A stretch of DNA of 55,812 nt. Origin: Synechococcus sp. AG-670-A05 (GTDB taxonomy: Bacteria; Cyanobacteriota; Cyanobacteriia; PCC-6307; Cyanobiaceae). The stretch is from the NCBI GenBank assembly GCA_003211535.1, contig QCSJ01000005.1, positions 1-55,812 of the forward strand, written 5' to 3'. Every line of letters starts with the position of its first letter. Position 1 is the stretch's first letter. The notes under the pieces are model-generated. The model made no database searches. It saw only the letters and a program-made list of their open reading frames with translations, and was not told the DNA's origin. Below are positions 1-55,812 of this stretch, piece after piece. A program made the translations under genes and the position numbers.

Positions 1-11
1 GTAGGCAGTCA

Positions 12-779
12 ATGCCTTTCGTCAGTAATTCAGTCACAATGAGCCTGACGCATCACATCAAGACTTCTGGAGTTATGAATCCTCCCGTCAATGAACCAAT
101 CACTCCTATCAAGGTGAGTGAGCGTTGGTTCCCGAAAGGACGGGGATTCTGTCTGTATGAGTGTGGTGGACGTGTCGCTCCGAACGTCACCTCGATTCTC
201 TCTTGGAAATTTCCGTTCGATAAGGCGAAGTGGAAAAAGTAAGAACCCGACATCGACCATGATGCCGTCACCAGAGAATCTGCCAAGCGTGGAAAGGCAG
301 TCCACTTGGCGATGGAGAAGTGGTTGCAGAATAAAGACCACACTCCCGTAGAAGAGCATTCGCAGTGGATCATCCCGCTACAAAGCCTTGTTTCACGAGC
401 TTCGAAAACACTGGCTGTTGAAGTTCCTCTGCTTTATTCGATCAATGGTGTTGGCGCGTATGCCGGGAGCTGTGATGGGGTAATGCTTGTTAGTGATGAT
501 GTTGTCCTTATCGACTACAAGGCCAAGCGTTATGGGAAAAACGTATTCCCTAGGTTCTGTGAGCAACAACGTCTGCAGCTAGCTGCCTACTCACTTGCGA
601 TCAATCATCTCTACGAAGATCAGCTTCCTTCCCCAGTAACAAAAACAAGTTTATTATTTGCCTACCCTGAGGGTGGCAAGCCCGTCACTGTTGTATCTAC
701 ACAGGGCAACTTGCTTCTTGAGTATCAACAGAAATGGCTTGATCTGCTTGTTGAGTGGTACGAAGTGCATGGCGAATAA
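12..779 (+). pseudogene. PD-(D/E)XK (RecB-like, cyanophage-type) exonuclease interrupted by an in-frame TAA at 240-242
   Basis: ORFs 12-242 and 306-779 are in the same frame. Reading through TAA gives ...APNVTSILSWKFPFDKAKWKK*EPDIDHDAVTRESAKRGKAVHLAMEKWL...GSCDGVMLVSDDVVLIDYKAKR..., with a nuclease-like D...DYKxK core. Confidence 0.6.
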
Positions 780-1010
780 GTAACTAATGAGCAAATTATT
801 TTTGACAAGCAACTTAATTTGTCTTTTTGATGGGCACCTGAGATGTCCAGCGATGAATGATCAAATACCTGTAAGTTTTGTTCGTTTTTGTTTGCCTATA
901 TTTTTATCGGCAAGGTCAAACTGCCATGTTCCGTAGTGCAGCCTACGATTATCTTACTCATCCTAACCATCAATGATGGTCTCAGTCATTTGTCAAGAAG
1001 TTGGGTTTGT

Positions 1011-1757
1011 TCAGCCTGCGATCTCATTTTGGTGTTCAAGTCTGCTGGCAAAGCGTCCGATTAAAACGCCCATTACCGCCGCCAGGTAGCGCGGTCCGGT
1101 GATGCTGGTGACCACACTTATCACTCTCGACAGCGTGAGCAACGGATTGATGTCGCCGAAGCCGACTTTGTTGAGGAAGACGAAGGCGTGATAGTTGATC
1201 GCGGAGAAGGCAAGAGCTGCTGCCAGCATGCTGTTGACTCCGGTTTGGGTAACGCTCAGCGGCTCGAAGTTGCCGGGTTGGATGGTTCCCGAAGCACATA
1301 TCATCAGTCCGGCACTGAGGCCGATGTGTAGATAGCCGGCGGTCGCCCCCATCAGCAGTGATTTGGTGACCATGTGCTCTTCGGCGAAGCGTTTGACCAG
1401 TCGGATCACGCTCAAGCCCACCAAGAGACTCCTACTGAGCGCCAGAGGCACCCCGATGTAGGTCAGCTCCAGTGGTGTGAGCAGCCAAAGCCACATCGTC
1501 AGCTACGCAAACAGCCCCAGGCCGCGATTGGAGCAATCACTCCATTGGGGCGACTGGCTGTCGTGCACCATCACCTGGATTAGCAGCAGAGCGATCAGGC
1601 TTTAGTCAAGATGGGTGGCCAAGATCACTCTGGGAAAGGCGAATCCCACCAGCACCAAGAATATGAACAGCAGCAGCAGCCGCAGGTGCAATCCTTTCTG
1701 TCGTCGCGCCATCGCCCTGAGATCGTCCTTGTCGGCGTGGTTTGGCGGCCGAGCCAT
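1011..1757 (-). pseudogene. Ion-channel-like (two-TM/pore type) membrane protein with two in-frame stops
   Basis: The frame from ATG (1755-1757) reads MARPPNHADKDDLRAMARRQKGLHLRLLLLFIFLVLVGFAFPRVILATHLD*SLIALLLIQVMVHDSQSPQWSDCSNRGLGLFA*LTMWLWLLTPLELTYIG... and continues as ORF 1011-1496. Stops: TAA at 1602-1604 and TAG at 1503-1505 (minus strand). Pore-like motif NYHAFVFLNKVGFGDINP. Confidence 0.6.
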
Positions 1758-2383
1758 CAGAACAAGCTGAGCTGAGAGCTGCCGCCGCGGCTCCAGCCGT
1801 CACTCGGCCATGGTTCCAGTATCGGCTCGAGGGCCCGGCGGTGGGCCCCATCCCCCGGGTCGAGCCAGATCTCCTCGAGCCCTCGGGGAATGACCACCGG
1901 CATGCGGTCGTGCAGGCTCTCCAGCAAAGCGTTTGGTTTGGTAGTTATCACGCAGCAGGTTTCCAGGTCGCTCCCGTCAGGGCCGATCCAGCGATCCCAG
2001 AGCCCGGCAAGCCAGAACAGCTGCTGGTCTTGCCGCTGAATCTGCTCCCCTTGCTCCAGGAACCCATCCGCAGGCAGCAGGCAGCGCTGGTGACGCCAGG
2101 GACCACGGAAGGAGGCTTTCTCCTCCAACGTCTCGGCGCGGGCATTGATCGGCCGCGGTCCGGTTAGTGGATCCTTGACCCAAGCCGGCAGTAGGCCCCA
2201 GAGCATGTGGCTGGTCACACTCAGGCCATGTTCGCGCCTGAGGGCCAGCACCGGTTCTCCTGGCCGGATTAGCCGGCGTGGTGCGTAGTGGTTCAACCAG
2301 CCGGTATCAACGTCCCGTAACCAGGGTTGGAGCAGGGCCTCAAGCGCCTGCAACGACTTGTCGAGGCTGTAGCGACCGCACAT
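1757..2383 (-). CDS. SOS response-associated peptidase (SRAP / YedK / HMCES family)
   Basis: N-terminal MCGRYSL (catalytic Cys2), INARAET and CLLPADGFLE motifs. Confidence 0.93.
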   Translation of the reverse strand: MCGRYSLDKSLQALEALLQPWLRDVDTGWLNHYAPRRLIRPGEPVLALRREHGLSVTSHMLWGLLPAWVKDPLTGPRPINARAETLEEKASFRGPWRHQRCLLPADGFLEQGEQIQRQDQQLFWLAGLWDRWIGPDGSDLETCCVITTKPNALLESLHDRMPVVIPRGLEEIWLDPGDGAHRRALEPILEPWPSDGWSRGGSSQLSLF

Positions 2384-2469
2384 GGACGTGACGTTAGAAG
2401 GCGTTCGGTTCTCCCACCCGTATGCAACGGTTCATCCCTCGTAGCGTGGCCTGATCTCGGGCAGGTGCC

Positions 2470-4344
2470 ATGCCGATTCGACAGGACGACAACCGACCGA
2501 ACCGTCGCTTCGGGATCATCAACCTGGTGTTGATCGGCTTTGGGGTGCTGCTTTTGTTGAGCAGCTTCGTCCCGAGCAACGCGATGCAGCAGGTGCCAAA
2601 GGTGCCCTATTCGTTGTTCCTTGATCAGGTGAACGATGGCGCTGTGAAACGGGCCTACATAACCCAGGAACAGATCCGCTACGAGCTCAGCAACCCGGAA
2701 GAGGGCACGCCACCGGTGCTTGCTACAACACCTATCTTCGACATGGATCTGCCCCAACGCCTCGAGACCAAGGGCGTTGAGTTCGCAGCTGCCCCGCCGA
2801 AGAAGCCCAACATCTTCACCACCATCCTCAGCTGGGTGGTTCCGCCGCTAATTTTTATTTTGGTGCTTCAATTCTTCGCCCGCCGTTCGATGGGAGGTGG
2901 AGCGCAGGGAGCTTTGAGCTTTACCAAGAGCAAGGCAAAGGTTTACGTGCCGGATGAGGAATCCCGCGTCACCTTCGCTGATGTGGCCGGTGTTGATGAG
3001 GCCAAGCAGGAACTCACCGAGATCGTCGATTTCCTCAAAACCCCTGAGCGCTATGCCGAAATCGGTGCGCGCATCCCCAAAGGTGTCCTGCTAGTCGGCC
3101 CTCCGGGCACCGGTAAGACCCTCCTCTCGAAAGCTGTCGCAGGCGAGGCCGGAGTTCCCTTCTTCATCATCTCTGGCTCGGAATTTGTTGAGTTGTTCGT
3201 CGGTGCCGGTGCGGCCCGGGTCCGGGACCTGTTCGAGGAAGCCAAGAAAAAAGCCCCCTGCATCATTTTCATCGATGAGCTTGATGCCATCGGCAAGAGC
3301 CGTTCCGGCTCCATGGGAGTAGTTGGTGGCAACGACGAGCGAGAACAGACCCTCAATCAGCTACTCACGGAGATGGATGGCTTCACAGCCCAGGACAAGC
3401 CGGTGATCGTGTTGGCGGCCACCAACCAGCCTGAGGTGTTGGATGCCGCGCTGCTGCGCCCGGGTCGTTTCGACCGTCAGGTGTTGGTGGATCGCCCGGA
3501 TCTTTCCGGTCGCAAGACCATTCTCGAGATCTACGCTAAAAAAGTGAAGCTCGCTGTTGCTGTGGATCTTGACAGCGTTGCTCAGGCAACTAGCGGCTTC
3601 GCCGGTGCCGATTTGGCCAACCTGGTGAACGAAGCGGCCTTGCTCGCCGCCCGAGCCCATCGCACCCAGGTGGAGCAACAGGATCTTGGTGAAGCCATCG
3701 AACGGGTTGTGGCGGGCCTTGAGAAGAAGAGCCGCGTCTTACAGAAAGATGAGAAGAAAGTGGTGGCTTATCACGAAGTGGGACATGCGATCGTCGGCCA
3801 CCTGATGCCAGGAGGCAGCAAGGTGGCCAAGATCTCGATCGTGCCCCGGGGCATGAGCGCCCTTGGCTACACCCTGCAGCTGCCCACTGAGGAACGCTTC
3901 CTCAACTCCAAGGAGGAACTGCAGGGTCAGATCGCTACGTTGCTTGGGGGGCGTTCGGCCGAGGAGATCGTTTTCGGAAAGATCACCACCGGTGCTGCTA
4001 ATGACCTGCAGCGGGCCACCGACCTGGCGGAGCAAATGGTGGGCACCTACGGCATGAGCGATACCCTCGGACCGCTGGCCTACGACAAGCAGGGGGGCGG
4101 GCGCTTCCTCGGCGGCGGCAACAACCCACGCCGTTCCGTAAGTGATGTTACGGCCCAGGCCATCGACAAGGAAGTGCGCGGCCTGGTTGACAAGGCCCAC
4201 GACGACGCTTTGGCGATTCTGCGCCAAAACATGGCTCTGTTGGAGACCATCGCCCAGAAGATCCTTGAGAAGGAAGTAATAGAAGGCGACGACCTCAAGC
4301 AAATGCTTGAGGCCAGCGTCCTACCCGAGACCGTCAGTGCTTGA
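2470..4344 (+). CDS. ftsH: ATP-dependent zinc metalloprotease FtsH
   Basis: N-terminal TM, AAA Walker [12 protein letters not shown] region, zinc site HEVGH. Confidence 0.98.
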
Positions 4345-4389
4345 CGCCAACCACTCCCATCCCCGATAACAGTCCTTTGAATCGTCACG

Positions 4390-5346
4390 ATGGCTACCGC
4401 CGCTGCGGGTGTTGCTGCCGCTCTTTCCCCCCTCAGCGGCTGTGACTATCTGTCCTCCACCGATTGCTCAGCGACAGAAACATCCGCTCTACTGGAACTA
4501 GCGGGGCAACTGAAGCATGGTGATCGCCGCATTGATCTCGGCAACCGTGTTCTCGGGCTGATCTTCACCAAAGCCTCCACCCGGACTCGCGTGAGCTTTC
4601 AAGTGGCCATGGCCCGACTGGGTGGCCAGACGGTGGACCTAAATCCCCAGGTGACGCAGTTAGGCCGCGGCGAGCCCCTGGAGGACACCGCACGGGTTCT
4701 CAGTCGCTACTGCGACGTGCTGGCCGTTCGCACCTTCGCCCAGCAGGAGCTGATGGACTACGCCCACTGGGCCTCGGTGCCTGTGATCAATGCCCTCACT
4801 GATCTGGAACACCCCTGTCAGGCCCTGGCCGATTTTCTAACAATGCAGGAGGCCCATGGTGATCTGCCCGGCCAGACCCTGGCCTATGTGGGCGATGGCA
4901 ACAACGTTGCCCATTCGCTGATGCTCTGCGGGGCTCTGCTGGGGGTGAACGTGCGCATCGGTTGCCCGGAGGGTTTCGAACCCCTGCCTGGGGTGCTGGA
5001 GCAGGCCCGATCTTTGGCGCAGCATGGTGCTTCCATCGATGTGGTGACCGATCCTCGTGAGGCCGTTCAGGGTGCTCAGGCGGTATACACCGACGTATGG
5101 GCCTCCATGGGCCAGGAAGCAGAACAGGTCCAGCGGGAGCAGGCCTTCGCTGGGTTCTGCGTCGACGAGGCTTTGATACGTCAAGCGTCCTCGAACGCTA
5201 TCGTTCTGCATTGTTTGCCTGCTCATCGCGGCGAGGAAATCAGCCCCGGGGTGATGGAAGGTTCCGCCAGCCGCATCTTTGATCAGGCTGAAAATCGTCT
5301 ACATGCTCAGCAAGCATTGCTCGCAGCAGTAATGGGTGGTCTTTGA
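4390..5346 (+). CDS. argF: Ornithine carbamoyltransferase
   Basis: STRTRVSF, HPCQALADFLT and HCLPAHRGEE motifs. Confidence 0.97.
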   Translation: MATAAAGVAAALSPLSGCDYLSSTDCSATETSALLELAGQLKHGDRRIDLGNRVLGLIFTKASTRTRVSFQVAMARLGGQTVDLNPQVTQLGRGEPLEDTARVLSRYCDVLAVRTFAQQELMDYAHWASVPVINALTDLEHPCQALADFLTMQEAHGDLPGQTLAYVGDGNNVAHSLMLCGALLGVNVRIGCPEGFEPLPGVLEQARSLAQHGASIDVVTDPREAVQGAQAVYTDVWASMGQEAEQVQREQAFAGFCVDEALIRQASSNAIVLHCLPAHRGEEISPGVMEGSASRIFDQAENRLHAQQALLAAVMGGL

Positions 5347-5496
5347 ACCTCTCGTTGATTTTAATGTTGATGAAAGACATCTGCGATTATGTTGATCGTT
5401 GCCATCAGGGGGACTTTCGTTCTTGTCTAAGTACGGCTAGCTCTTGCTTTGCTATTGACAACAAGTCGCAATGTTCATTGCTGCAGCAAGATAATT

Positions 5497-5706
5497 CTAA
5501 AGATGGATGTAAACCTTTCGCCCATTCTTGTTGATGCGATAGCGACCACCCTTCGGTCCAATATAGACTTTCAAATCATCGTTCAATGCTCTGCTTTGAG
5601 GACGATGGGTTGGCTGAGATTTTTGGGGTATCCGCCCAGGGCATGATGCTCTAACTAAATCAAGCTGAGCAGACAGTTTTTCAAGTAGTGTTTGCATTTG
5701 AAACAA
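5497..5706 (-). CDS. Small basic protein with PBCV-type basic adaptor-like C-terminus
   Basis: 69 aa; C-terminal VYIGPKGGRYRINKNGRKVYIHL resembles the GPKGGRYYIN(K/N)GRKVY repeat. Confidence 0.55.
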   Translation of the reverse strand: MFQMQTLLEKLSAQLDLVRASCPGRIPQKSQPTHRPQSRALNDDLKVYIGPKGGRYRINKNGRKVYIHL

Positions 5707-6061
5707 ATACGCTTTGTTCGCTAATTATATCCAGCAGGCAATCCGTGTTTCTACTCATCGACAACGACCTTTTAGGGTCGAGATAGTCTTGATTGGATGA
5801 ATTTAAGTCTGATTTGCGCTTGATCCAATGGTGATTTTTGGATTTAAATCTGCTTTTGGTTTCGGGAGAGCGATTTAAGTGCTTTATTTTTCTGCCTCTA
5901 ACTCGTTCCCTCCACATTTTGAATGACGATGATTTCATATTTTTTCTCATTAAAGAGATCACGTCCTGTTCACTTAGATTGAACTGGTAAGCAATCGCCT
6001 CAAAGCTTGTAGGGTCTTCCCAGGCCATTTCAATGATCCTATCAAGATCTTCTGATTCCAT
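5681..6061 (-). CDS. TIGR03643/DUF2805-like family protein with an extended basic C-terminus
   Basis: LDRIIEMAWEDPTSFEAIAYQFNLSEQDVISLMRKNMKSSSFKMWRERVRGRKIKH matches the family core. Confidence 0.75.
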   Translation of the reverse strand: MESEDLDRIIEMAWEDPTSFEAIAYQFNLSEQDVISLMRKNMKSSSFKMWRERVRGRKIKHLNRSPETKSRFKSKNHHWIKRKSDLNSSNQDYLDPKRSLSMSRNTDCLLDIISEQSVFVSNANTT

Positions 6062-6136
6062 GGCTGATCGAATTGTAAGGTTGAAGCAATTAATGGACTA
6101 TAGGATTATATTGAGACTTTTTTTTAGAGTGGGAAG

Positions 6137-6451
6137 GTGCCAGTCGATTCGGGCGAGTCTCTCTCGATTTCCTTCATGGATGTGAAGGAAGCGTTTCCGT
6201 ACATCGATCCTGAACGGCTGATTCCTAGCGATGTGCTTGACATCCTTCTCCGTGAGTTTCACCAGATCCAGGGCTTTGTGGACTTCGGCCATGAAGCCAA
6301 TAATCGCGAAACCGCCTGGGTGAATGGTTATCTTTACAGGCAAAAGACAATGGTCTGGAAAGCTTTGACGTCGAGAACATTGGCTCAAGTGTCGACAAGA
6401 CGGCCGCATTGCGTTAACAGCACCAACGCTGATCAACGTCAGGGTGGATGA
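6137..6451 (+). CDS. Hypothetical protein (uncertain)
   Basis: 104 aa ORF with plausible composition in the first ~70 aa; overlaps the out-of-homology tail of the ribD ORF on the other strand. Confidence 0.3.
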   Translation: MPVDSGESLSISFMDVKEAFPYIDPERLIPSDVLDILLREFHQIQGFVDFGHEANNRETAWVNGYLYRQKTMVWKALTSRTLAQVSTRRPHCVNSTNADQRQGG

Positions 6452-6534
6452 CATTTTGTCCATCCAGTTTTGAGCATGGTCTGCCAGGCCTCGATGGCGT
6501 TGTGCCGCAGCATCAGTCGCCTGGCGATCAGGGC
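6439..6534 (-). pseudogene. C-terminal fragment resembling a DUF1651-type picocyanobacterial protein
   Basis: Alternate minus frame reads ...ALIARRLMLRHNAIEAWQTMLKTGWTKCHPP*, resembling the RRxxLRRxEAxxxWxxLxxxGWxxxxP end of DUF1651 proteins; no start visible. Confidence 0.4.
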
Positions 6535-6535
6535 T

Positions 6536-7151
6536 GGTGAGCAGGGGGTCATCGGCGCAAACGGTTCCACCGCCGACGATCACCGCATCGCATCCCGCCC
6601 GCAACTTATGCACCCAATTGCGGGCGGGTGAGCCGCTGATCCATTGGCTGGCGCCATTGGTCAACGCTGTTCTGCCATCGAGCCCCATGGCCCATTTCAG
6701 GATTCCGAAGGGGTGGCCGGTGCGAACGCGATGCAGAAAAGCCCGGTTCTGCTCCGCAGCCTTCTGCCGCAGCACACCGGTGATCACCTCAATGCCGGCC
6801 TGCCGCAGTTGAGCAATCCCACCACCGGCCACACGGGGATCCGGATCCTCGAGTGCCACCACCACCCGGGCAATACCGGCCCGCAGCACCGCTTCACTGC
6901 AGGGGGGGGGTGAGGCCGTGATGGCAGCAGGGTTCAAGGGTGACAACAAGGGTTCCACCAAGGGCCGCATCACCCGCCTGGGCTAAGGCCCGTACCTCGG
7001 CATGGGGCTCGCCGGCGCAGGCATGGAAACCCTCGCCCACCAGTAGGCCCTCCCGGCTCAGGACCACAGCCCCCACCAGGGGATTGGGACTGGTGCGTCC
7101 TTCAGCCAGCACAGCAAGCGCCAAGGCCCGGCGCATCCAGAGGTCCCACAT
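6536..7151 (-). pseudogene. ribD: ribD fragment (diaminohydroxyphosphoribosylaminopyrimidine deaminase/reductase): frameshifted and 3'-truncated
   Basis: MWDLWMRRALALAVLAEGRTSPNPLVGAVVL...PHAEVRALA...LEPCCHHGLTPP, then a frameshift at G9 (6902-6910), resuming as PPCSEAVLRAGIARVVVALEDPDPRVAGGGI...KWAMGLDGRTA...WVHKLRAGCDAVIVGGGTVCADDPLLTS. RibD similarity ends there. Confidence 0.85.
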
Positions 7152-7636
7152 CAGCTCAGGGGCAGGTCCTGCAGCGAGCGCCACTCACCAACCACGTAGG
7201 GAGGCACAGGCAGCTCGGTGAACACCCCCGGCAGCACCAGACGCAGTGGACGGTTGTTGCTGAGATCGTCCAGGAGGGGATCGAGGGCAAATTCCGCAGC
7301 AGCCTCGCGGCCGTCGGTGGCCAAGGCCGGATTGGCCAGGGTGATGTCGTCCAGAGCCCAGTTTCTGCGACCGGCCTCCACTTGAAGGGTCACTGGATGG
7401 TCCATGCGGAGTTTCCCGGGATAACCAACAATGCGAAGCACCACAGGCTCTCCGGGCTCCCCCTCGCGGTACGCCACTGCCTGCCAGCTGTCATAATCCA
7501 GATCGCGGAGGCTCTCAAGGCTGCGAACCATCCGCGTGCCGTTTTCGGATTCGTGCTCGTGTACCTGGGCCAATCCCTGGGGAGCCGTAATGAACAGCAC
7601 AAGGATGGCGATCAGACAGCAGAGTAATCGGCGCAT
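7151..7636 (-). CDS. DUF3122 family protein (secreted/lumenal)
   Basis: Signal peptide MRRLLCCLIAILVLFITAPQGLA; ORF track starts upstream at 8140 but ATG at 7636 fits. Stop overlaps the ribD ATG (ATGA). Confidence 0.7.
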   Translation of the reverse strand: MRRLLCCLIAILVLFITAPQGLAQVHEHESENGTRMVRSLESLRDLDYDSWQAVAYREGEPGEPVVLRIVGYPGKLRMDHPVTLQVEAGRRNWALDDITLANPALATDGREAAAEFALDPLLDDLSNNRPLRLVLPGVFTELPVPPYVVGEWRSLQDLPLS

Positions 7637-8338
7637 CGTGGGTTGGTCGATCAGTGAATTCTCACAACCCAGCTTGGAGGCCCGTGGAATCCCCCTGTCA
7701 ATTCGACCATGGATCTGCATATCTATATCAGCCGCGAAATTGACTGGGATCCTTAGATCCCTCGGTATCGGGTTACAGGACGCCAGCTGAGTGCGGGTCC
7801 TCTCCAAGGCAGGTTTTGCTTGGCCGGCAGTGCTGTCCTGCTGCTGCTGTTGATCACAACGAACCAAATGCTGGTATGTCAGGGCGATCGCAGGCCAGGA
7901 GCTCTTCCGTTTTCGATTAACGATCGCCCCTAACACTTCATGGTCAGGTAAGGGCGATATCGCACCTCTGCATTCACGTCTTTCAAAGCAGCCTGAATGA
8001 TTCATATTTCCTGCTCCACCCGGGTTGTGAGATCCAGGTGGCCCTGGTTTACAAACTGCGGTTGCAACAACTGGCTCTCTCTCGACCAACGAACAGCGGG
8101 CCCTGGATCGGATCAACAGCGTTAATTCAGCTGCCAGCACCTAGGAACAGTTTCATAAAGTTGCTGTGGTCACAGGGCTCTAACACCAGGATCAGATTCA
8201 GGTGGAGCTTACGAAGCCGAGCTGCTGTAAGTGATTAGCAGCCAGTGCCTGCAACAGCTGAACGGTGGCGAACTGAGCCACCGCAATGGGCTGTTGAAGT
8301 ACCTGATCGCCTAGTGACAGAGCATTCCCACAAAGGTC

Positions 8339-8689
8339 ATCAGCCTGGAAGATCTCACCACGACGATCTTCGCGTCGCGCTCCGCGATCGTGCACAGCTG
8401 CCGCTCCACGCTCGGGTTAGGGCCGACGGCCCTGTTGAAGCAGATCCGTCTCGAGCAGGTGCAGGCATTGCTGATGATTCCTCAGCGCCCTGAAGCCATA
8501 GGATTTTCCACCGTCCAGGCCGTGGCGAACCATTTCGGCTTCAGCAGTCGACATCATTTCGCCCGCGATTACCGCCAGCTTTTCGGTGAAGCCCCGAGCG
8601 CAACGCTTCAGCGCTGCACCGCACCGGGGATCCGCTCCCAGCCGGTGTCGGTCGCCCATAAACCCCAGATAGCCATGGCCCGCAGGTAG
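8339..8689 (+). pseudogene. AraC-family regulator, C-terminal HTH remnant
   Basis: ISLEDLTTTIFASRSAIVHSCRSTLGLGPTALLKQIRLEQVQALL...TVQAVANHFGFSSRHHFARDYRQLFGEAPSATLQR is an AraC DNA-binding domain; no intact N-terminal domain upstream. Confidence 0.65.
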
Positions 8690-11112
8690 TGGCAGGCGCG
8701 GAAGGTGTTCACAGCAGTGATCGCTTCCGGAGTGCGGAACTGCATACCGCCTGAATAAACCTGACCAACAACCGTCGAGCAGATGGCCAGTGCCGTCTTG
8801 GTCTCTCCCATCAGCCGGTAGTAACTGGCCAGTCCGAAATTGATTCCGGTCCACACCTCTAGGGGGTGCGTGCCGTTGGGATCCAGAGGACTGCCATCGC
8901 GACGCAAACCATTCGCCACGCCGAGACGTCCGGACTCAAATCGCTCGAAGCAGGCCTCCTTCACCGCCTTCAGCGTGCTGAGCGCCCTGGATTCACTAAC
9001 CACCGGTGGAAGCCCCAGCAGACGGGCATAAAAGTCACCGCAGAGCTGATCAGCCATCACAACCGGCGTTCCGCTCTTTGCATCGATCCGGTAGTAATCG
9101 CCGTTCCAGAGCAGATCGTCGAAGTTGGCACGGGATTGCTCCAGCCACGCTCCGAAACGCCGTTGTTCCTCCGCGGTATCCAGGCCGAGATCGAGCTGCA
9201 GCCGCTGAGCCATCGCCAGCACCGCCTCCAGAGCAGCGATCCAGAGGGCGCCGCAGTAGGCACTCACACCATGCAAAGGCCAGTCGTCAAAGGTCTGATC
9301 CGGGGCGCCACCATTGTCTGGGAGGCCGTCGTTGTTGACGTCGAAGCGCTTGAGGTAATCAAGGGCATGAACCGCCGCTGGCCAGCACTCAGCCAGGAAG
9401 CTGAGGTCCTCACCGGTGGGGGCGAGTCGAAAGGTGCGCCACACCTGCAGCACGAAATCACTGGCAAGATCCTTCCAGAGGTTGCAGTCCTGATATGCGG
9501 TGTAATTGGTGGCATCAAAAGGGCGTTCGTTGGGAGCTCCCAGGTCGTGAGGGGTGGCCCCCGCCACCTTGCGATCGGCTTCCACCCGACCACGCCCCTG
9601 AGTGAAGTACCAACCGATGGGCCGTTGGCTGGCATCTGCTGCAGGAATGGCACGGGCAAAACTGCGCAGTACCGCCTTGTCAAGCTCCGGCCAGAGCTGC
9701 AACAGGGCCAATGAGCCATAGAGACGCACATCCAAACTTTCGTACCAGGCGTAGTCAAGGCACTCCAGAACGCCGAAGCGACCGCGGGGATTCGCCGGGG
9801 ACGCCGCCGTCCAGAGGCTGCCACCGCTGCAGAGGTCGTACAGCTCGTTGAACAGCGCCATCCGAAGCGGCTCGGGCAGCTGGGTTCGGGCCAGCACAGG
9901 CTGCTGCCAGGCATTGATCTGCTCGCGCCACTGACGCCAGTCGCGCAGAGCTTCCGCAGCGATGGCAGCCGCGTTGCTGCCCGTCGATCCAAAGAAATCG
10001 GTGTAACGCCTGAGTGCGCTGCTGCCGCTGGCAAAAGCCGTGACCGGCAGGTCCCAGCTGATCACCAGGGGAATCTCACGGCTGGCACCGGGAGCCAGGA
10101 TGAAGGTAACTGCGATGGCGGCACTGGCCTGCTCACCTGGTCGGCTGGCGCGGTCGTTATCGCTGTCGGGAATCCGTCCGTCAGCCGCGAAGGACGTCCA
10201 CAGCTCACTGCCGTCACCGCTGGGATCCCAGCGGCTGCAGCGCATCACATGCACGCCGTCCAAGTCATCCGGCAAAGACAGGCACCACTGCCCCTCGCCC
10301 TCCGCCAGCGGCTGCGAGCACTGGCCCTCCAACAGCACCCCGCACAGTCCAGGCTGATCAACCTGGCGGTTGCGCTGCCCCTCGCCGCGGCCGATTGCCG
10401 GGGCGTAGTTGTGCTCCGGGCTGCCGTCATCACGGAAATGCACCTCGGCGGCGGCATCGGTGTTGGTGAACCAACCCACCGTGTTGCGCCAGGTCAGTAG
10501 CAGGGACAGCTCCAGCGGCTGATCAGTGGGGTTGCTGAGTTGCCAGCGGAACACCGCCACCGGATAGCTGGTGCGCTGGTAATCCCCAGGGAGGATGGGA
10601 CTGAAGGCCTCGCACAGGACGTCGGCCCGGTAAACGTCCTCGAAATGGGTCCAGCTGAGGGGATAACGGGCTGCGTAGGTGCCGGTGCTGCGGCACTGCG
10701 TGCTGGCGGGATACCACTTCCAGGCGCTCAGGGGCGTGCCGCGGTTTGGATCAGTGTCATCACTCTCCGGCGCTGTGGCCAGGGCATGGGCATGGACGCT
10801 CTCGCCCTGCCGCTCCCATAGGGCGAACTGACAATCGGGGATCGATCCGAACCAGTGCTCCCCACCATCCAGATTCCAGAGGTTGAAGGCCCCGCTGGGG
10901 GAGCGGCCAAAGCAGCCAGCCCCGAAGCCACCAAGGGGCATGCCGTGGTCGGGGCCATCGTCGAGGTTGCTGGCGTAGCGCACCGTGTACGGCGATTCCC
11001 AGCCCAGGCCGAAACTTCGGCTCCAGCTGGCCTCCGGCGGTTGCCATGGCGTTCTTCTGTTCCCGGCACGCCCCAGCAGCGAACGCAGAGCGGAGAGTCC
11101 GAAGCGGGCCAT
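8608..11112 (-). CDS. GH116-type glycosidase (non-lysosomal glucosylceramidase / GBA2-like)
   Basis: 834 aa; MPLGGFGAGCFGRSPSGAFNLWNLDGGEH N-terminal motif, catalytic-region NNDGLPDNGGAPDQTFDDWPLHGVSAYCGALW. Confidence 0.88.
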   Translation of the reverse strand: MARFGLSALRSLLGRAGNRRTPWQPPEASWSRSFGLGWESPYTVRYASNLDDGPDHGMPLGGFGAGCFGRSPSGAFNLWNLDGGEHWFGSIPDCQFALWERQGESVHAHALATAPESDDTDPNRGTPLSAWKWYPASTQCRSTGTYAARYPLSWTHFEDVYRADVLCEAFSPILPGDYQRTSYPVAVFRWQLSNPTDQPLELSLLLTWRNTVGWFTNTDAAAEVHFRDDGSPEHNYAPAIGRGEGQRNRQVDQPGLCGVLLEGQCSQPLAEGEGQWCLSLPDDLDGVHVMRCSRWDPSGDGSELWTSFAADGRIPDSDNDRASRPGEQASAAIAVTFILAPGASREIPLVISWDLPVTAFASGSSALRRYTDFFGSTGSNAAAIAAEALRDWRQWREQINAWQQPVLARTQLPEPLRMALFNELYDLCSGGSLWTAASPANPRGRFGVLECLDYAWYESLDVRLYGSLALLQLWPELDKAVLRSFARAIPAADASQRPIGWYFTQGRGRVEADRKVAGATPHDLGAPNERPFDATNYTAYQDCNLWKDLASDFVLQVWRTFRLAPTGEDLSFLAECWPAAVHALDYLKRFDVNNDGLPDNGGAPDQTFDDWPLHGVSAYCGALWIAALEAVLAMAQRLQLDLGLDTAEEQRRFGAWLEQSRANFDDLLWNGDYYRIDAKSGTPVVMADQLCGDFYARLLGLPPVVSESRALSTLKAVKEACFERFESGRLGVANGLRRDGSPLDPNGTHPLEVWTGINFGLASYYRLMGETKTALAICSTVVGQVYSGGMQFRTPEAITAVNTFRACHYLRAMAIWGLWATDTGWERIPGAVQR

Positions 11113-11153
11113 GCAGGATGGGCAGACGCCCCAGATTGCCAGGTTTCACCTGC

Positions 11154-11399
11154 TCAGCCAGCGCTGAAATCAGGCGGACTGTCTTCGGCATCCAACAGGG
11201 CATCCAGGGTGACTGCCGTTCTCACCAACGCCTGGTAACGCTGCAGCGTTCGGCGATTCTGATCCAGCCAGCGGCCCGGGGCCATGCCTCCCTCCACATG
11301 CGGATGCTCACTGTCCAACAGCGGCAAGTCCTCCTCCCGGGCGATCAGGGCGAGCAGCAGATCATGCAAGCGTTGCCGACGCTGACTGGAGGAGTTCAT
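11154..11399 (-). CDS. Hypothetical protein
   Basis: 81 aa ORF directly downstream of and overlapping (ATGA-type) the sulfotransferase remnant. Confidence 0.5.
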   Translation of the reverse strand: MNSSSQRRQRLHDLLLALIAREEDLPLLDSEHPHVEGGMAPGRWLDQNRRTLQRYQALVRTAVTLDALLDAEDSPPDFSAG

Positions 11400-12515
11400 G
11401 AAGACTCCATCAACGTCGGCAGCCGACGCTCCGCGTGCAGTGGCAGGCGCACCGGATCAGCAACGTAGGCATGGGCCTGATCGATGCGGACCTTAATGGG
11501 CCCCCAGGCATCTGACCAACTGGTCAGCCCGAAGTGGGTGTAGGTGCCCTCAGAGGCCTTCAACGGTTGACGGATGAGGTCGTCGTAGTCGAGCTCCAGT
11601 AACTGATCCGCTGAAATCAGAGCACGGCAGCCCTCAAACTCCTCCAGCAGCTCACGATGGGCCATCACCTTTTCCTCCGCCTGGGTGCATGGATTGGGAA
11701 CGAGCTGCAGCCCCACCAACGTTCCCAACCGTTGCTTCACCTGCACCAAGAAGCGAATCGAATCGACCGGAGACTGGCGCAGCAACACGAACCGTGCCCG
11801 GAGGAAATGCTTCAGCACCAGCCTCTCCCGGGCGGTGTAGACAAAATTATTTATCAACCACTGAAATTTCTTAGCACCGTCATGCAGCCAGGTGAGCCAG
11901 CAGAACGTCAACCACTGCCGTTCATAGGCCGTGTTGGTCACCAACACATGGCGGCGAAAGTTCGCTAGGTAATCCCATAAGGCAACGCCACCAATATTGT
12001 GGTCAAAGGTATGCCGCGCCAGGCCGAGTTCTTCCGCCTGATGGTCATCCGGGCCCCCGGGGACCGCATCGATCGGCCAGACCCCGGTCATCCGGGCCTT
12101 CAGCAATGGAGCTAACCAGGGCTTGAGCACCAATGCCTCTTAGGACCACCTTAAGCATGTTGCGTGCTATCGCCACGGTGGGATCCCAGGCCAGCAACTG
12201 ACGCAGATAAATTGTGGCATTGCGCCAGTGGCAATCACCACGAACGGATCATCCGGCAGCTGAACCCGCCGCAGGTGCTGGTCAAACAACAGCGACTGGA
12301 ACCAGGCCAGCGGCTCTACCATCAGTCCGCTGAGGCTGATCAGAACACTGCCCCCCGACGGGAGAGAGACCGACGGCATCGCTGCAGGCCGCGACACAGC
12401 ACCGCGGTCCAGATGAACCCCGTCGCCACCAACCGATCAACCACCAGCTCAGCCCATGCCATGGCTTCAAGAGCTCAGGCCACCAGAATGCCTGAATGAT
12501 CGATGTGATCGGCAC
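11396..12515 (-). pseudogene. Sulfotransferase family protein, multiply frameshifted
   Basis: The intact 3' part (11396-12133) is sulfotransferase-like. Upstream similarity jumps frames: ELVVDRLVATGFIWTAVLCRGLQRCRRS / PSGGSVLISLSGLMVEPLAWFQSLLFDQHLRRVQLPDDPFVVI / HWRNATIYLRQLLAWDPTVAIARNMLKVV / ALVLKPWLAPLLKARM. Confidence 0.75.
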
Positions 12516-13749
12516 CGACGCAGGCGCACCGGCCTCACTGCCTGCAGCGCAGCAGGCCCTGATCCGAGCTGCCGAGCAGATCGCCGCACCGCGACGCCTT
12601 CAACCAGCTCTCAAAACCTGGCTGAACCGCACGGTTCCGTTGATTGACAGCGATGATCCCCGCAGTCTGGCGAAGGTTCTAAACGCTCTTTCCGAGCCGA
12701 TCAAGGTGGTGGTGCTGGCCAGCGGAGACCCGCTCTGGTTTGGCATCGGTCGCATCCTGGCGGACCGTCTCGGGGCGGAGCGGCTGCGCTTTCATCCCGC
12801 CCCAACCTGCATGCAACTGGCCTTTGCCCGCATCGGTCGTCCCTGGCAGGACGCCCGTTGGCTGAGTCTGCATGGACGCGATCCGGAACCGCTGGCCCAG
12901 GAGCTGCAGAGGCGACCCCAGGCCCTGGCAGTGCTCACCGATCCCGGGCGCGGCGGCGCCGACGCCGTGCGCCGCTGCCTGCGCAGCAGCGGTCTGGAGG
13001 CCACCTATCAATTCTGGCTGGGTGAGAACCTCGGCCATGCCGATGAACGGGTGCTGCGGATCCCGGCGGATGTCCCGCTGCCAGAGCCACTACAGCCCTT
13101 GCTGGTGGTGCTGTTGATCGCAGAAGAACCGTCCATGCCAAGCGGTCGAGCGCTGCCTTTGTTCGGCCTCGAGGACGGGTTGTACCTCCAGCACCCGGAT
13201 CACCCCGGACTGATGACCAAGCGGGAGGCACGCATCCAGTTGCTGGCGGATCTGGAGCTCCCGGATCAGGGGGTGCTGTGGGATCTCGGAGCCGGTACCG
13301 GCAGCATCGGTCTGGAGGCGCTTCGGCTGCGGCCCCAGCTCAAGCTGCTGTCGGTGGAACGACGGGCCGGTGGAGCAGCCCTCATCCAAGCCAACGCCGA
13401 GCGGCTCGACGTGAGGCCCAGCGCCGTTGTGGAAGACGATGCTCTGCAGCTGCTGGCCGGCGATCTGCCCGACGGGCTGGAACATCCGGATCGGGTGCTG
13501 CTGGGGGGTGGAGGCCCCCATCGCTACGCCCTACTCAAGGCCGTGCTGCAAAGGTTGCGTCCGTCAGGAATCGTGGTGATTCCGCTGGCGACCCTCGAGG
13601 CGCTGGCCACACTGCGACCGCTCCTGCACCAAGCGGGACTGACGCTGCAGCTCAATCAACTGCAGGCCTGGCGAGGCCAACCCCTCAGCGATGGCACCCG
13701 CCTGACACCAATGAATCCGATCCTAAGCCTGAAGGGCACGAAATCGTGA
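12496..13749 (+). CDS. cobL: Precorrin-6Y C5,15-methyltransferase (decarboxylating), CbiE-CbiT fusion
   Basis: N-terminal tetrapyrrole methylase, then LWDLGAGTGSIGLEALRL SAM-binding CbiT domain. Confidence 0.93.
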   Translation: MIDVIGTDAGAPASLPAAQQALIRAAEQIAAPRRLQPALKTWLNRTVPLIDSDDPRSLAKVLNALSEPIKVVVLASGDPLWFGIGRILADRLGAERLRFHPAPTCMQLAFARIGRPWQDARWLSLHGRDPEPLAQELQRRPQALAVLTDPGRGGADAVRRCLRSSGLEATYQFWLGENLGHADERVLRIPADVPLPEPLQPLLVVLLIAEEPSMPSGRALPLFGLEDGLYLQHPDHPGLMTKREARIQLLADLELPDQGVLWDLGAGTGSIGLEALRLRPQLKLLSVERRAGGAALIQANAERLDVRPSAVVEDDALQLLAGDLPDGLEHPDRVLLGGGGPHRYALLKAVLQRLRPSGIVVIPLATLEALATLRPLLHQAGLTLQLNQLQAWRGQPLSDGTRLTPMNPILSLKGTKS

Positions 13750-13762
13750 ACAAATTAGTCAG

Positions 13763-14176
13763 TTATTGATTAGATATCGTCTCAAATTGCACCGGGTGGC
13801 CCGGGCGAATCCCCAGGCGTCCGGCCTCCCCTGCCCGCAGTTCCACCACCCCATCACTGGGGTCCGCTGGTCCGTAACTGGGGCAGGGCAGCTTCGGACA
13901 AACCGGAACATCCGCCGCAATGGCAATCACCTGGTTGTCCCGCAAAAACAGCATGTCCAACGGCGCAAGGGTATTGAACATCCAGAAACTCAGCAGCCTG
14001 GGACGGTCGAAGGGAAACCACATGCCCCGCAGCGGGGGTAATGCCGGGCGCTGCATGAGACCAATCTGCTGCTGCAGCGGCGTACTGGCCACCTCAAGGG
14101 CGATGCAGCGACGGTCCTCGAGGCACCATTGAGCTGTGATGGGCAGCTGCTGTGGTGCCGGCAGATCCACGCTCAA
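13763..14176 (-). CDS. DUF192 family protein
   Basis: QQIGLMQRPALPPLRGMWFPFDRPRLLSFWMFNTLAPLDMLFL...VVELRAGEAGRLGIRPG. Confidence 0.85.
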   Translation of the reverse strand: MSVDLPAPQQLPITAQWCLEDRRCIALEVASTPLQQQIGLMQRPALPPLRGMWFPFDRPRLLSFWMFNTLAPLDMLFLRDNQVIAIAADVPVCPKLPCPSYGPADPSDGVVELRAGEAGRLGIRPGHPVQFETISNQ

Positions 14177-14850
14177 GAGACTCCTACAACAGGACCGAGG
14201 CTGTAACCACTACCGCGCATTGTCATCAGTAAACGTGATTCGCCGCCTGCTTCCAACTTCTGACGCAAATACCTTACATACACCTCCACAACATTGCTGC
14301 TGGCCCACTCGTCCTTCCAGACCTCCTGCAGCAATTGGTCACGGCTGAAAACCTGTCCCGGTGATCGCATCAACACCAGCAGCAGGGCGAACTCTCGGGC
14401 CGTGAGGGGCACGGTGCGGTTGGCTCGTCGCACCTGGCGGGTGGCGGGATCAAGACTGAGATCCCCCAGTTCCAGCAACGTCGGCCGTTGACCCAGCCGG
14501 GCCTGCACGGTGTGGTGGAACCGCAAGCGCTGCAGCAGTTCAATGGGGCCAACGGAGGACAGCCAGAAATCATCCGCCCCGGCACAGATGCAGGTTGCTC
14601 GAGAGTCAACATTATCGTGCTCTAAATCCAGAAGGATCGGCATCACGCCGAAGCTTTGAAGCAAATCCTGCACCCTGGCGGCTTGATCAGCAGCGAGAAC
14701 CGCCCCCAAAGGCTCTTCACCCAGCTGCACGCGGCTGGAGGTCAGACCGGCACTGAGCAAATCCACCGTGCTGTAGCCCGATGCCGCCAGCCGTGGAGCC
14801 AAAGCCACCGCTGAACCTCCCACCAACAGTAGAAGAAGCTCAGCGCTCAT
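14173..14850 (-). CDS. OmpR-type response regulator with degenerate receiver
   Basis: C-terminal winged helix [30 protein letters not shown]...[14 protein letters not shown]; start at MSAELLLLL overlaps the nadK stop. Confidence 0.8.
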
Positions 14851-15755
14851 CCCTTGTCCGGCTTGGCGATGTGCGGCAAGCCCCATCCCAGCTTGTTGCG
14901 TAACACCTGGAAGAACTCATGATCCACCAACCGTACGAATCGCACGGGGTGTTCACTGCGACGGATCAGCACGCGGTCTTCAGGCCAGACATAGCAACCG
15001 GCACTGCCGTCCACCACCATCATCAGCCGCTCCGGCGTGGCCGGAAACACAGTGACCGGCTCACGGTCGCTGAAAACCAGGGCCCGGGAGGCCAGGGAGT
15101 GGGGTGCAATCGGGGTGAGCTGCAGAACCGGACAGTCCGGGCTGATCACAGGGCCACCAGCACTCAGGGCATAAGCCGTGGATCCGGTGGGAGTGGAAAG
15201 GATCACGCCATCAGCAGCGATGTCCACAGGGGCATGGCGGCCGATGGCGATCTCGAAATGGCACATGCTGGTGAGCGGCTCACGGTGCAGTGCCATTTCG
15301 TTAAGAGAAAGCGCCTCCCAGCGACGCTGATCGCCCCGCATCACGCTAACCACGAGGTTGCTGCGCTCCTCGATCGTCCACTGCTCGGTGAGCACCACCT
15401 CCAGTGCTCGATCCAGATTACCGAGATAGGCCTCCGCCAGAAAGCCGAGATGACCGGTGTTGATAGTGAGGATCGGGACCCCCACAGGGGCCGTCTGGCG
15501 GGCCGCTGAGAGAACAGTTCCGTCGCCCCCAAGCACGATCGCCAGGACCATGCTGCTGTTAAATCCCTCCGGCACGCAGGCGCTGTAGCCGAGCAAACGC
15601 AGATGCTGATCGGGATTGGCAAATCCCACCATGCCGCCGGAGCTGCTGGCGCGAACCACCTCGTGTCCCGCCGACTCAAGGCGCTGCTGAATCGTGTCCG
15701 CGGTCTGGACCGCCAGCGGCTTGCCGTCGTTCACGATCAGTCCGATCCGGGGCAC
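14847..15755 (-). CDS. nadK: NAD kinase
   Basis: [44 protein letters not shown]. Confidence 0.96.
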
Positions 15756-15793
15756 TGACCGCTGTTGCTGAAGGCTTGATCAGCTTATGGGAG

Positions 15794-16801
15794 TCAGAAC
15801 TGCTCGAGGAAGCGCAGATCGCTTGTGTAAAGGCGGCGGATGTCGTCAATGCCGTGGCGCACCATGCAGAAGCGCTCCACCCCCAGACCTGCTGCGAAAC
15901 CGCTGTAGCGCTCGGGATCGAGACCCAGCCCCTCGAGCACGGCCGGATCGACCATGCCGCAGCCCATCACCTCCAGCCAGCGGCCGCGCCACTGCACATC
16001 CACCTCGGCTGAGGGCTCGGTGAAGGGGAAGTAACTGGCCCGGAAGCGCACCGGCAGATCCCCGAAGAACGCCTTGAGAAACGCCATCGCCGTGCCGCGC
16101 AGATGACTGAAATCGAGCCCCTCATCGATCGCCAGCACCTCCACCTGGTGGAAGACTGGGGAATGAGTGGCATCAACGGCATCGCGGCGATACACCCGCC
16201 CGGGAGCAACGATGCGCACCGGCGGCGGGTTCAGTTCCAGGTGACGGATCTGCACCGGTGAGGTGTGGGTGCGCAGCAGCAGGTCTCCCCGCAGGTAAAA
16301 GGTGTCCTGCATATCCCGGGCCGGATGGTTCTCCGGGATGTTCAAGGCCGTGAAGTTGTAGTGATCCTTCTCCACTTCCGGCCCTTCAGCGACGCTGTAA
16401 CCCAGGCCAAGGAAAAGATCGACGATCTCCTCGGTGGTAGTGATCAGCGGATGACGGTGGCCCATGGGAATGCCGGAGGCCGGAGCAGTCACATCGATGC
16501 TCTCCCGTGCGATCCGCTCCGCCATCGCCGTCTTCTTCACCGCCTGGAGGCGTTCCCCCAGCATCGTCTGCACCTGGGTCTTGAGCACGTTGGCCCGCTG
16601 TCCCACCATCGGCCTCTCGTCGCCAGGAAGTTTGCCCATGGCGCCGAGAACACCGGAGAGGCGACCCTTCTTGCCCAGCAGCCCCACCCTCAGCTGCTCG
16701 AGCGCATCAGCATCAGTGGCCTTTGCGATTTCGGCCGTGGCCTGCTGCTCGAGAGCATCCAGCTGATCGGTGAGCTGCTGCAGATTGACTGGGGCGCTCA
16801 C
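15794..16801 (-). CDS. pheS: Phenylalanyl-tRNA synthetase alpha subunit
   Basis: [42 protein letters not shown] motifs. Confidence 0.97.
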
Positions 16802-16873
16802 AGATCAGGGGCGGGAGGCGTCCGACTGTAAGCAGTGAGGCCGCTTAGGTTCCCCCCACCATGAGGCCCTGCC

Positions 16874-17674
16874 ATGCGGATCCTAATTAGCAATGACGAC
16901 GGTGTCTTCGCCGACGGCATCCGCACCCTGGCCGCAGCAGCAGCAACCCGCGGCCACGCGGTGACTGTCGTCTGCCCGGATCAGGAGCGCTCCGCCACCG
17001 GCCATGGCCTCACCCTGCAGACCCCTATCCGGGCGGAACGGGGCGATGAGCTCTTCGTGCCAGGCGTGACCGCCTGGGCCTGCTCCGGAACACCAGCGGA
17101 TTGCATGAAGCTGGCCCTGTTCGAACTGGTGAAGGAGAAACCCGATCTGGTCCTCTCCGGCATCAACCACGGTCCCAACCTGGGGACAGACGTGTTCTGC
17201 TCCGGCACGGTGGCCGCAGCGATGGAGGGGACCCTGGAGGGTATTCCTTCCATGGCGATCAGCAGCGCCTGCTTCCAGTGGCGACAGTTCCAGGCCGGCG
17301 CCGAACTGGCCCTGGAGGTGGCAGAGAAAGCCCTGGCTGATCAATGGCCCGACAACCTGCTGCTCAACCTCAACATTCCCCCCTGCGACCGCGCGGTCAT
17401 GGGCCCGTTGCGCTGGACACGACTATCGATCCGCCGCTACGACGAACAGTTCACATCGCGAATCGATCCACGCGGGCGGGCTTATTACTGGCTCGCCGGT
17501 GAAGTCGTCAACGATCTGGAGTCCGCTGGCGAAGGGCCCAGGGAGTGGCCCAGTGACGTGGCCCAGATTCACGACAACTGCCCCTCTCTCACCCCGATCC
17601 AGCCGGATCTGTTCTGGCGCGGCTCCCTCAGCGGCTTGCCTAAGCTGAAGCTCAAGGATCAGCAGGTGCGGTAG
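16874..17674 (+). CDS. surE: 5'/3'-nucleotidase SurE
   Basis: [41 protein letters not shown]. Confidence 0.97.
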
Positions 17675-18219
17675 ATCCGCTGCAGCAGCCAGAGCGAAAA
17701 GAACAACCCGATCAGGTGAGCAAACAACACCTGAGTGTTGCTAAGCACCGACAGCATCTCCAGAGAAGTGATTGCCAGGTTGTCTGCCATACCGCGGCCA
17801 CCGATGGCGATTCCAGGGGTCTGCATCGAGGCCTGAACGAATAGGCTCCCGGCCAGGGCCTGATAACCGATAGCCGCAAAGGTGAGACCCAGAAGATCCG
17901 CCAGCAGACCGCGTTTGATCAGGCGCGCCACTTCTCCACGACTGGGGCGGGCGCTGCTGTCGATGGCCCGACCTCTGAGCACGATCAGCCAGCCCTGCCA
18001 GAGGCTATAAAGCAGCACCAGGAACGCCAGCGTGGTCAGGGACAGCCCGGGGCCAAGACCCACAGCACGTTCGGAATTTCTGGCCAGGCTGCTGCCGACG
18101 TTGTTAAACAGCAGCACCCCCACCACCACGATGCTGAGCACCACCTGAATCCAGAAACGAATCCAGCCCATGCGACGCACACCGAAGGACAGCTGCTGGA
18201 AATCGAGGCGATCCGCCAT
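17659..18219 (-). CDS. DUF3611 family membrane protein
   Basis: Multiple TM segments; [38 protein letters not shown]. Confidence 0.75.
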
Positions 18220-18254
18220 AGCTGGGGAGTCAGTCGTTCAAACTTGCCACCAAT

Positions 18255-19205
18255 GTGCATCGCACGCATCCCGCGTTGATCCCCCTCCGTTCACCACAGG
18301 ACGCTCGCAGGCCGACGGCTCTTGCCCTCGGCAGTTTTGATGGTCTGCACGCCGGCCATCGCCGTGTGATCGGCCAGACCACCGATGTTGAGGCAGCGGT
18401 GCCCACGGTGGTCAGCTTCTGGCCCCACCCCAGAGAGGTGCTGTTCGGTGAAGCCCGGCTGCGGCTCGACCTACCCAGCGAAAAGTTGGAGCTGCTTCAG
18501 CCCCTTGGCATCGAGCAACTGGTGCTGGTGCCCTTCACCAGGGAACTGGCTCAGCTGAGTGCTGAAGCGTTCGTCAACTCCGTCCTGCTAGATACGCTGC
18601 AGGCCCAACGGATCGCGGTGGGGGCCAACTTCCGCTTCGGCAAGAATCGCAGCGGTGACGCTGACCTGCTCCAAAGGGTGGCCGCGGCCCGGGGTGTGGA
18701 GGTTCTGGTGACGGAGATCGTGGAAGACAGCAACGGACGGATGAGCAGCAGCCGGATTCGCGCTGCCCTCGAGAGCGGAGATCTTGACACCGCCAAGACC
18801 CTTCTGGGACGCCCATACCGCTTCCAGGGACGGGTAGTGCGCGGCCGCGGCCTGGGACGAGAGCTGGGCTGGCCCACCGCAAACCTGCAGGTGGATGGCC
18901 GCAAGTTCCTGCCGGCACTGGGGGTCTATGCCGCCTGGGCCTGGGTAGACGGCACAGATCAGCCCCTGGCGGCTGTGATGAATCTGGGTCCGCAACCGAC
19001 CGTTGATCCCACCTCACCCTCAGCGGTGGAGGTGCACCTGCTGAATCGCAGCATTGAACTGGAGAGCCGACTGATGATGGTGGAACCTGTGCGGCGGTTG
19101 CGGGGTCAGCAGCGGTTCAGTGGCCTAGAGGAACTCAGTGCCCAGATCGGCCGGGATGCCGATCAGGCCCGGTCATTACTGTCGGTTCAGACCGGAGTTG
19201 GGTAA
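18255..19205 (+). CDS. ribF: Bifunctional riboflavin kinase/FAD synthetase
   Basis: ALGSFDGLHAGHR, VGANFRFGKNRSGD, GRGLGRELGWPTANL motifs. Confidence 0.95.
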   Translation: MHRTHPALIPLRSPQDARRPTALALGSFDGLHAGHRRVIGQTTDVEAAVPTVVSFWPHPREVLFGEARLRLDLPSEKLELLQPLGIEQLVLVPFTRELAQLSAEAFVNSVLLDTLQAQRIAVGANFRFGKNRSGDADLLQRVAAARGVEVLVTEIVEDSNGRMSSSRIRAALESGDLDTAKTLLGRPYRFQGRVVRGRGLGRELGWPTANLQVDGRKFLPALGVYAAWAWVDGTDQPLAAVMNLGPQPTVDPTSPSAVEVHLLNRSIELESRLMMVEPVRRLRGQQRFSGLEELSAQIGRDADQARSLLSVQTGVG

Positions 19206-19306
19206 GCGTTGGCCAGCCCCCAGACGATGAAAACACCGATCCCACCGAGCAACACAATTCCCCACACAAGGACGTGCATAGGACTGTCGGAACCACCGTT
19301 CTCCAT
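19187..19306 (-). CDS. Small single-TM protein (39 aa), not in the supplied ORF track
   Basis: Manual translation: MENGGSDSPMHVLVWGIVLLGGIGVFIVWGLANAYPTPV*; one clear hydrophobic helix. Confidence 0.6.
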   Translation of the reverse strand: MENGGSDSPMHVLVWGIVLLGGIGVFIVWGLANAYPTPV

Positions 19307-20398
19307 GACTCAAAGGAGTGCGATTCTCCAAAGAGTGCCACGAATCTGATGGGTTGCGAGTCGTCCTTGGATCCCCGTGTGGCAAGGCTGATTGATGCCA
19401 ACCTCGACCGAGCTCGCGAAGGGCTGCGGGTGGTGGAGGACTGGTGCCGTTTCGGTCTGGAACGGGATGATCTTGTGATCTGTCTCAAGGACTGGCGCCA
19501 GCGTCTCGGCAAGCTGCATCAGGAGCGCTACAAGCAAGCCCGATCCACCCTCACCGACCCGGGAGCTGGGCTGGAACATCCAGCCCAGCTGGACCGTCAC
19601 AGTCCGCGCCAGGTTGTGGAAACCAACTGCGGCCGGGTGCAGGAAGCTCTGCGGGTGCTGGAGGAGTACGGGCGCAGTTTGGACCCGCTGCTGGCATCAG
19701 AAGCCGCCGCCATCCGCTACGGCCTCTACGACCTGGAGGTCACCTGCCTAAAGGCCACGGGCGGCAACAACCGCCGGAACCAGCTGCAGGATTGCCTGCT
19801 CTGCATGATCACCAAGCCATGCCCCGATCTGATCGATCGCGTGACGGCAGCCCTGCGCAGTGGCGTAGCCATGGTTCAGCACCGCTGCAAATCCGGAAGC
19901 GACTTGGCACGACTGTCTGAAGCCAGGACTCTGGCTGCCCTCTGCAAGGACCATAGTGCCTTGTTCATCATCAACGACCGTATTGATTTGGCCCTGGCCG
20001 TGGATGCCGATGGCGTGCATCTAGGGCAGGACGACCTGCCCACCGAGGTGGCCCGTGGTCTAATCGGACCCGACCGTCTTCTCGGACGCAGCACCCATTC
20101 TCTGGACCAGGTGGTGCAAGCGAACAGAGAGGACTGTGACTACATGGGTCTTGGTCCCGTCAACAACACCGCGGTTAAGCCAGAGCGTCCGGCTATCGGC
20201 GCTGCCTTGGTGGGTGAAGCGCTGGCCATCGCACAGAAACCAGTGTTCGCCATCGGTGGCATCACCCAGACCAATCTGTCCCAACTCACAGCCACGGGAT
20301 GCCGGCGCGTGGCGGTGATCGGGGCGATCATGGGGTCCGACAATCCCGAAAAGGCCAGTCAGAACCTGCTGAGCAGTCTGTTGCGCCCGACCCCTTAA
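19274..20398 (+). CDS. thiE: Thiamine-phosphate synthase with cyanobacterial N-terminal extension
   Basis: LFIINDRIDLALAVDADGVHLGQDDLP, YMGLGPVNNTAVKP; N-terminal ARLIDANLDRAREGLRVVEDWCRF domain. Start may be internal (MGCESSL...). Confidence 0.94.
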   Translation: MHRTVGTTVLHDSKECDSPKSATNLMGCESSLDPRVARLIDANLDRAREGLRVVEDWCRFGLERDDLVICLKDWRQRLGKLHQERYKQARSTLTDPGAGLEHPAQLDRHSPRQVVETNCGRVQEALRVLEEYGRSLDPLLASEAAAIRYGLYDLEVTCLKATGGNNRRNQLQDCLLCMITKPCPDLIDRVTAALRSGVAMVQHRCKSGSDLARLSEARTLAALCKDHSALFIINDRIDLALAVDADGVHLGQDDLPTEVARGLIGPDRLLGRSTHSLDQVVQANREDCDYMGLGPVNNTAVKPERPAIGAALVGEALAIAQKPVFAIGGITQTNLSQLTATGCRRVAVIGAIMGSDNPEKASQNLLSSLLRPTP

Positions 20399-20401
20399 TC
20401 C

Positions 20402-20620
20402 ATGGCCCTTAAGCTCACCGTTAATGGCGAAGTCCGCTGCCTGGACCCTGAGCCGATCCCTCCAACCCTCGAAGCGGTGATCTCTGCCCTGGGCCATAAC
20501 CTCCAGCTGGTGGTGGCTGAGCACAACGATGCGATCGCCCCGCGAAGTCAGTGGGCCAGCACAACAGTGGATGAAGGCGACAACCTGGAGATCGTCACCA
20601 TCGTTGGGGGTGGTTCCTAG
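20402..20620 (+). CDS. thiS: Sulfur carrier protein ThiS
   Basis: 72 aa ubiquitin-like fold with C-terminal IVGGGS; directly downstream of thiE. Confidence 0.88.
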   Translation: MALKLTVNGEVRCLDPEPIPPTLEAVISALGHNLQLVVAEHNDAIAPRSQWASTTVDEGDNLEIVTIVGGGS

Positions 20621-20646
20621 AGTTCGACGAGCTTGTTGTCGTAGTT

Positions 20647-21600
20647 GTGGCCGTTTGGAACCAACGCTGGACTCGAAGGCTTCTTGCAGCTGTGCTCGTG
20701 CCGCTGGTGGTCATTATCCTCGGTCTGATCACTCCGGAACCTGCAGATGCAGCTCGCGGTGGCCGAATAGGCGGCGGCAGTTTCCGGGCCCCATCGATGC
20801 CTCGAAGTCGCAGCTACAGCGGTGGTGGCTTCGGCGGCGGTTATCGCAGTGGTGGATACGGCGGCGGCTATCGCGGTGGTGGCTTCGGATTTCCTTTCAT
20901 CATCCCGATCTTCGGCTTCGGCGGTGGAGGCCTATTTGGTCTGCTGATCCTGATGGCCGTGGCGGGTGTTCTGGTTAATGCCTTCCGCGGTGGAGGTGGT
21001 GCCCCTGCCATCGGCGGCGGCTCGCCGATACCTGCGGTTCCCAGCAAAGTGAACATGATTCAGGTGCAGGTGGGAATGCTGGCCAGCGCCAAGTCGCTGC
21101 AGGAAGATCTGCGCCGGCTGGCAGCCTCCTCCGACACCTCAAGTTCCAGCGGCCTGCAAAGGCTGCTGCAGGAATCAACCCTTGCCCTGCTGCGCCAGCC
21201 TGACCTTTGGGTCTACGCCAACGCCGAAATCGGCAGTGTGCCCTTCACCAGTGCGGAATCCACATTTAATCGCCTGTCGATGAACGAGCGCAGCAAATTG
21301 GATGCGGAGCTCACCAGCAACGTCGGGGGTCAGAGCATCAGCAGCGCCTCCGCTAGCGTGGGTGAAGCGGACGCCACCAATGAATTCATCGTGGTCACTC
21401 TGCTGGTGGCCTCCACCGCAACGGCCAGCCTCAAAAGCGCCAGTACTGGTGAAGACCTGCGCCAGACGCTTCGAATCCTCGGCTCAACGGCCTCCACTGA
21501 ACTGTTGGCACTGGAGGTGATCTGGCAACCGGAAGGTCGTGGCGACGTACTCAGCGCCGAGGAACTTCTCACCGCTTACCCGAACCTTCAGCACCTCTGA
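20647..21600 (+). CDS. DUF1517 family protein, Gly-rich
   Basis: GGGFGGGYRSGGYGGGYRGGGFGFPFIIPIFGFGGGGLFG followed by the DUF1517-type domain; GTG start. Confidence 0.85.
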   Translation: MAVWNQRWTRRLLAAVLVPLVVIILGLITPEPADAARGGRIGGGSFRAPSMPRSRSYSGGGFGGGYRSGGYGGGYRGGGFGFPFIIPIFGFGGGGLFGLLILMAVAGVLVNAFRGGGGAPAIGGGSPIPAVPSKVNMIQVQVGMLASAKSLQEDLRRLAASSDTSSSSGLQRLLQESTLALLRQPDLWVYANAEIGSVPFTSAESTFNRLSMNERSKLDAELTSNVGGQSISSASASVGEADATNEFIVVTLLVASTATASLKSASTGEDLRQTLRILGSTASTELLALEVIWQPEGRGDVLSAEELLTAYPNLQHL

Positions 21601-21695
21601 GGATCTGAAGTTTTTCTGCTGCAGATCAGACGCAAGATAAGCACTTTTTCTCAGGGACAAGACCTAGTGTTGGTTGAAGTGTTTGATCAAATTCG

Positions 21696-21860
21696 TTGGC
21701 TCCTGATCCACGCGCGAACGAATGCCAACCGGATGGGGAGCTGTCTCGTTCTGATTTGAATGCACTATTGAGCACCCTGCAGCAGGGGGAAACCGATCAC
21801 AACTCAGCCGAATTGAAGCGTCTGGGAGAGGCCACGCTCAGTCGGCCGGCTAATCCCTAA
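21696..21860 (+). CDS. Candidate small ORF with TTG start (54 aa)
   Basis: LAPDPRANECQPDGELSRSDLNALLSTLQQGETDHNSAELKRLGEATLSRPANP*; open between DUF1517 and larB, stop abuts the larB stop. Confidence 0.35.
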   Translation: MAPDPRANECQPDGELSRSDLNALLSTLQQGETDHNSAELKRLGEATLSRPANP

Positions 21861-22507
21861 CGCCCCCGCAGGATCCGCAACGCCGCCATCGCGGCTCCGT
21901 AACCGTTGTCGATGTTTACCACTGTCAACCCCGGTGCACAACTGGCCAGCATTCCCTCGAGGGCGGTTCTCCCTCCCGCGCTGATGCCGTACCCCACCGA
22001 CACAGGCACACCTATAATTGGCTGAGGCACAAGGCCAGCCAGCACCGTCGGCAGCGCACCTTCCATGCCAGCGCAGGCGATCAGAACAGCAGCAGACTCC
22101 AGTCTGGGGAGTTGGTCCAGCAGACGGTGCAGCCCCGCGACCCCCACATCCATCAGCGGATCCACGGCAATCCCATGGCAACGCAGAGCAAGGGTAACCT
22201 CAGCCACCACGCTGCGGTCGCTGCTGCCACCACTGAGCACTGCCACCGGTGCTGGACCCGGCGGCAGGGACGGCAGTTCTCCAAGGCTCAGACAGCGGGC
22301 ATCGGCATGAACCACCACAGCGGGTAGAGCGTCCTGAACTGCATCGGCCTTGTCAGGCGAAACGCGTGTCACCAACCCCAACTCATCAACCGCGGCAAAC
22401 CGCTCCAGGATGCTGATGATCTGCTCAGCGGTCTTGTGCTCGCCCCAGACGGCCTCGACCATGCCGAGCCGCTCCCGTCGCTTCAGGTCCAGGCGAGCGT
22501 CGATCAT
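21857..22507 (-). CDS. larB: LarB/CpmA-like (AIR carboxylase-related) protein
   Basis: AVLSGGSSDRSVVAEVTLALRCHGI, GMEGALPTVLAGLVPQPIIGVPVSVGYGI, NIDNGYGAAMAAL. Confidence 0.92.
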   Translation of the reverse strand: MIDARLDLKRRERLGMVEAVWGEHKTAEQIISILERFAAVDELGLVTRVSPDKADAVQDALPAVVVHADARCLSLGELPSLPPGPAPVAVLSGGSSDRSVVAEVTLALRCHGIAVDPLMDVGVAGLHRLLDQLPRLESAAVLIACAGMEGALPTVLAGLVPQPIIGVPVSVGYGISAGGRTALEGMLASCAPGLTVVNIDNGYGAAMAALRILRGR

Positions 22508-22908
22508 CGAGACGGCAGCGCCTGGGAGCGGAGTTCGCCTTCGGCCAGCAAGGGGAATAACGGTGCTGCGGCTGGATCCCGGTTCAAGGCCTGATTCACC
22601 CGAGCCTCAAAGACCTCCTTCACCCGCTGCACCTCCTCGGAGGGGATCGCCTTCCACTGCGCTCGGCTGCTCCAACGGATCAGCAGCAGGCCCTCTTCTC
22701 GCTCTGGATCCCAGAACAGTTCACGCCCCTCGAATCCGGACTGCTGCTCCAGCCAAGGCTGCCAGCTGCTGGCCTCGGCCTGCAGCCAGAGCTCGCGATG
22801 GGATGCCGGCACCGCCAGTCGCAACTGTTCAATCACCCCATGCTCCGCCATGACCGGTGCTGCAACGCTCAGCAGCATGGCGAGAAGCAACGCGATGGCG
22901 CGACTCAC
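22504..22908 (-). CDS. TIGR03792-like cyanobacterial protein
   Basis: Signal peptide; [55 protein letters not shown]. Confidence 0.65.
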
Positions 22909-24104
22909 GGCTTGCCCAGCAGCACAACGGCCTGACAGCTGATGCCTTCCTCCCGACCCTCCGGTCCCAGCCGTTCGTTGGTGGTGGCTTTCACTCCAAC
23001 GCTTTCAGCGGCGATGCCGATGCGGGATGCGATGTTGCTGCGCATGGTCTCAATGTGGAGCTTCAGCTTGGGCCGCTCGGCGATTACCACCGCATCGACG
23101 TTCACCACCTGCCAGCCCCGTTGGCTCACCAACGCCACCACCTGCTCAAGCAGCTGGAGGCTGTCAGCTCCTTTCCACTGCGGATCTGTTGGCGGGAAGT
23201 ACTTACCGATGTCCCCGAGCGACAGCGCACCGAGCAGGGCATCCATCACCGCATGCACGAGCACATCGGCGTCGCTGTGGCCATCGAGACCCAGGCCATC
23301 GGGATGGTTCAGGATCACCCCACCAATGATCAGCGGTCGGCCCTGCACCAACCGGTGGATGTCGTAGCCGTTGCCGATCCGCATCTGCATGAATGCTCCT
23401 GCGTCATCGCTCGCCATTCTCCAGCGCGCATAGAGATCCGGTCGACGGTCCCGCGTGCGTTGTTCCCGCTGCTGCTGCCGCCAGGCCTCGATGGCAGCAT
23501 GATTTCCGCCCCGCAGCACCTCCGGCACCGCCATGCCCTGAAACTCCGCCGGTCGGGTGTAGTGGGGATGCTCCAACAACAGCGTGCTGTGGCTTTCCTC
23601 CACTAGCGACTGGGCTGTCCCCACCGTGCCCGGAATCAGCCGCACCACCCCATTGATCACGGTCATCGCCGGCAGCTCACCACCGGTGAGCACAAAATCG
23701 CCGGCAGACACCTCCTCATCAGCAAGGCTGCGGATGCGTTCATCAAAGCCTTCGTAGTGGCCGCAGAGCAGCACCAGTTGATCGTGCTCCCTAGCCCAGC
23801 GCTGCAGGTCCGCCTGCTGCAGCTGACGACCCTGAGGTGACATCAGCAACACCCGGGCACCGCTGCGCCGTGGGATCGACTCCACCGCTGCAAACACCGG
23901 TTCAGGCTTCAGCACCATGCCGGCGCCACCGCCGTAGGGCTCATCGTCCACCTTGCGGTAGCGGTCAGTGGCGAAATCTCGAGGGTTGTGGAGATGCAAC
24001 TCGGCGATGCCGCTGCCGAAAGCACGACCGATCACCCCCAGCTCGAGCAAGGGTGCAAAGGCCTGCGGCGCCAGACTCACCACATCGAGGCGATAGGGCG
24101 CCAT
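22905..24104 (-). CDS. trmD-ispF: In-frame fusion of tRNA (guanine-N1)-methyltransferase TrmD and 2C-methyl-D-erythritol 2,4-cyclodiphosphate synthase IspF
   Basis: Trm[24 protein letters not shown]...[12 protein letters not shown]...[13 protein letters not shown]. Isp[13 protein letters not shown]...[19 protein letters not shown]...[12 protein letters not shown]. Continuous frame; internal ATG at 23390. Confidence 0.9.
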
Positions 24105-24110
24105 CAGAAA

Positions 24111-24575
24111 TCAGGCGGCTTTGGACACCCGGCGGATGTCCGTGCAGAAACTGCCCTGAAGCGGCGTTCCTTCCTGGTCGGTGGCCGTGGTGCTGCGCAG
24201 CCGCAGATTGGCGCGGGTGAACCAGATGCGCTCCTGCACCGTCATCCCATCCGGGCGCGACAGGTTCAACTCCATGCTGCCGTCTGGCCAGAAGCGCCAC
24301 TGCCCGGCCAATGCGCCATCAATTGCCAAGGCACCACCGTTTTGAAACCGCAGGCAGGTGGTGGCTCCCCCCGGTGCAGTCACCACCAGCTCTCCCACCG
24401 ACGCGTCGGCCGGTTCACCGGATCGCACCACCAACTCTCCACGCTCACTGCTGTGCCAGTCATCGTCGCCGCCGCTGGAGAGCTCAAAGCTGCTGCGAAG
24501 GCTCATCCACTCGCCGGCACAGAGACCGAGAAACGCTGCGGCATTGGCCGGAGGGAAGGGTTGGTCGCTCATCAC
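24111..24575 (-). CDS. CpcS/CpeS-type phycobiliprotein lyase family
   Basis: AAFLGLCAGEWMSLRSSFELSSG...ERIWFTRANLRLRSTTATDQEGTPLQGSFCTDIRRVSK. Confidence 0.75.
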   Translation of the reverse strand: MMSDQPFPPANAAAFLGLCAGEWMSLRSSFELSSGGDDDWHSSERGELVVRSGEPADASVGELVVTAPGGATTCLRFQNGGALAIDGALAGQWRFWPDGSMELNLSRPDGMTVQERIWFTRANLRLRSTTATDQEGTPLQGSFCTDIRRVSKAA

Positions 24576-24593
24576 CCCATCCTCTCAGTCGGC

Positions 24594-25502
24594 TTACCAG
24601 GTGAAGGGCAGAAACGGGTAGGGACGGTTCCAGCCGTAGAGGGCCAGACGCTGACGTCCAGGCAGGGCCGCACCGCGGCGATGGAAGGCAAACACATCCG
24701 CCAGCACCAGGGTGTTGGCCTGGCAGGGCAAGGACACCGGCGCCGGCAGCCCCAGGGCCTCAAGCTCGTTCTCCTGGATACGAAACGAGCCGGAAACATC
24801 CGGCTGCTGCTGCAGTTGGATCGCAGCATTGGCGGTGGTCTGTTCCCAGCGCAGCCGCTCGGGGGTCAGCCGATGGCTGCCCGGCACGATTTCAAAGGGA
24901 CCATCGTTGGCTGTGACCGGCCTCAGGAACAGCCAGAACTTGAGCGCCCGGAAGAACGTGTCCCGGTGCAGATCCTTCTGCAGATCCGGCGTGCGGCTCT
25001 CTTCGCCATGCACAGTGAGATAAATGTCCAGCTTGCGCGGATCCATCGACATTCCGATCACCTGGCGGGACCAGCGGCTGAAGCGGGGATCGCGGCTCAA
25101 CGCCGCCGCATGAGGCAACGATTCCGGATCGATGTGCAGAAAGCGATTCAGAGTGCCGCCGTCGTAGCGATCGAAGCCCCCAGGGAACGGCTGCTTGGGC
25201 TGGAACCCTGTCCGCTCGTTGGCAGCCATCGGATGCTGAGCGTTAGCGGTGGCCAGATACGCCTCCACCTCATCCCGCAAGGCCCTGAATGTCGGCTCGG
25301 GCAAAACGTCAGGCACTACCAGAAAGCCATCCCGCTCCAGTCGGCGCTCCTGGACCGGTCTCAACCAGCGCCGCAAGCGGCAGAGCGATTCCGCCAGCTG
25401 CAGGCGACGACAATGCAACTGCCAGCGGTGATTGAGCGCCGGTTGTCCCACCCAGGGGTCACGGAAACTCTTGGTGCGGCCCAGCAGCGACAGCATCAGC
25501 AC
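24594..25502 (-). CDS. Phytanoyl-CoA dioxygenase (PhyH)-like protein
   Basis: ERDGFLVVPDVLPEPTFRALRDEV, HRDTFFRALKFWLFLRPVTANDGPFEIVPGSHRLT (Fe/2OG HxD). Confidence 0.75.
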   Translation of the reverse strand: MLMLSLLGRTKSFRDPWVGQPALNHRWQLHCRRLQLAESLCRLRRWLRPVQERRLERDGFLVVPDVLPEPTFRALRDEVEAYLATANAQHPMAANERTGFQPKQPFPGGFDRYDGGTLNRFLHIDPESLPHAAALSRDPRFSRWSRQVIGMSMDPRKLDIYLTVHGEESRTPDLQKDLHRDTFFRALKFWLFLRPVTANDGPFEIVPGSHRLTPERLRWEQTTANAAIQLQQQPDVSGSFRIQENELEALGLPAPVSLPCQANTLVLADVFAFHRRGAALPGRQRLALYGWNRPYPFLPFTW

Positions 25503-26452
25503 TCCACCCCATACCCTAGCTCCGCAAGCCGGGCCGGTTTGCTGCGCCAGTCGGGAACCACTTTTACAAACAGTTCGAGATAGACCGGCCCGTCGATCAG
25601 GGTCTGCATCTGCAGCCGAGCACCCTGGCCGATGATCTTGAGCATCGCCCCGCCTTTGCCGATCAGGATGCCCTTCTGGCTTTTGCGCTCCACCATCACC
25701 GTAGCCAGCACGGCGGTGCGCCCGCCACCCTTGCCGCCAGCCGGCAACTCCTCCACGCGATCGATGGTCACCGCAACGCTGTGGGGTACCTCCTCACGGG
25801 TGTGCAGCAGCACCTGCTCGCGGATCAGCTCCCCCAACAGCACCCGCTCCGGTTGGTCAGAGACCATCTCTGGGGGATACAGCTGTGGACCCAGGGGCAA
25901 CTGCGCCGCCATCACGCAGCTGAGGGTGCTGCAGCCTTCTCCGGACAGAGCACTGCAGCGATGAACCGGCCAAGACGTTTCACTGAGTAGCTCGATGTAA
26001 GCCGACTCCGCCTGCGCCTGGCGGTCCTCTGGCACCTTGTCCCATTTATTCAACGCCACGAGCACCGGCAGCGGTTGCTGCCGCAGCAGGTTGACGATGA
26101 AGGCATCGCCACGTCCCGGTCGTTCACAGCCTTCCAGCAACAGCACCACCAGGTCCACTTCGCCGATGGCACTACAGGCGCTCTGCACCAGCCGCTCCCC
26201 CAGCAGATGGTGAGGCTTGTGAATGCCTGGCGTATCCACGAGAACCATCTGGGCGTCCTCGGTGGTGAGGATGGCCCGCAGCCGGTTGCGGGTGGTCTGA
26301 GCCACGGGCGATGTGATGGCCACCTTCTCCCCCACCAGCTGGTTCACTAGGGTGGATTTGCCCACGTTGGGCCTGCCGATCAAAGCGATAAAGCCGGAGC
26401 GGTGATTGTCCGACGAAGGGGTTGAAAGCATGACGCAAGTCTGCGACGTCAC
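25496..26452 (-). CDS. era: GTPase Era
   Basis: GRPNVGKSTLVNQLVGEKVAITSPVAQTTRNR, DTPGIH, NKWD and KH domain GKGGAMLKIIG. Confidence 0.97.
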   Translation of the reverse strand: MTSQTCVMLSTPSSDNHRSGFIALIGRPNVGKSTLVNQLVGEKVAITSPVAQTTRNRLRAILTTEDAQMVLVDTPGIHKPHHLLGERLVQSACSAIGEVDLVVLLLEGCERPGRGDAFIVNLLRQQPLPVLVALNKWDKVPEDRQAQAESAYIELLSETSWPVHRCSALSGEGCSTLSCVMAAQLPLGPQLYPPEMVSDQPERVLLGELIREQVLLHTREEVPHSVAVTIDRVEELPAGGKGGGRTAVLATVMVERKSQKGILIGKGGAMLKIIGQGARLQMQTLIDGPVYLELFVKVVPDWRSKPARLAELGYGVEC

Positions 26453-26511
26453 GGCGCCCGTTTCGTCGATCCGTCCCGGCCATAGCCTGGCCCTGAGGGC
26501 AGATCAAAGCT

Positions 26512-27033
26512 ATGGCGGAGCAGCAACCCACCTTCCAACAGGCGATGGAGATCACCGCTGCCTGGTTGCAGCAGTGGGAGAACGAGGAAATCAGCGATGA
26601 GGTGCTGGCGGACCGAATCGGTGAAATGGTCTCCAGCCGCGACGGCGCCCGGGGATTTTTCGTGGTGAGCCTTGCAGGCGACAGCGCCCTGATGGATCGC
26701 TTACCGGATGCCGTGGTTGGGCAGTTGCGCGCCGCTGGCGCAGGCGTGGTGGACCTGAGCGTGCGCAACCTGGCCATGAGCACGGCCATGGCAGTTGCCC
26801 ACGGCCGATCCGGTGACAGCACCCAGCTAGCAGGGTCTCAACGGGTGAGCAGCCGCTGCCTGGAATTGCTGCGGCAACTGGAGCCGGCCCTGGTCAAGGA
26901 GCGGCTGGAGCAACTGCTGGAGGCTGCCGTCGACAGCACCGGTGCCGATGTCGCCTTTCTGGAGAAATGGGGCTACGACGCAGAGCAACGTGTTGCCATC
27001 AGCCAGAGCGTCTATGCCGTCGCCGAGAACTAA
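26512..27033 (+). CDS. Conserved cyanobacterial hypothetical protein
   Basis: 173 aa, clean ORF, start after a short leader, convergent with the BI-1 gene. Confidence 0.7.
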   Translation: MAEQQPTFQQAMEITAAWLQQWENEEISDEVLADRIGEMVSSRDGARGFFVVSLAGDSALMDRLPDAVVGQLRAAGAGVVDLSVRNLAMSTAMAVAHGRSGDSTQLAGSQRVSSRCLELLRQLEPALVKERLEQLLEAAVDSTGADVAFLEKWGYDAEQRVAISQSVYAVAEN

Positions 27034-27050
27034 GTGCTTACTACAACAAC

Positions 27051-27076
27051 AAAAAAGCCCAGGATGAACCAGGGCT
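27051..27076 (-). terminator. Intrinsic terminator downstream of the BI-1-like gene
   Basis: Minus strand AGCCCTGGTTCATCCTGGGCTTTTTT: GC-rich hairpin followed by a T run. Confidence 0.75.
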
Positions 27077-27115
27077 GGAAGAGTATTGGAGACATCCAAT
27101 CAGTGTCAAAAATGC

Positions 27116-27847
27116 TCAGTCGCGGCGGCCACCACCATTCAGAACGATGATGAGCCTCAGGATGAAGATGAAAAGGTTGATGTAGGTGAGGTACATGCTG
27201 AGGGCACCTGCCAGGTACTGTTCATCCCGATAGGAACGGGGCATCGTGTAGAAGTCGACGAAGGCGGCTCCCACGAACAGAACCGTGCCAAATCCAGCGA
27301 TCATCAGCTCGAAGCTGGTGCCGTGGAACATCGCCGGAGCGAAAAATCCTCCAACGAACTGGACCACCATGGCCAGGATCAGACCAATCAAACCCAAACC
27401 CACCACTCCGGACAGGGCCTGGCCGACGCTGTCGCTCATACGACGCCCCACAACCGAGGCGATCACAAATGTGATGCCGGTGGCCAGGGCTGCTGTGCCG
27501 ACAGCCCCGACACCGGCGACCGCACCGGCAAGAGCCACCAGGCCACTGAGGGTGAATCCGGTGAGCAGGCTATAAACAGCCAGCAGTGGCAATGCCGTGG
27601 CATTGTTGCCCTTGATCGCCACGTTCTGGGCCACGAAGAATAGAACCAAGTTGCCGATCAGCGCCACCCAGAACAGGGGCATGAACATCGGCGTTGCCAT
27701 AATCGACAACCCGCCGATCACACCAACGGAGGTGAGCACCATGCCACCGCCGACGTAAGGCAGGGCTTTGTTGACCACGTTGGGGCCAACTAAGGCGCTG
27801 GATTGCGCCTCGCGGATAGCTTGTTGGAAATTGCTGCTTGCTGGCAT
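27116..27847 (-). CDS. Bax inhibitor-1 / YccA family membrane protein
   Basis: Seven hydrophobic segments, FTLSGLVALAGAVAGVGAVGTAALATGITF, YLTYINLFIFILRLI. Confidence 0.9.
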   Translation of the reverse strand: MPASSNFQQAIREAQSSALVGPNVVNKALPYVGGGMVLTSVGVIGGLSIMATPMFMPLFWVALIGNLVLFFVAQNVAIKGNNATALPLLAVYSLLTGFTLSGLVALAGAVAGVGAVGTAALATGITFVIASVVGRRMSDSVGQALSGVVGLGLIGLILAMVVQFVGGFFAPAMFHGTSFELMIAGFGTVLFVGAAFVDFYTMPRSYRDEQYLAGALSMYLTYINLFIFILRLIIVLNGGGRRD

Positions 27848-27914
27848 GTCGACCAGACCACAATCACTTCAGACATCCTGCCAGCGTTGACAAAGGTCTG
27901 GGGTTCGGATCTCC

Positions 27915-28910
27915 CTATCGACGCACAGGTCGTGACGAACGCTGGTCGTCGAGGCGGGCATAGGCCTCCACAACCCGCTGCACAAGCGGATGTCGCACTA
28001 CATCAGCCGACGTCAACCGACACACGGCGATGCCTTCCACGCCATCCAGCACATCCAAGGCTTCCACCAGGCCGCTGGGAATGCCGTGGGGCAGATCCAC
28101 CTGGGTGACATCACCCGTTACCACCATTCGCGAGCGATCCCCCATACGGGTCAGCACCATGCGCATTTGAGCCGGTGTAGTGTTCTGCGCCTCATCGAGA
28201 ATCACGAAGGCGTCGCTGAGGGTGCGGCCACGCATATAAGCCAAGGGAGCGACCTCGATCACCCCCTTCTCCAGCAACACCGCTGTCTTTTCAGGTCCCA
28301 GCAGGGAATGAAGTGCGTCGTAAAGCGGGCGTAGGTAAGGGTCCACCTTCTGCTGCAGATCTCCTGGCAGAAACCCCAGTCGTTCCCCCGCCTCAACGGC
28401 TGGGCGGGTCAGGACCAGCCGTTCCACCTTTCGTTCAGTGAGCATTCGCACCGCCAGAACCGTGGCCAATAAGGTCTTGCCAGTTCCCGCGGGGCCAAGG
28501 GCGAAGATGAGGTCGTGCCGCTCCATGGCATCGACGTACTTTTTCTGACGCAGCGTGCGAGGTCGCAGCAGGTTTCCGGTCTGACTGCGGGCCAGCACCT
28601 GCTCCCCCATCGCAGCGTGGTCCTCCCCCTGGCCGTTGCTCAGTGCGCCAAGCGCTGCTTGAAGGTCAACGCTTGCAACCGCTTGCCTGTCCTGCCAGAT
28701 CGGCCGCACAAGTTCCACAGCGGCAGCTGCACGCTCAATCTGAGTCGGTCGCCCGGTGATTATCAACTGAAGACCTCGCAAAACCAAAGAAGCTCCTGTC
28801 AGAGCCGCTAGGTGATGTAAGGTCGATTCGGCAGGTCCAGCCAGAGCCAGGGCCGCCTCAGGATCCGGGAGATCGAAAATGAAGCGGCTTCGAGCGCCGA
28901 CCTCAGACAC
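27915..28910 (-). CDS. phoH: PhoH family protein
   Basis: ALGPAGTGKTLLATVLAV, RPAVEAGERLGFLPGDLQQKVDPYLRPLYDAL, DEAQNTTPAQMRMVLTRMGDRSRMVVTGDVTQVDL. Confidence 0.96.
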   Translation of the reverse strand: MSEVGARSRFIFDLPDPEAALALAGPAESTLHHLAALTGASLVLRGLQLIITGRPTQIERAAAAVELVRPIWQDRQAVASVDLQAALGALSNGQGEDHAAMGEQVLARSQTGNLLRPRTLRQKKYVDAMERHDLIFALGPAGTGKTLLATVLAVRMLTERKVERLVLTRPAVEAGERLGFLPGDLQQKVDPYLRPLYDALHSLLGPEKTAVLLEKGVIEVAPLAYMRGRTLSDAFVILDEAQNTTPAQMRMVLTRMGDRSRMVVTGDVTQVDLPHGIPSGLVEALDVLDGVEGIAVCRLTSADVVRHPLVQRVVEAYARLDDQRSSRPVRR

Positions 28911-28918
28911 CGGGGTGA

Positions 28919-29329
28919 TCAGCTATCGCTGGATTCGGCCTCTCTTTGAAGGGCGTCTTCAGCTTTTGCGGCCTCAGCAGCAGCTGCGGCTTCCGCTTCG
29001 ACAGCTGCCTTTGCCTCAGCAGCCTGCTTGGCCTCTTCCTCGCGCTTGACAGCCTGCTTGGCTTTACCGACGGTTTCCGCAGGTCGGATAGTCTTCTCGA
29101 TCAAGCCACCGCGCTCCAGCAGTGTGCGCACTACATCGGTGGGCTGAGCACCCTGGCCGAGACGTTCTCGAAGGGCCTCGGTGTCCAGACGGGTCTCCTT
29201 GGTGCGGGGGTTGTAGAAACCGAGCTCCTGGAGCGGACGGCCGTCCCGGCGAGAGGTGCTGTTGCAGGCCACGAGGCGGAAGCTCGCTTCCCGCTTCTTA
29301 CCGAACCGCTTCAGGCGGAGCTTGATCAT
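28919..29329 (-). CDS. rpsP: 30S ribosomal protein S16 with Ala/Glu-rich C-terminal tail
   Basis: [41 protein letters not shown]; start placed at the internal ATG (29327-29329). Confidence 0.95.
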
Positions 29330-29409
29330 CGTTGCCTTGGTGTGAAGGTTGAAAGGTGATTCAGGCAGTGCCCCAGCATCTACCAGACAATCAATATACC
29401 GTCTGACCT

Positions 29410-30900
29410 TCAGAGGTCCCCGAATCCCCGTCTCTTCTTGACCGGCTTGGTGCGTTTCGGGCCGCCACCCTTGCCGCGCCACGCTGCCGCCTGGCCAGGC
29501 ATGCCACCCATACCAGGCATTCCCCCTGGCATACCAGGCATTCCCATTCCCCCGGGACCACCCATGCCAGGAAAACCTCCCATCCCTGGCATCCCCGGCA
29601 TACCTCCCTGACTCATCTGCTGCATGAAGCCACGCATCTTCTGAAAGTCCGCCAACACCTTGTCCACATCCGCCGATTGATGGCCGCTGCCAGCAGCGAT
29701 GCGACGACGACGGGAGGGCTGACCGGCCAGAAGGTCGGGGTTCTCCCGCTCCTGCTGGGTCATCGAACCGATCATCGCCTCGATGCGCTTGAGCTGCTGC
29801 TCTCCCTGCTTGAGCATGCCGTCGTCCAGCTTGTTCATGCCCGGGATCATTTTCATCAGGCCTCCAAGCGAGCCCATGCTCTTGATCAGGCGCATCTGCT
29901 TGACGAAGTCCGAGAAATCGAACGTCGCCTCCTGCAGCTTCTTCTGCATCTTCTCGACGTCGGCGAGCTCGACCTCCTTCTGGGCCTTTTCCACCAGCGT
30001 CAACACGTCACCCATGCCGAGGACGCGGCTGGCCATACGCTCCGGATGGAAGGGCTGCAGCGCCTCCACCTTCTCGCCGGTGCCGATGAACTTGATCGGC
30101 TGGCCGCTCACCTTGCGGATGGAAAGCGCCGCGCCACCCCGAGAATCACCATCTAGCTTAGTCAGCACGGCACCGGTGATGCCCACCTGCTCATGGAAGG
30201 CACGGGTGAGCTCCGCCGCTTCCTGACCGATCATCGAATCCACCACCAACAGCACCTCATCGGGCTGCACAGCGGTGCGGATCCGCACCATCTCCTCCAT
30301 CATCTCGGTGTCGATCTGGAGGCGACCGGCGGTGTCGACCAGGAGCGTGTCGAACCCTTCTGCTTTCGCCTTCGCCAGGCCAGCGGCTGCGATGTCCTCC
30401 GGCCTGGCCTCAGCCCCAAGGCTGAACACCTCCACATCGATCTGAGCACCAAGGGTCTTCAGCTGCTCGATGGCAGCAGGGCGATAGACGTCGGCACCCA
30501 CCATCAGAGCTCTGCGGCCCTGATCCTTGAGGTGGAGGCCCAACTTGGCGGTTGCGGTGGTCTTACCAGCACCCTGCAGACCGGCCATCAGAACCACGGT
30601 GGGAGCCTCGGCAGCCTTGGTGAGGGGAGCGTTGTCCCCTCCCATCACCTCCACCAGCTGCTCATGAACCACCTGGATGAACTTCTGGTCGGGACTCACA
30701 CCACGCACCACTTCGGCACCGACGGCCTTCTGCCTCACATCGGCAACGAAGTCCTTCACCACTGGAAGGCTCACATCGGCTTCGAGCAGAGCGCGGCGGA
30801 CGTCCTTCAGCGCACCCTCGACGTTCGTCTCGCTGATGGTGTCCTGGCCTCTCAGCCCCTTGACTGCATCCTCAAACCGTGATGAAAGCTCATCGAACAT
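29410..30900 (-). CDS. ffh: Signal recognition particle protein Ffh
   Basis: [38 protein letters not shown]; Met/Gly-rich M-domain tail. Confidence 0.98.
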
Positions 30901-30959
30901 CGGGTCGGCTCAGCTGAATCTGTTCATTGATCGTAAAAAGCGGAGCAACCAAAACCTCA

Positions 30960-32921
30960 TCACTTGGAGAGGTATTCGTGCAATTTCCACTGGTCTCCAT
31001 CGCGACCAAAGATGTAAGTGATCGTGAGGCTGGTTGGTTCAGTGCGATCCATCACGATGCCGGATTGATCGGTGGTGGTATCTCTATAAGCAACCTGGGC
31101 CTTCAATTCAATGCGACGCGGCTGACGGCTGACGACGTCGAGGGATGTCACTGCAGCCTTCACAACCGTGGTGTTGCCAGCGGCGACATCCTTCGCCCGT
31201 TGCTGGTCGACGCGATCTATCAACCGCTGTCGCGCCACTACCGGCAGTTGAGAAGGCTGCCCCTGGAGAGTGAGAGCTTTGTTGTCAAGCCAGCCCTGAA
31301 CCAGCATTCGCAGTTTAGACTCATCAGGAACATCGCTCCGAAGAGGTTGCAGCTCGGGATTCACCTGGGAGATCTCCGGTTGAAGCGTTGCTTCCGGCCT
31401 CAGGGTTGTTGGGTCCTTGATCGACGGTTTGCGTTCTCCGGATTCCTGACGTTCCAGTTCGAGTTGCAAAGTCAGCGGAGCCGTTGACCGAGGTCGCAGC
31501 ATCACAGCGGCTGCCAAGGCGGCCATCAAACCCACCAACGCCGATGCCACCACCAACCGGAGACGTCTGGAGGATCCAATGGATGCCACATCGAGCGAAT
31601 CCAACTCGTCCGATATTGATGGGTCCTTGTCAGGATCGACGGGTTGCAACGAGCTGACATCAGCCGTCAGCACAGAACGCAATCCAGCCTCTGACACGGT
31701 CGTAGACAAGTTCTGACGGGCCGACTGACGATCGATGCGATCGACATAAGCCTGCACATCCCGGTCGGCAAACCAGGCATCAAGATCAACTCCGGCTGCA
31801 TCAACATCCCGGTAGCCGGGAAGCACATCCCGTTCAAGCCAGGCTCGGCAGTACTCGCACTGGGCCGCGAGGTGATCGCCCGGGTGCTCCGCCAGCCAAC
31901 GCAGGAGCTCTTGGTCGCTGATGGCGCTGAAATGCAGAGACGCCTCTGAAACATTGCCCAGGAGTAGGTCAAGGCAGCCCAGCAGGGGCATCGGATCCAG
32001 ATCGGATGCACCCAGTTGCTGCAGCTGATCGCGGGCCTGCTCAAGGAACTCCGGTTTGCGCCGGGAGTACCCAGCAGCTGCCATGGCGAACACTGCAAGA
32101 CAACCCGCTTCGATCGAGCCCTCTGCCAACCAGCCGCAGAACAAATCGATCTGCTCCTGCACCGTCAGGAAGCGACGAATCTGCTGGAAAAACGATTCGA
32201 AGTCGGCCTGCCCCATGGATGCAACTGGTGCATCGACATACAGACCATCGGAATCTAGACCTCCTCGATCGCGTACCAAACCATCCAGCAGCGAGATTCC
32301 CCGCTGGCGAGCATCGGCATCAGAGAGATCCCGGCTCAGAAGATCCAACACGCGATAAGGAAGCAGATCATCCAGCTCCTGCTGAAGGCTGGCTTGCTGA
32401 TCCGACAACTTGCCCATCCTCTGCTGCAGTTCGATGCCTTCCCGCAGCAGCTGTGCAGCGGACTCGTAACGCCGCTGCTGCTGCTCATCCCGGGCCGCAT
32501 CCCGGCAGGCGAGAGCCGCCAGCAAGGTCAGATCCGCTTCTCGACCACTGCCGAGGGCTGGCGCCTGAGGTGGCTGAAGACCCTGTCGGGCGAGCTGGAA
32601 CGCTTCGTAGGCCGCTCCGGCCTCCCAGAGCAGGATCAGACCGGCCACTTCGCTGCTGGCAGCCAGATCCAGGCCGACGGTTTCATTGGGATGAGAAGAA
32701 CTCAACGACAGAAGCGCCGCCTCATAGTTAGCCCTGGCAATCGAATCGGTCAGCAGATCAGCGGATCGCCGCAACAGCGCCTGACGCTGCAGCAAACCCT
32801 CATGTGTAAAGCCATCTTCCGGTGGACTGTCGCTGCGGGCCTGGAGACGCAGCAGTATTGAAGCGGGATCGGCGGAAGGACTGACACCCAGCAGCCGGAA
32901 ATGATCGATGGGCAGATCCAA
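30960..32921 (-). CDS. ARC6/Ftn2/ZipN-like division protein (J-like N-terminus, TM, IMS/DUF4101-like domain)
   Basis: DLPIDHFRLLGVSPSADPASILLRLQARSD; TM LVVASALVGLMAALAAAVML; C-terminal VQGWLDNKALTLQG...YIFGRDGDQWKLHEYL. Confidence 0.88.
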   Translation of the reverse strand: MDLPIDHFRLLGVSPSADPASILLRLQARSDSPPEDGFTHEGLLQRQALLRRSADLLTDSIARANYEAALLSLSSSHPNETVGLDLAASSEVAGLILLWEAGAAYEAFQLARQGLQPPQAPALGSGREADLTLLAALACRDAARDEQQQRRYESAAQLLREGIELQQRMGKLSDQQASLQQELDDLLPYRVLDLLSRDLSDADARQRGISLLDGLVRDRGGLDSDGLYVDAPVASMGQADFESFFQQIRRFLTVQEQIDLFCGWLAEGSIEAGCLAVFAMAAAGYSRRKPEFLEQARDQLQQLGASDLDPMPLLGCLDLLLGNVSEASLHFSAISDQELLRWLAEHPGDHLAAQCEYCRAWLERDVLPGYRDVDAAGVDLDAWFADRDVQAYVDRIDRQSARQNLSTTVSEAGLRSVLTADVSSLQPVDPDKDPSISDELDSLDVASIGSSRRLRLVVASALVGLMAALAAAVMLRPRSTAPLTLQLELERQESGERKPSIKDPTTLRPEATLQPEISQVNPELQPLRSDVPDESKLRMLVQGWLDNKALTLQGQPSQLPVVARQRLIDRVDQQRAKDVAAGNTTVVKAAVTSLDVVSRQPRRIELKAQVAYRDTTTDQSGIVMDRTEPTSLTITYIFGRDGDQWKLHEYLSK

Positions 32922-33021
32922 CGTCCACAGGTTGCCTGAGGGCGAACTTTAGTCAGTGTCTGGGGTTTTGCCCATCTCACACGGGCTGGCCCTTACAGTC
33001 ACTTCATTGATTAGGACGGTC

Positions 33022-34107
33022 ATGGGTCAGGACCTTGCGGTCGACACCGCTCCCATCGGCAGCGCGGCCGCCGGTCCCCATGCGGAACGTCTGTCCAACC
33101 TGGTTACAGCCCAGCGGGCCACGGTGGATCGCGAGACAGGCCTGGAGCTGTTCCGGGACATGACCCTCGGCCGACGCTTCGAGGACAAGTGCGCGGAGAT
33201 GTATTACCGCGGCAAGATGTTTGGCTTCGTTCACCTCTACAACGGCCAGGAGGCCGTGAGCACTGGGGTGATAGGCGCCATGAAGCGCCAGCACGATTGG
33301 TTCTGCAGCACCTACCGCGACCACGTACACGCCCTGAGCGCCGGCGTTCCCGCCCGGGAGGTGATGAGTGAACTGTTCGGCAAGGAAACAGGTTGCAGCA
33401 AGGGACGGGGAGGATCTATGCACCTCTTCTCCAAGGAACACCACCTGCTAGGAGGCTTCGCCTTCATCGCAGAAGGCATCCCCGTCGCCCTGGGCTCAGC
33501 TTTCACCAGCCGCTACAAGCGCGATGCCCTCGGTGATGCCTCAAGCAATGCTGTGACAGCAGCTTTTTTCGGTGATGGCACCTGCAATAACGGTCAGTTC
33601 TTTGAGTGCATGAACATGGCGCAGTTGTGGAAGCTGCCGATCCTGTTCGTGGTGGAAAACAACAAGTGGGCCATCGGCATGGCCCACGACCGCGCCACCA
33701 GTGACCCTGAGATCTGGCGTAAAGCGGCGTCCTTTGGCATGGCCGGCGAAGAAGTCGACGGCATGGACGTACTTGCCGTGCGTGCTGCCAGCCAGCGAGC
33801 CCTGGATCGGGCACGTGCAGGGGAAGGCCCCACACTTCTTGAGTGCTTAACCTATCGCTTCCGCGGTCATTCCCTTGCTGACCCGGATGAACTCCGCGCT
33901 GAACAGGAGAAACAGTTCTGGGCTCAGCGTGATCCACTTAAGGCTCTCGAACGCGACCTCTGCAACGCCAACCTGGTGAGCAGTGACGAGCTGCGCAGCA
34001 TCGAGATAGAGATCGATGCCATTGTTCAGGACTGTGTGGAGTTCGCCCTTGCAGCCCCCGAACCCGATCCAGCGGAGCTGACCCGATATATCTGGGCCGA
34101 AGATTGA
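33022..34107 (+). CDS. pdhA: Pyruvate dehydrogenase E1 alpha subunit
   Basis: [69 protein letters not shown]. Confidence 0.96.
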
Positions 34108-34128
34108 TCCCAGAGTCTCTCTGGGATC
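34106..34128. terminator. Perfect 9-bp hairpin between convergent pdhA and sigma factor stops
   Basis: GATCCCAGA-GTCTC-TCTGGGATC, located exactly between the two stop codons. Confidence 0.6.
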
Positions 34129-35070
34129 TCAGATACCGCTCGGCAACCGCCGGGTCAGGTTGCGCAACTTGCGCAACGCTTTGAGCTCCACCTGACGGAC
34201 ACGCTCGCGGGAGACGTCCATCAGACGACCGATATCTGCCAGAGTGTGGCGCTCATTACCTTCCAGCCCGAAGCGAAGCCTCAGCACGTGCTGTTCCTGC
34301 TCGCTGAGGTGACTGAGCCAACGCCCGAGCTGCTCGTGATGAATGCGTTGCTCAACGATGTCGAGGGGTTCATCCAACGAGGAGTCGGCAATGAGATCTC
34401 CCAGGAAACTGCGACCCTCCTCCCCATTCACAGGAGCATCGAGGCTGCTGGTAGTGAGGGCCTGCCTGAGGAGTGAATCGAGCTCATCCAAGGGGATGTC
34501 CATCGCCTCGGCGATTTCCACGCGGCTTGGCATTGCTCCAAGTTTATGAGCCAGATCAAGACTCACTTTGCGGATTGTGGTTAGTCGCTCGCTCAGATGA
34601 ACAGGAAGCCTGATGGTACGGGACTGACAGGCAATGGCACGGGTCATGCTCTGGCGAATCCACCAGAAGGCATAAGTGGAGAACTTGTAACCGCGAGTGG
34701 GGTCAAATTTCTCAACTGCACGCTCGAGCCCCAACGAACCTTCCTGGATGAGGTCGAGCAATTCCAGGCCCTTCCCTTGATATTTCTTGGCAACGCTCAC
34801 AACTAGGCGGAGGTTGGCTTTCATCATCCGTTCCTTGGCCCGTCGACCAATGCGAAGCATCCGGCGCTGCTGACCGGTCAGCTCATGATCTTCAAAAGTT
34901 TTGGAACCGTCTTCGGTCAATGTCATCATCGCCTGGACCTGATTGCCCAATTCGATTTCTTCTGCAGGGGTGAGAAGTGGAATGCGGCCGATGGAGGCCA
35001 GATACCAGCTGACAGGGTCACTGCTGCGGCGGCGCTGGGAATCGATGGGTTTCTGAGCTGATGAAACCAT
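34129..35070 (-). CDS. Sigma-70 family RNA polymerase sigma factor (group 2-type, RpoD-like)
   Basis: DPVSWYLASIGRIPLLTPAEEIELG, GLELLDLIQEGSLGLERAVEKFDPTRGYKFSTYAFWWIRQSMTRAI, region 4.2 SRERVRQVELKALRKLR. Confidence 0.95.
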   Translation of the reverse strand: MVSSAQKPIDSQRRRSSDPVSWYLASIGRIPLLTPAEEIELGNQVQAMMTLTEDGSKTFEDHELTGQQRRMLRIGRRAKERMMKANLRLVVSVAKKYQGKGLELLDLIQEGSLGLERAVEKFDPTRGYKFSTYAFWWIRQSMTRAIACQSRTIRLPVHLSERLTTIRKVSLDLAHKLGAMPSRVEIAEAMDIPLDELDSLLRQALTTSSLDAPVNGEEGRSFLGDLIADSSLDEPLDIVEQRIHHEQLGRWLSHLSEQEQHVLRLRFGLEGNERHTLADIGRLMDVSRERVRQVELKALRKLRNLTRRLPSGI

Positions 35071-35393
35071 TGCGTGTCCTTCGCCGTGGTCACAAAACCT
35101 TCTTACGAAGATCGAAAAAACAGATGTGTTTTCAGCAACCTTTCAGATTTGTGCGAGCAAATCGAAACACTTCATGGTTCCGTCGCGATTAATGGAGAAT
35201 TGTCGTTAAGGGCCATCTCTTAAGACAAAGTTTCTTGTTAAAAACGTCACCATACAAAAATATTTCGGAGGGATTGTCCGGAATACCTGACGACAATTGC
35301 TGAAGTTGGACTGTCTGATGGCTGAACGGTTTGTACCAACACAACCGCTCCCACTCCACGACCCCACACACTGGAGGAAGGTCAAGACATCCG

Positions 35394-36590
35394 ATGAGCA
35401 GCGCCATCAGCTCAACTGATCAACTCCCATCAGCTGCTGGGAACGCAGCGCTGAATCGGCTGCGGACCTGGCCAGGGGAGCACCGTGTGGCTGTTGGTCT
35501 GTCCGGCGGAGTGGACAGTTCCCTGACCGCGGCGCTGTTGGTAGAGGCGGGTTGGGAGGTCGAGGGACTCACGCTTTGGTTGATGAGTGGCAAAGGCGCT
35601 TGCTGCGCCGAAGGCCTCGTGGATGCAGCCGGAATCTGCGAGCAGCTCGGCATCCCCCATCACGTGGTGGATACGCGGGACACCTTCCAGCAGGAAATTG
35701 TGCAGCGGCTGGTGGACGGCTACCGCGACGGCATCACACCACTGCCCTGCTCCCAGTGCAACCGTTCGGTGAAATTCGGGCCGATGCTCGAGTGGGCCTT
35801 CAACGAACGGGGGCTCCCCCGAATCGCCACAGGCCATTACGCCAGGATCCGCAACGGCGGTGAGCAGGGCCGGCATCAATTACTGCGGGGACTCGACCGC
35901 CGCAAAGACCAAAGCTATTTCCTCTACGACCTGCCCCAAGAGGTGATGGGAAGGATCGTTTTCCCGCTTGGCGAACTCACGAAAGCCGTCACCCGACTGG
36001 AAGCGGCACGGCACGGTCTGCGCACGGCCGAAAAACCGGAAAGCCAGGACCTCTGCCTGGCGGATCACCATGGCTCCATGAGGGCGTTCCTCGACGCCTA
36101 TCTCCCTCCGCGTCGAGGAGAAATCGTGCTGAAAGACGGCACGGTGGTGGGTGAACATGACGGAATCGAGCACTTCACCATCGGCCAACGCAAGGGCCTC
36201 GGTGTGGCCTGGCGGGAACCGCTGCATGTGATTTGGCTGGACCCCGCGACGAACCGCGTCGTGGTAGCTCCCCGTGCGGAGGCGGGGCGACGCAGCGGTG
36301 TGGTGGGTGCCATCAACTGGGTCTCGATCTCCCCGCCCCGACAGCCGCTGGAGGTGGAGGTTCAGGTGCGCTACCGCAGTGAACCTGTACCGGCGCAACT
36401 TACACCCATCACCCATGAACCGGAGGATGAAGCGAGACAGCGCCCGCATCGCTGCCGGCTGCACTTCCGTGATGACCAATTCTCCATAACTCCCGGACAA
36501 GCCGCTGTCTTTTACAGCGGAGAAACGGTGCTGGGGGGAGGTCTGATTCAGCGCGACGACCAGGACCAGCCGCCAACAATCCGAGAGTAA
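35394..36590 (+). CDS. mnmA: tRNA-specific 2-thiouridylase MnmA
   Basis: [55 protein letters not shown]. Confidence 0.96.
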
Positions 36591-37954
36591 CCCGAAATCC
36601 CTCTCCGCCGCTGAAGATCAGCCGCCGCAACAGCCTCGCTGCCCGGCTCCATCAACCGCTGCACCAATCCATCCGCCGACACCAGCGCCGTCGGGCCCGT
36701 ATTGGCCACGCTGAGCAGATCGCGACCGGTTTCAATTGCCCGCAGCTGAGCCAGGGCCAGAAATTGCCTTTGTAATAGCGGGGGATAAGGATCGAGATTG
36801 GCGATAGTCAACAACCATTCAGCCCCCTCTGACGTTGCCTTGGCCAAGGCCCATCCATCGCTGATTTCGTAGCAGATCGCGATGGCTGAGGGTGATGGCC
36901 AGGCCTGCACAAACCGGGAAGCATCGCCGGGCTGAAGCCCCCCCACCGCCGACAGCCCACGGGTGAAGCCGGCCGGCAACGGCGGCAACCACTCACCGAG
37001 GGGCACCAGACGGTGTTTGTCCACGAGGGGCTCCAACTCCGCATGATCAGGCCTTGCCAGCACCACACTGCTGCGCAGCTGCCCTCGAACCCAGCGAAAA
37101 CCCCCGCTGATCAACGGCAACGGCACACCCCCAAAATTAGTGGGTTGCCAGCGGGAGGGCAGGGCTCCCTCTGGGGCCACCAACGCCTCCACCTTCATGG
37201 CCTGGGCCTGCTGCAAAGCCGATGACAATGCTGCGTTGAAGCGCCGCTGGCGCTCCGGGCTGAACTTCTCACGCGTGGGAATCGCCGGCTGCCAGGCGCC
37301 AAGTCGCAGGGCTGAGAGGGCGGGCGGCGGACTCAGACTGAGTGCCCCCAGGGCATGCGCCAGCATCAGGGAGAGCAACCAACCGGTTCTGCGTCTCCCC
37401 CGACGGAGCCAGAGCTGCCAGAGCCCCCAGCCCCAGATCAGCTGAAGCGTGGCCAGCCCGCCGCTGCCCAGCCAGCGGGCCAGGCCAGCCAGTGACCGAT
37501 CCAGGGGCAACACACTCCCGCCGACACCGATCCAGAACAGCGGAGAGCCCTCTAGAAGCAATTCCGCTCCCCCCCAGACCATCGCCAGCAGCAGCACCTG
37601 TCCGATCCGCCAACTCCCGTCCCGCGACCGGCACCAACGGGCCAACAGCGACCAGAGCAGCAGCAGCAGGGCTGCCGCAATGCCGCAGACCAACAAGAGC
37701 GAGAAAGCCACCGGCAGGCTGGACCAAGCCGGCAGACCCATCCAGGTGAGTGGATGCAGGCCAAGAATCCAGCGGTGGCTGATCAGAACAGCAAACAGCC
37801 CCCAGAACGCCGCATCACGCGGTCTGTCCCCCAGCGACCACAGCAGGGCTAAAGCAGGAAGCATCGCCAGCGGACCCGCGACCCCAGGGGCCAGTCCGGC
37901 CAGTACTCCACCCAGAACACTTCGCAGCAGTGGCTGAGATCGGAGATCGCCCAT
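36548..37954 (-). CDS. lnt: Apolipoprotein N-acyltransferase
   Basis: Multi-TM N-terminus; nitrilase-like domain with [37 protein letters not shown]. Confidence 0.88.
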
Positions 37955-38336
37955 GGTCAGCGATGAGCAGCAGCGTCATCCTGACGCCAGGCCGCAACCG
38001 CCACGGATGGAAACCGCCAACCCCCTGCAACAGCTTCTTGTGCGCGGCCTTGGCACCACAACCCTTGTGGCTGATCGTCTGCGCGGAGTCACGCAGGACT
38101 GGGTGAGTAGCGGCCGTCTGGACCCCAACCAGGCCTCCGCCCTAGTGGACGATGTGATGAAGGCTCTTCGGGGAGAAACCCCGGAACTGGAAGAAAAGGT
38201 GGAGCGGGATATCGAGCGCAACCGCGACAACCTTTTGCAGGATATCGGCGTCGCCAGTCAGAAGGAAGTTGATGAACTGCGCGGACGCATCGACCGGATC
38301 GAGCAGCAGCTGCGTCAGCTCAACCGAGGCGACTGA
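37953..38336 (+). CDS. Phasin-like / coiled-coil conserved protein
   Basis: [50 protein letters not shown] plus C-terminal coiled coil; true start may be METANP at ~38007. Confidence 0.7.
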
Positions 38337-38382
38337 GCTGACCGTCCTGGGGCCAGAATCAACGCAATCCGATGCGGCAGCC

Positions 38383-38988
38383 ATGCGCGACATCCTGATC
38401 AGTTCCACCGTTTGCGTGCTCTGTCTGCTGTTGGCCCTGGTCAGCCAGCTGGTAGCTCCCACCACCGTCGCCGCCGCAGCCAACAGCTCTGCTGCAACCC
38501 CCAGTGTTGTAAGCAAATCCTCCACCGCAGCGGCACGGCCCAACTTCGAGCTGGACCCGGATGACCCCAACCCAAAGTTATTTGCCATGGCTCCCGACAC
38601 CAACCAGGCCGATGCCTCCGCCCTCGGCGGCCCCCTCGATGCCCCCGACACCCAGATCACTGCCAGTGGGTTGAAGATCACCGAATTGAATGTCGGTGAA
38701 GGAGCCGAAGCCGCTTCCGGCCAGACCGTTCAGGTGCACTACCGGGGAACGCTTGAAAACGGCAAACAGTTCGACGCCAGCTACGACCGAGGTACCCCCT
38801 TCACCTTCCCTCTCGGAGCCGGGCGGGTGATTAAAGGCTGGGATGAAGGGGTGGTTGGCATGAAGGTCGGCGGCAAGCGCAAGCTGATAATTCCACCGGA
38901 CCTTGCCTACGGCAGCCGGGGCGCCGGCGGCGTGATCCCCCCCAACGCCACCCTAGTTTTCGAGGTGGAGTTGCTCGACGTGAAGTGA
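38383..38988 (+). CDS. FKBP-type peptidyl-prolyl cis-trans isomerase (exported)
   Basis: [65 protein letters not shown]; signal-like N-terminus. Confidence 0.95.
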
Positions 38989-39031
38989 TGGGCCGCAGTT
39001 AGGCTCACACAAGAAATTTCGTTCCTAACCG

Positions 39032-39505
39032 ATGCTGCGCTCGGCCCTCACCACACTCTTCCGCGCTCTTCCCGCCCCTGTGGCAGAAGCCCACTGCGAC
39101 GGCCCTTGCGGCGTTTATGACCCAGCTTCGGCCCGCGTCGCTGCGGAAGCCGTGCTCTCCATGACCAAGAAGCTCAAGGCCATGGAAGCTCCCGCTGCAG
39201 ATGATGCTGCAGCACTGGCTGCGTACAACAACACCTTCGGTCGCTACGTGGCCATAAAGGAAGAGGAAGCGCAGAAGACCAAAAAGGAATTGCTAATCCT
39301 TTGGACGGACTACTTCAAGGCTGAGCATCTGGCCACCTTCCCCGACCTGCACGACACCCTCTGGAAAGCCGCCAAGCTCTGCAGCGCCTGCAAGGTCAAC
39401 ATCGATCAGGCCAAAGCAGAGGAGCTCATGGCCGCCGTCGAGAAGATCCACGGCATGTTCTGGCAGTCGAAGGGCCGCAGCGACGCCTGGGTCACAGCCT
39501 CCTGA
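39032..39505 (+). CDS. sodN: Nickel superoxide dismutase
   Basis: Ni-hook HCDGPCGVYDP after a short propeptide. Confidence 0.97.
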   Translation: MLRSALTTLFRALPAPVAEAHCDGPCGVYDPASARVAAEAVLSMTKKLKAMEAPAADDAAALAAYNNTFGRYVAIKEEEAQKTKKELLILWTDYFKAEHLATFPDLHDTLWKAAKLCSACKVNIDQAKAEELMAAVEKIHGMFWQSKGRSDAWVTAS

Positions 39506-39546
39506 ATCGGAACAACTTGTTCCCTCCTCTGGAAGCAGCAGGCCTC

Positions 39547-39894
39547 ATGGACTTGCTGCTGTTTTTTTTTGGTCATCGGCGGCTGCTTAAGGTTCAGGGA
39601 GATTCCATGCTTCCTCACCTGAAGCCCGAGGATCGGATCCTTATCAACCAGCGAAGCCGTCCAAAACGCGGTGATGTAGTGGTGGCATGGCATCCACACA
39701 AGCCAGGAGTTCGTCTTATCAAGCGGCTGCACTGTCTTGATGCCAACGGCATGCAGCTGCTGGGTGACAACCCATCCGATAGCACCGACAGTCGCCAGCT
39801 GGGGGCCATCCCCAACGCGTTGCTGATTGGTGTGGCTGTTTCGTATATCAGAAAAATTCCAACGAAGTCTTATGCAACCAGATCGCACCGGTGA
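39547..39894 (+). CDS. sodX: Nickel-type SOD maturation protease (S24/S26-like)
   Basis: LKVQGDSMLPHLKPEDRILINQRSRPKRGDVVVAWHP...IKRL...LLGDNPSDSTDSRQLG, directly downstream of sodN. Confidence 0.93.
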   Translation: MDLLLFFFGHRRLLKVQGDSMLPHLKPEDRILINQRSRPKRGDVVVAWHPHKPGVRLIKRLHCLDANGMQLLGDNPSDSTDSRQLGAIPNALLIGVAVSYIRKIPTKSYATRSHR

Positions 39895-40516
39895 CTATCG
39901 AAAGAATCCCGGTGCCACCCACCAGAAAGGGCAGCAACCGTGTACCGCCGCGCAACGTTAGGAATGACACTACAGCGACCACCAGAACCATCGCTGCTAC
40001 GGAACCGCAGAGGTAGGCCACCAGGTAGCCAAACGCAGCGACGGGAGGCAGCGCCAATGCGGGAATCACCGCCAGCAGATGGCTGGCACCGGCCAGGCCA
40101 TGCAGCAGCCCCAGTCCAGAGGCGGCATGGGCATGGCGCCGGTGGTTGCTTTGACCTCGCACATGCAGATGCAAATGCTGGTGGGGTTGATCACCATCGT
40201 GATGGTGTTCATGGCTGTGCAGCTCCAGCCCGAAAGCCGTTCTCACCGCCAGAGCACCCACCACCAACAGAGCGACACCCACCAAAAATTCCGCCCAGTT
40301 GGACATCGTGTCGACGTGGACCAGATCCTTGAGCCCGATCGAAATCAAAGCCAGGAGCACCACTCCGGCCGAATGACCGGCTCCCCAGGCCAGACCTGCC
40401 CGCAACGCCGGCAATGGTTTGCGCAACGAGAACGGGGCCATGGCCACCAGATGATCAGCGCCGCCGACGACGTGAACGGCACCGGCTGCAAAACCGGTCA
40501 GGATGCTGATCAACAA
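39848..40516 (-). CDS. Putative nickel/cobalt permease (NicO/UreH/HupE-like) with His-rich loop
   Basis: GFAAGAVHVVGGADHLVAMAPFS, GLAWGAGHSAGV, loop LHSHEHHHDGDQPHQHLHLHVRGQSNHRRHAHAASGLGLLHGLAGASHLL; six or more TM. Confidence 0.7.
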   Translation of the reverse strand: MLISILTGFAAGAVHVVGGADHLVAMAPFSLRKPLPALRAGLAWGAGHSAGVVLLALISIGLKDLVHVDTMSNWAEFLVGVALLVVGALAVRTAFGLELHSHEHHHDGDQPHQHLHLHVRGQSNHRRHAHAASGLGLLHGLAGASHLLAVIPALALPPVAAFGYLVAYLCGSVAAMVLVVAVVSFLTLRGGTRLLPFLVGGTGILSIVTGAIWLHKTSLEFF

Positions 40517-40556
40517 AGCACTGCTTTTAAAAAAATCATTCTGCAGGACCAGTTGG

Positions 40557-41441
40557 CTAACCCTGAATCAATTTGGTCAAAGTCGACTGAACGTCCTCCT
40601 GACGCATCAGCGCCTCTCCGACCAGCACGGCATCGGCACCAGCGACCTGCACGCGGTCCAAGTCAGACCGCTCGAACAGGCCTGATTCACTCACCAGCAA
40701 CGCTTGCTGATCCCGAAGGCGGTCGCCGAAGCGCTGCATGAGCTGCTCGGTGGTGGCCAGATCGATTTCAAAGCTGGTTAGGTCACGGTTGTTGATGCCG
40801 ATCAAGGGGAACCCCCCAAGGTTGAGCACCCGCTCCATCTCGGCGGCATCGTGGACTTCAACAAGTACATCAAGTCCCAGAGCCGCCGCCGCCTTCTGCA
40901 GATACCGCAGGTCCTGATCCGTCAGGATCGCTGCGATCAGCAACACGGCATCGGCACCAGCCGCTCGAGCCTGAAACAACTGATAGGGGCTGAGGACGAA
41001 CTCCTTGCACAGCAAGGGCAGCTCCACCGCCTGCCGCACCTCGACCAGAACCTCGAATCCCCCCTGGAAAAAGGTCTTGTCGGTGAGCACAGACAGGCAG
41101 CGTGCACCGCCGGCGGCATAGGCCCTCGCGATGGCCACCGGGTCAAAGTCCTCGCGGATCACCCCTTTGCTGGGGCTTGCCTTCTTCACTTCAGCGATGA
41201 CTGCAGGCTGCACCGGAGGCTCTCGCAGAGCTGCCAGAAAGTCCCGTGTGGGAGGCAGATCCTCGATCTGACGCTTGAGGGTCTGTAACGGCACCCGTTC
41301 GCGGGCTGCATCCACCTCACGGTCCTTGGCCCAGACGATCTTTTCAAGAATGTTTCTGGGTTCCTCCTCATCGTGGGGAACGGCGTACTCCAGATGCGCC
41401 ACACGCACCTTGGGGTTGGGGGGACGACGACGGATCTCCAT
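40557..41441 (-). CDS. trpC: Indole-3-glycerol phosphate synthase
   Basis: [61 protein letters not shown]; start MEIRRRPP at 41441. Confidence 0.97.
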
Positions 41442-41487
41442 GAAACGGGGGGAGGTTGGTGGCGTTGAAAGGTGAACTAGCGTTGGA

Positions 41488-42930
41488 TCAGGCCACGAGC
41501 TGCGAGGCAGCCTGCTTGTAGGACACTTCCACGACTTCACTGAGCGTTGGGTGCGTATGCACCTCGGTTGACAACTGCCGCACGCTCTGACGACGGGCCA
41601 CGGCATTGGCCACTTCCTGAATCAAATCAGCGGCGTGAAGTCCGTAGATGTGGGCCCCAAGCACTTCTCCGCTGGTTTTGTTGAACAGCAGCTTCATCAG
41701 GCCGTCGCTCTCCAGTTCAGCCAGTGCCTTGGAATTGGCCTTGAAATAGCTGCGAACTGAACCCAGATCGAAGCCCTCCTGGGCGGCGAGTTCCCTGGCA
41801 TCGGCTTCGCTCAGGCCCACCGAGCTGATTTCGGGATGGGTGAAGGTGGCTGCTGGGATGCTCCGGTAGTCGATCTCGCGGCTGTTGCCCAGGATGTTAT
41901 CAATCGCTACCGAACCTTGGGCTGCTGCGGTGTGCGCCAGCATCAATTTGCCCGTCAGGTCACCGACAGCCCAGAGGTGAGGAACGGGCTGATCGTTGAC
42001 CAGCACACGCATCTGGTCGTCGATGGGCACGAAACCACGGTTGGTTTCCACGTTCATAGTCTCGAGATTGAGGCCCTTGCTGCTAGGAACCCGGCCCGTG
42101 GCCACAAGCACTGCATCTACCTCGAGGGTCTCCACCAGCGCACGGCTGTTGAAATCAGCCAGCTCGATCTGCACCGGGCAGCCAGGCGTGACCTTGCGGG
42201 CTAGAAGACCGGAGCGCGCATCGATGTCGCGGCTGTCGATGAGATGACGGCCGGCGATCTTGGCGATGTCTGGATCAAAGGTGGGCATCACCTTGTCCAT
42301 CGCTTCGATCATCGTCACTTCACAACCGAGAGCGGTATATACATCAGCGAACTCAAGGCCGATGTAACCGCTGCCGATGATGGCAATCCAACGGGGCAGC
42401 CACTCGAGGTTGATGGCTTCATCGCTGGTGAAGACCGTGCGTCCATCGGTCTTAATGCCGGGAGGGACAAACGGATCGGAACCTGTGGCCAGGATCACGT
42501 CCTTAGCTGTGATCAGTCGGTCGACACCGCTTAGTTCCCGCAGTCCGACCCGCTGTGATCCCTCCAGACGACCATGGCCGCGAAGGATCGTTACATCGGC
42601 CCGTTCGAGGGTTTTGGTGAGGTTGGTGCGGATCGTCTGCACCAGATTGTTGGCGTGATCTGCGATCTTCTGGCGCTCGAACCGCACAGGAGCCGCGTGG
42701 ATTCCGAAACTGGCCAGGTGCTGATCATCCGCTAGTTGCCTCACCTTGCCGCTGGCGGCCAGGAGCGCCTTGGAAGGGACACAGCCGCGGTTGACGCAGG
42801 TACCCCCCATGTCCCGCGATTCGACAATGGCGGTTTTGAGGCCATGCTCTGCGGCATGTTTGGCCGCATCGAACCCGCCATAGCCGGCACCGATGACGAT
42901 GACGTCGAAGTCGAAGCTGGCGTCGCTCAC
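41488..42930 (-). CDS. lpd: Dihydrolipoamide dehydrogenase
   Basis: [41 protein letters not shown]-terminal [14 protein letters not shown] start inferred at 42930. Confidence 0.95.
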
Positions 42931-43775
42931 CCGTGCTGCTGCGATGTGGCCGTCATTGTGGCCCGTCGACGCTCCAGCAGGAGAGGCACCGCGGCGACGG
43001 CCACATTCAGCGACTCCACCCGAGGACTGTGGGGCAGGGTCACGGCATGGGTACAGCAAGCAAGTAGCTCCGGATGAAGTCCCGCCCCCTCAGTACCCAG
43101 CACGAGTGCCGTCGGCAGCCGCCAGTCCAGATCCCAGTAGGGCACCGGTCGAATCGGAGCGGCTGAATCCCGCACGAGGGTGGCCACCACTTGGATCCCC
43201 GCAGCGGCCAGTCGCTTGAGTTGCTCTGTCAATTGGCTGACCGCCGTTCCCTCATCGGGTCCGAAGCGTTGGTATGGAAGTTGCAGCAGTGCTCCAGCTG
43301 AAGCGCGAAGGCTTTTGCTGCCAAGCGGGTCAACCCCTGATCCCAACCAGACGCTCTGGACATCAGCCGCCAACGCCGTCCGCAACAAAGTTCCGAGGTT
43401 GCCTGGATCCTGAATCCGATCCAGCACTAGCAGGAAGTTCACGTCCGTTGGCGGATTCGGCAAGACGTCCAACGGACACAGGCACGCGACACCATCCGGT
43501 GTGATGGTGCTGAGGGCCGCCTTCAGCACCTCTTCGGTGACGAGACGAATCGGCGCGGATGCCTCTAGGTCATTGAGGAGCCGTTGATGGTGCAGACACC
43601 ATCGCTCCGTGGCAACCAATTCGACCGGCTTGCGATTGCAATGAATAAGCTCCTGCAGAAGATGGGTGCCCTCAAGCAGCAAGAGCCCTTCGTCTTCTCG
43701 ACCTTGACGGCTAGACAACGACCGTAACCGCTTGACCAGTGGGTTTCTGCGACTGCTGATCAACGAATCCGACAC
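42927..43775 (-). CDS. TrmH/SpoU family RNA methyltransferase
   Basis: NPLVKRLRSLSSRQGREDEGLLLLEGTHLLQE; LLVLDRIQDPGNLGTLLRTALAADVQSVWLG; LVLGTEGAGL; SLNVAVAAVPLL. Confidence 0.94.
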   Translation of the reverse strand: MSDSLISSRRNPLVKRLRSLSSRQGREDEGLLLLEGTHLLQELIHCNRKPVELVATERWCLHHQRLLNDLEASAPIRLVTEEVLKAALSTITPDGVACLCPLDVLPNPPTDVNFLLVLDRIQDPGNLGTLLRTALAADVQSVWLGSGVDPLGSKSLRASAGALLQLPYQRFGPDEGTAVSQLTEQLKRLAAAGIQVVATLVRDSAAPIRPVPYWDLDWRLPTALVLGTEGAGLHPELLACCTHAVTLPHSPRVESLNVAVAAVPLLLERRRATMTATSQQHG

Positions 43776-43792
43776 ACTCGACAGGGTGAGAT

Positions 43793-44041
43793 TTAGAAGC
43801 TCGTGTGCTTACGAACCTTCAGTTCTTTGCGAAGTGACAAATCCGAACCGTCCAGATCAAGTCCATTAATCGCTGCGATTTCTCCTTTCAATCCCTCAGC
43901 TGCGAGATTTTCGATCATTTTGTTGATCACTTGATCCTCAACGGCAGCCTGATCGATGGAATCAGGGGTCAGGCGTTCAAGGAAGCGACCGACCTTGGCA
44001 GCGACGACTTCCGACGCATTGGAAATCTTCAGGACGATCAT
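43793..44041 (-). CDS. Conserved picocyanobacterial hypothetical protein
   Basis: 82 aa ORF, MIVLKISNASEVVAAKVGRFLERLTPDSIDQAAVEDQVINKMIENLAAEGLKGEIAAINGL. Confidence 0.65.
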   Translation of the reverse strand: MIVLKISNASEVVAAKVGRFLERLTPDSIDQAAVEDQVINKMIENLAAEGLKGEIAAINGLDLDGSDLSLRKELKVRKHTSF

Positions 44042-44075
44042 ATTGGAAGGAGAATCAATCTCCCTTCAACGGTAG

Positions 44076-44159
44076 TGCGGATGGGGAGACTTGAACTCCC
44101 ACGATGTTGCCACCACTAGTACCTGAAACTAGCGCGTCTACCAATTCCGCCACATCCGC
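44076..44159 (-). tRNA. tRNA-Leu (CAG)
   Basis: GCGGATGTGGCGGAATTGGTAGACGCGCTAGTTTCAGGTACTAG...GTTCAAGTCTCCCCATCCGCA; class II cloverleaf, anticodon CAG, no encoded CCA. Confidence 0.95.
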
Positions 44160-44315
44160 TGGCGTGTCGCCCAAGCGACAAAGAGAACATACGGCATCGT
44201 CACCCCGGCCCCGATCGACGAAATGGTGTCCGTTGAAACCAGTTTCCGTGCCGGCCGTCTAGACGGTCTTACATCTGATTGTCAAACTGCGTGAAATCTG
44301 GAAGCAGGGCGGGAA

Positions 44316-45617
44316 ATGGCAGCGGCGTCCGCGGTGTACCAGGAGATTCTCAATCCGTGTCTCTCGATAGAGGGTCGATGTCGTCTACAGGGGGTGCTGA
44401 AGGTCAGTGGAGCCAAGAATTCAGCCCTGGTGTTGATGACCGCCGGCCTGCTCACCGATGAGGTCGTGGAACTCACCAACGTTCCCAACCTCACCGATAT
44501 CGACAGCATGGGCCGGATCCTGTCTGCCCTGGGAGTTCATGTTGATCACTCGGATAACAGTATTGCTCTAAACGCAGCAACCCTCAGCAGTCACGAACCT
44601 CCGTACGAACTAGTCAACAGCCTTCGCGCCAGCTTCTTCTGCATCGGTTCACTGCTGGGCCGTTCAGGGCACGCCAGAGTGCCCCTGCCGGGCGGTTGCC
44701 GCATCGGAGCTCGTCCCGTTGTCGAACACATCCGCGGTCTTAAGGCGTTGGGGGCGCACGTCAGCGTTGAACACGGCATCGTGACGGCTTCGGTCAAAGG
44801 CAGCAACAAGCGACTAACGGGTGCGTCCATCGTTCTGGATTGTCCAAGTGTCGGGGCCACCGAAACACTGCTGATGGCAGCAGTGCTGGCCGATGGAACC
44901 ACCATGATTGAGAACGCTGCCCAGGAGCCTGAGGTTCAGGATCTGTCCAACCTTCTAATCCAGATGGGTGCGGAGATCAGCGGCGCCGGGGGACCGGTGA
45001 TCACGATTCGGGGTGTCGAGCGTCTCCATGGCGTCCGCAACTATCCGGTGATCCCCGATCGAATCGAAGCGGGCACCTTTCTGCTGGCTGCGGCGATCAC
45101 CCGATCACCAATGCGGGTGGAACCGGTCATTCCCGAGCACCTCAGCGCAGTGCTGCAAAAGCTCAGGGACTGCGGCTGCAAACTGGACATCGATCAGACG
45201 GGAATCTCCATCACTCCCGGTGAAATTCAGGCTGTCGACATCACCACCCAACCATTCCCCGGCTTTCCTACCGACCTTCAGGCTCCGTTCATGGCATTGA
45301 TGACAACGGCCAAGGGAACCAGCGTGATCAGCGAAAAAATTTATGAGAACCGACTTCAGCATGTCGCTGAGCTCCAGCGCATGGGAGCATCCATCCGCGT
45401 TGAAAGCAGCACCGCTATTATTGAAGGGGTTATCGAGCTCAGCGCCGCCCCTGTTATCGGCAGTGATCTGAGAGCGGCAGCGGCGATGGTGCTTGCGGGC
45501 CTTGCGGCAAATGGCACTACCAAGGTGTCCGGTCTCGAGCATCTGGACCGTGGCTACGACAATGTCGAGGCCAAGCTAAATGCAGTCGGCGCCAACTTAA
45601 AACGACAGCAAAGCTGA
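44316..45617 (+). CDS. murA: UDP-N-acetylglucosamine 1-carboxyvinyltransferase
   Basis: VSGAKNSALVLMTAGLLTDE, FPTDLQAPFMALMTTAKG, DLRAAAAMVLAGLAANG. Confidence 0.96.
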   Translation: MAAASAVYQEILNPCLSIEGRCRLQGVLKVSGAKNSALVLMTAGLLTDEVVELTNVPNLTDIDSMGRILSALGVHVDHSDNSIALNAATLSSHEPPYELVNSLRASFFCIGSLLGRSGHARVPLPGGCRIGARPVVEHIRGLKALGAHVSVEHGIVTASVKGSNKRLTGASIVLDCPSVGATETLLMAAVLADGTTMIENAAQEPEVQDLSNLLIQMGAEISGAGGPVITIRGVERLHGVRNYPVIPDRIEAGTFLLAAAITRSPMRVEPVIPEHLSAVLQKLRDCGCKLDIDQTGISITPGEIQAVDITTQPFPGFPTDLQAPFMALMTTAKGTSVISEKIYENRLQHVAELQRMGASIRVESSTAIIEGVIELSAAPVIGSDLRAAAAMVLAGLAANGTTKVSGLEHLDRGYDNVEAKLNAVGANLKRQQS

Positions 45618-45651
45618 AGTCGGGGGCATCACTCCATACAATCCCTTTTGC

Positions 45652-45734
45652 GGGAGCCTGGCGGAATTGGTAGACGCAGCTGACTCAAAATCAGCCGGCC
45701 ACTGGTCTTGGGGGTTCAAGTCCCCCGGCTCCCA
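45652..45734 (+). tRNA. tRNA-Leu (CAA)
   Basis: GGGAGCCTGGCGGAATTGGTAGACGCAGCTGACTCAAAATCAGC...GGGGGTTCAAGTCCCCCGGCTCCCA; anticodon CAA. Confidence 0.96.
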
Positions 45735-45747
45735 TCCAGAGGCGGTG

Positions 45748-46929
45748 ATGAACACCTACAACCGTTTCCCTCTCACGCTGATGAGGGGTCAAGGTTGCTG
45801 GGTATGGGATGACCATGGTCATCGCTATCTCGATGCCGTTGCCGGCATCGCCACCGACACCCTTGGCCACAGCGACCGTGCCCTTCGGCGCAGCCTCAGC
45901 CGACAACTCAGACGTCTACAGCACGTTTCTAATCTGTACCGGATTCCTGAACAGGAAGCCCTGGCTACCTGGTTGGTGCAGCACAGCTGCGCCGACAGCG
46001 TTTTTTTCTGCAACTCCGGAGCCGAAGCCAATGAAGCGGCCATCAAGCTCGCCCGGAAGCACGGTCACCTGAAGCGCAGCATCGACAGGCCACGGATCCT
46101 CACCGCTTCAGCCAGCTTCCATGGCCGCACACTTGCGGCCGTGAGTGCCACCGGGCAGCCGCGCTACCACCAGAGCTTTGAACCGATCGTAGAGGGCTTC
46201 GACTACTTCCCTTACAACGACATTCATGCCTTCGAATCGCTGCTCGTACGACATGAAGCCAACGGACCGGCGGTGGCAGCCGTATTGCTTGAACCCCTTC
46301 AGGGTGAAGGCGGTGTTCACCCGGGGGATGCCGGATTTTTCCAACGTCTGCGGTCCATCTGCAGCGAACGCAACATCCTCCTGATCCTGGATGAAGTGCA
46401 GGTGGGTATGGGCCGCAGCGGTCAGCTCTGGGGCTTTGAACGCCTCGGCATTGAGCCGGACGCCTTCACTCTGGCCAAGGGACTGGGAGGCGGCCATGCA
46501 ATCGGCGCCCTGTTGGTGAACGCCAGGGCGGATGTGTTTGAGCCCGGAGATCACGCCAGTACCTTCGGCGGCAACCCCTTTGCCTGCACCGCTGGACTGA
46601 CCGTGGCCCGAGAGATCGAGCGCAGAGGCCTGCTGCGTCATGTGGAGGAGCGTGGCCAGCAGCTGCAGCAGGGACTCCAGGAGCTCGTCGCGCGCTACCC
46701 CAAGGTTCTGACGGGAGTGCGCGGCTGGGGCCTGCTGCAGGGCCTAGTGCTTGATCAGGACTGTGGTGTCACAGCTCCACAGCTGGCGAAGGCCGCTCTT
46801 GAGCAGCGCCTTCTGGTGGTGGCCGCAGGTGCGATGGTGCTGAGGATGGTGCCGCCCCTGGTGATCTCAGCCAATGAAGTGCGCCAATTGCTCAGACGAC
46901 TGGACGCGACCCTCGCTGGACTGGCCTGA
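45748..46929 (+). CDS. argD: Acetylornithine aminotransferase
   Basis: YLDAVAGIATDTLGHSD, NSGAEANEAAIKLARKH, LLILDEVQVGMGRSGQLWGFE, FTLAKGLGGG. Start at ATG 45748 because the ORF-track start lies in tRNA-Leu. Confidence 0.94.
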   Translation: MNTYNRFPLTLMRGQGCWVWDDHGHRYLDAVAGIATDTLGHSDRALRRSLSRQLRRLQHVSNLYRIPEQEALATWLVQHSCADSVFFCNSGAEANEAAIKLARKHGHLKRSIDRPRILTASASFHGRTLAAVSATGQPRYHQSFEPIVEGFDYFPYNDIHAFESLLVRHEANGPAVAAVLLEPLQGEGGVHPGDAGFFQRLRSICSERNILLILDEVQVGMGRSGQLWGFERLGIEPDAFTLAKGLGGGHAIGALLVNARADVFEPGDHASTFGGNPFACTAGLTVAREIERRGLLRHVEERGQQLQQGLQELVARYPKVLTGVRGWGLLQGLVLDQDCGVTAPQLAKAALEQRLLVVAAGAMVLRMVPPLVISANEVRQLLRRLDATLAGLA

Positions 46930-46937
46930 TCGCCGCG

Positions 46938-48161
46938 ATGGCGGACCAGCAACTGTCGGAACTGATCCCGCGATTTGATCTGCGGGGCATGGATCTGCAA
47001 CTCGAGCGGATGCGCCATGCCCTCCAGGAACTCGGATCTCCGTGTGGAGAGATTCCCGCGATTCAAGTGGCAGGCACCAACGGCAAAGGCTCGATTGCCA
47101 GCTTCCTGAGCGCAGCACTCCAGCAAGCCGGCATCCGCAGCGGTGTCACCACATCCCCCCATCTGGTGAGCTGGTGTGAACGGATCGCGATTGATGGAAT
47201 CCCCATCAGCGAGGGGCATCTCCGCCAGCTGTTACTGGCCCAGCAGCAGCTCTGCGCCAAGCATCAGCTCACCCCCTTTGAGCAACTGCTCGCCGCAGCC
47301 CTGGCGCACTTCCACACCGAAGCTGTGGAGCTGCTGGTGCTGGAGGTGGGACTCGGGGGTCGGCTGGATGCCACAACCGCCCACCCCTGTCGACCGGTGA
47401 TCGCCATGGCCAGCATCGGCCTCGACCACTGTGAGCATCTGGGATCCACCCTGACTGCCATCGCTGAGGAGAAGGCCGCCGTGATCACCCCCGGCGCGCA
47501 AGTGATCAGCGCCGAGCAACCGGCGCCGGTGAAGGTGGTGCTGGAGAAGACCTGCAGCGCCAACAACGCCTTTCTGCGGTGGGTTGATCCCTTACCCAGC
47601 GACTGGTGCTTGGGGCTGGCGGGGGATTGGCAGCGCCGCAATGCCGCCGTGGCCTATGGCGCGTTGCAGGCTCTGCTTCCTCTGGGATGGCGTCTTTATG
47701 ACACCACCATCAGGGCTGGATTGGCCAAGGCCCGGTGGAAAGGGCGCCTGCAGACCGTGACCTGGCAAGGCCACCCGCTCCTCCTCGACGGAGCCCACAA
47801 CCCGCCTGCCGCGCATCAACTGGCCCTGGAACGACAGAACTGGCAGGGCCAGGAGAACGGCGTTGTCTGGATCCTTGGAATCCAGGCCCACAAACAGGCG
47901 GTGGAGATGCTGCAGCTGTTGTTGCAGCCCCGGGATCAGGCCTGGATCGTACCCGTGGCCGATCACCGCAGCTGGACTTGTGACGCTCTGGTGCAAGTTG
48001 AACCGCACTGGGGAGATCAGCTCAGGGATGCCACCAGCGCTGAGGATGCGCTGAAGCGGATCAAGGAGACCAGTGGCTGGCCTCAAACGATGCCAGTGCT
48101 TGCAGGATCCCTTTATCTAATTGGAGATCTGCTCGAGCAGGGGCTGGTGCAGGCAGAGTGA
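46938..48161 (+). CDS. folC: Folylpolyglutamate synthase / dihydrofolate synthase
   Basis: QVAGTNGKGSIASFLSAALQQAGIRSGVTTSPHLVSWCERI; LEVGLGGRLDATT; LLLDGAHNPPA. Confidence 0.95.
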   Translation: MADQQLSELIPRFDLRGMDLQLERMRHALQELGSPCGEIPAIQVAGTNGKGSIASFLSAALQQAGIRSGVTTSPHLVSWCERIAIDGIPISEGHLRQLLLAQQQLCAKHQLTPFEQLLAAALAHFHTEAVELLVLEVGLGGRLDATTAHPCRPVIAMASIGLDHCEHLGSTLTAIAEEKAAVITPGAQVISAEQPAPVKVVLEKTCSANNAFLRWVDPLPSDWCLGLAGDWQRRNAAVAYGALQALLPLGWRLYDTTIRAGLAKARWKGRLQTVTWQGHPLLLDGAHNPPAAHQLALERQNWQGQENGVVWILGIQAHKQAVEMLQLLLQPRDQAWIVPVADHRSWTCDALVQVEPHWGDQLRDATSAEDALKRIKETSGWPQTMPVLAGSLYLIGDLLEQGLVQAE

Positions 48162-48180
48162 ATCCCCCTGCGCCGGATCG

Positions 48181-48696
48181 ATGTCGACCTTGCTGCTGTC
48201 GCTGCTGTTGCCTCTGCTGGTCCTGGTGCTTCCCGCTGACGCCCTCGACACATCGGCCGGGGTGGGCCTGCAGGACCGTGCGTTGTTTCAGGAAACCGTG
48301 GACTACACCCTGACCAACCAGAGCGGTGGTGACTTTCACGGTCAACATCTGGCCAACACCTCGTTTGCCGGTGCCGTCGGCCGAGGCGCGGATTTCAGCG
48401 GCGCTGACCTGCACGGTGCAATTTTCACCCAAGGGGCATTTGCTGAGGCGAATTTCAGCGGTGCCGACCTGTCGGATGCACTGATGGACCGAGCCGACTT
48501 CGTGGGAACAGATCTGCGCAACGCCGTACTGACAGGAATCATCGCTTCGGGCAGCAGCTTCAGCGATGCCCTGATCGAGGGTGCTGACTTCAGCGATGCC
48601 CTGCTGGATCGAGATGACCAACGGCGCCTCTGTCGCGACGCCGACGGAGTCAATCCCGTGACGGGTGTGGCAACCCTGGACAGCCTGGGCTGCTGA
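48181..48696 (+). CDS. Pentapeptide repeat protein with signal peptide
   Basis: ADFSGADLHGAIFTQGAFAEANFSGADLSDALMDRADFVGTDLRNAVL...GADFSDALLD. Confidence 0.88.
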   Translation: MSTLLLSLLLPLLVLVLPADALDTSAGVGLQDRALFQETVDYTLTNQSGGDFHGQHLANTSFAGAVGRGADFSGADLHGAIFTQGAFAEANFSGADLSDALMDRADFVGTDLRNAVLTGIIASGSSFSDALIEGADFSDALLDRDDQRRLCRDADGVNPVTGVATLDSLGC

Positions 48697-50041
48697 TCGA
48701 CTCCAGCCACCCCCGTAACTTGCCAGGGTTGAGCAGACCATCGGGGTCGAAACGCTGCTTGGCGGCCACCTGATCACCATCGACCACTCCTAGGCCACCA
48801 TCTTCAACTGTGATTACGTGGGGATTGAACAGAACCGCTCCCAGCTCACGACAGTCCGTCATCAACGCGTGCAATGGCTCGGCGCCGGTCCAGCGGACCA
48901 GAGGCAGGGCCGCTAGACGCGCTACCCCTTGCTGACGGACTCCTTCCAGATGCCACAGCAAGGCTTTCCCCCAACGCTGCTTCAGTTGCTCCATGGCGGG
49001 CAGCTCCGGTTCCGGCAGCATCATCTGCAGATAAGTCCAGCCGACATCTGCGGACCGCATGTGCAGGGTGGTGTGGTTCCAGCTCAACTCGCGCAGGCCC
49101 TTTCCACCATCCAGATCCTCAGGACCAAGGTCATGCAGCGCGGCACCAGATGCCGCCGCCAATCGGGCCAATGTGCTCACACCATCCGGAGCCACCAGAA
49201 ACAGCAGCCGGTGACGGTCAGATTCGGGACCACTCCAGGGTGGAAGACATTCCAGAACGGACCGCTCCAGTAGCGTTGCCAGGTGCAGTGCCACAGCAGC
49301 ACGGCAGCAGCGCTGAAGCAGGGCCACGGCTGCGCCCCAGGTGTCCACATCGATGCTGATCTGATGCCAGTCCACCGCTGGTGCAGTGGCCAACTGCAAT
49401 CGGGTGAGGATGCCATTGGTGCCATAGGCATGGTTTAACGCCTCCGCCTCTGGAGCATCCAGCTGAAGACGTCGAGGCTCCTGTTCCACTGTGACGACCT
49501 CGGCACCCAGCAGATGGCCTGGATCGCGCAGGAAGCCCCAACGGATGGACCCGATGCCGCCGGAGCCACCGGCCACAAAACCGCCGATAGATGCACTGCG
49601 CCAGGTGCTGGGCAGCAACCGCAACTGGCGGCCATGGGCTCGCAGGTGCTGATCGAGATCGCGCATCAGGCAGCCCGGCTGCACCGTCACCACCCCACTG
49701 GATGGGTCCAGGTGCTCCACCTCCCGCAGAGCTCCGCACAGCATCACGACCCCCCCTTCCAGGGGAACGGACTGGCCGTAGTTGCCGGTTCCAGAACCAC
49801 GCAGGGTCAGTGGGACGCCATGGCGTCCGCAGGCTGCTGCCAACCGTTCCACCCCGGAAAAGGTCAGGGGCCGGACCACAAGATCCGCCCTGCAGGGGGC
49901 GAGCCTCGGTTGAAGGATTGGGGAATAATCGTAGGAATCCCTTGAATAGCGGTGCAGGTCGGCAGCACCCTGCAGGAGCTCCAGGTCGTGGGCGGTGGCG
50001 AGCTCCGCCACCAGGGCTGCCAGGGATTGCGAAGACGCCAT
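48650..50041 (-). CDS. FAD-binding oxidase (GlcD-like)
   Basis: LVVRPLTFSGVERLAAACGRHGVPLTLRGSGTGNYGQSVPLEGGVVML; GGFVAGGSGGIGSIRWG; start MASSQSLAA at 50041. Confidence 0.87.
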   Translation of the reverse strand: MASSQSLAALVAELATAHDLELLQGAADLHRYSRDSYDYSPILQPRLAPCRADLVVRPLTFSGVERLAAACGRHGVPLTLRGSGTGNYGQSVPLEGGVVMLCGALREVEHLDPSSGVVTVQPGCLMRDLDQHLRAHGRQLRLLPSTWRSASIGGFVAGGSGGIGSIRWGFLRDPGHLLGAEVVTVEQEPRRLQLDAPEAEALNHAYGTNGILTRLQLATAPAVDWHQISIDVDTWGAAVALLQRCCRAAVALHLATLLERSVLECLPPWSGPESDRHRLLFLVAPDGVSTLARLAAASGAALHDLGPEDLDGGKGLRELSWNHTTLHMRSADVGWTYLQMMLPEPELPAMEQLKQRWGKALLWHLEGVRQQGVARLAALPLVRWTGAEPLHALMTDCRELGAVLFNPHVITVEDGGLGVVDGDQVAAKQRFDPDGLLNPGKLRGWLESISSPGCPGLPHPSRD

Positions 50042-50069
50042 CAACCACAGTGCACCAACAAGGTGCGGT

Positions 50070-51317
50070 CTAGCGCCTTCCGGGCTGCCACCAAAGACCA
50101 TCGATCAACACCCGTCGCTCCGGCGGACGGCGCAGCGCCTCCGACCAGGTGTTCGCCTCCAGAACGATCAGGTCGGCTGGTGCATCAGCACCGATCCGTC
50201 CATCCCAGTCCAGTCCCATCACAGCGGCGGCTGCAGTAGTGAAGGGCGACAGGCCCAAGCGTTGCCAGGGGGCCAACTGGGCCAGGGGGATGCAACTGGC
50301 CATAAGGGCCAGGGGGTCGAAATCTCCCGCTGGGAACCACGGGTCAGCGACGTTGTCGCCACCCACCGCCACCCGAACGCCTGCCCTCTGCAGTTGCCGG
50401 ATCGGGGCGAGCGGCTTGCGCAATGGAGTCGTCTCCGGCGACTGGCCCAGCAACCAGCCATTGGTCAACGGCAGCGCCACCACCTGCAACCGATGCGCCG
50501 CCATCTGCTCGGCCAGGCGCTGCAGGCGCTTGGCCGACAACAACGCCAGGCTGCTGGTGTGGCTGCAGGTGATCGGCTGCATGCAGGGAACCTGCTCGAG
50601 CGCTCGCAGGAGTTGCACCAGCCCTTCAGCGGGCCCATGGTTCGCCTCGTCAATGTGCAGGTCTATACCGCAGCCGAGCTCCTCCGCCAGCAGCAGCAGA
50701 GCCCTAAGGCCCCGGCGTACGGAGGCCCCGCGGCAGGGGGGAACCACAACACCCCCCAGCAACCCACCAACAGCCGCCACGCGCTGGGCCAGCTTTTTGC
50801 CATCGGTTGTGGCCCAGTGGGCGATCGGCACCAAAGCCACCAGTTGAAGCTCAAACTGGTCACGCCATTGCTTCTTCAACACCTGAAGCGCCTCCCAGCT
50901 GGTATCCGCGCCGGGCCCTAGACTGTCGATATGGCTGCGCAAAGCCCGCAGCCCGTTTTGGCAAGCCCTGGCCATAGCCTGGTCACCCCTGGACAGCACC
51001 TCCTCCAGATCTCGGACGCGGTGCTCATTCATGTTGGCCTCGAGAGCACCCTCATAGGTGCCGCTGAGGTTGGGATGGGCCGACCAGGTGAAGGCCTTGT
51101 CGAGGTGCACATGGGGGTCCACCAATCGCGGCAACACCAGGGCGTTCAGATGATCAGCTGGCGTGTTGATCAGCTCGGGCTCCTGCAGGCGCCCATCAGA
51201 CCAGGACAACCTGACGGGAGTCAGCCCCTCTGCCGTGACGGATGGAATGACCGATCCACTCCGGAGGCGGAGGAGGCCACGTGGCAACCAGGCCTCCAGC
51301 TGAGACGTTTCGCTCAC
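50070..51317 (-). CDS. Amidohydrolase / cytosine deaminase-like protein
   Basis: LVLPRLVDPHVHLDKAFT; DLHIDEA; GGDNVADPWFPAGDFDPL; C-terminal DGRIGADAPADLIVLEA. Confidence 0.87.
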   Translation of the reverse strand: MSETSQLEAWLPRGLLRLRSGSVIPSVTAEGLTPVRLSWSDGRLQEPELINTPADHLNALVLPRLVDPHVHLDKAFTWSAHPNLSGTYEGALEANMNEHRVRDLEEVLSRGDQAMARACQNGLRALRSHIDSLGPGADTSWEALQVLKKQWRDQFELQLVALVPIAHWATTDGKKLAQRVAAVGGLLGGVVVPPCRGASVRRGLRALLLLAEELGCGIDLHIDEANHGPAEGLVQLLRALEQVPCMQPITCSHTSSLALLSAKRLQRLAEQMAAHRLQVVALPLTNGWLLGQSPETTPLRKPLAPIRQLQRAGVRVAVGGDNVADPWFPAGDFDPLALMASCIPLAQLAPWQRLGLSPFTTAAAAVMGLDWDGRIGADAPADLIVLEANTWSEALRRPPERRVLIDGLWWQPGRR

Positions 51318-51802
51318 TCGAGGCTGCCGGGGTCGGTCTCGGTGCGCAGCAGCACAAATTGCCCTGCAACTCCGAGGGTCAGCACCTCAACCTCCGGCAA
51401 GGTCAACCCGGGGAGCAACGGCTGCCCACCTATTGAGGTGGTGTAAAGGCTGGCGACACCCAGATTGCGGCGTGACGTGAAACGAGCAGCCAAAGCCGCA
51501 AGAGCCGCCTGCTGTGATGCCACCAAGCCAGGACAGTCACTGATCCATAACTGCAGCACCATTGAGAGGCCTTCCCCCTGGCAAAACTCGGCGGGCAAAT
51601 ACGCGACCAACTGTTCGCCGGAATGCACTTCGTAATCCTTCAAAGAGGGGTTGGTCACCACTAGACCCAACGCAACCCCGACCGCGGTAACTACGGCTAG
51701 TGCCGCTGCGATGGGAGCTTGTCGCTGGTGGATGGTACGCGGCAATCCGGTCAACCGAGACACGAATTGGTAGATTCTCCCTGACGCGGCGGGCGTCGCC
51801 AA
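51314..51802 (-). CDS. DUF4359-like membrane-anchored protein (start uncertain)
   Basis: Single TM IAAALAVVTAVGVALGLVV then NPSLKDYEVHSGEQLVAYL; the annotated start overlaps tRNA-His on the other strand. Confidence 0.7.
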   Translation of the reverse strand: MATPAASGRIYQFVSRLTGLPRTIHQRQAPIAAALAVVTAVGVALGLVVTNPSLKDYEVHSGEQLVAYLPAEFCQGEGLSMVLQLWISDCPGLVASQQAALAALAARFTSRRNLGVASLYTTSIGGQPLLPGLTLPEVEVLTLGVAGQFVLLRTETDPGSLE

Positions 51803-51861
51803 GTGGTTAAGGCAGCGGCTTGTGGCGCCGCTATTCGGGGGTTCGAATCCCCTCGCTCGCC
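51789..51861 (+). tRNA. tRNA-His (GUG)
   Basis: GCGGGCGTCGCCAAGTGGTTAAGGCAGCGGCTTGTGGCGCCGCTATTCGGGGGTTCGAATCCCCTCGCTCGCC; anticodon GTG, G-1 at 51788 opposite discriminator C. Confidence 0.95.
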
Positions 51862-51869
51862 CTCACCCC

Positions 51870-53325
51870 CATGCTTGAGTCGACGGTGGAACACACTGGA
51901 AACGGCTATGACTTGAATTTGACCGCTTCCGCTTCAACCTTTGCCGCGGCTGCGAACGCTCGCAGCCGCGGCAGCTATTGGATCACCACCTTCGGCTGCC
52001 AGATGAACAAGGCCGATTCTGAAAGGATGGCAGGCATCCTCGAGGCAATGGGCTACGAGGCAGCGAACGCCGAGCTTGAGGCGGATTTAGTTCTATACAA
52101 CACCTGCACAATCCGCGACAACGCCGAACAAAAAGTTTATAGCTATTTAGGTAGACAGGCTCAGCGCAAAAGAATTTATCCAAACCTCACTTTAGTGGTA
52201 GCGGGCTGCGTTGCCCAGCAGGAGGGGGAATCACTGTTGCGGCGCGTGCCTGAACTCGACCTTGTGATGGGGCCGCAACATGCGAATCGGCTGGAGGTGC
52301 TGCTCAATCAGGTGGAGAGCGGTCAACAGATAGTGGCAACGGAAGACCATCACATCCTTGAGGACATCACCACAGCACGACGGGACAGCAACATCTGCGG
52401 TTGGGTCAATGTGATTTATGGCTGCAACGAGCGCTGCACGTACTGCGTGGTGCCCTCTGTGCGTGGCGAGGAGCAATCACGGCTACCGGAAGCCATTCGC
52501 TTGGAAATGGAAGGACTGGCCGCCCAGGGGTACAAGGAAATCACCCTGTTGGGCCAGAACATCGATGCCTACGGACGCGATCTGCCGGGAATCACGCCGG
52601 AGGGACGTCGGCAGCACACCCTGACGGACCTGCTGCATCAGGTTCATGACGTGGACGGAATTGAGCGCATCCGTTTTGCCACGAGCCATCCGCGCTACTT
52701 CACAGAGCGATTGATCGATGCCTGCGCGGATCTCCCCAAGCTCTGCGAGCACTTTCATATTCCATTCCAGAGCGGCGACAACGACCTTCTGCGGGCCATG
52801 GCCCGCGGCTACACCGTGGAGCGTTACAAACGGATCATCGACCGCATCCGCGAGCGCATGCCCGATGCCTCCCTTAGTGCAGACGTGATCGTGGCCTTCC
52901 CTGGCGAAACCGAAGCCCAGTACCAGCGCACCCTTGATCTGATCGAGGAGATCGGCTTCGACCAGGTGAACACCGCGGCCTATTCACCGAGACCCAACAC
53001 GCCTGCAGCGAATTGGGACAACCAATTGCCGGAGGGGGTCAAGGTGACGCGTCTCCAGCAGATCAATGCCCTGGTGGAGCGCTCCGCTCGTAAGCGCAAT
53101 GCCCGATACGCCGGCCGCACGGAGGAAGTTCTGGCGGAGGGGATCAATCCCAAGGATTCCAGTCAGCTGATGGGACGCACCCGCACCAACCGACTGACCT
53201 TTTTCCATGCAGCAGGCCCCGATGGCCATCAACATCAGCCAGGCGATCTGGTGAATGTGCGCATAGATGCGGTCCGCTCCTTTTCATTGAGCGGAACCCC
53301 CCTGCCCCTCGCCGAACAACGCTGA
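51870..53325 (+). CDS. miaB: tRNA-2-methylthio-N6-dimethylallyladenosine synthase
   Basis: [22 protein letters not shown]; radical-SAM [20 protein letters not shown] domain. Start after tRNA-His. Confidence 0.96.
51942..51973. repeat. Perfect 14-bp inverted repeat (hairpin) with 4-nt loop
   Basis: TGCCGCGGCTGCGA-ACGC-TCGCAGCCGCGGCA read directly from the sequence. Confidence 0.95.
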
Positions 53326-53361
53326 TACGTTTGGCGACTCGATGCGGGGTTGTTGAAGGCG

Positions 53362-54423
53362 ATGGCATCCAGCCCAACCAATGTCGGTGTTGTCTTCGGC
53401 GGCTGCTCCGGTGAGCACGCTGTCTCGATCCGCTCCGCACAAACGGTTGTTCATGGCCTGAACCTTGGCGCCAACCGTCAGCGCTACCAGCTCGTCCTGA
53501 TCTACATCGATCGCGATGGCCGTTGGTGGGGACACGACATCGCCGAAAAAGTTCTCACCAACGGCTACCCACCAACCGGCTCCGATCTCCCCCAACCCCT
53601 TCCTGGCCCTGGTTTCCGCGGCCTGCCCGCCGGCGCCGACTCCGTGTCCATCTGGTATCCGGTTCTGCATGGACCGAATGGTGAGGACGGCACGATTCAG
53701 GGGCTGTTCGAATTGATGCAGCAGCCCTACGTCGGAGCCGGCGTCCTCGGTTCCGCCGTGAGCATGGACAAACAGGCCATGAAGGCGGCCCTGGCTGGAG
53801 CAGGACTGGCTCTAGTGCCCTACGTCTGCACACAGGCCGAGGAGCTCAGCGTGGCTGCCCATAGGGAAGCGCTTCTAAACAGAATTGAAGCCGAACTAAG
53901 CTACCCCTGCTTCGTCAAACCGGCCAACCTCGGTTCTTCGGTGGGCATCAGCAAAGTCCAGAACCGGGACGAGCTGCTGCAGGGGTTGAGCCTGGCCGCA
54001 AGCCTCGATTCACGCCTTGTGGTGGAACAGGGGGTGCAAGCCCGCGAGCTGGAGTGTGCCGTTCTTGGTGGGACAGCCCTTCGGGCCTCTGTGGTGGGAG
54101 AAGTCCGTTTCGATGCGGATTGGTACGACTACGACACCAAATACACAGAAGGGCGCAGCACCACACTGATCCCAGCCCCATTGCCCGAGGCCGTAGTTGA
54201 AACGATCCGTAGCCAGTCGATCCAGGCCTGCGCTGCCGTGGGCGTCACGGGGATGGCCAGGGTGGATTTCTTCTATGACGACAGCAGCGGCAGGGTTTGG
54301 CTCAACGAGATCAATACCCTTCCCGGCTTCACCAATCAGAGCATGTACCCCATGCTCTGGGAGGCCTCTGGCGTAACACTCGAGCAGCTCGTGCACGAAC
54401 TGCTCGAAAGCGCAGGACAATGA
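53362..54423 (+). CDS. ddl: D-alanine--D-alanine ligase
   Basis: [56 protein letters not shown]. Confidence 0.97.
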
Positions 54424-54454
54424 GAGAACGAACCCTGCCGATCAGGAGTGAGCG

Positions 54455-54865
54455 ATGGGCCACGGTCTGCTCTGGTTTCCACTACTGATGGTTTTTGTGC
54501 TCTTAGCGGCACTGGGCTGGCTCGAACGTCGTCGCCAGACCCTGTTCCGAACCTGGGCCGAGGGGGCCGAACTGGTAAAGCTTGATAGCTGCGGTGGAGC
54601 GCAGCTCAAGGACGGTCGACTGATGTGGTGTCGCTTCGAAGCAGGCCGGTTTCAGGATCAAGGGGACTTTGATGTCTGCCGACTGGAGCTTGTGGAACTA
54701 ATGGCATTGGCGTCCGGGGATGCTCCGCTGACAGTGGAATCTCAAGGTCCCTGCCGATTGCGGCTGGTGGGAACTGATCTGCAGATGGATGTTCCCTTCT
54801 CCGATGCTGATCAAGCCCGCCGTTGGGGTGACCAATTGATGGCACGTGCCCGCTGCGATCTTTGA
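54455..54865 (+). CDS. Conserved hypothetical, one TM
   Basis: 136 aa ORF between ddl and ftsQ; N-terminal hydrophobic helix. Confidence 0.7.
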   Translation: MGHGLLWFPLLMVFVLLAALGWLERRRQTLFRTWAEGAELVKLDSCGGAQLKDGRLMWCRFEAGRFQDQGDFDVCRLELVELMALASGDAPLTVESQGPCRLRLVGTDLQMDVPFSDADQARRWGDQLMARARCDL

Positions 54866-55665
54866 AGTCAGTCCCCCCCCAGCTGGAACGCCGACGGGCG
54901 CTGCGCCTCCAGAAACGCCAACAACTTCTGATCCATACCTGGCGCACCGTGGCTCTGCTGAGCCTGAGCACCGTTCTTGGCTGGTTGCTGCTGCGCTATG
55001 GCTGGTCGCTAAACGGGGCCCATCAGGTGGTGGTCCGCGGAGACACAGCCATAAGCCCGGAGCTGCTGTGCGATGTGAGCCAACTCCGTTTTCCGCAACC
55101 GCTTCTGGCGATCAACCCCACCATGCTGGAACGAACGCTGCTCGACAACCTCCCTGTTCAGTCAGTCCAGGTGAGTCGACGTCTGCTGCCGACACGTTTG
55201 GAGGTGACCCTGGTGGATCAGACGCCGGTGGCGCGGGCATTTCGCCAGCAAGCTGGTGGTCTTGAGGCGGGCTTTGTTGATCGCGAAGGGCAGTGGATTC
55301 AGATCAATCCAGCAGCACCATCAGCTAGCCCCAGCACAGCCATCTCAATCCGAGGTTGGACCCCGGAGCGCCGGGCGCTGATTGCCTCCTTGCTTGAGCA
55401 GCAGAACCGCTTCAACGGCCGAATTCAAACCATCAGCCTGCATCCCGACGGCGCCGTCAGCCTTCGCCATCAAACCCTTGGACGCATCGACCTTGGCGAT
55501 GACAACCAACGGTTATCGCAACAGATGGACGCGATCGTTGAACTGGACCAATCCATGCCACCGCATCTGCTTCAAGGGATCGGCGTGGTCATCGACCTGA
55601 GCAACCCGGAGCGCCCTGAGATTCAGTTGCCCGTGAAGCCCGCCACTGCGGCAAAGGATGAGTAA
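54862..55665 (+). CDS. ftsQ: Cell division protein FtsQ (POTRA domain)
   Basis: TM then VVVRGDTAISPELLCDVSQLRFPQPLLAINPTMLERTLLDNLPVQSVQVSRRLLPTRLEVTLVDQTPVA. Confidence 0.9.
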   Translation: MKSVPPQLERRRALRLQKRQQLLIHTWRTVALLSLSTVLGWLLLRYGWSLNGAHQVVVRGDTAISPELLCDVSQLRFPQPLLAINPTMLERTLLDNLPVQSVQVSRRLLPTRLEVTLVDQTPVARAFRQQAGGLEAGFVDREGQWIQINPAAPSASPSTAISIRGWTPERRALIASLLEQQNRFNGRIQTISLHPDGAVSLRHQTLGRIDLGDDNQRLSQQMDAIVELDQSMPPHLLQGIGVVIDLSNPERPEIQLPVKPATAAKDE

Positions 55666-55743
55666 TAGACAGCCACCGCGTTTGGTTCCGATCTGCAGAC
55701 GGCTGAAGCCTTCAGGGACATAATGCACCCAAACAACAGTTAA

Positions 55744-55812
55744 ATGGCCTCGACGATGGAGATGGGGAGCGGGACATCGTTTGACGCCACGGGGATTCAA
55801 CCCAGCCAGAAC
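55744..55812 (+). CDS. ftsZ: Probable FtsZ N-terminus, cut by the window end
   Basis: MASTMEMGSGTSFDATGIQPSQN...; position directly downstream of ftsQ. Mostly inferred from gene order. Confidence 0.55.
   Translation, partial: MASTMEMGSGTSFDATGIQPSQN

Follow-up and report, generated by a model that had tools for sequence, protein, structure and literature searches.

A probable chimeric inverted join accounts for the interrupted ribD gene in a contig of a marine Synechococcus-like assembly

The broken appearance of ribD in this contig is due to a backward join with nearby DNA. The window, by which we mean the whole stretch analysed (55812 bp), is contig C5 of assembly G000, which comprises 2.0 Mb in 142 contigs, is 83.35% complete and has marine Synechococcus as its nearest named relatives. 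We estimate at about 0.8 the probability that the contig is chimeric at 6532-6539, through an artefact of amplification or assembly and not through real gene loss; in the living cell ribD is most likely intact. A preliminary description of this DNA as carrying a ribD "broken twice" is therefore true of the contig and most likely untrue of the cell.

The features of the region are listed below. The names argF, ftsH and SRAP are presumptive.

1011-1796, minus strand: Ion_trans_2 channel pseudogene of the flipped block, with two in-frame stops and raised dN
1757-2383, minus strand: putative SRAP-like gene, flipped block
2470-4344, plus strand: presumed ftsH, flipped block; in relatives it has the same direction as ribD
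4390-5346, plus strand: presumed argF-like carbamoyltransferase gene, flipped block
5681-6061, minus strand: DUF2805 gene, flipped block
6137-6451, plus strand: homologue of an unnamed 98-aa gene that adjoins DUF1651 in G020 and G024, flipped block
6430-6539, minus strand: remnant of a DUF1651 gene (PF07864 in G020), namely its C-terminal end, truncated at the junction
6532-6539, no strand: inverted junction, with up to 8 bp (GGCTGGTG) common to the ribD side and the flipped side
6540-7184, minus strand: 5' part of ribD (deaminase domain plus the initial ~45 residues of the reductase), with its frame broken at 6902-6910
6902-6910, no strand: G9 homopolymer, one base above the frame of relatives and the longest G/C run in the window
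7151-7636, minus strand: DUF3122 gene, which normally adjoins ribD; unflipped side

The ribD remnant starts at 7184 or 7151 on the minus strand. Its deaminase segment (7184-6903) and the segment that follows (6949 to ~6540) match RibD in different frames, in agreement with the earlier claim of a frame break at the nine Gs. Relative to G020 as well as to G024, the tract has precisely one base too many, so that one G fewer fits the frame, as had also been proposed. Pfam recognizes in the remnant a partial deaminase and positions 1-88 of the 197 of RibD_C. Base-level homology to RibD ends earlier than the Pfam match, at 6532-6539, close to position 6536 where the similarity had been said to stop. 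In a functional bifunctional RibD, a single frame would hold the deaminase and the reductase domain in full, which the window does not offer; its ribD carries two inactivating lesions of the kind that define a pseudogene, the G9 and the truncation. The RibD open frame is 364 to 375 aa long in well-assembled genomes of the same genus, and a full-length RibD is kept in every well-assembled relative. Most of the reductase domain is indeed missing from the contig, but the reported loss is not a simple one, as the domain has been replaced by reverse-oriented chromosomal DNA.

The origin of that DNA was established by comparing the ribD region with those of G020, G024, G013, G002, further Synechococcus stretches and one Prochlorococcus single-cell genome. 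The order in relatives is DUF3122-ribD-ion channel-SRAP-ftsH-argF-lexA, with ftsH and ribD in the same direction. This order is kept in all Synechococcus stretches that are long enough and in the Prochlorococcus genome, though neither an SRAP nor a channel gene was detected in the latter. The window instead has ftsH and ribD in opposite directions, and DUF1651, which neighbours lexA in relatives, is joined to mid-ribD. Positions 6532-55812 are collinear with G024 1377381-1430228, bar one 3.5 kb insertion in G024, whereas positions 1036-6539 map inverted just beyond the 3' end of ribD in G020 and G024, as do positions 1036-5346 in G013 and G002. Base by base, agreement with G020 and G024 extends to 6539 on the flipped side and begins at 6532 on the ribD side, which leaves at the join a microhomology of 5 to 8 bp, its length varying with the reference. 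Two coding genes, ribD and DUF1651, are cut by the join, which connects points that lie 5.8 kb apart in G020 and at a similar distance in G024 (5.5-5.8 kb in relatives). Chance is excluded as a cause of the ribD break because the break coincides with this sharp inverted junction. Synteny thus bears out one option of the preliminary description, a wrong assembly with a junction near 6536.

The inverted join is absent from all relatives checked, a set that holds no second genome of the same species. When ~40 contigs or contig parts of G000 were compared with 880 kb of G024, the ~250 kb that aligned contained no further short-range inverted join, a point against a chimera. Comparison of the contig for self-overlap gave nothing useful, and a junction 30-mer had no match among viral contigs, a result that is uninformative on the origin of the junction. 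The junction region had no match in Rfam. We weighed the possibility that the junction contains a repeat or mobile element, as positions 6460-6524 are multicopy in each genome and positions 6420-6540 fold as a long hairpin. This candidate was rejected because the hairpin is not conserved in G020 and G024 and the multicopy matches are C-termini of DUF1651 paralogues. The conserved DUF1651 C-terminus, MLRHNAIEAWxTMLKTGW, appears as a dispersed repeat in many places in G002, G004 and G006, and this family of small proteins is expanded in some marine Synechococcus.

The 3' end of ribD, lexA and ~12 kb beyond are absent from the G000 assembly. The C-terminal half of RibD found no tblastn match in G000, and only short weak matches were obtained there for the DNA from the channel gene to the ribD 3' end (including an adjoining 105-aa gene), for lexA and for G020 1350000-1358000, which includes the conserved flank 1350000-1356000. 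This missing DNA forms a large assembly hole at the left end of C5, so a single chimeric molecule could dominate there. We regard amplification as a likelier source than an assembly step, on the inferred premise that the DNA was amplified or poorly covered. During whole-genome amplification, the 3' end of a strand copied through ribD would end in ...CACCAGCC and could anneal, on a displaced strand, to the short match that the DUF1651 gene offers 5.5-5.8 kb away in relatives. Extension of the annealed strand in the opposite direction would then produce the inverted join, while the genuine 3' end of ribD and the side with lexA would have dropped out of an incomplete assembly. With its 142 contigs, 83% completeness, low contamination and a 16S gene, G000 is compatible with a single-cell genome, which these features do not prove. 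The single 16S gene lies at C6:10816-12500; right after it, at C6 12500, synteny with the part of G024 used for comparison ends, as if rRNA operons had collapsed and the flanks of two operons had been joined.

It is unlikely, though the least unlikely of the alternatives, that a real and very recent microhomology-mediated inversion disrupted ribD, its 3' end being lost or displaced to an unassembled place and riboflavin coming from outside or from a copy located in the 17% of the genome that is missing. The two lesions in one gene are what a real pseudogene would show; they speak for such an inversion and against a chimera, and the assembly is only 83% complete. The other end of the block carries the channel pseudogene beside an accessory PD-(D/E)XK-like gene, and a real rearrangement may thus be nearby. 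However, ribD is conserved in every well-assembled relative, the other parts of the riboflavin pathway that were searched for, RibH (lumazine synthase) and RibBA (DHBP synthase), are intact in G000, and photosynthetic autotrophs normally need this pathway. In its strongest form, in which a free-living marine Synechococcus cell truly lost RibD by a fresh inversion and needs outside riboflavin or an unseen replacement enzyme, the proposal is very improbable.

Selection on the two damaged genes also differs. The dN/dS of the ribD remnant is 0.10-0.20 against G020, G024 and G013, compared with 0.15-0.17 for intact ribD pairs; relaxed selection was not seen, although it would not be expected in a very recent pseudogene either. 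The channel gene has a dN/dS of 0.19-0.22 against G020 and G024 versus 0.08 between these two, its selectivity-filter stretch is altered, and it seems to be a truly decaying pseudogene. As the ribD fragment is undecayed while the channel gene has decayed, the two breaks differ in age, and the ribD break is either much younger than the channel decay or not real. The last codons of the channel gene diverge in all relatives, and a second sharp junction may lie at 1036. Positions 1-840 (plus strand) hold a PD-(D/E)XK nuclease-like gene that adjoins the channel pseudogene and whose frame is interrupted by a stop near 242; it occurs in only 5 of the 33 relatives and lies ~144 kb from ribD in G002. 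Relatives would lead one to expect a different neighbour at positions 1-1035, and this far end of the block may hold a real rearrangement too, which counts against the chimeric reading.

The preliminary description had further proposed that the fragment is the relic of a duplicated or replaced copy, which would require an intact ribD in the unassembled part. The missing 17% leaves room for one, and G012 has two full copies, though it is listed at 5% contamination. The normal purifying selection on the fragment, with a dN/dS like that of functional ribD, runs counter to this proposal, as do its ancestral position beside DUF3122 and the lack of a second fragment in G000; we hold a relic to be very improbable. 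The two full-length loci of G012, at C54:39067 and C15:6955, probably reflect mixed strains. The companion proposal of an intact or split ribD elsewhere fared no better, for the G000 assembly contains no other full ribD and yielded only a stand-alone RibD_C protein on C51. Together with the deaminase fragment this protein might replace RibD, its domain being intact and its gene adjoining one that resembles 6-pyruvoyl-tetrahydropterin synthase. Yet the deaminase frame is itself broken by the G9, and a second RibD_C match, weaker than the first and about as strong as that of the C51 protein, is present in most relatives that have a full-length RibD. The C51 protein is thus not a compensation, and such a split is, by a little, the least credible of the readings.

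The G9 tract lies 370 bp from the inverted join and is the sole indel common to the G020 and G024 comparisons that breaks a conserved coding frame in the 55.8-kb contig. Under a chimeric origin it is most likely a slip error, as we infer, in poorly supported sequence, and its location inside the chimeric gene could be coincidence or the effect of shared low coverage. As that location speaks most strongly for a real pseudogene, our confidence in a chimera is not higher. Elsewhere in G000, conserved genes show frame-breaking indels against G024 at C20:994-1168 and C47:4843-5425 (several); the two genes presumably encode a pilus-motor-like ATPase and a phycobilisome-linker-like protein. Indel errors in this assembly are plausible in view of these cases, where real mutations are also possible.

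An automatic pipeline would score G000 as lacking ribD and lexA. Calls of vitamin auxotrophy from fragmented, possibly single-cell genomes can thus stem from a chimeric join; a genuine break would make an abundant oceanic photoautotroph dependent on riboflavin.

The ribD of the window resembles RibD of marine Synechococcus in its deaminase domain, the start of its reductase domain, its position after DUF3122 and a residue identity of 81-89%. It differs in one frame break and in the absence of the 3' 40% from the contig and the whole assembly. Among chimeras formed by multiple displacement amplification (MDA), 85% are inverted (Lasken and Stockwell 2007, PMC1855051); 337 of the 406 inverted joins connected segments less than 10 kb apart, with complementary bases at 93.5% of these (PMC1855051). 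Overlap lengths in MDA chimeras peak at 6 nt and lie for the most part within 5-8 nt (PMC4595205). The join in the window has both hallmarks, inverted segments from within 10 kb and a short complementary overlap: like inverted chimeras made by phi29, it links points natively less than 10 kb apart, through 5-8 bp and inside coding genes. Unlike them, it stands in a consensus contig and not in single reads, from DNA whose presumed phi29 amplification is undocumented in the data given.
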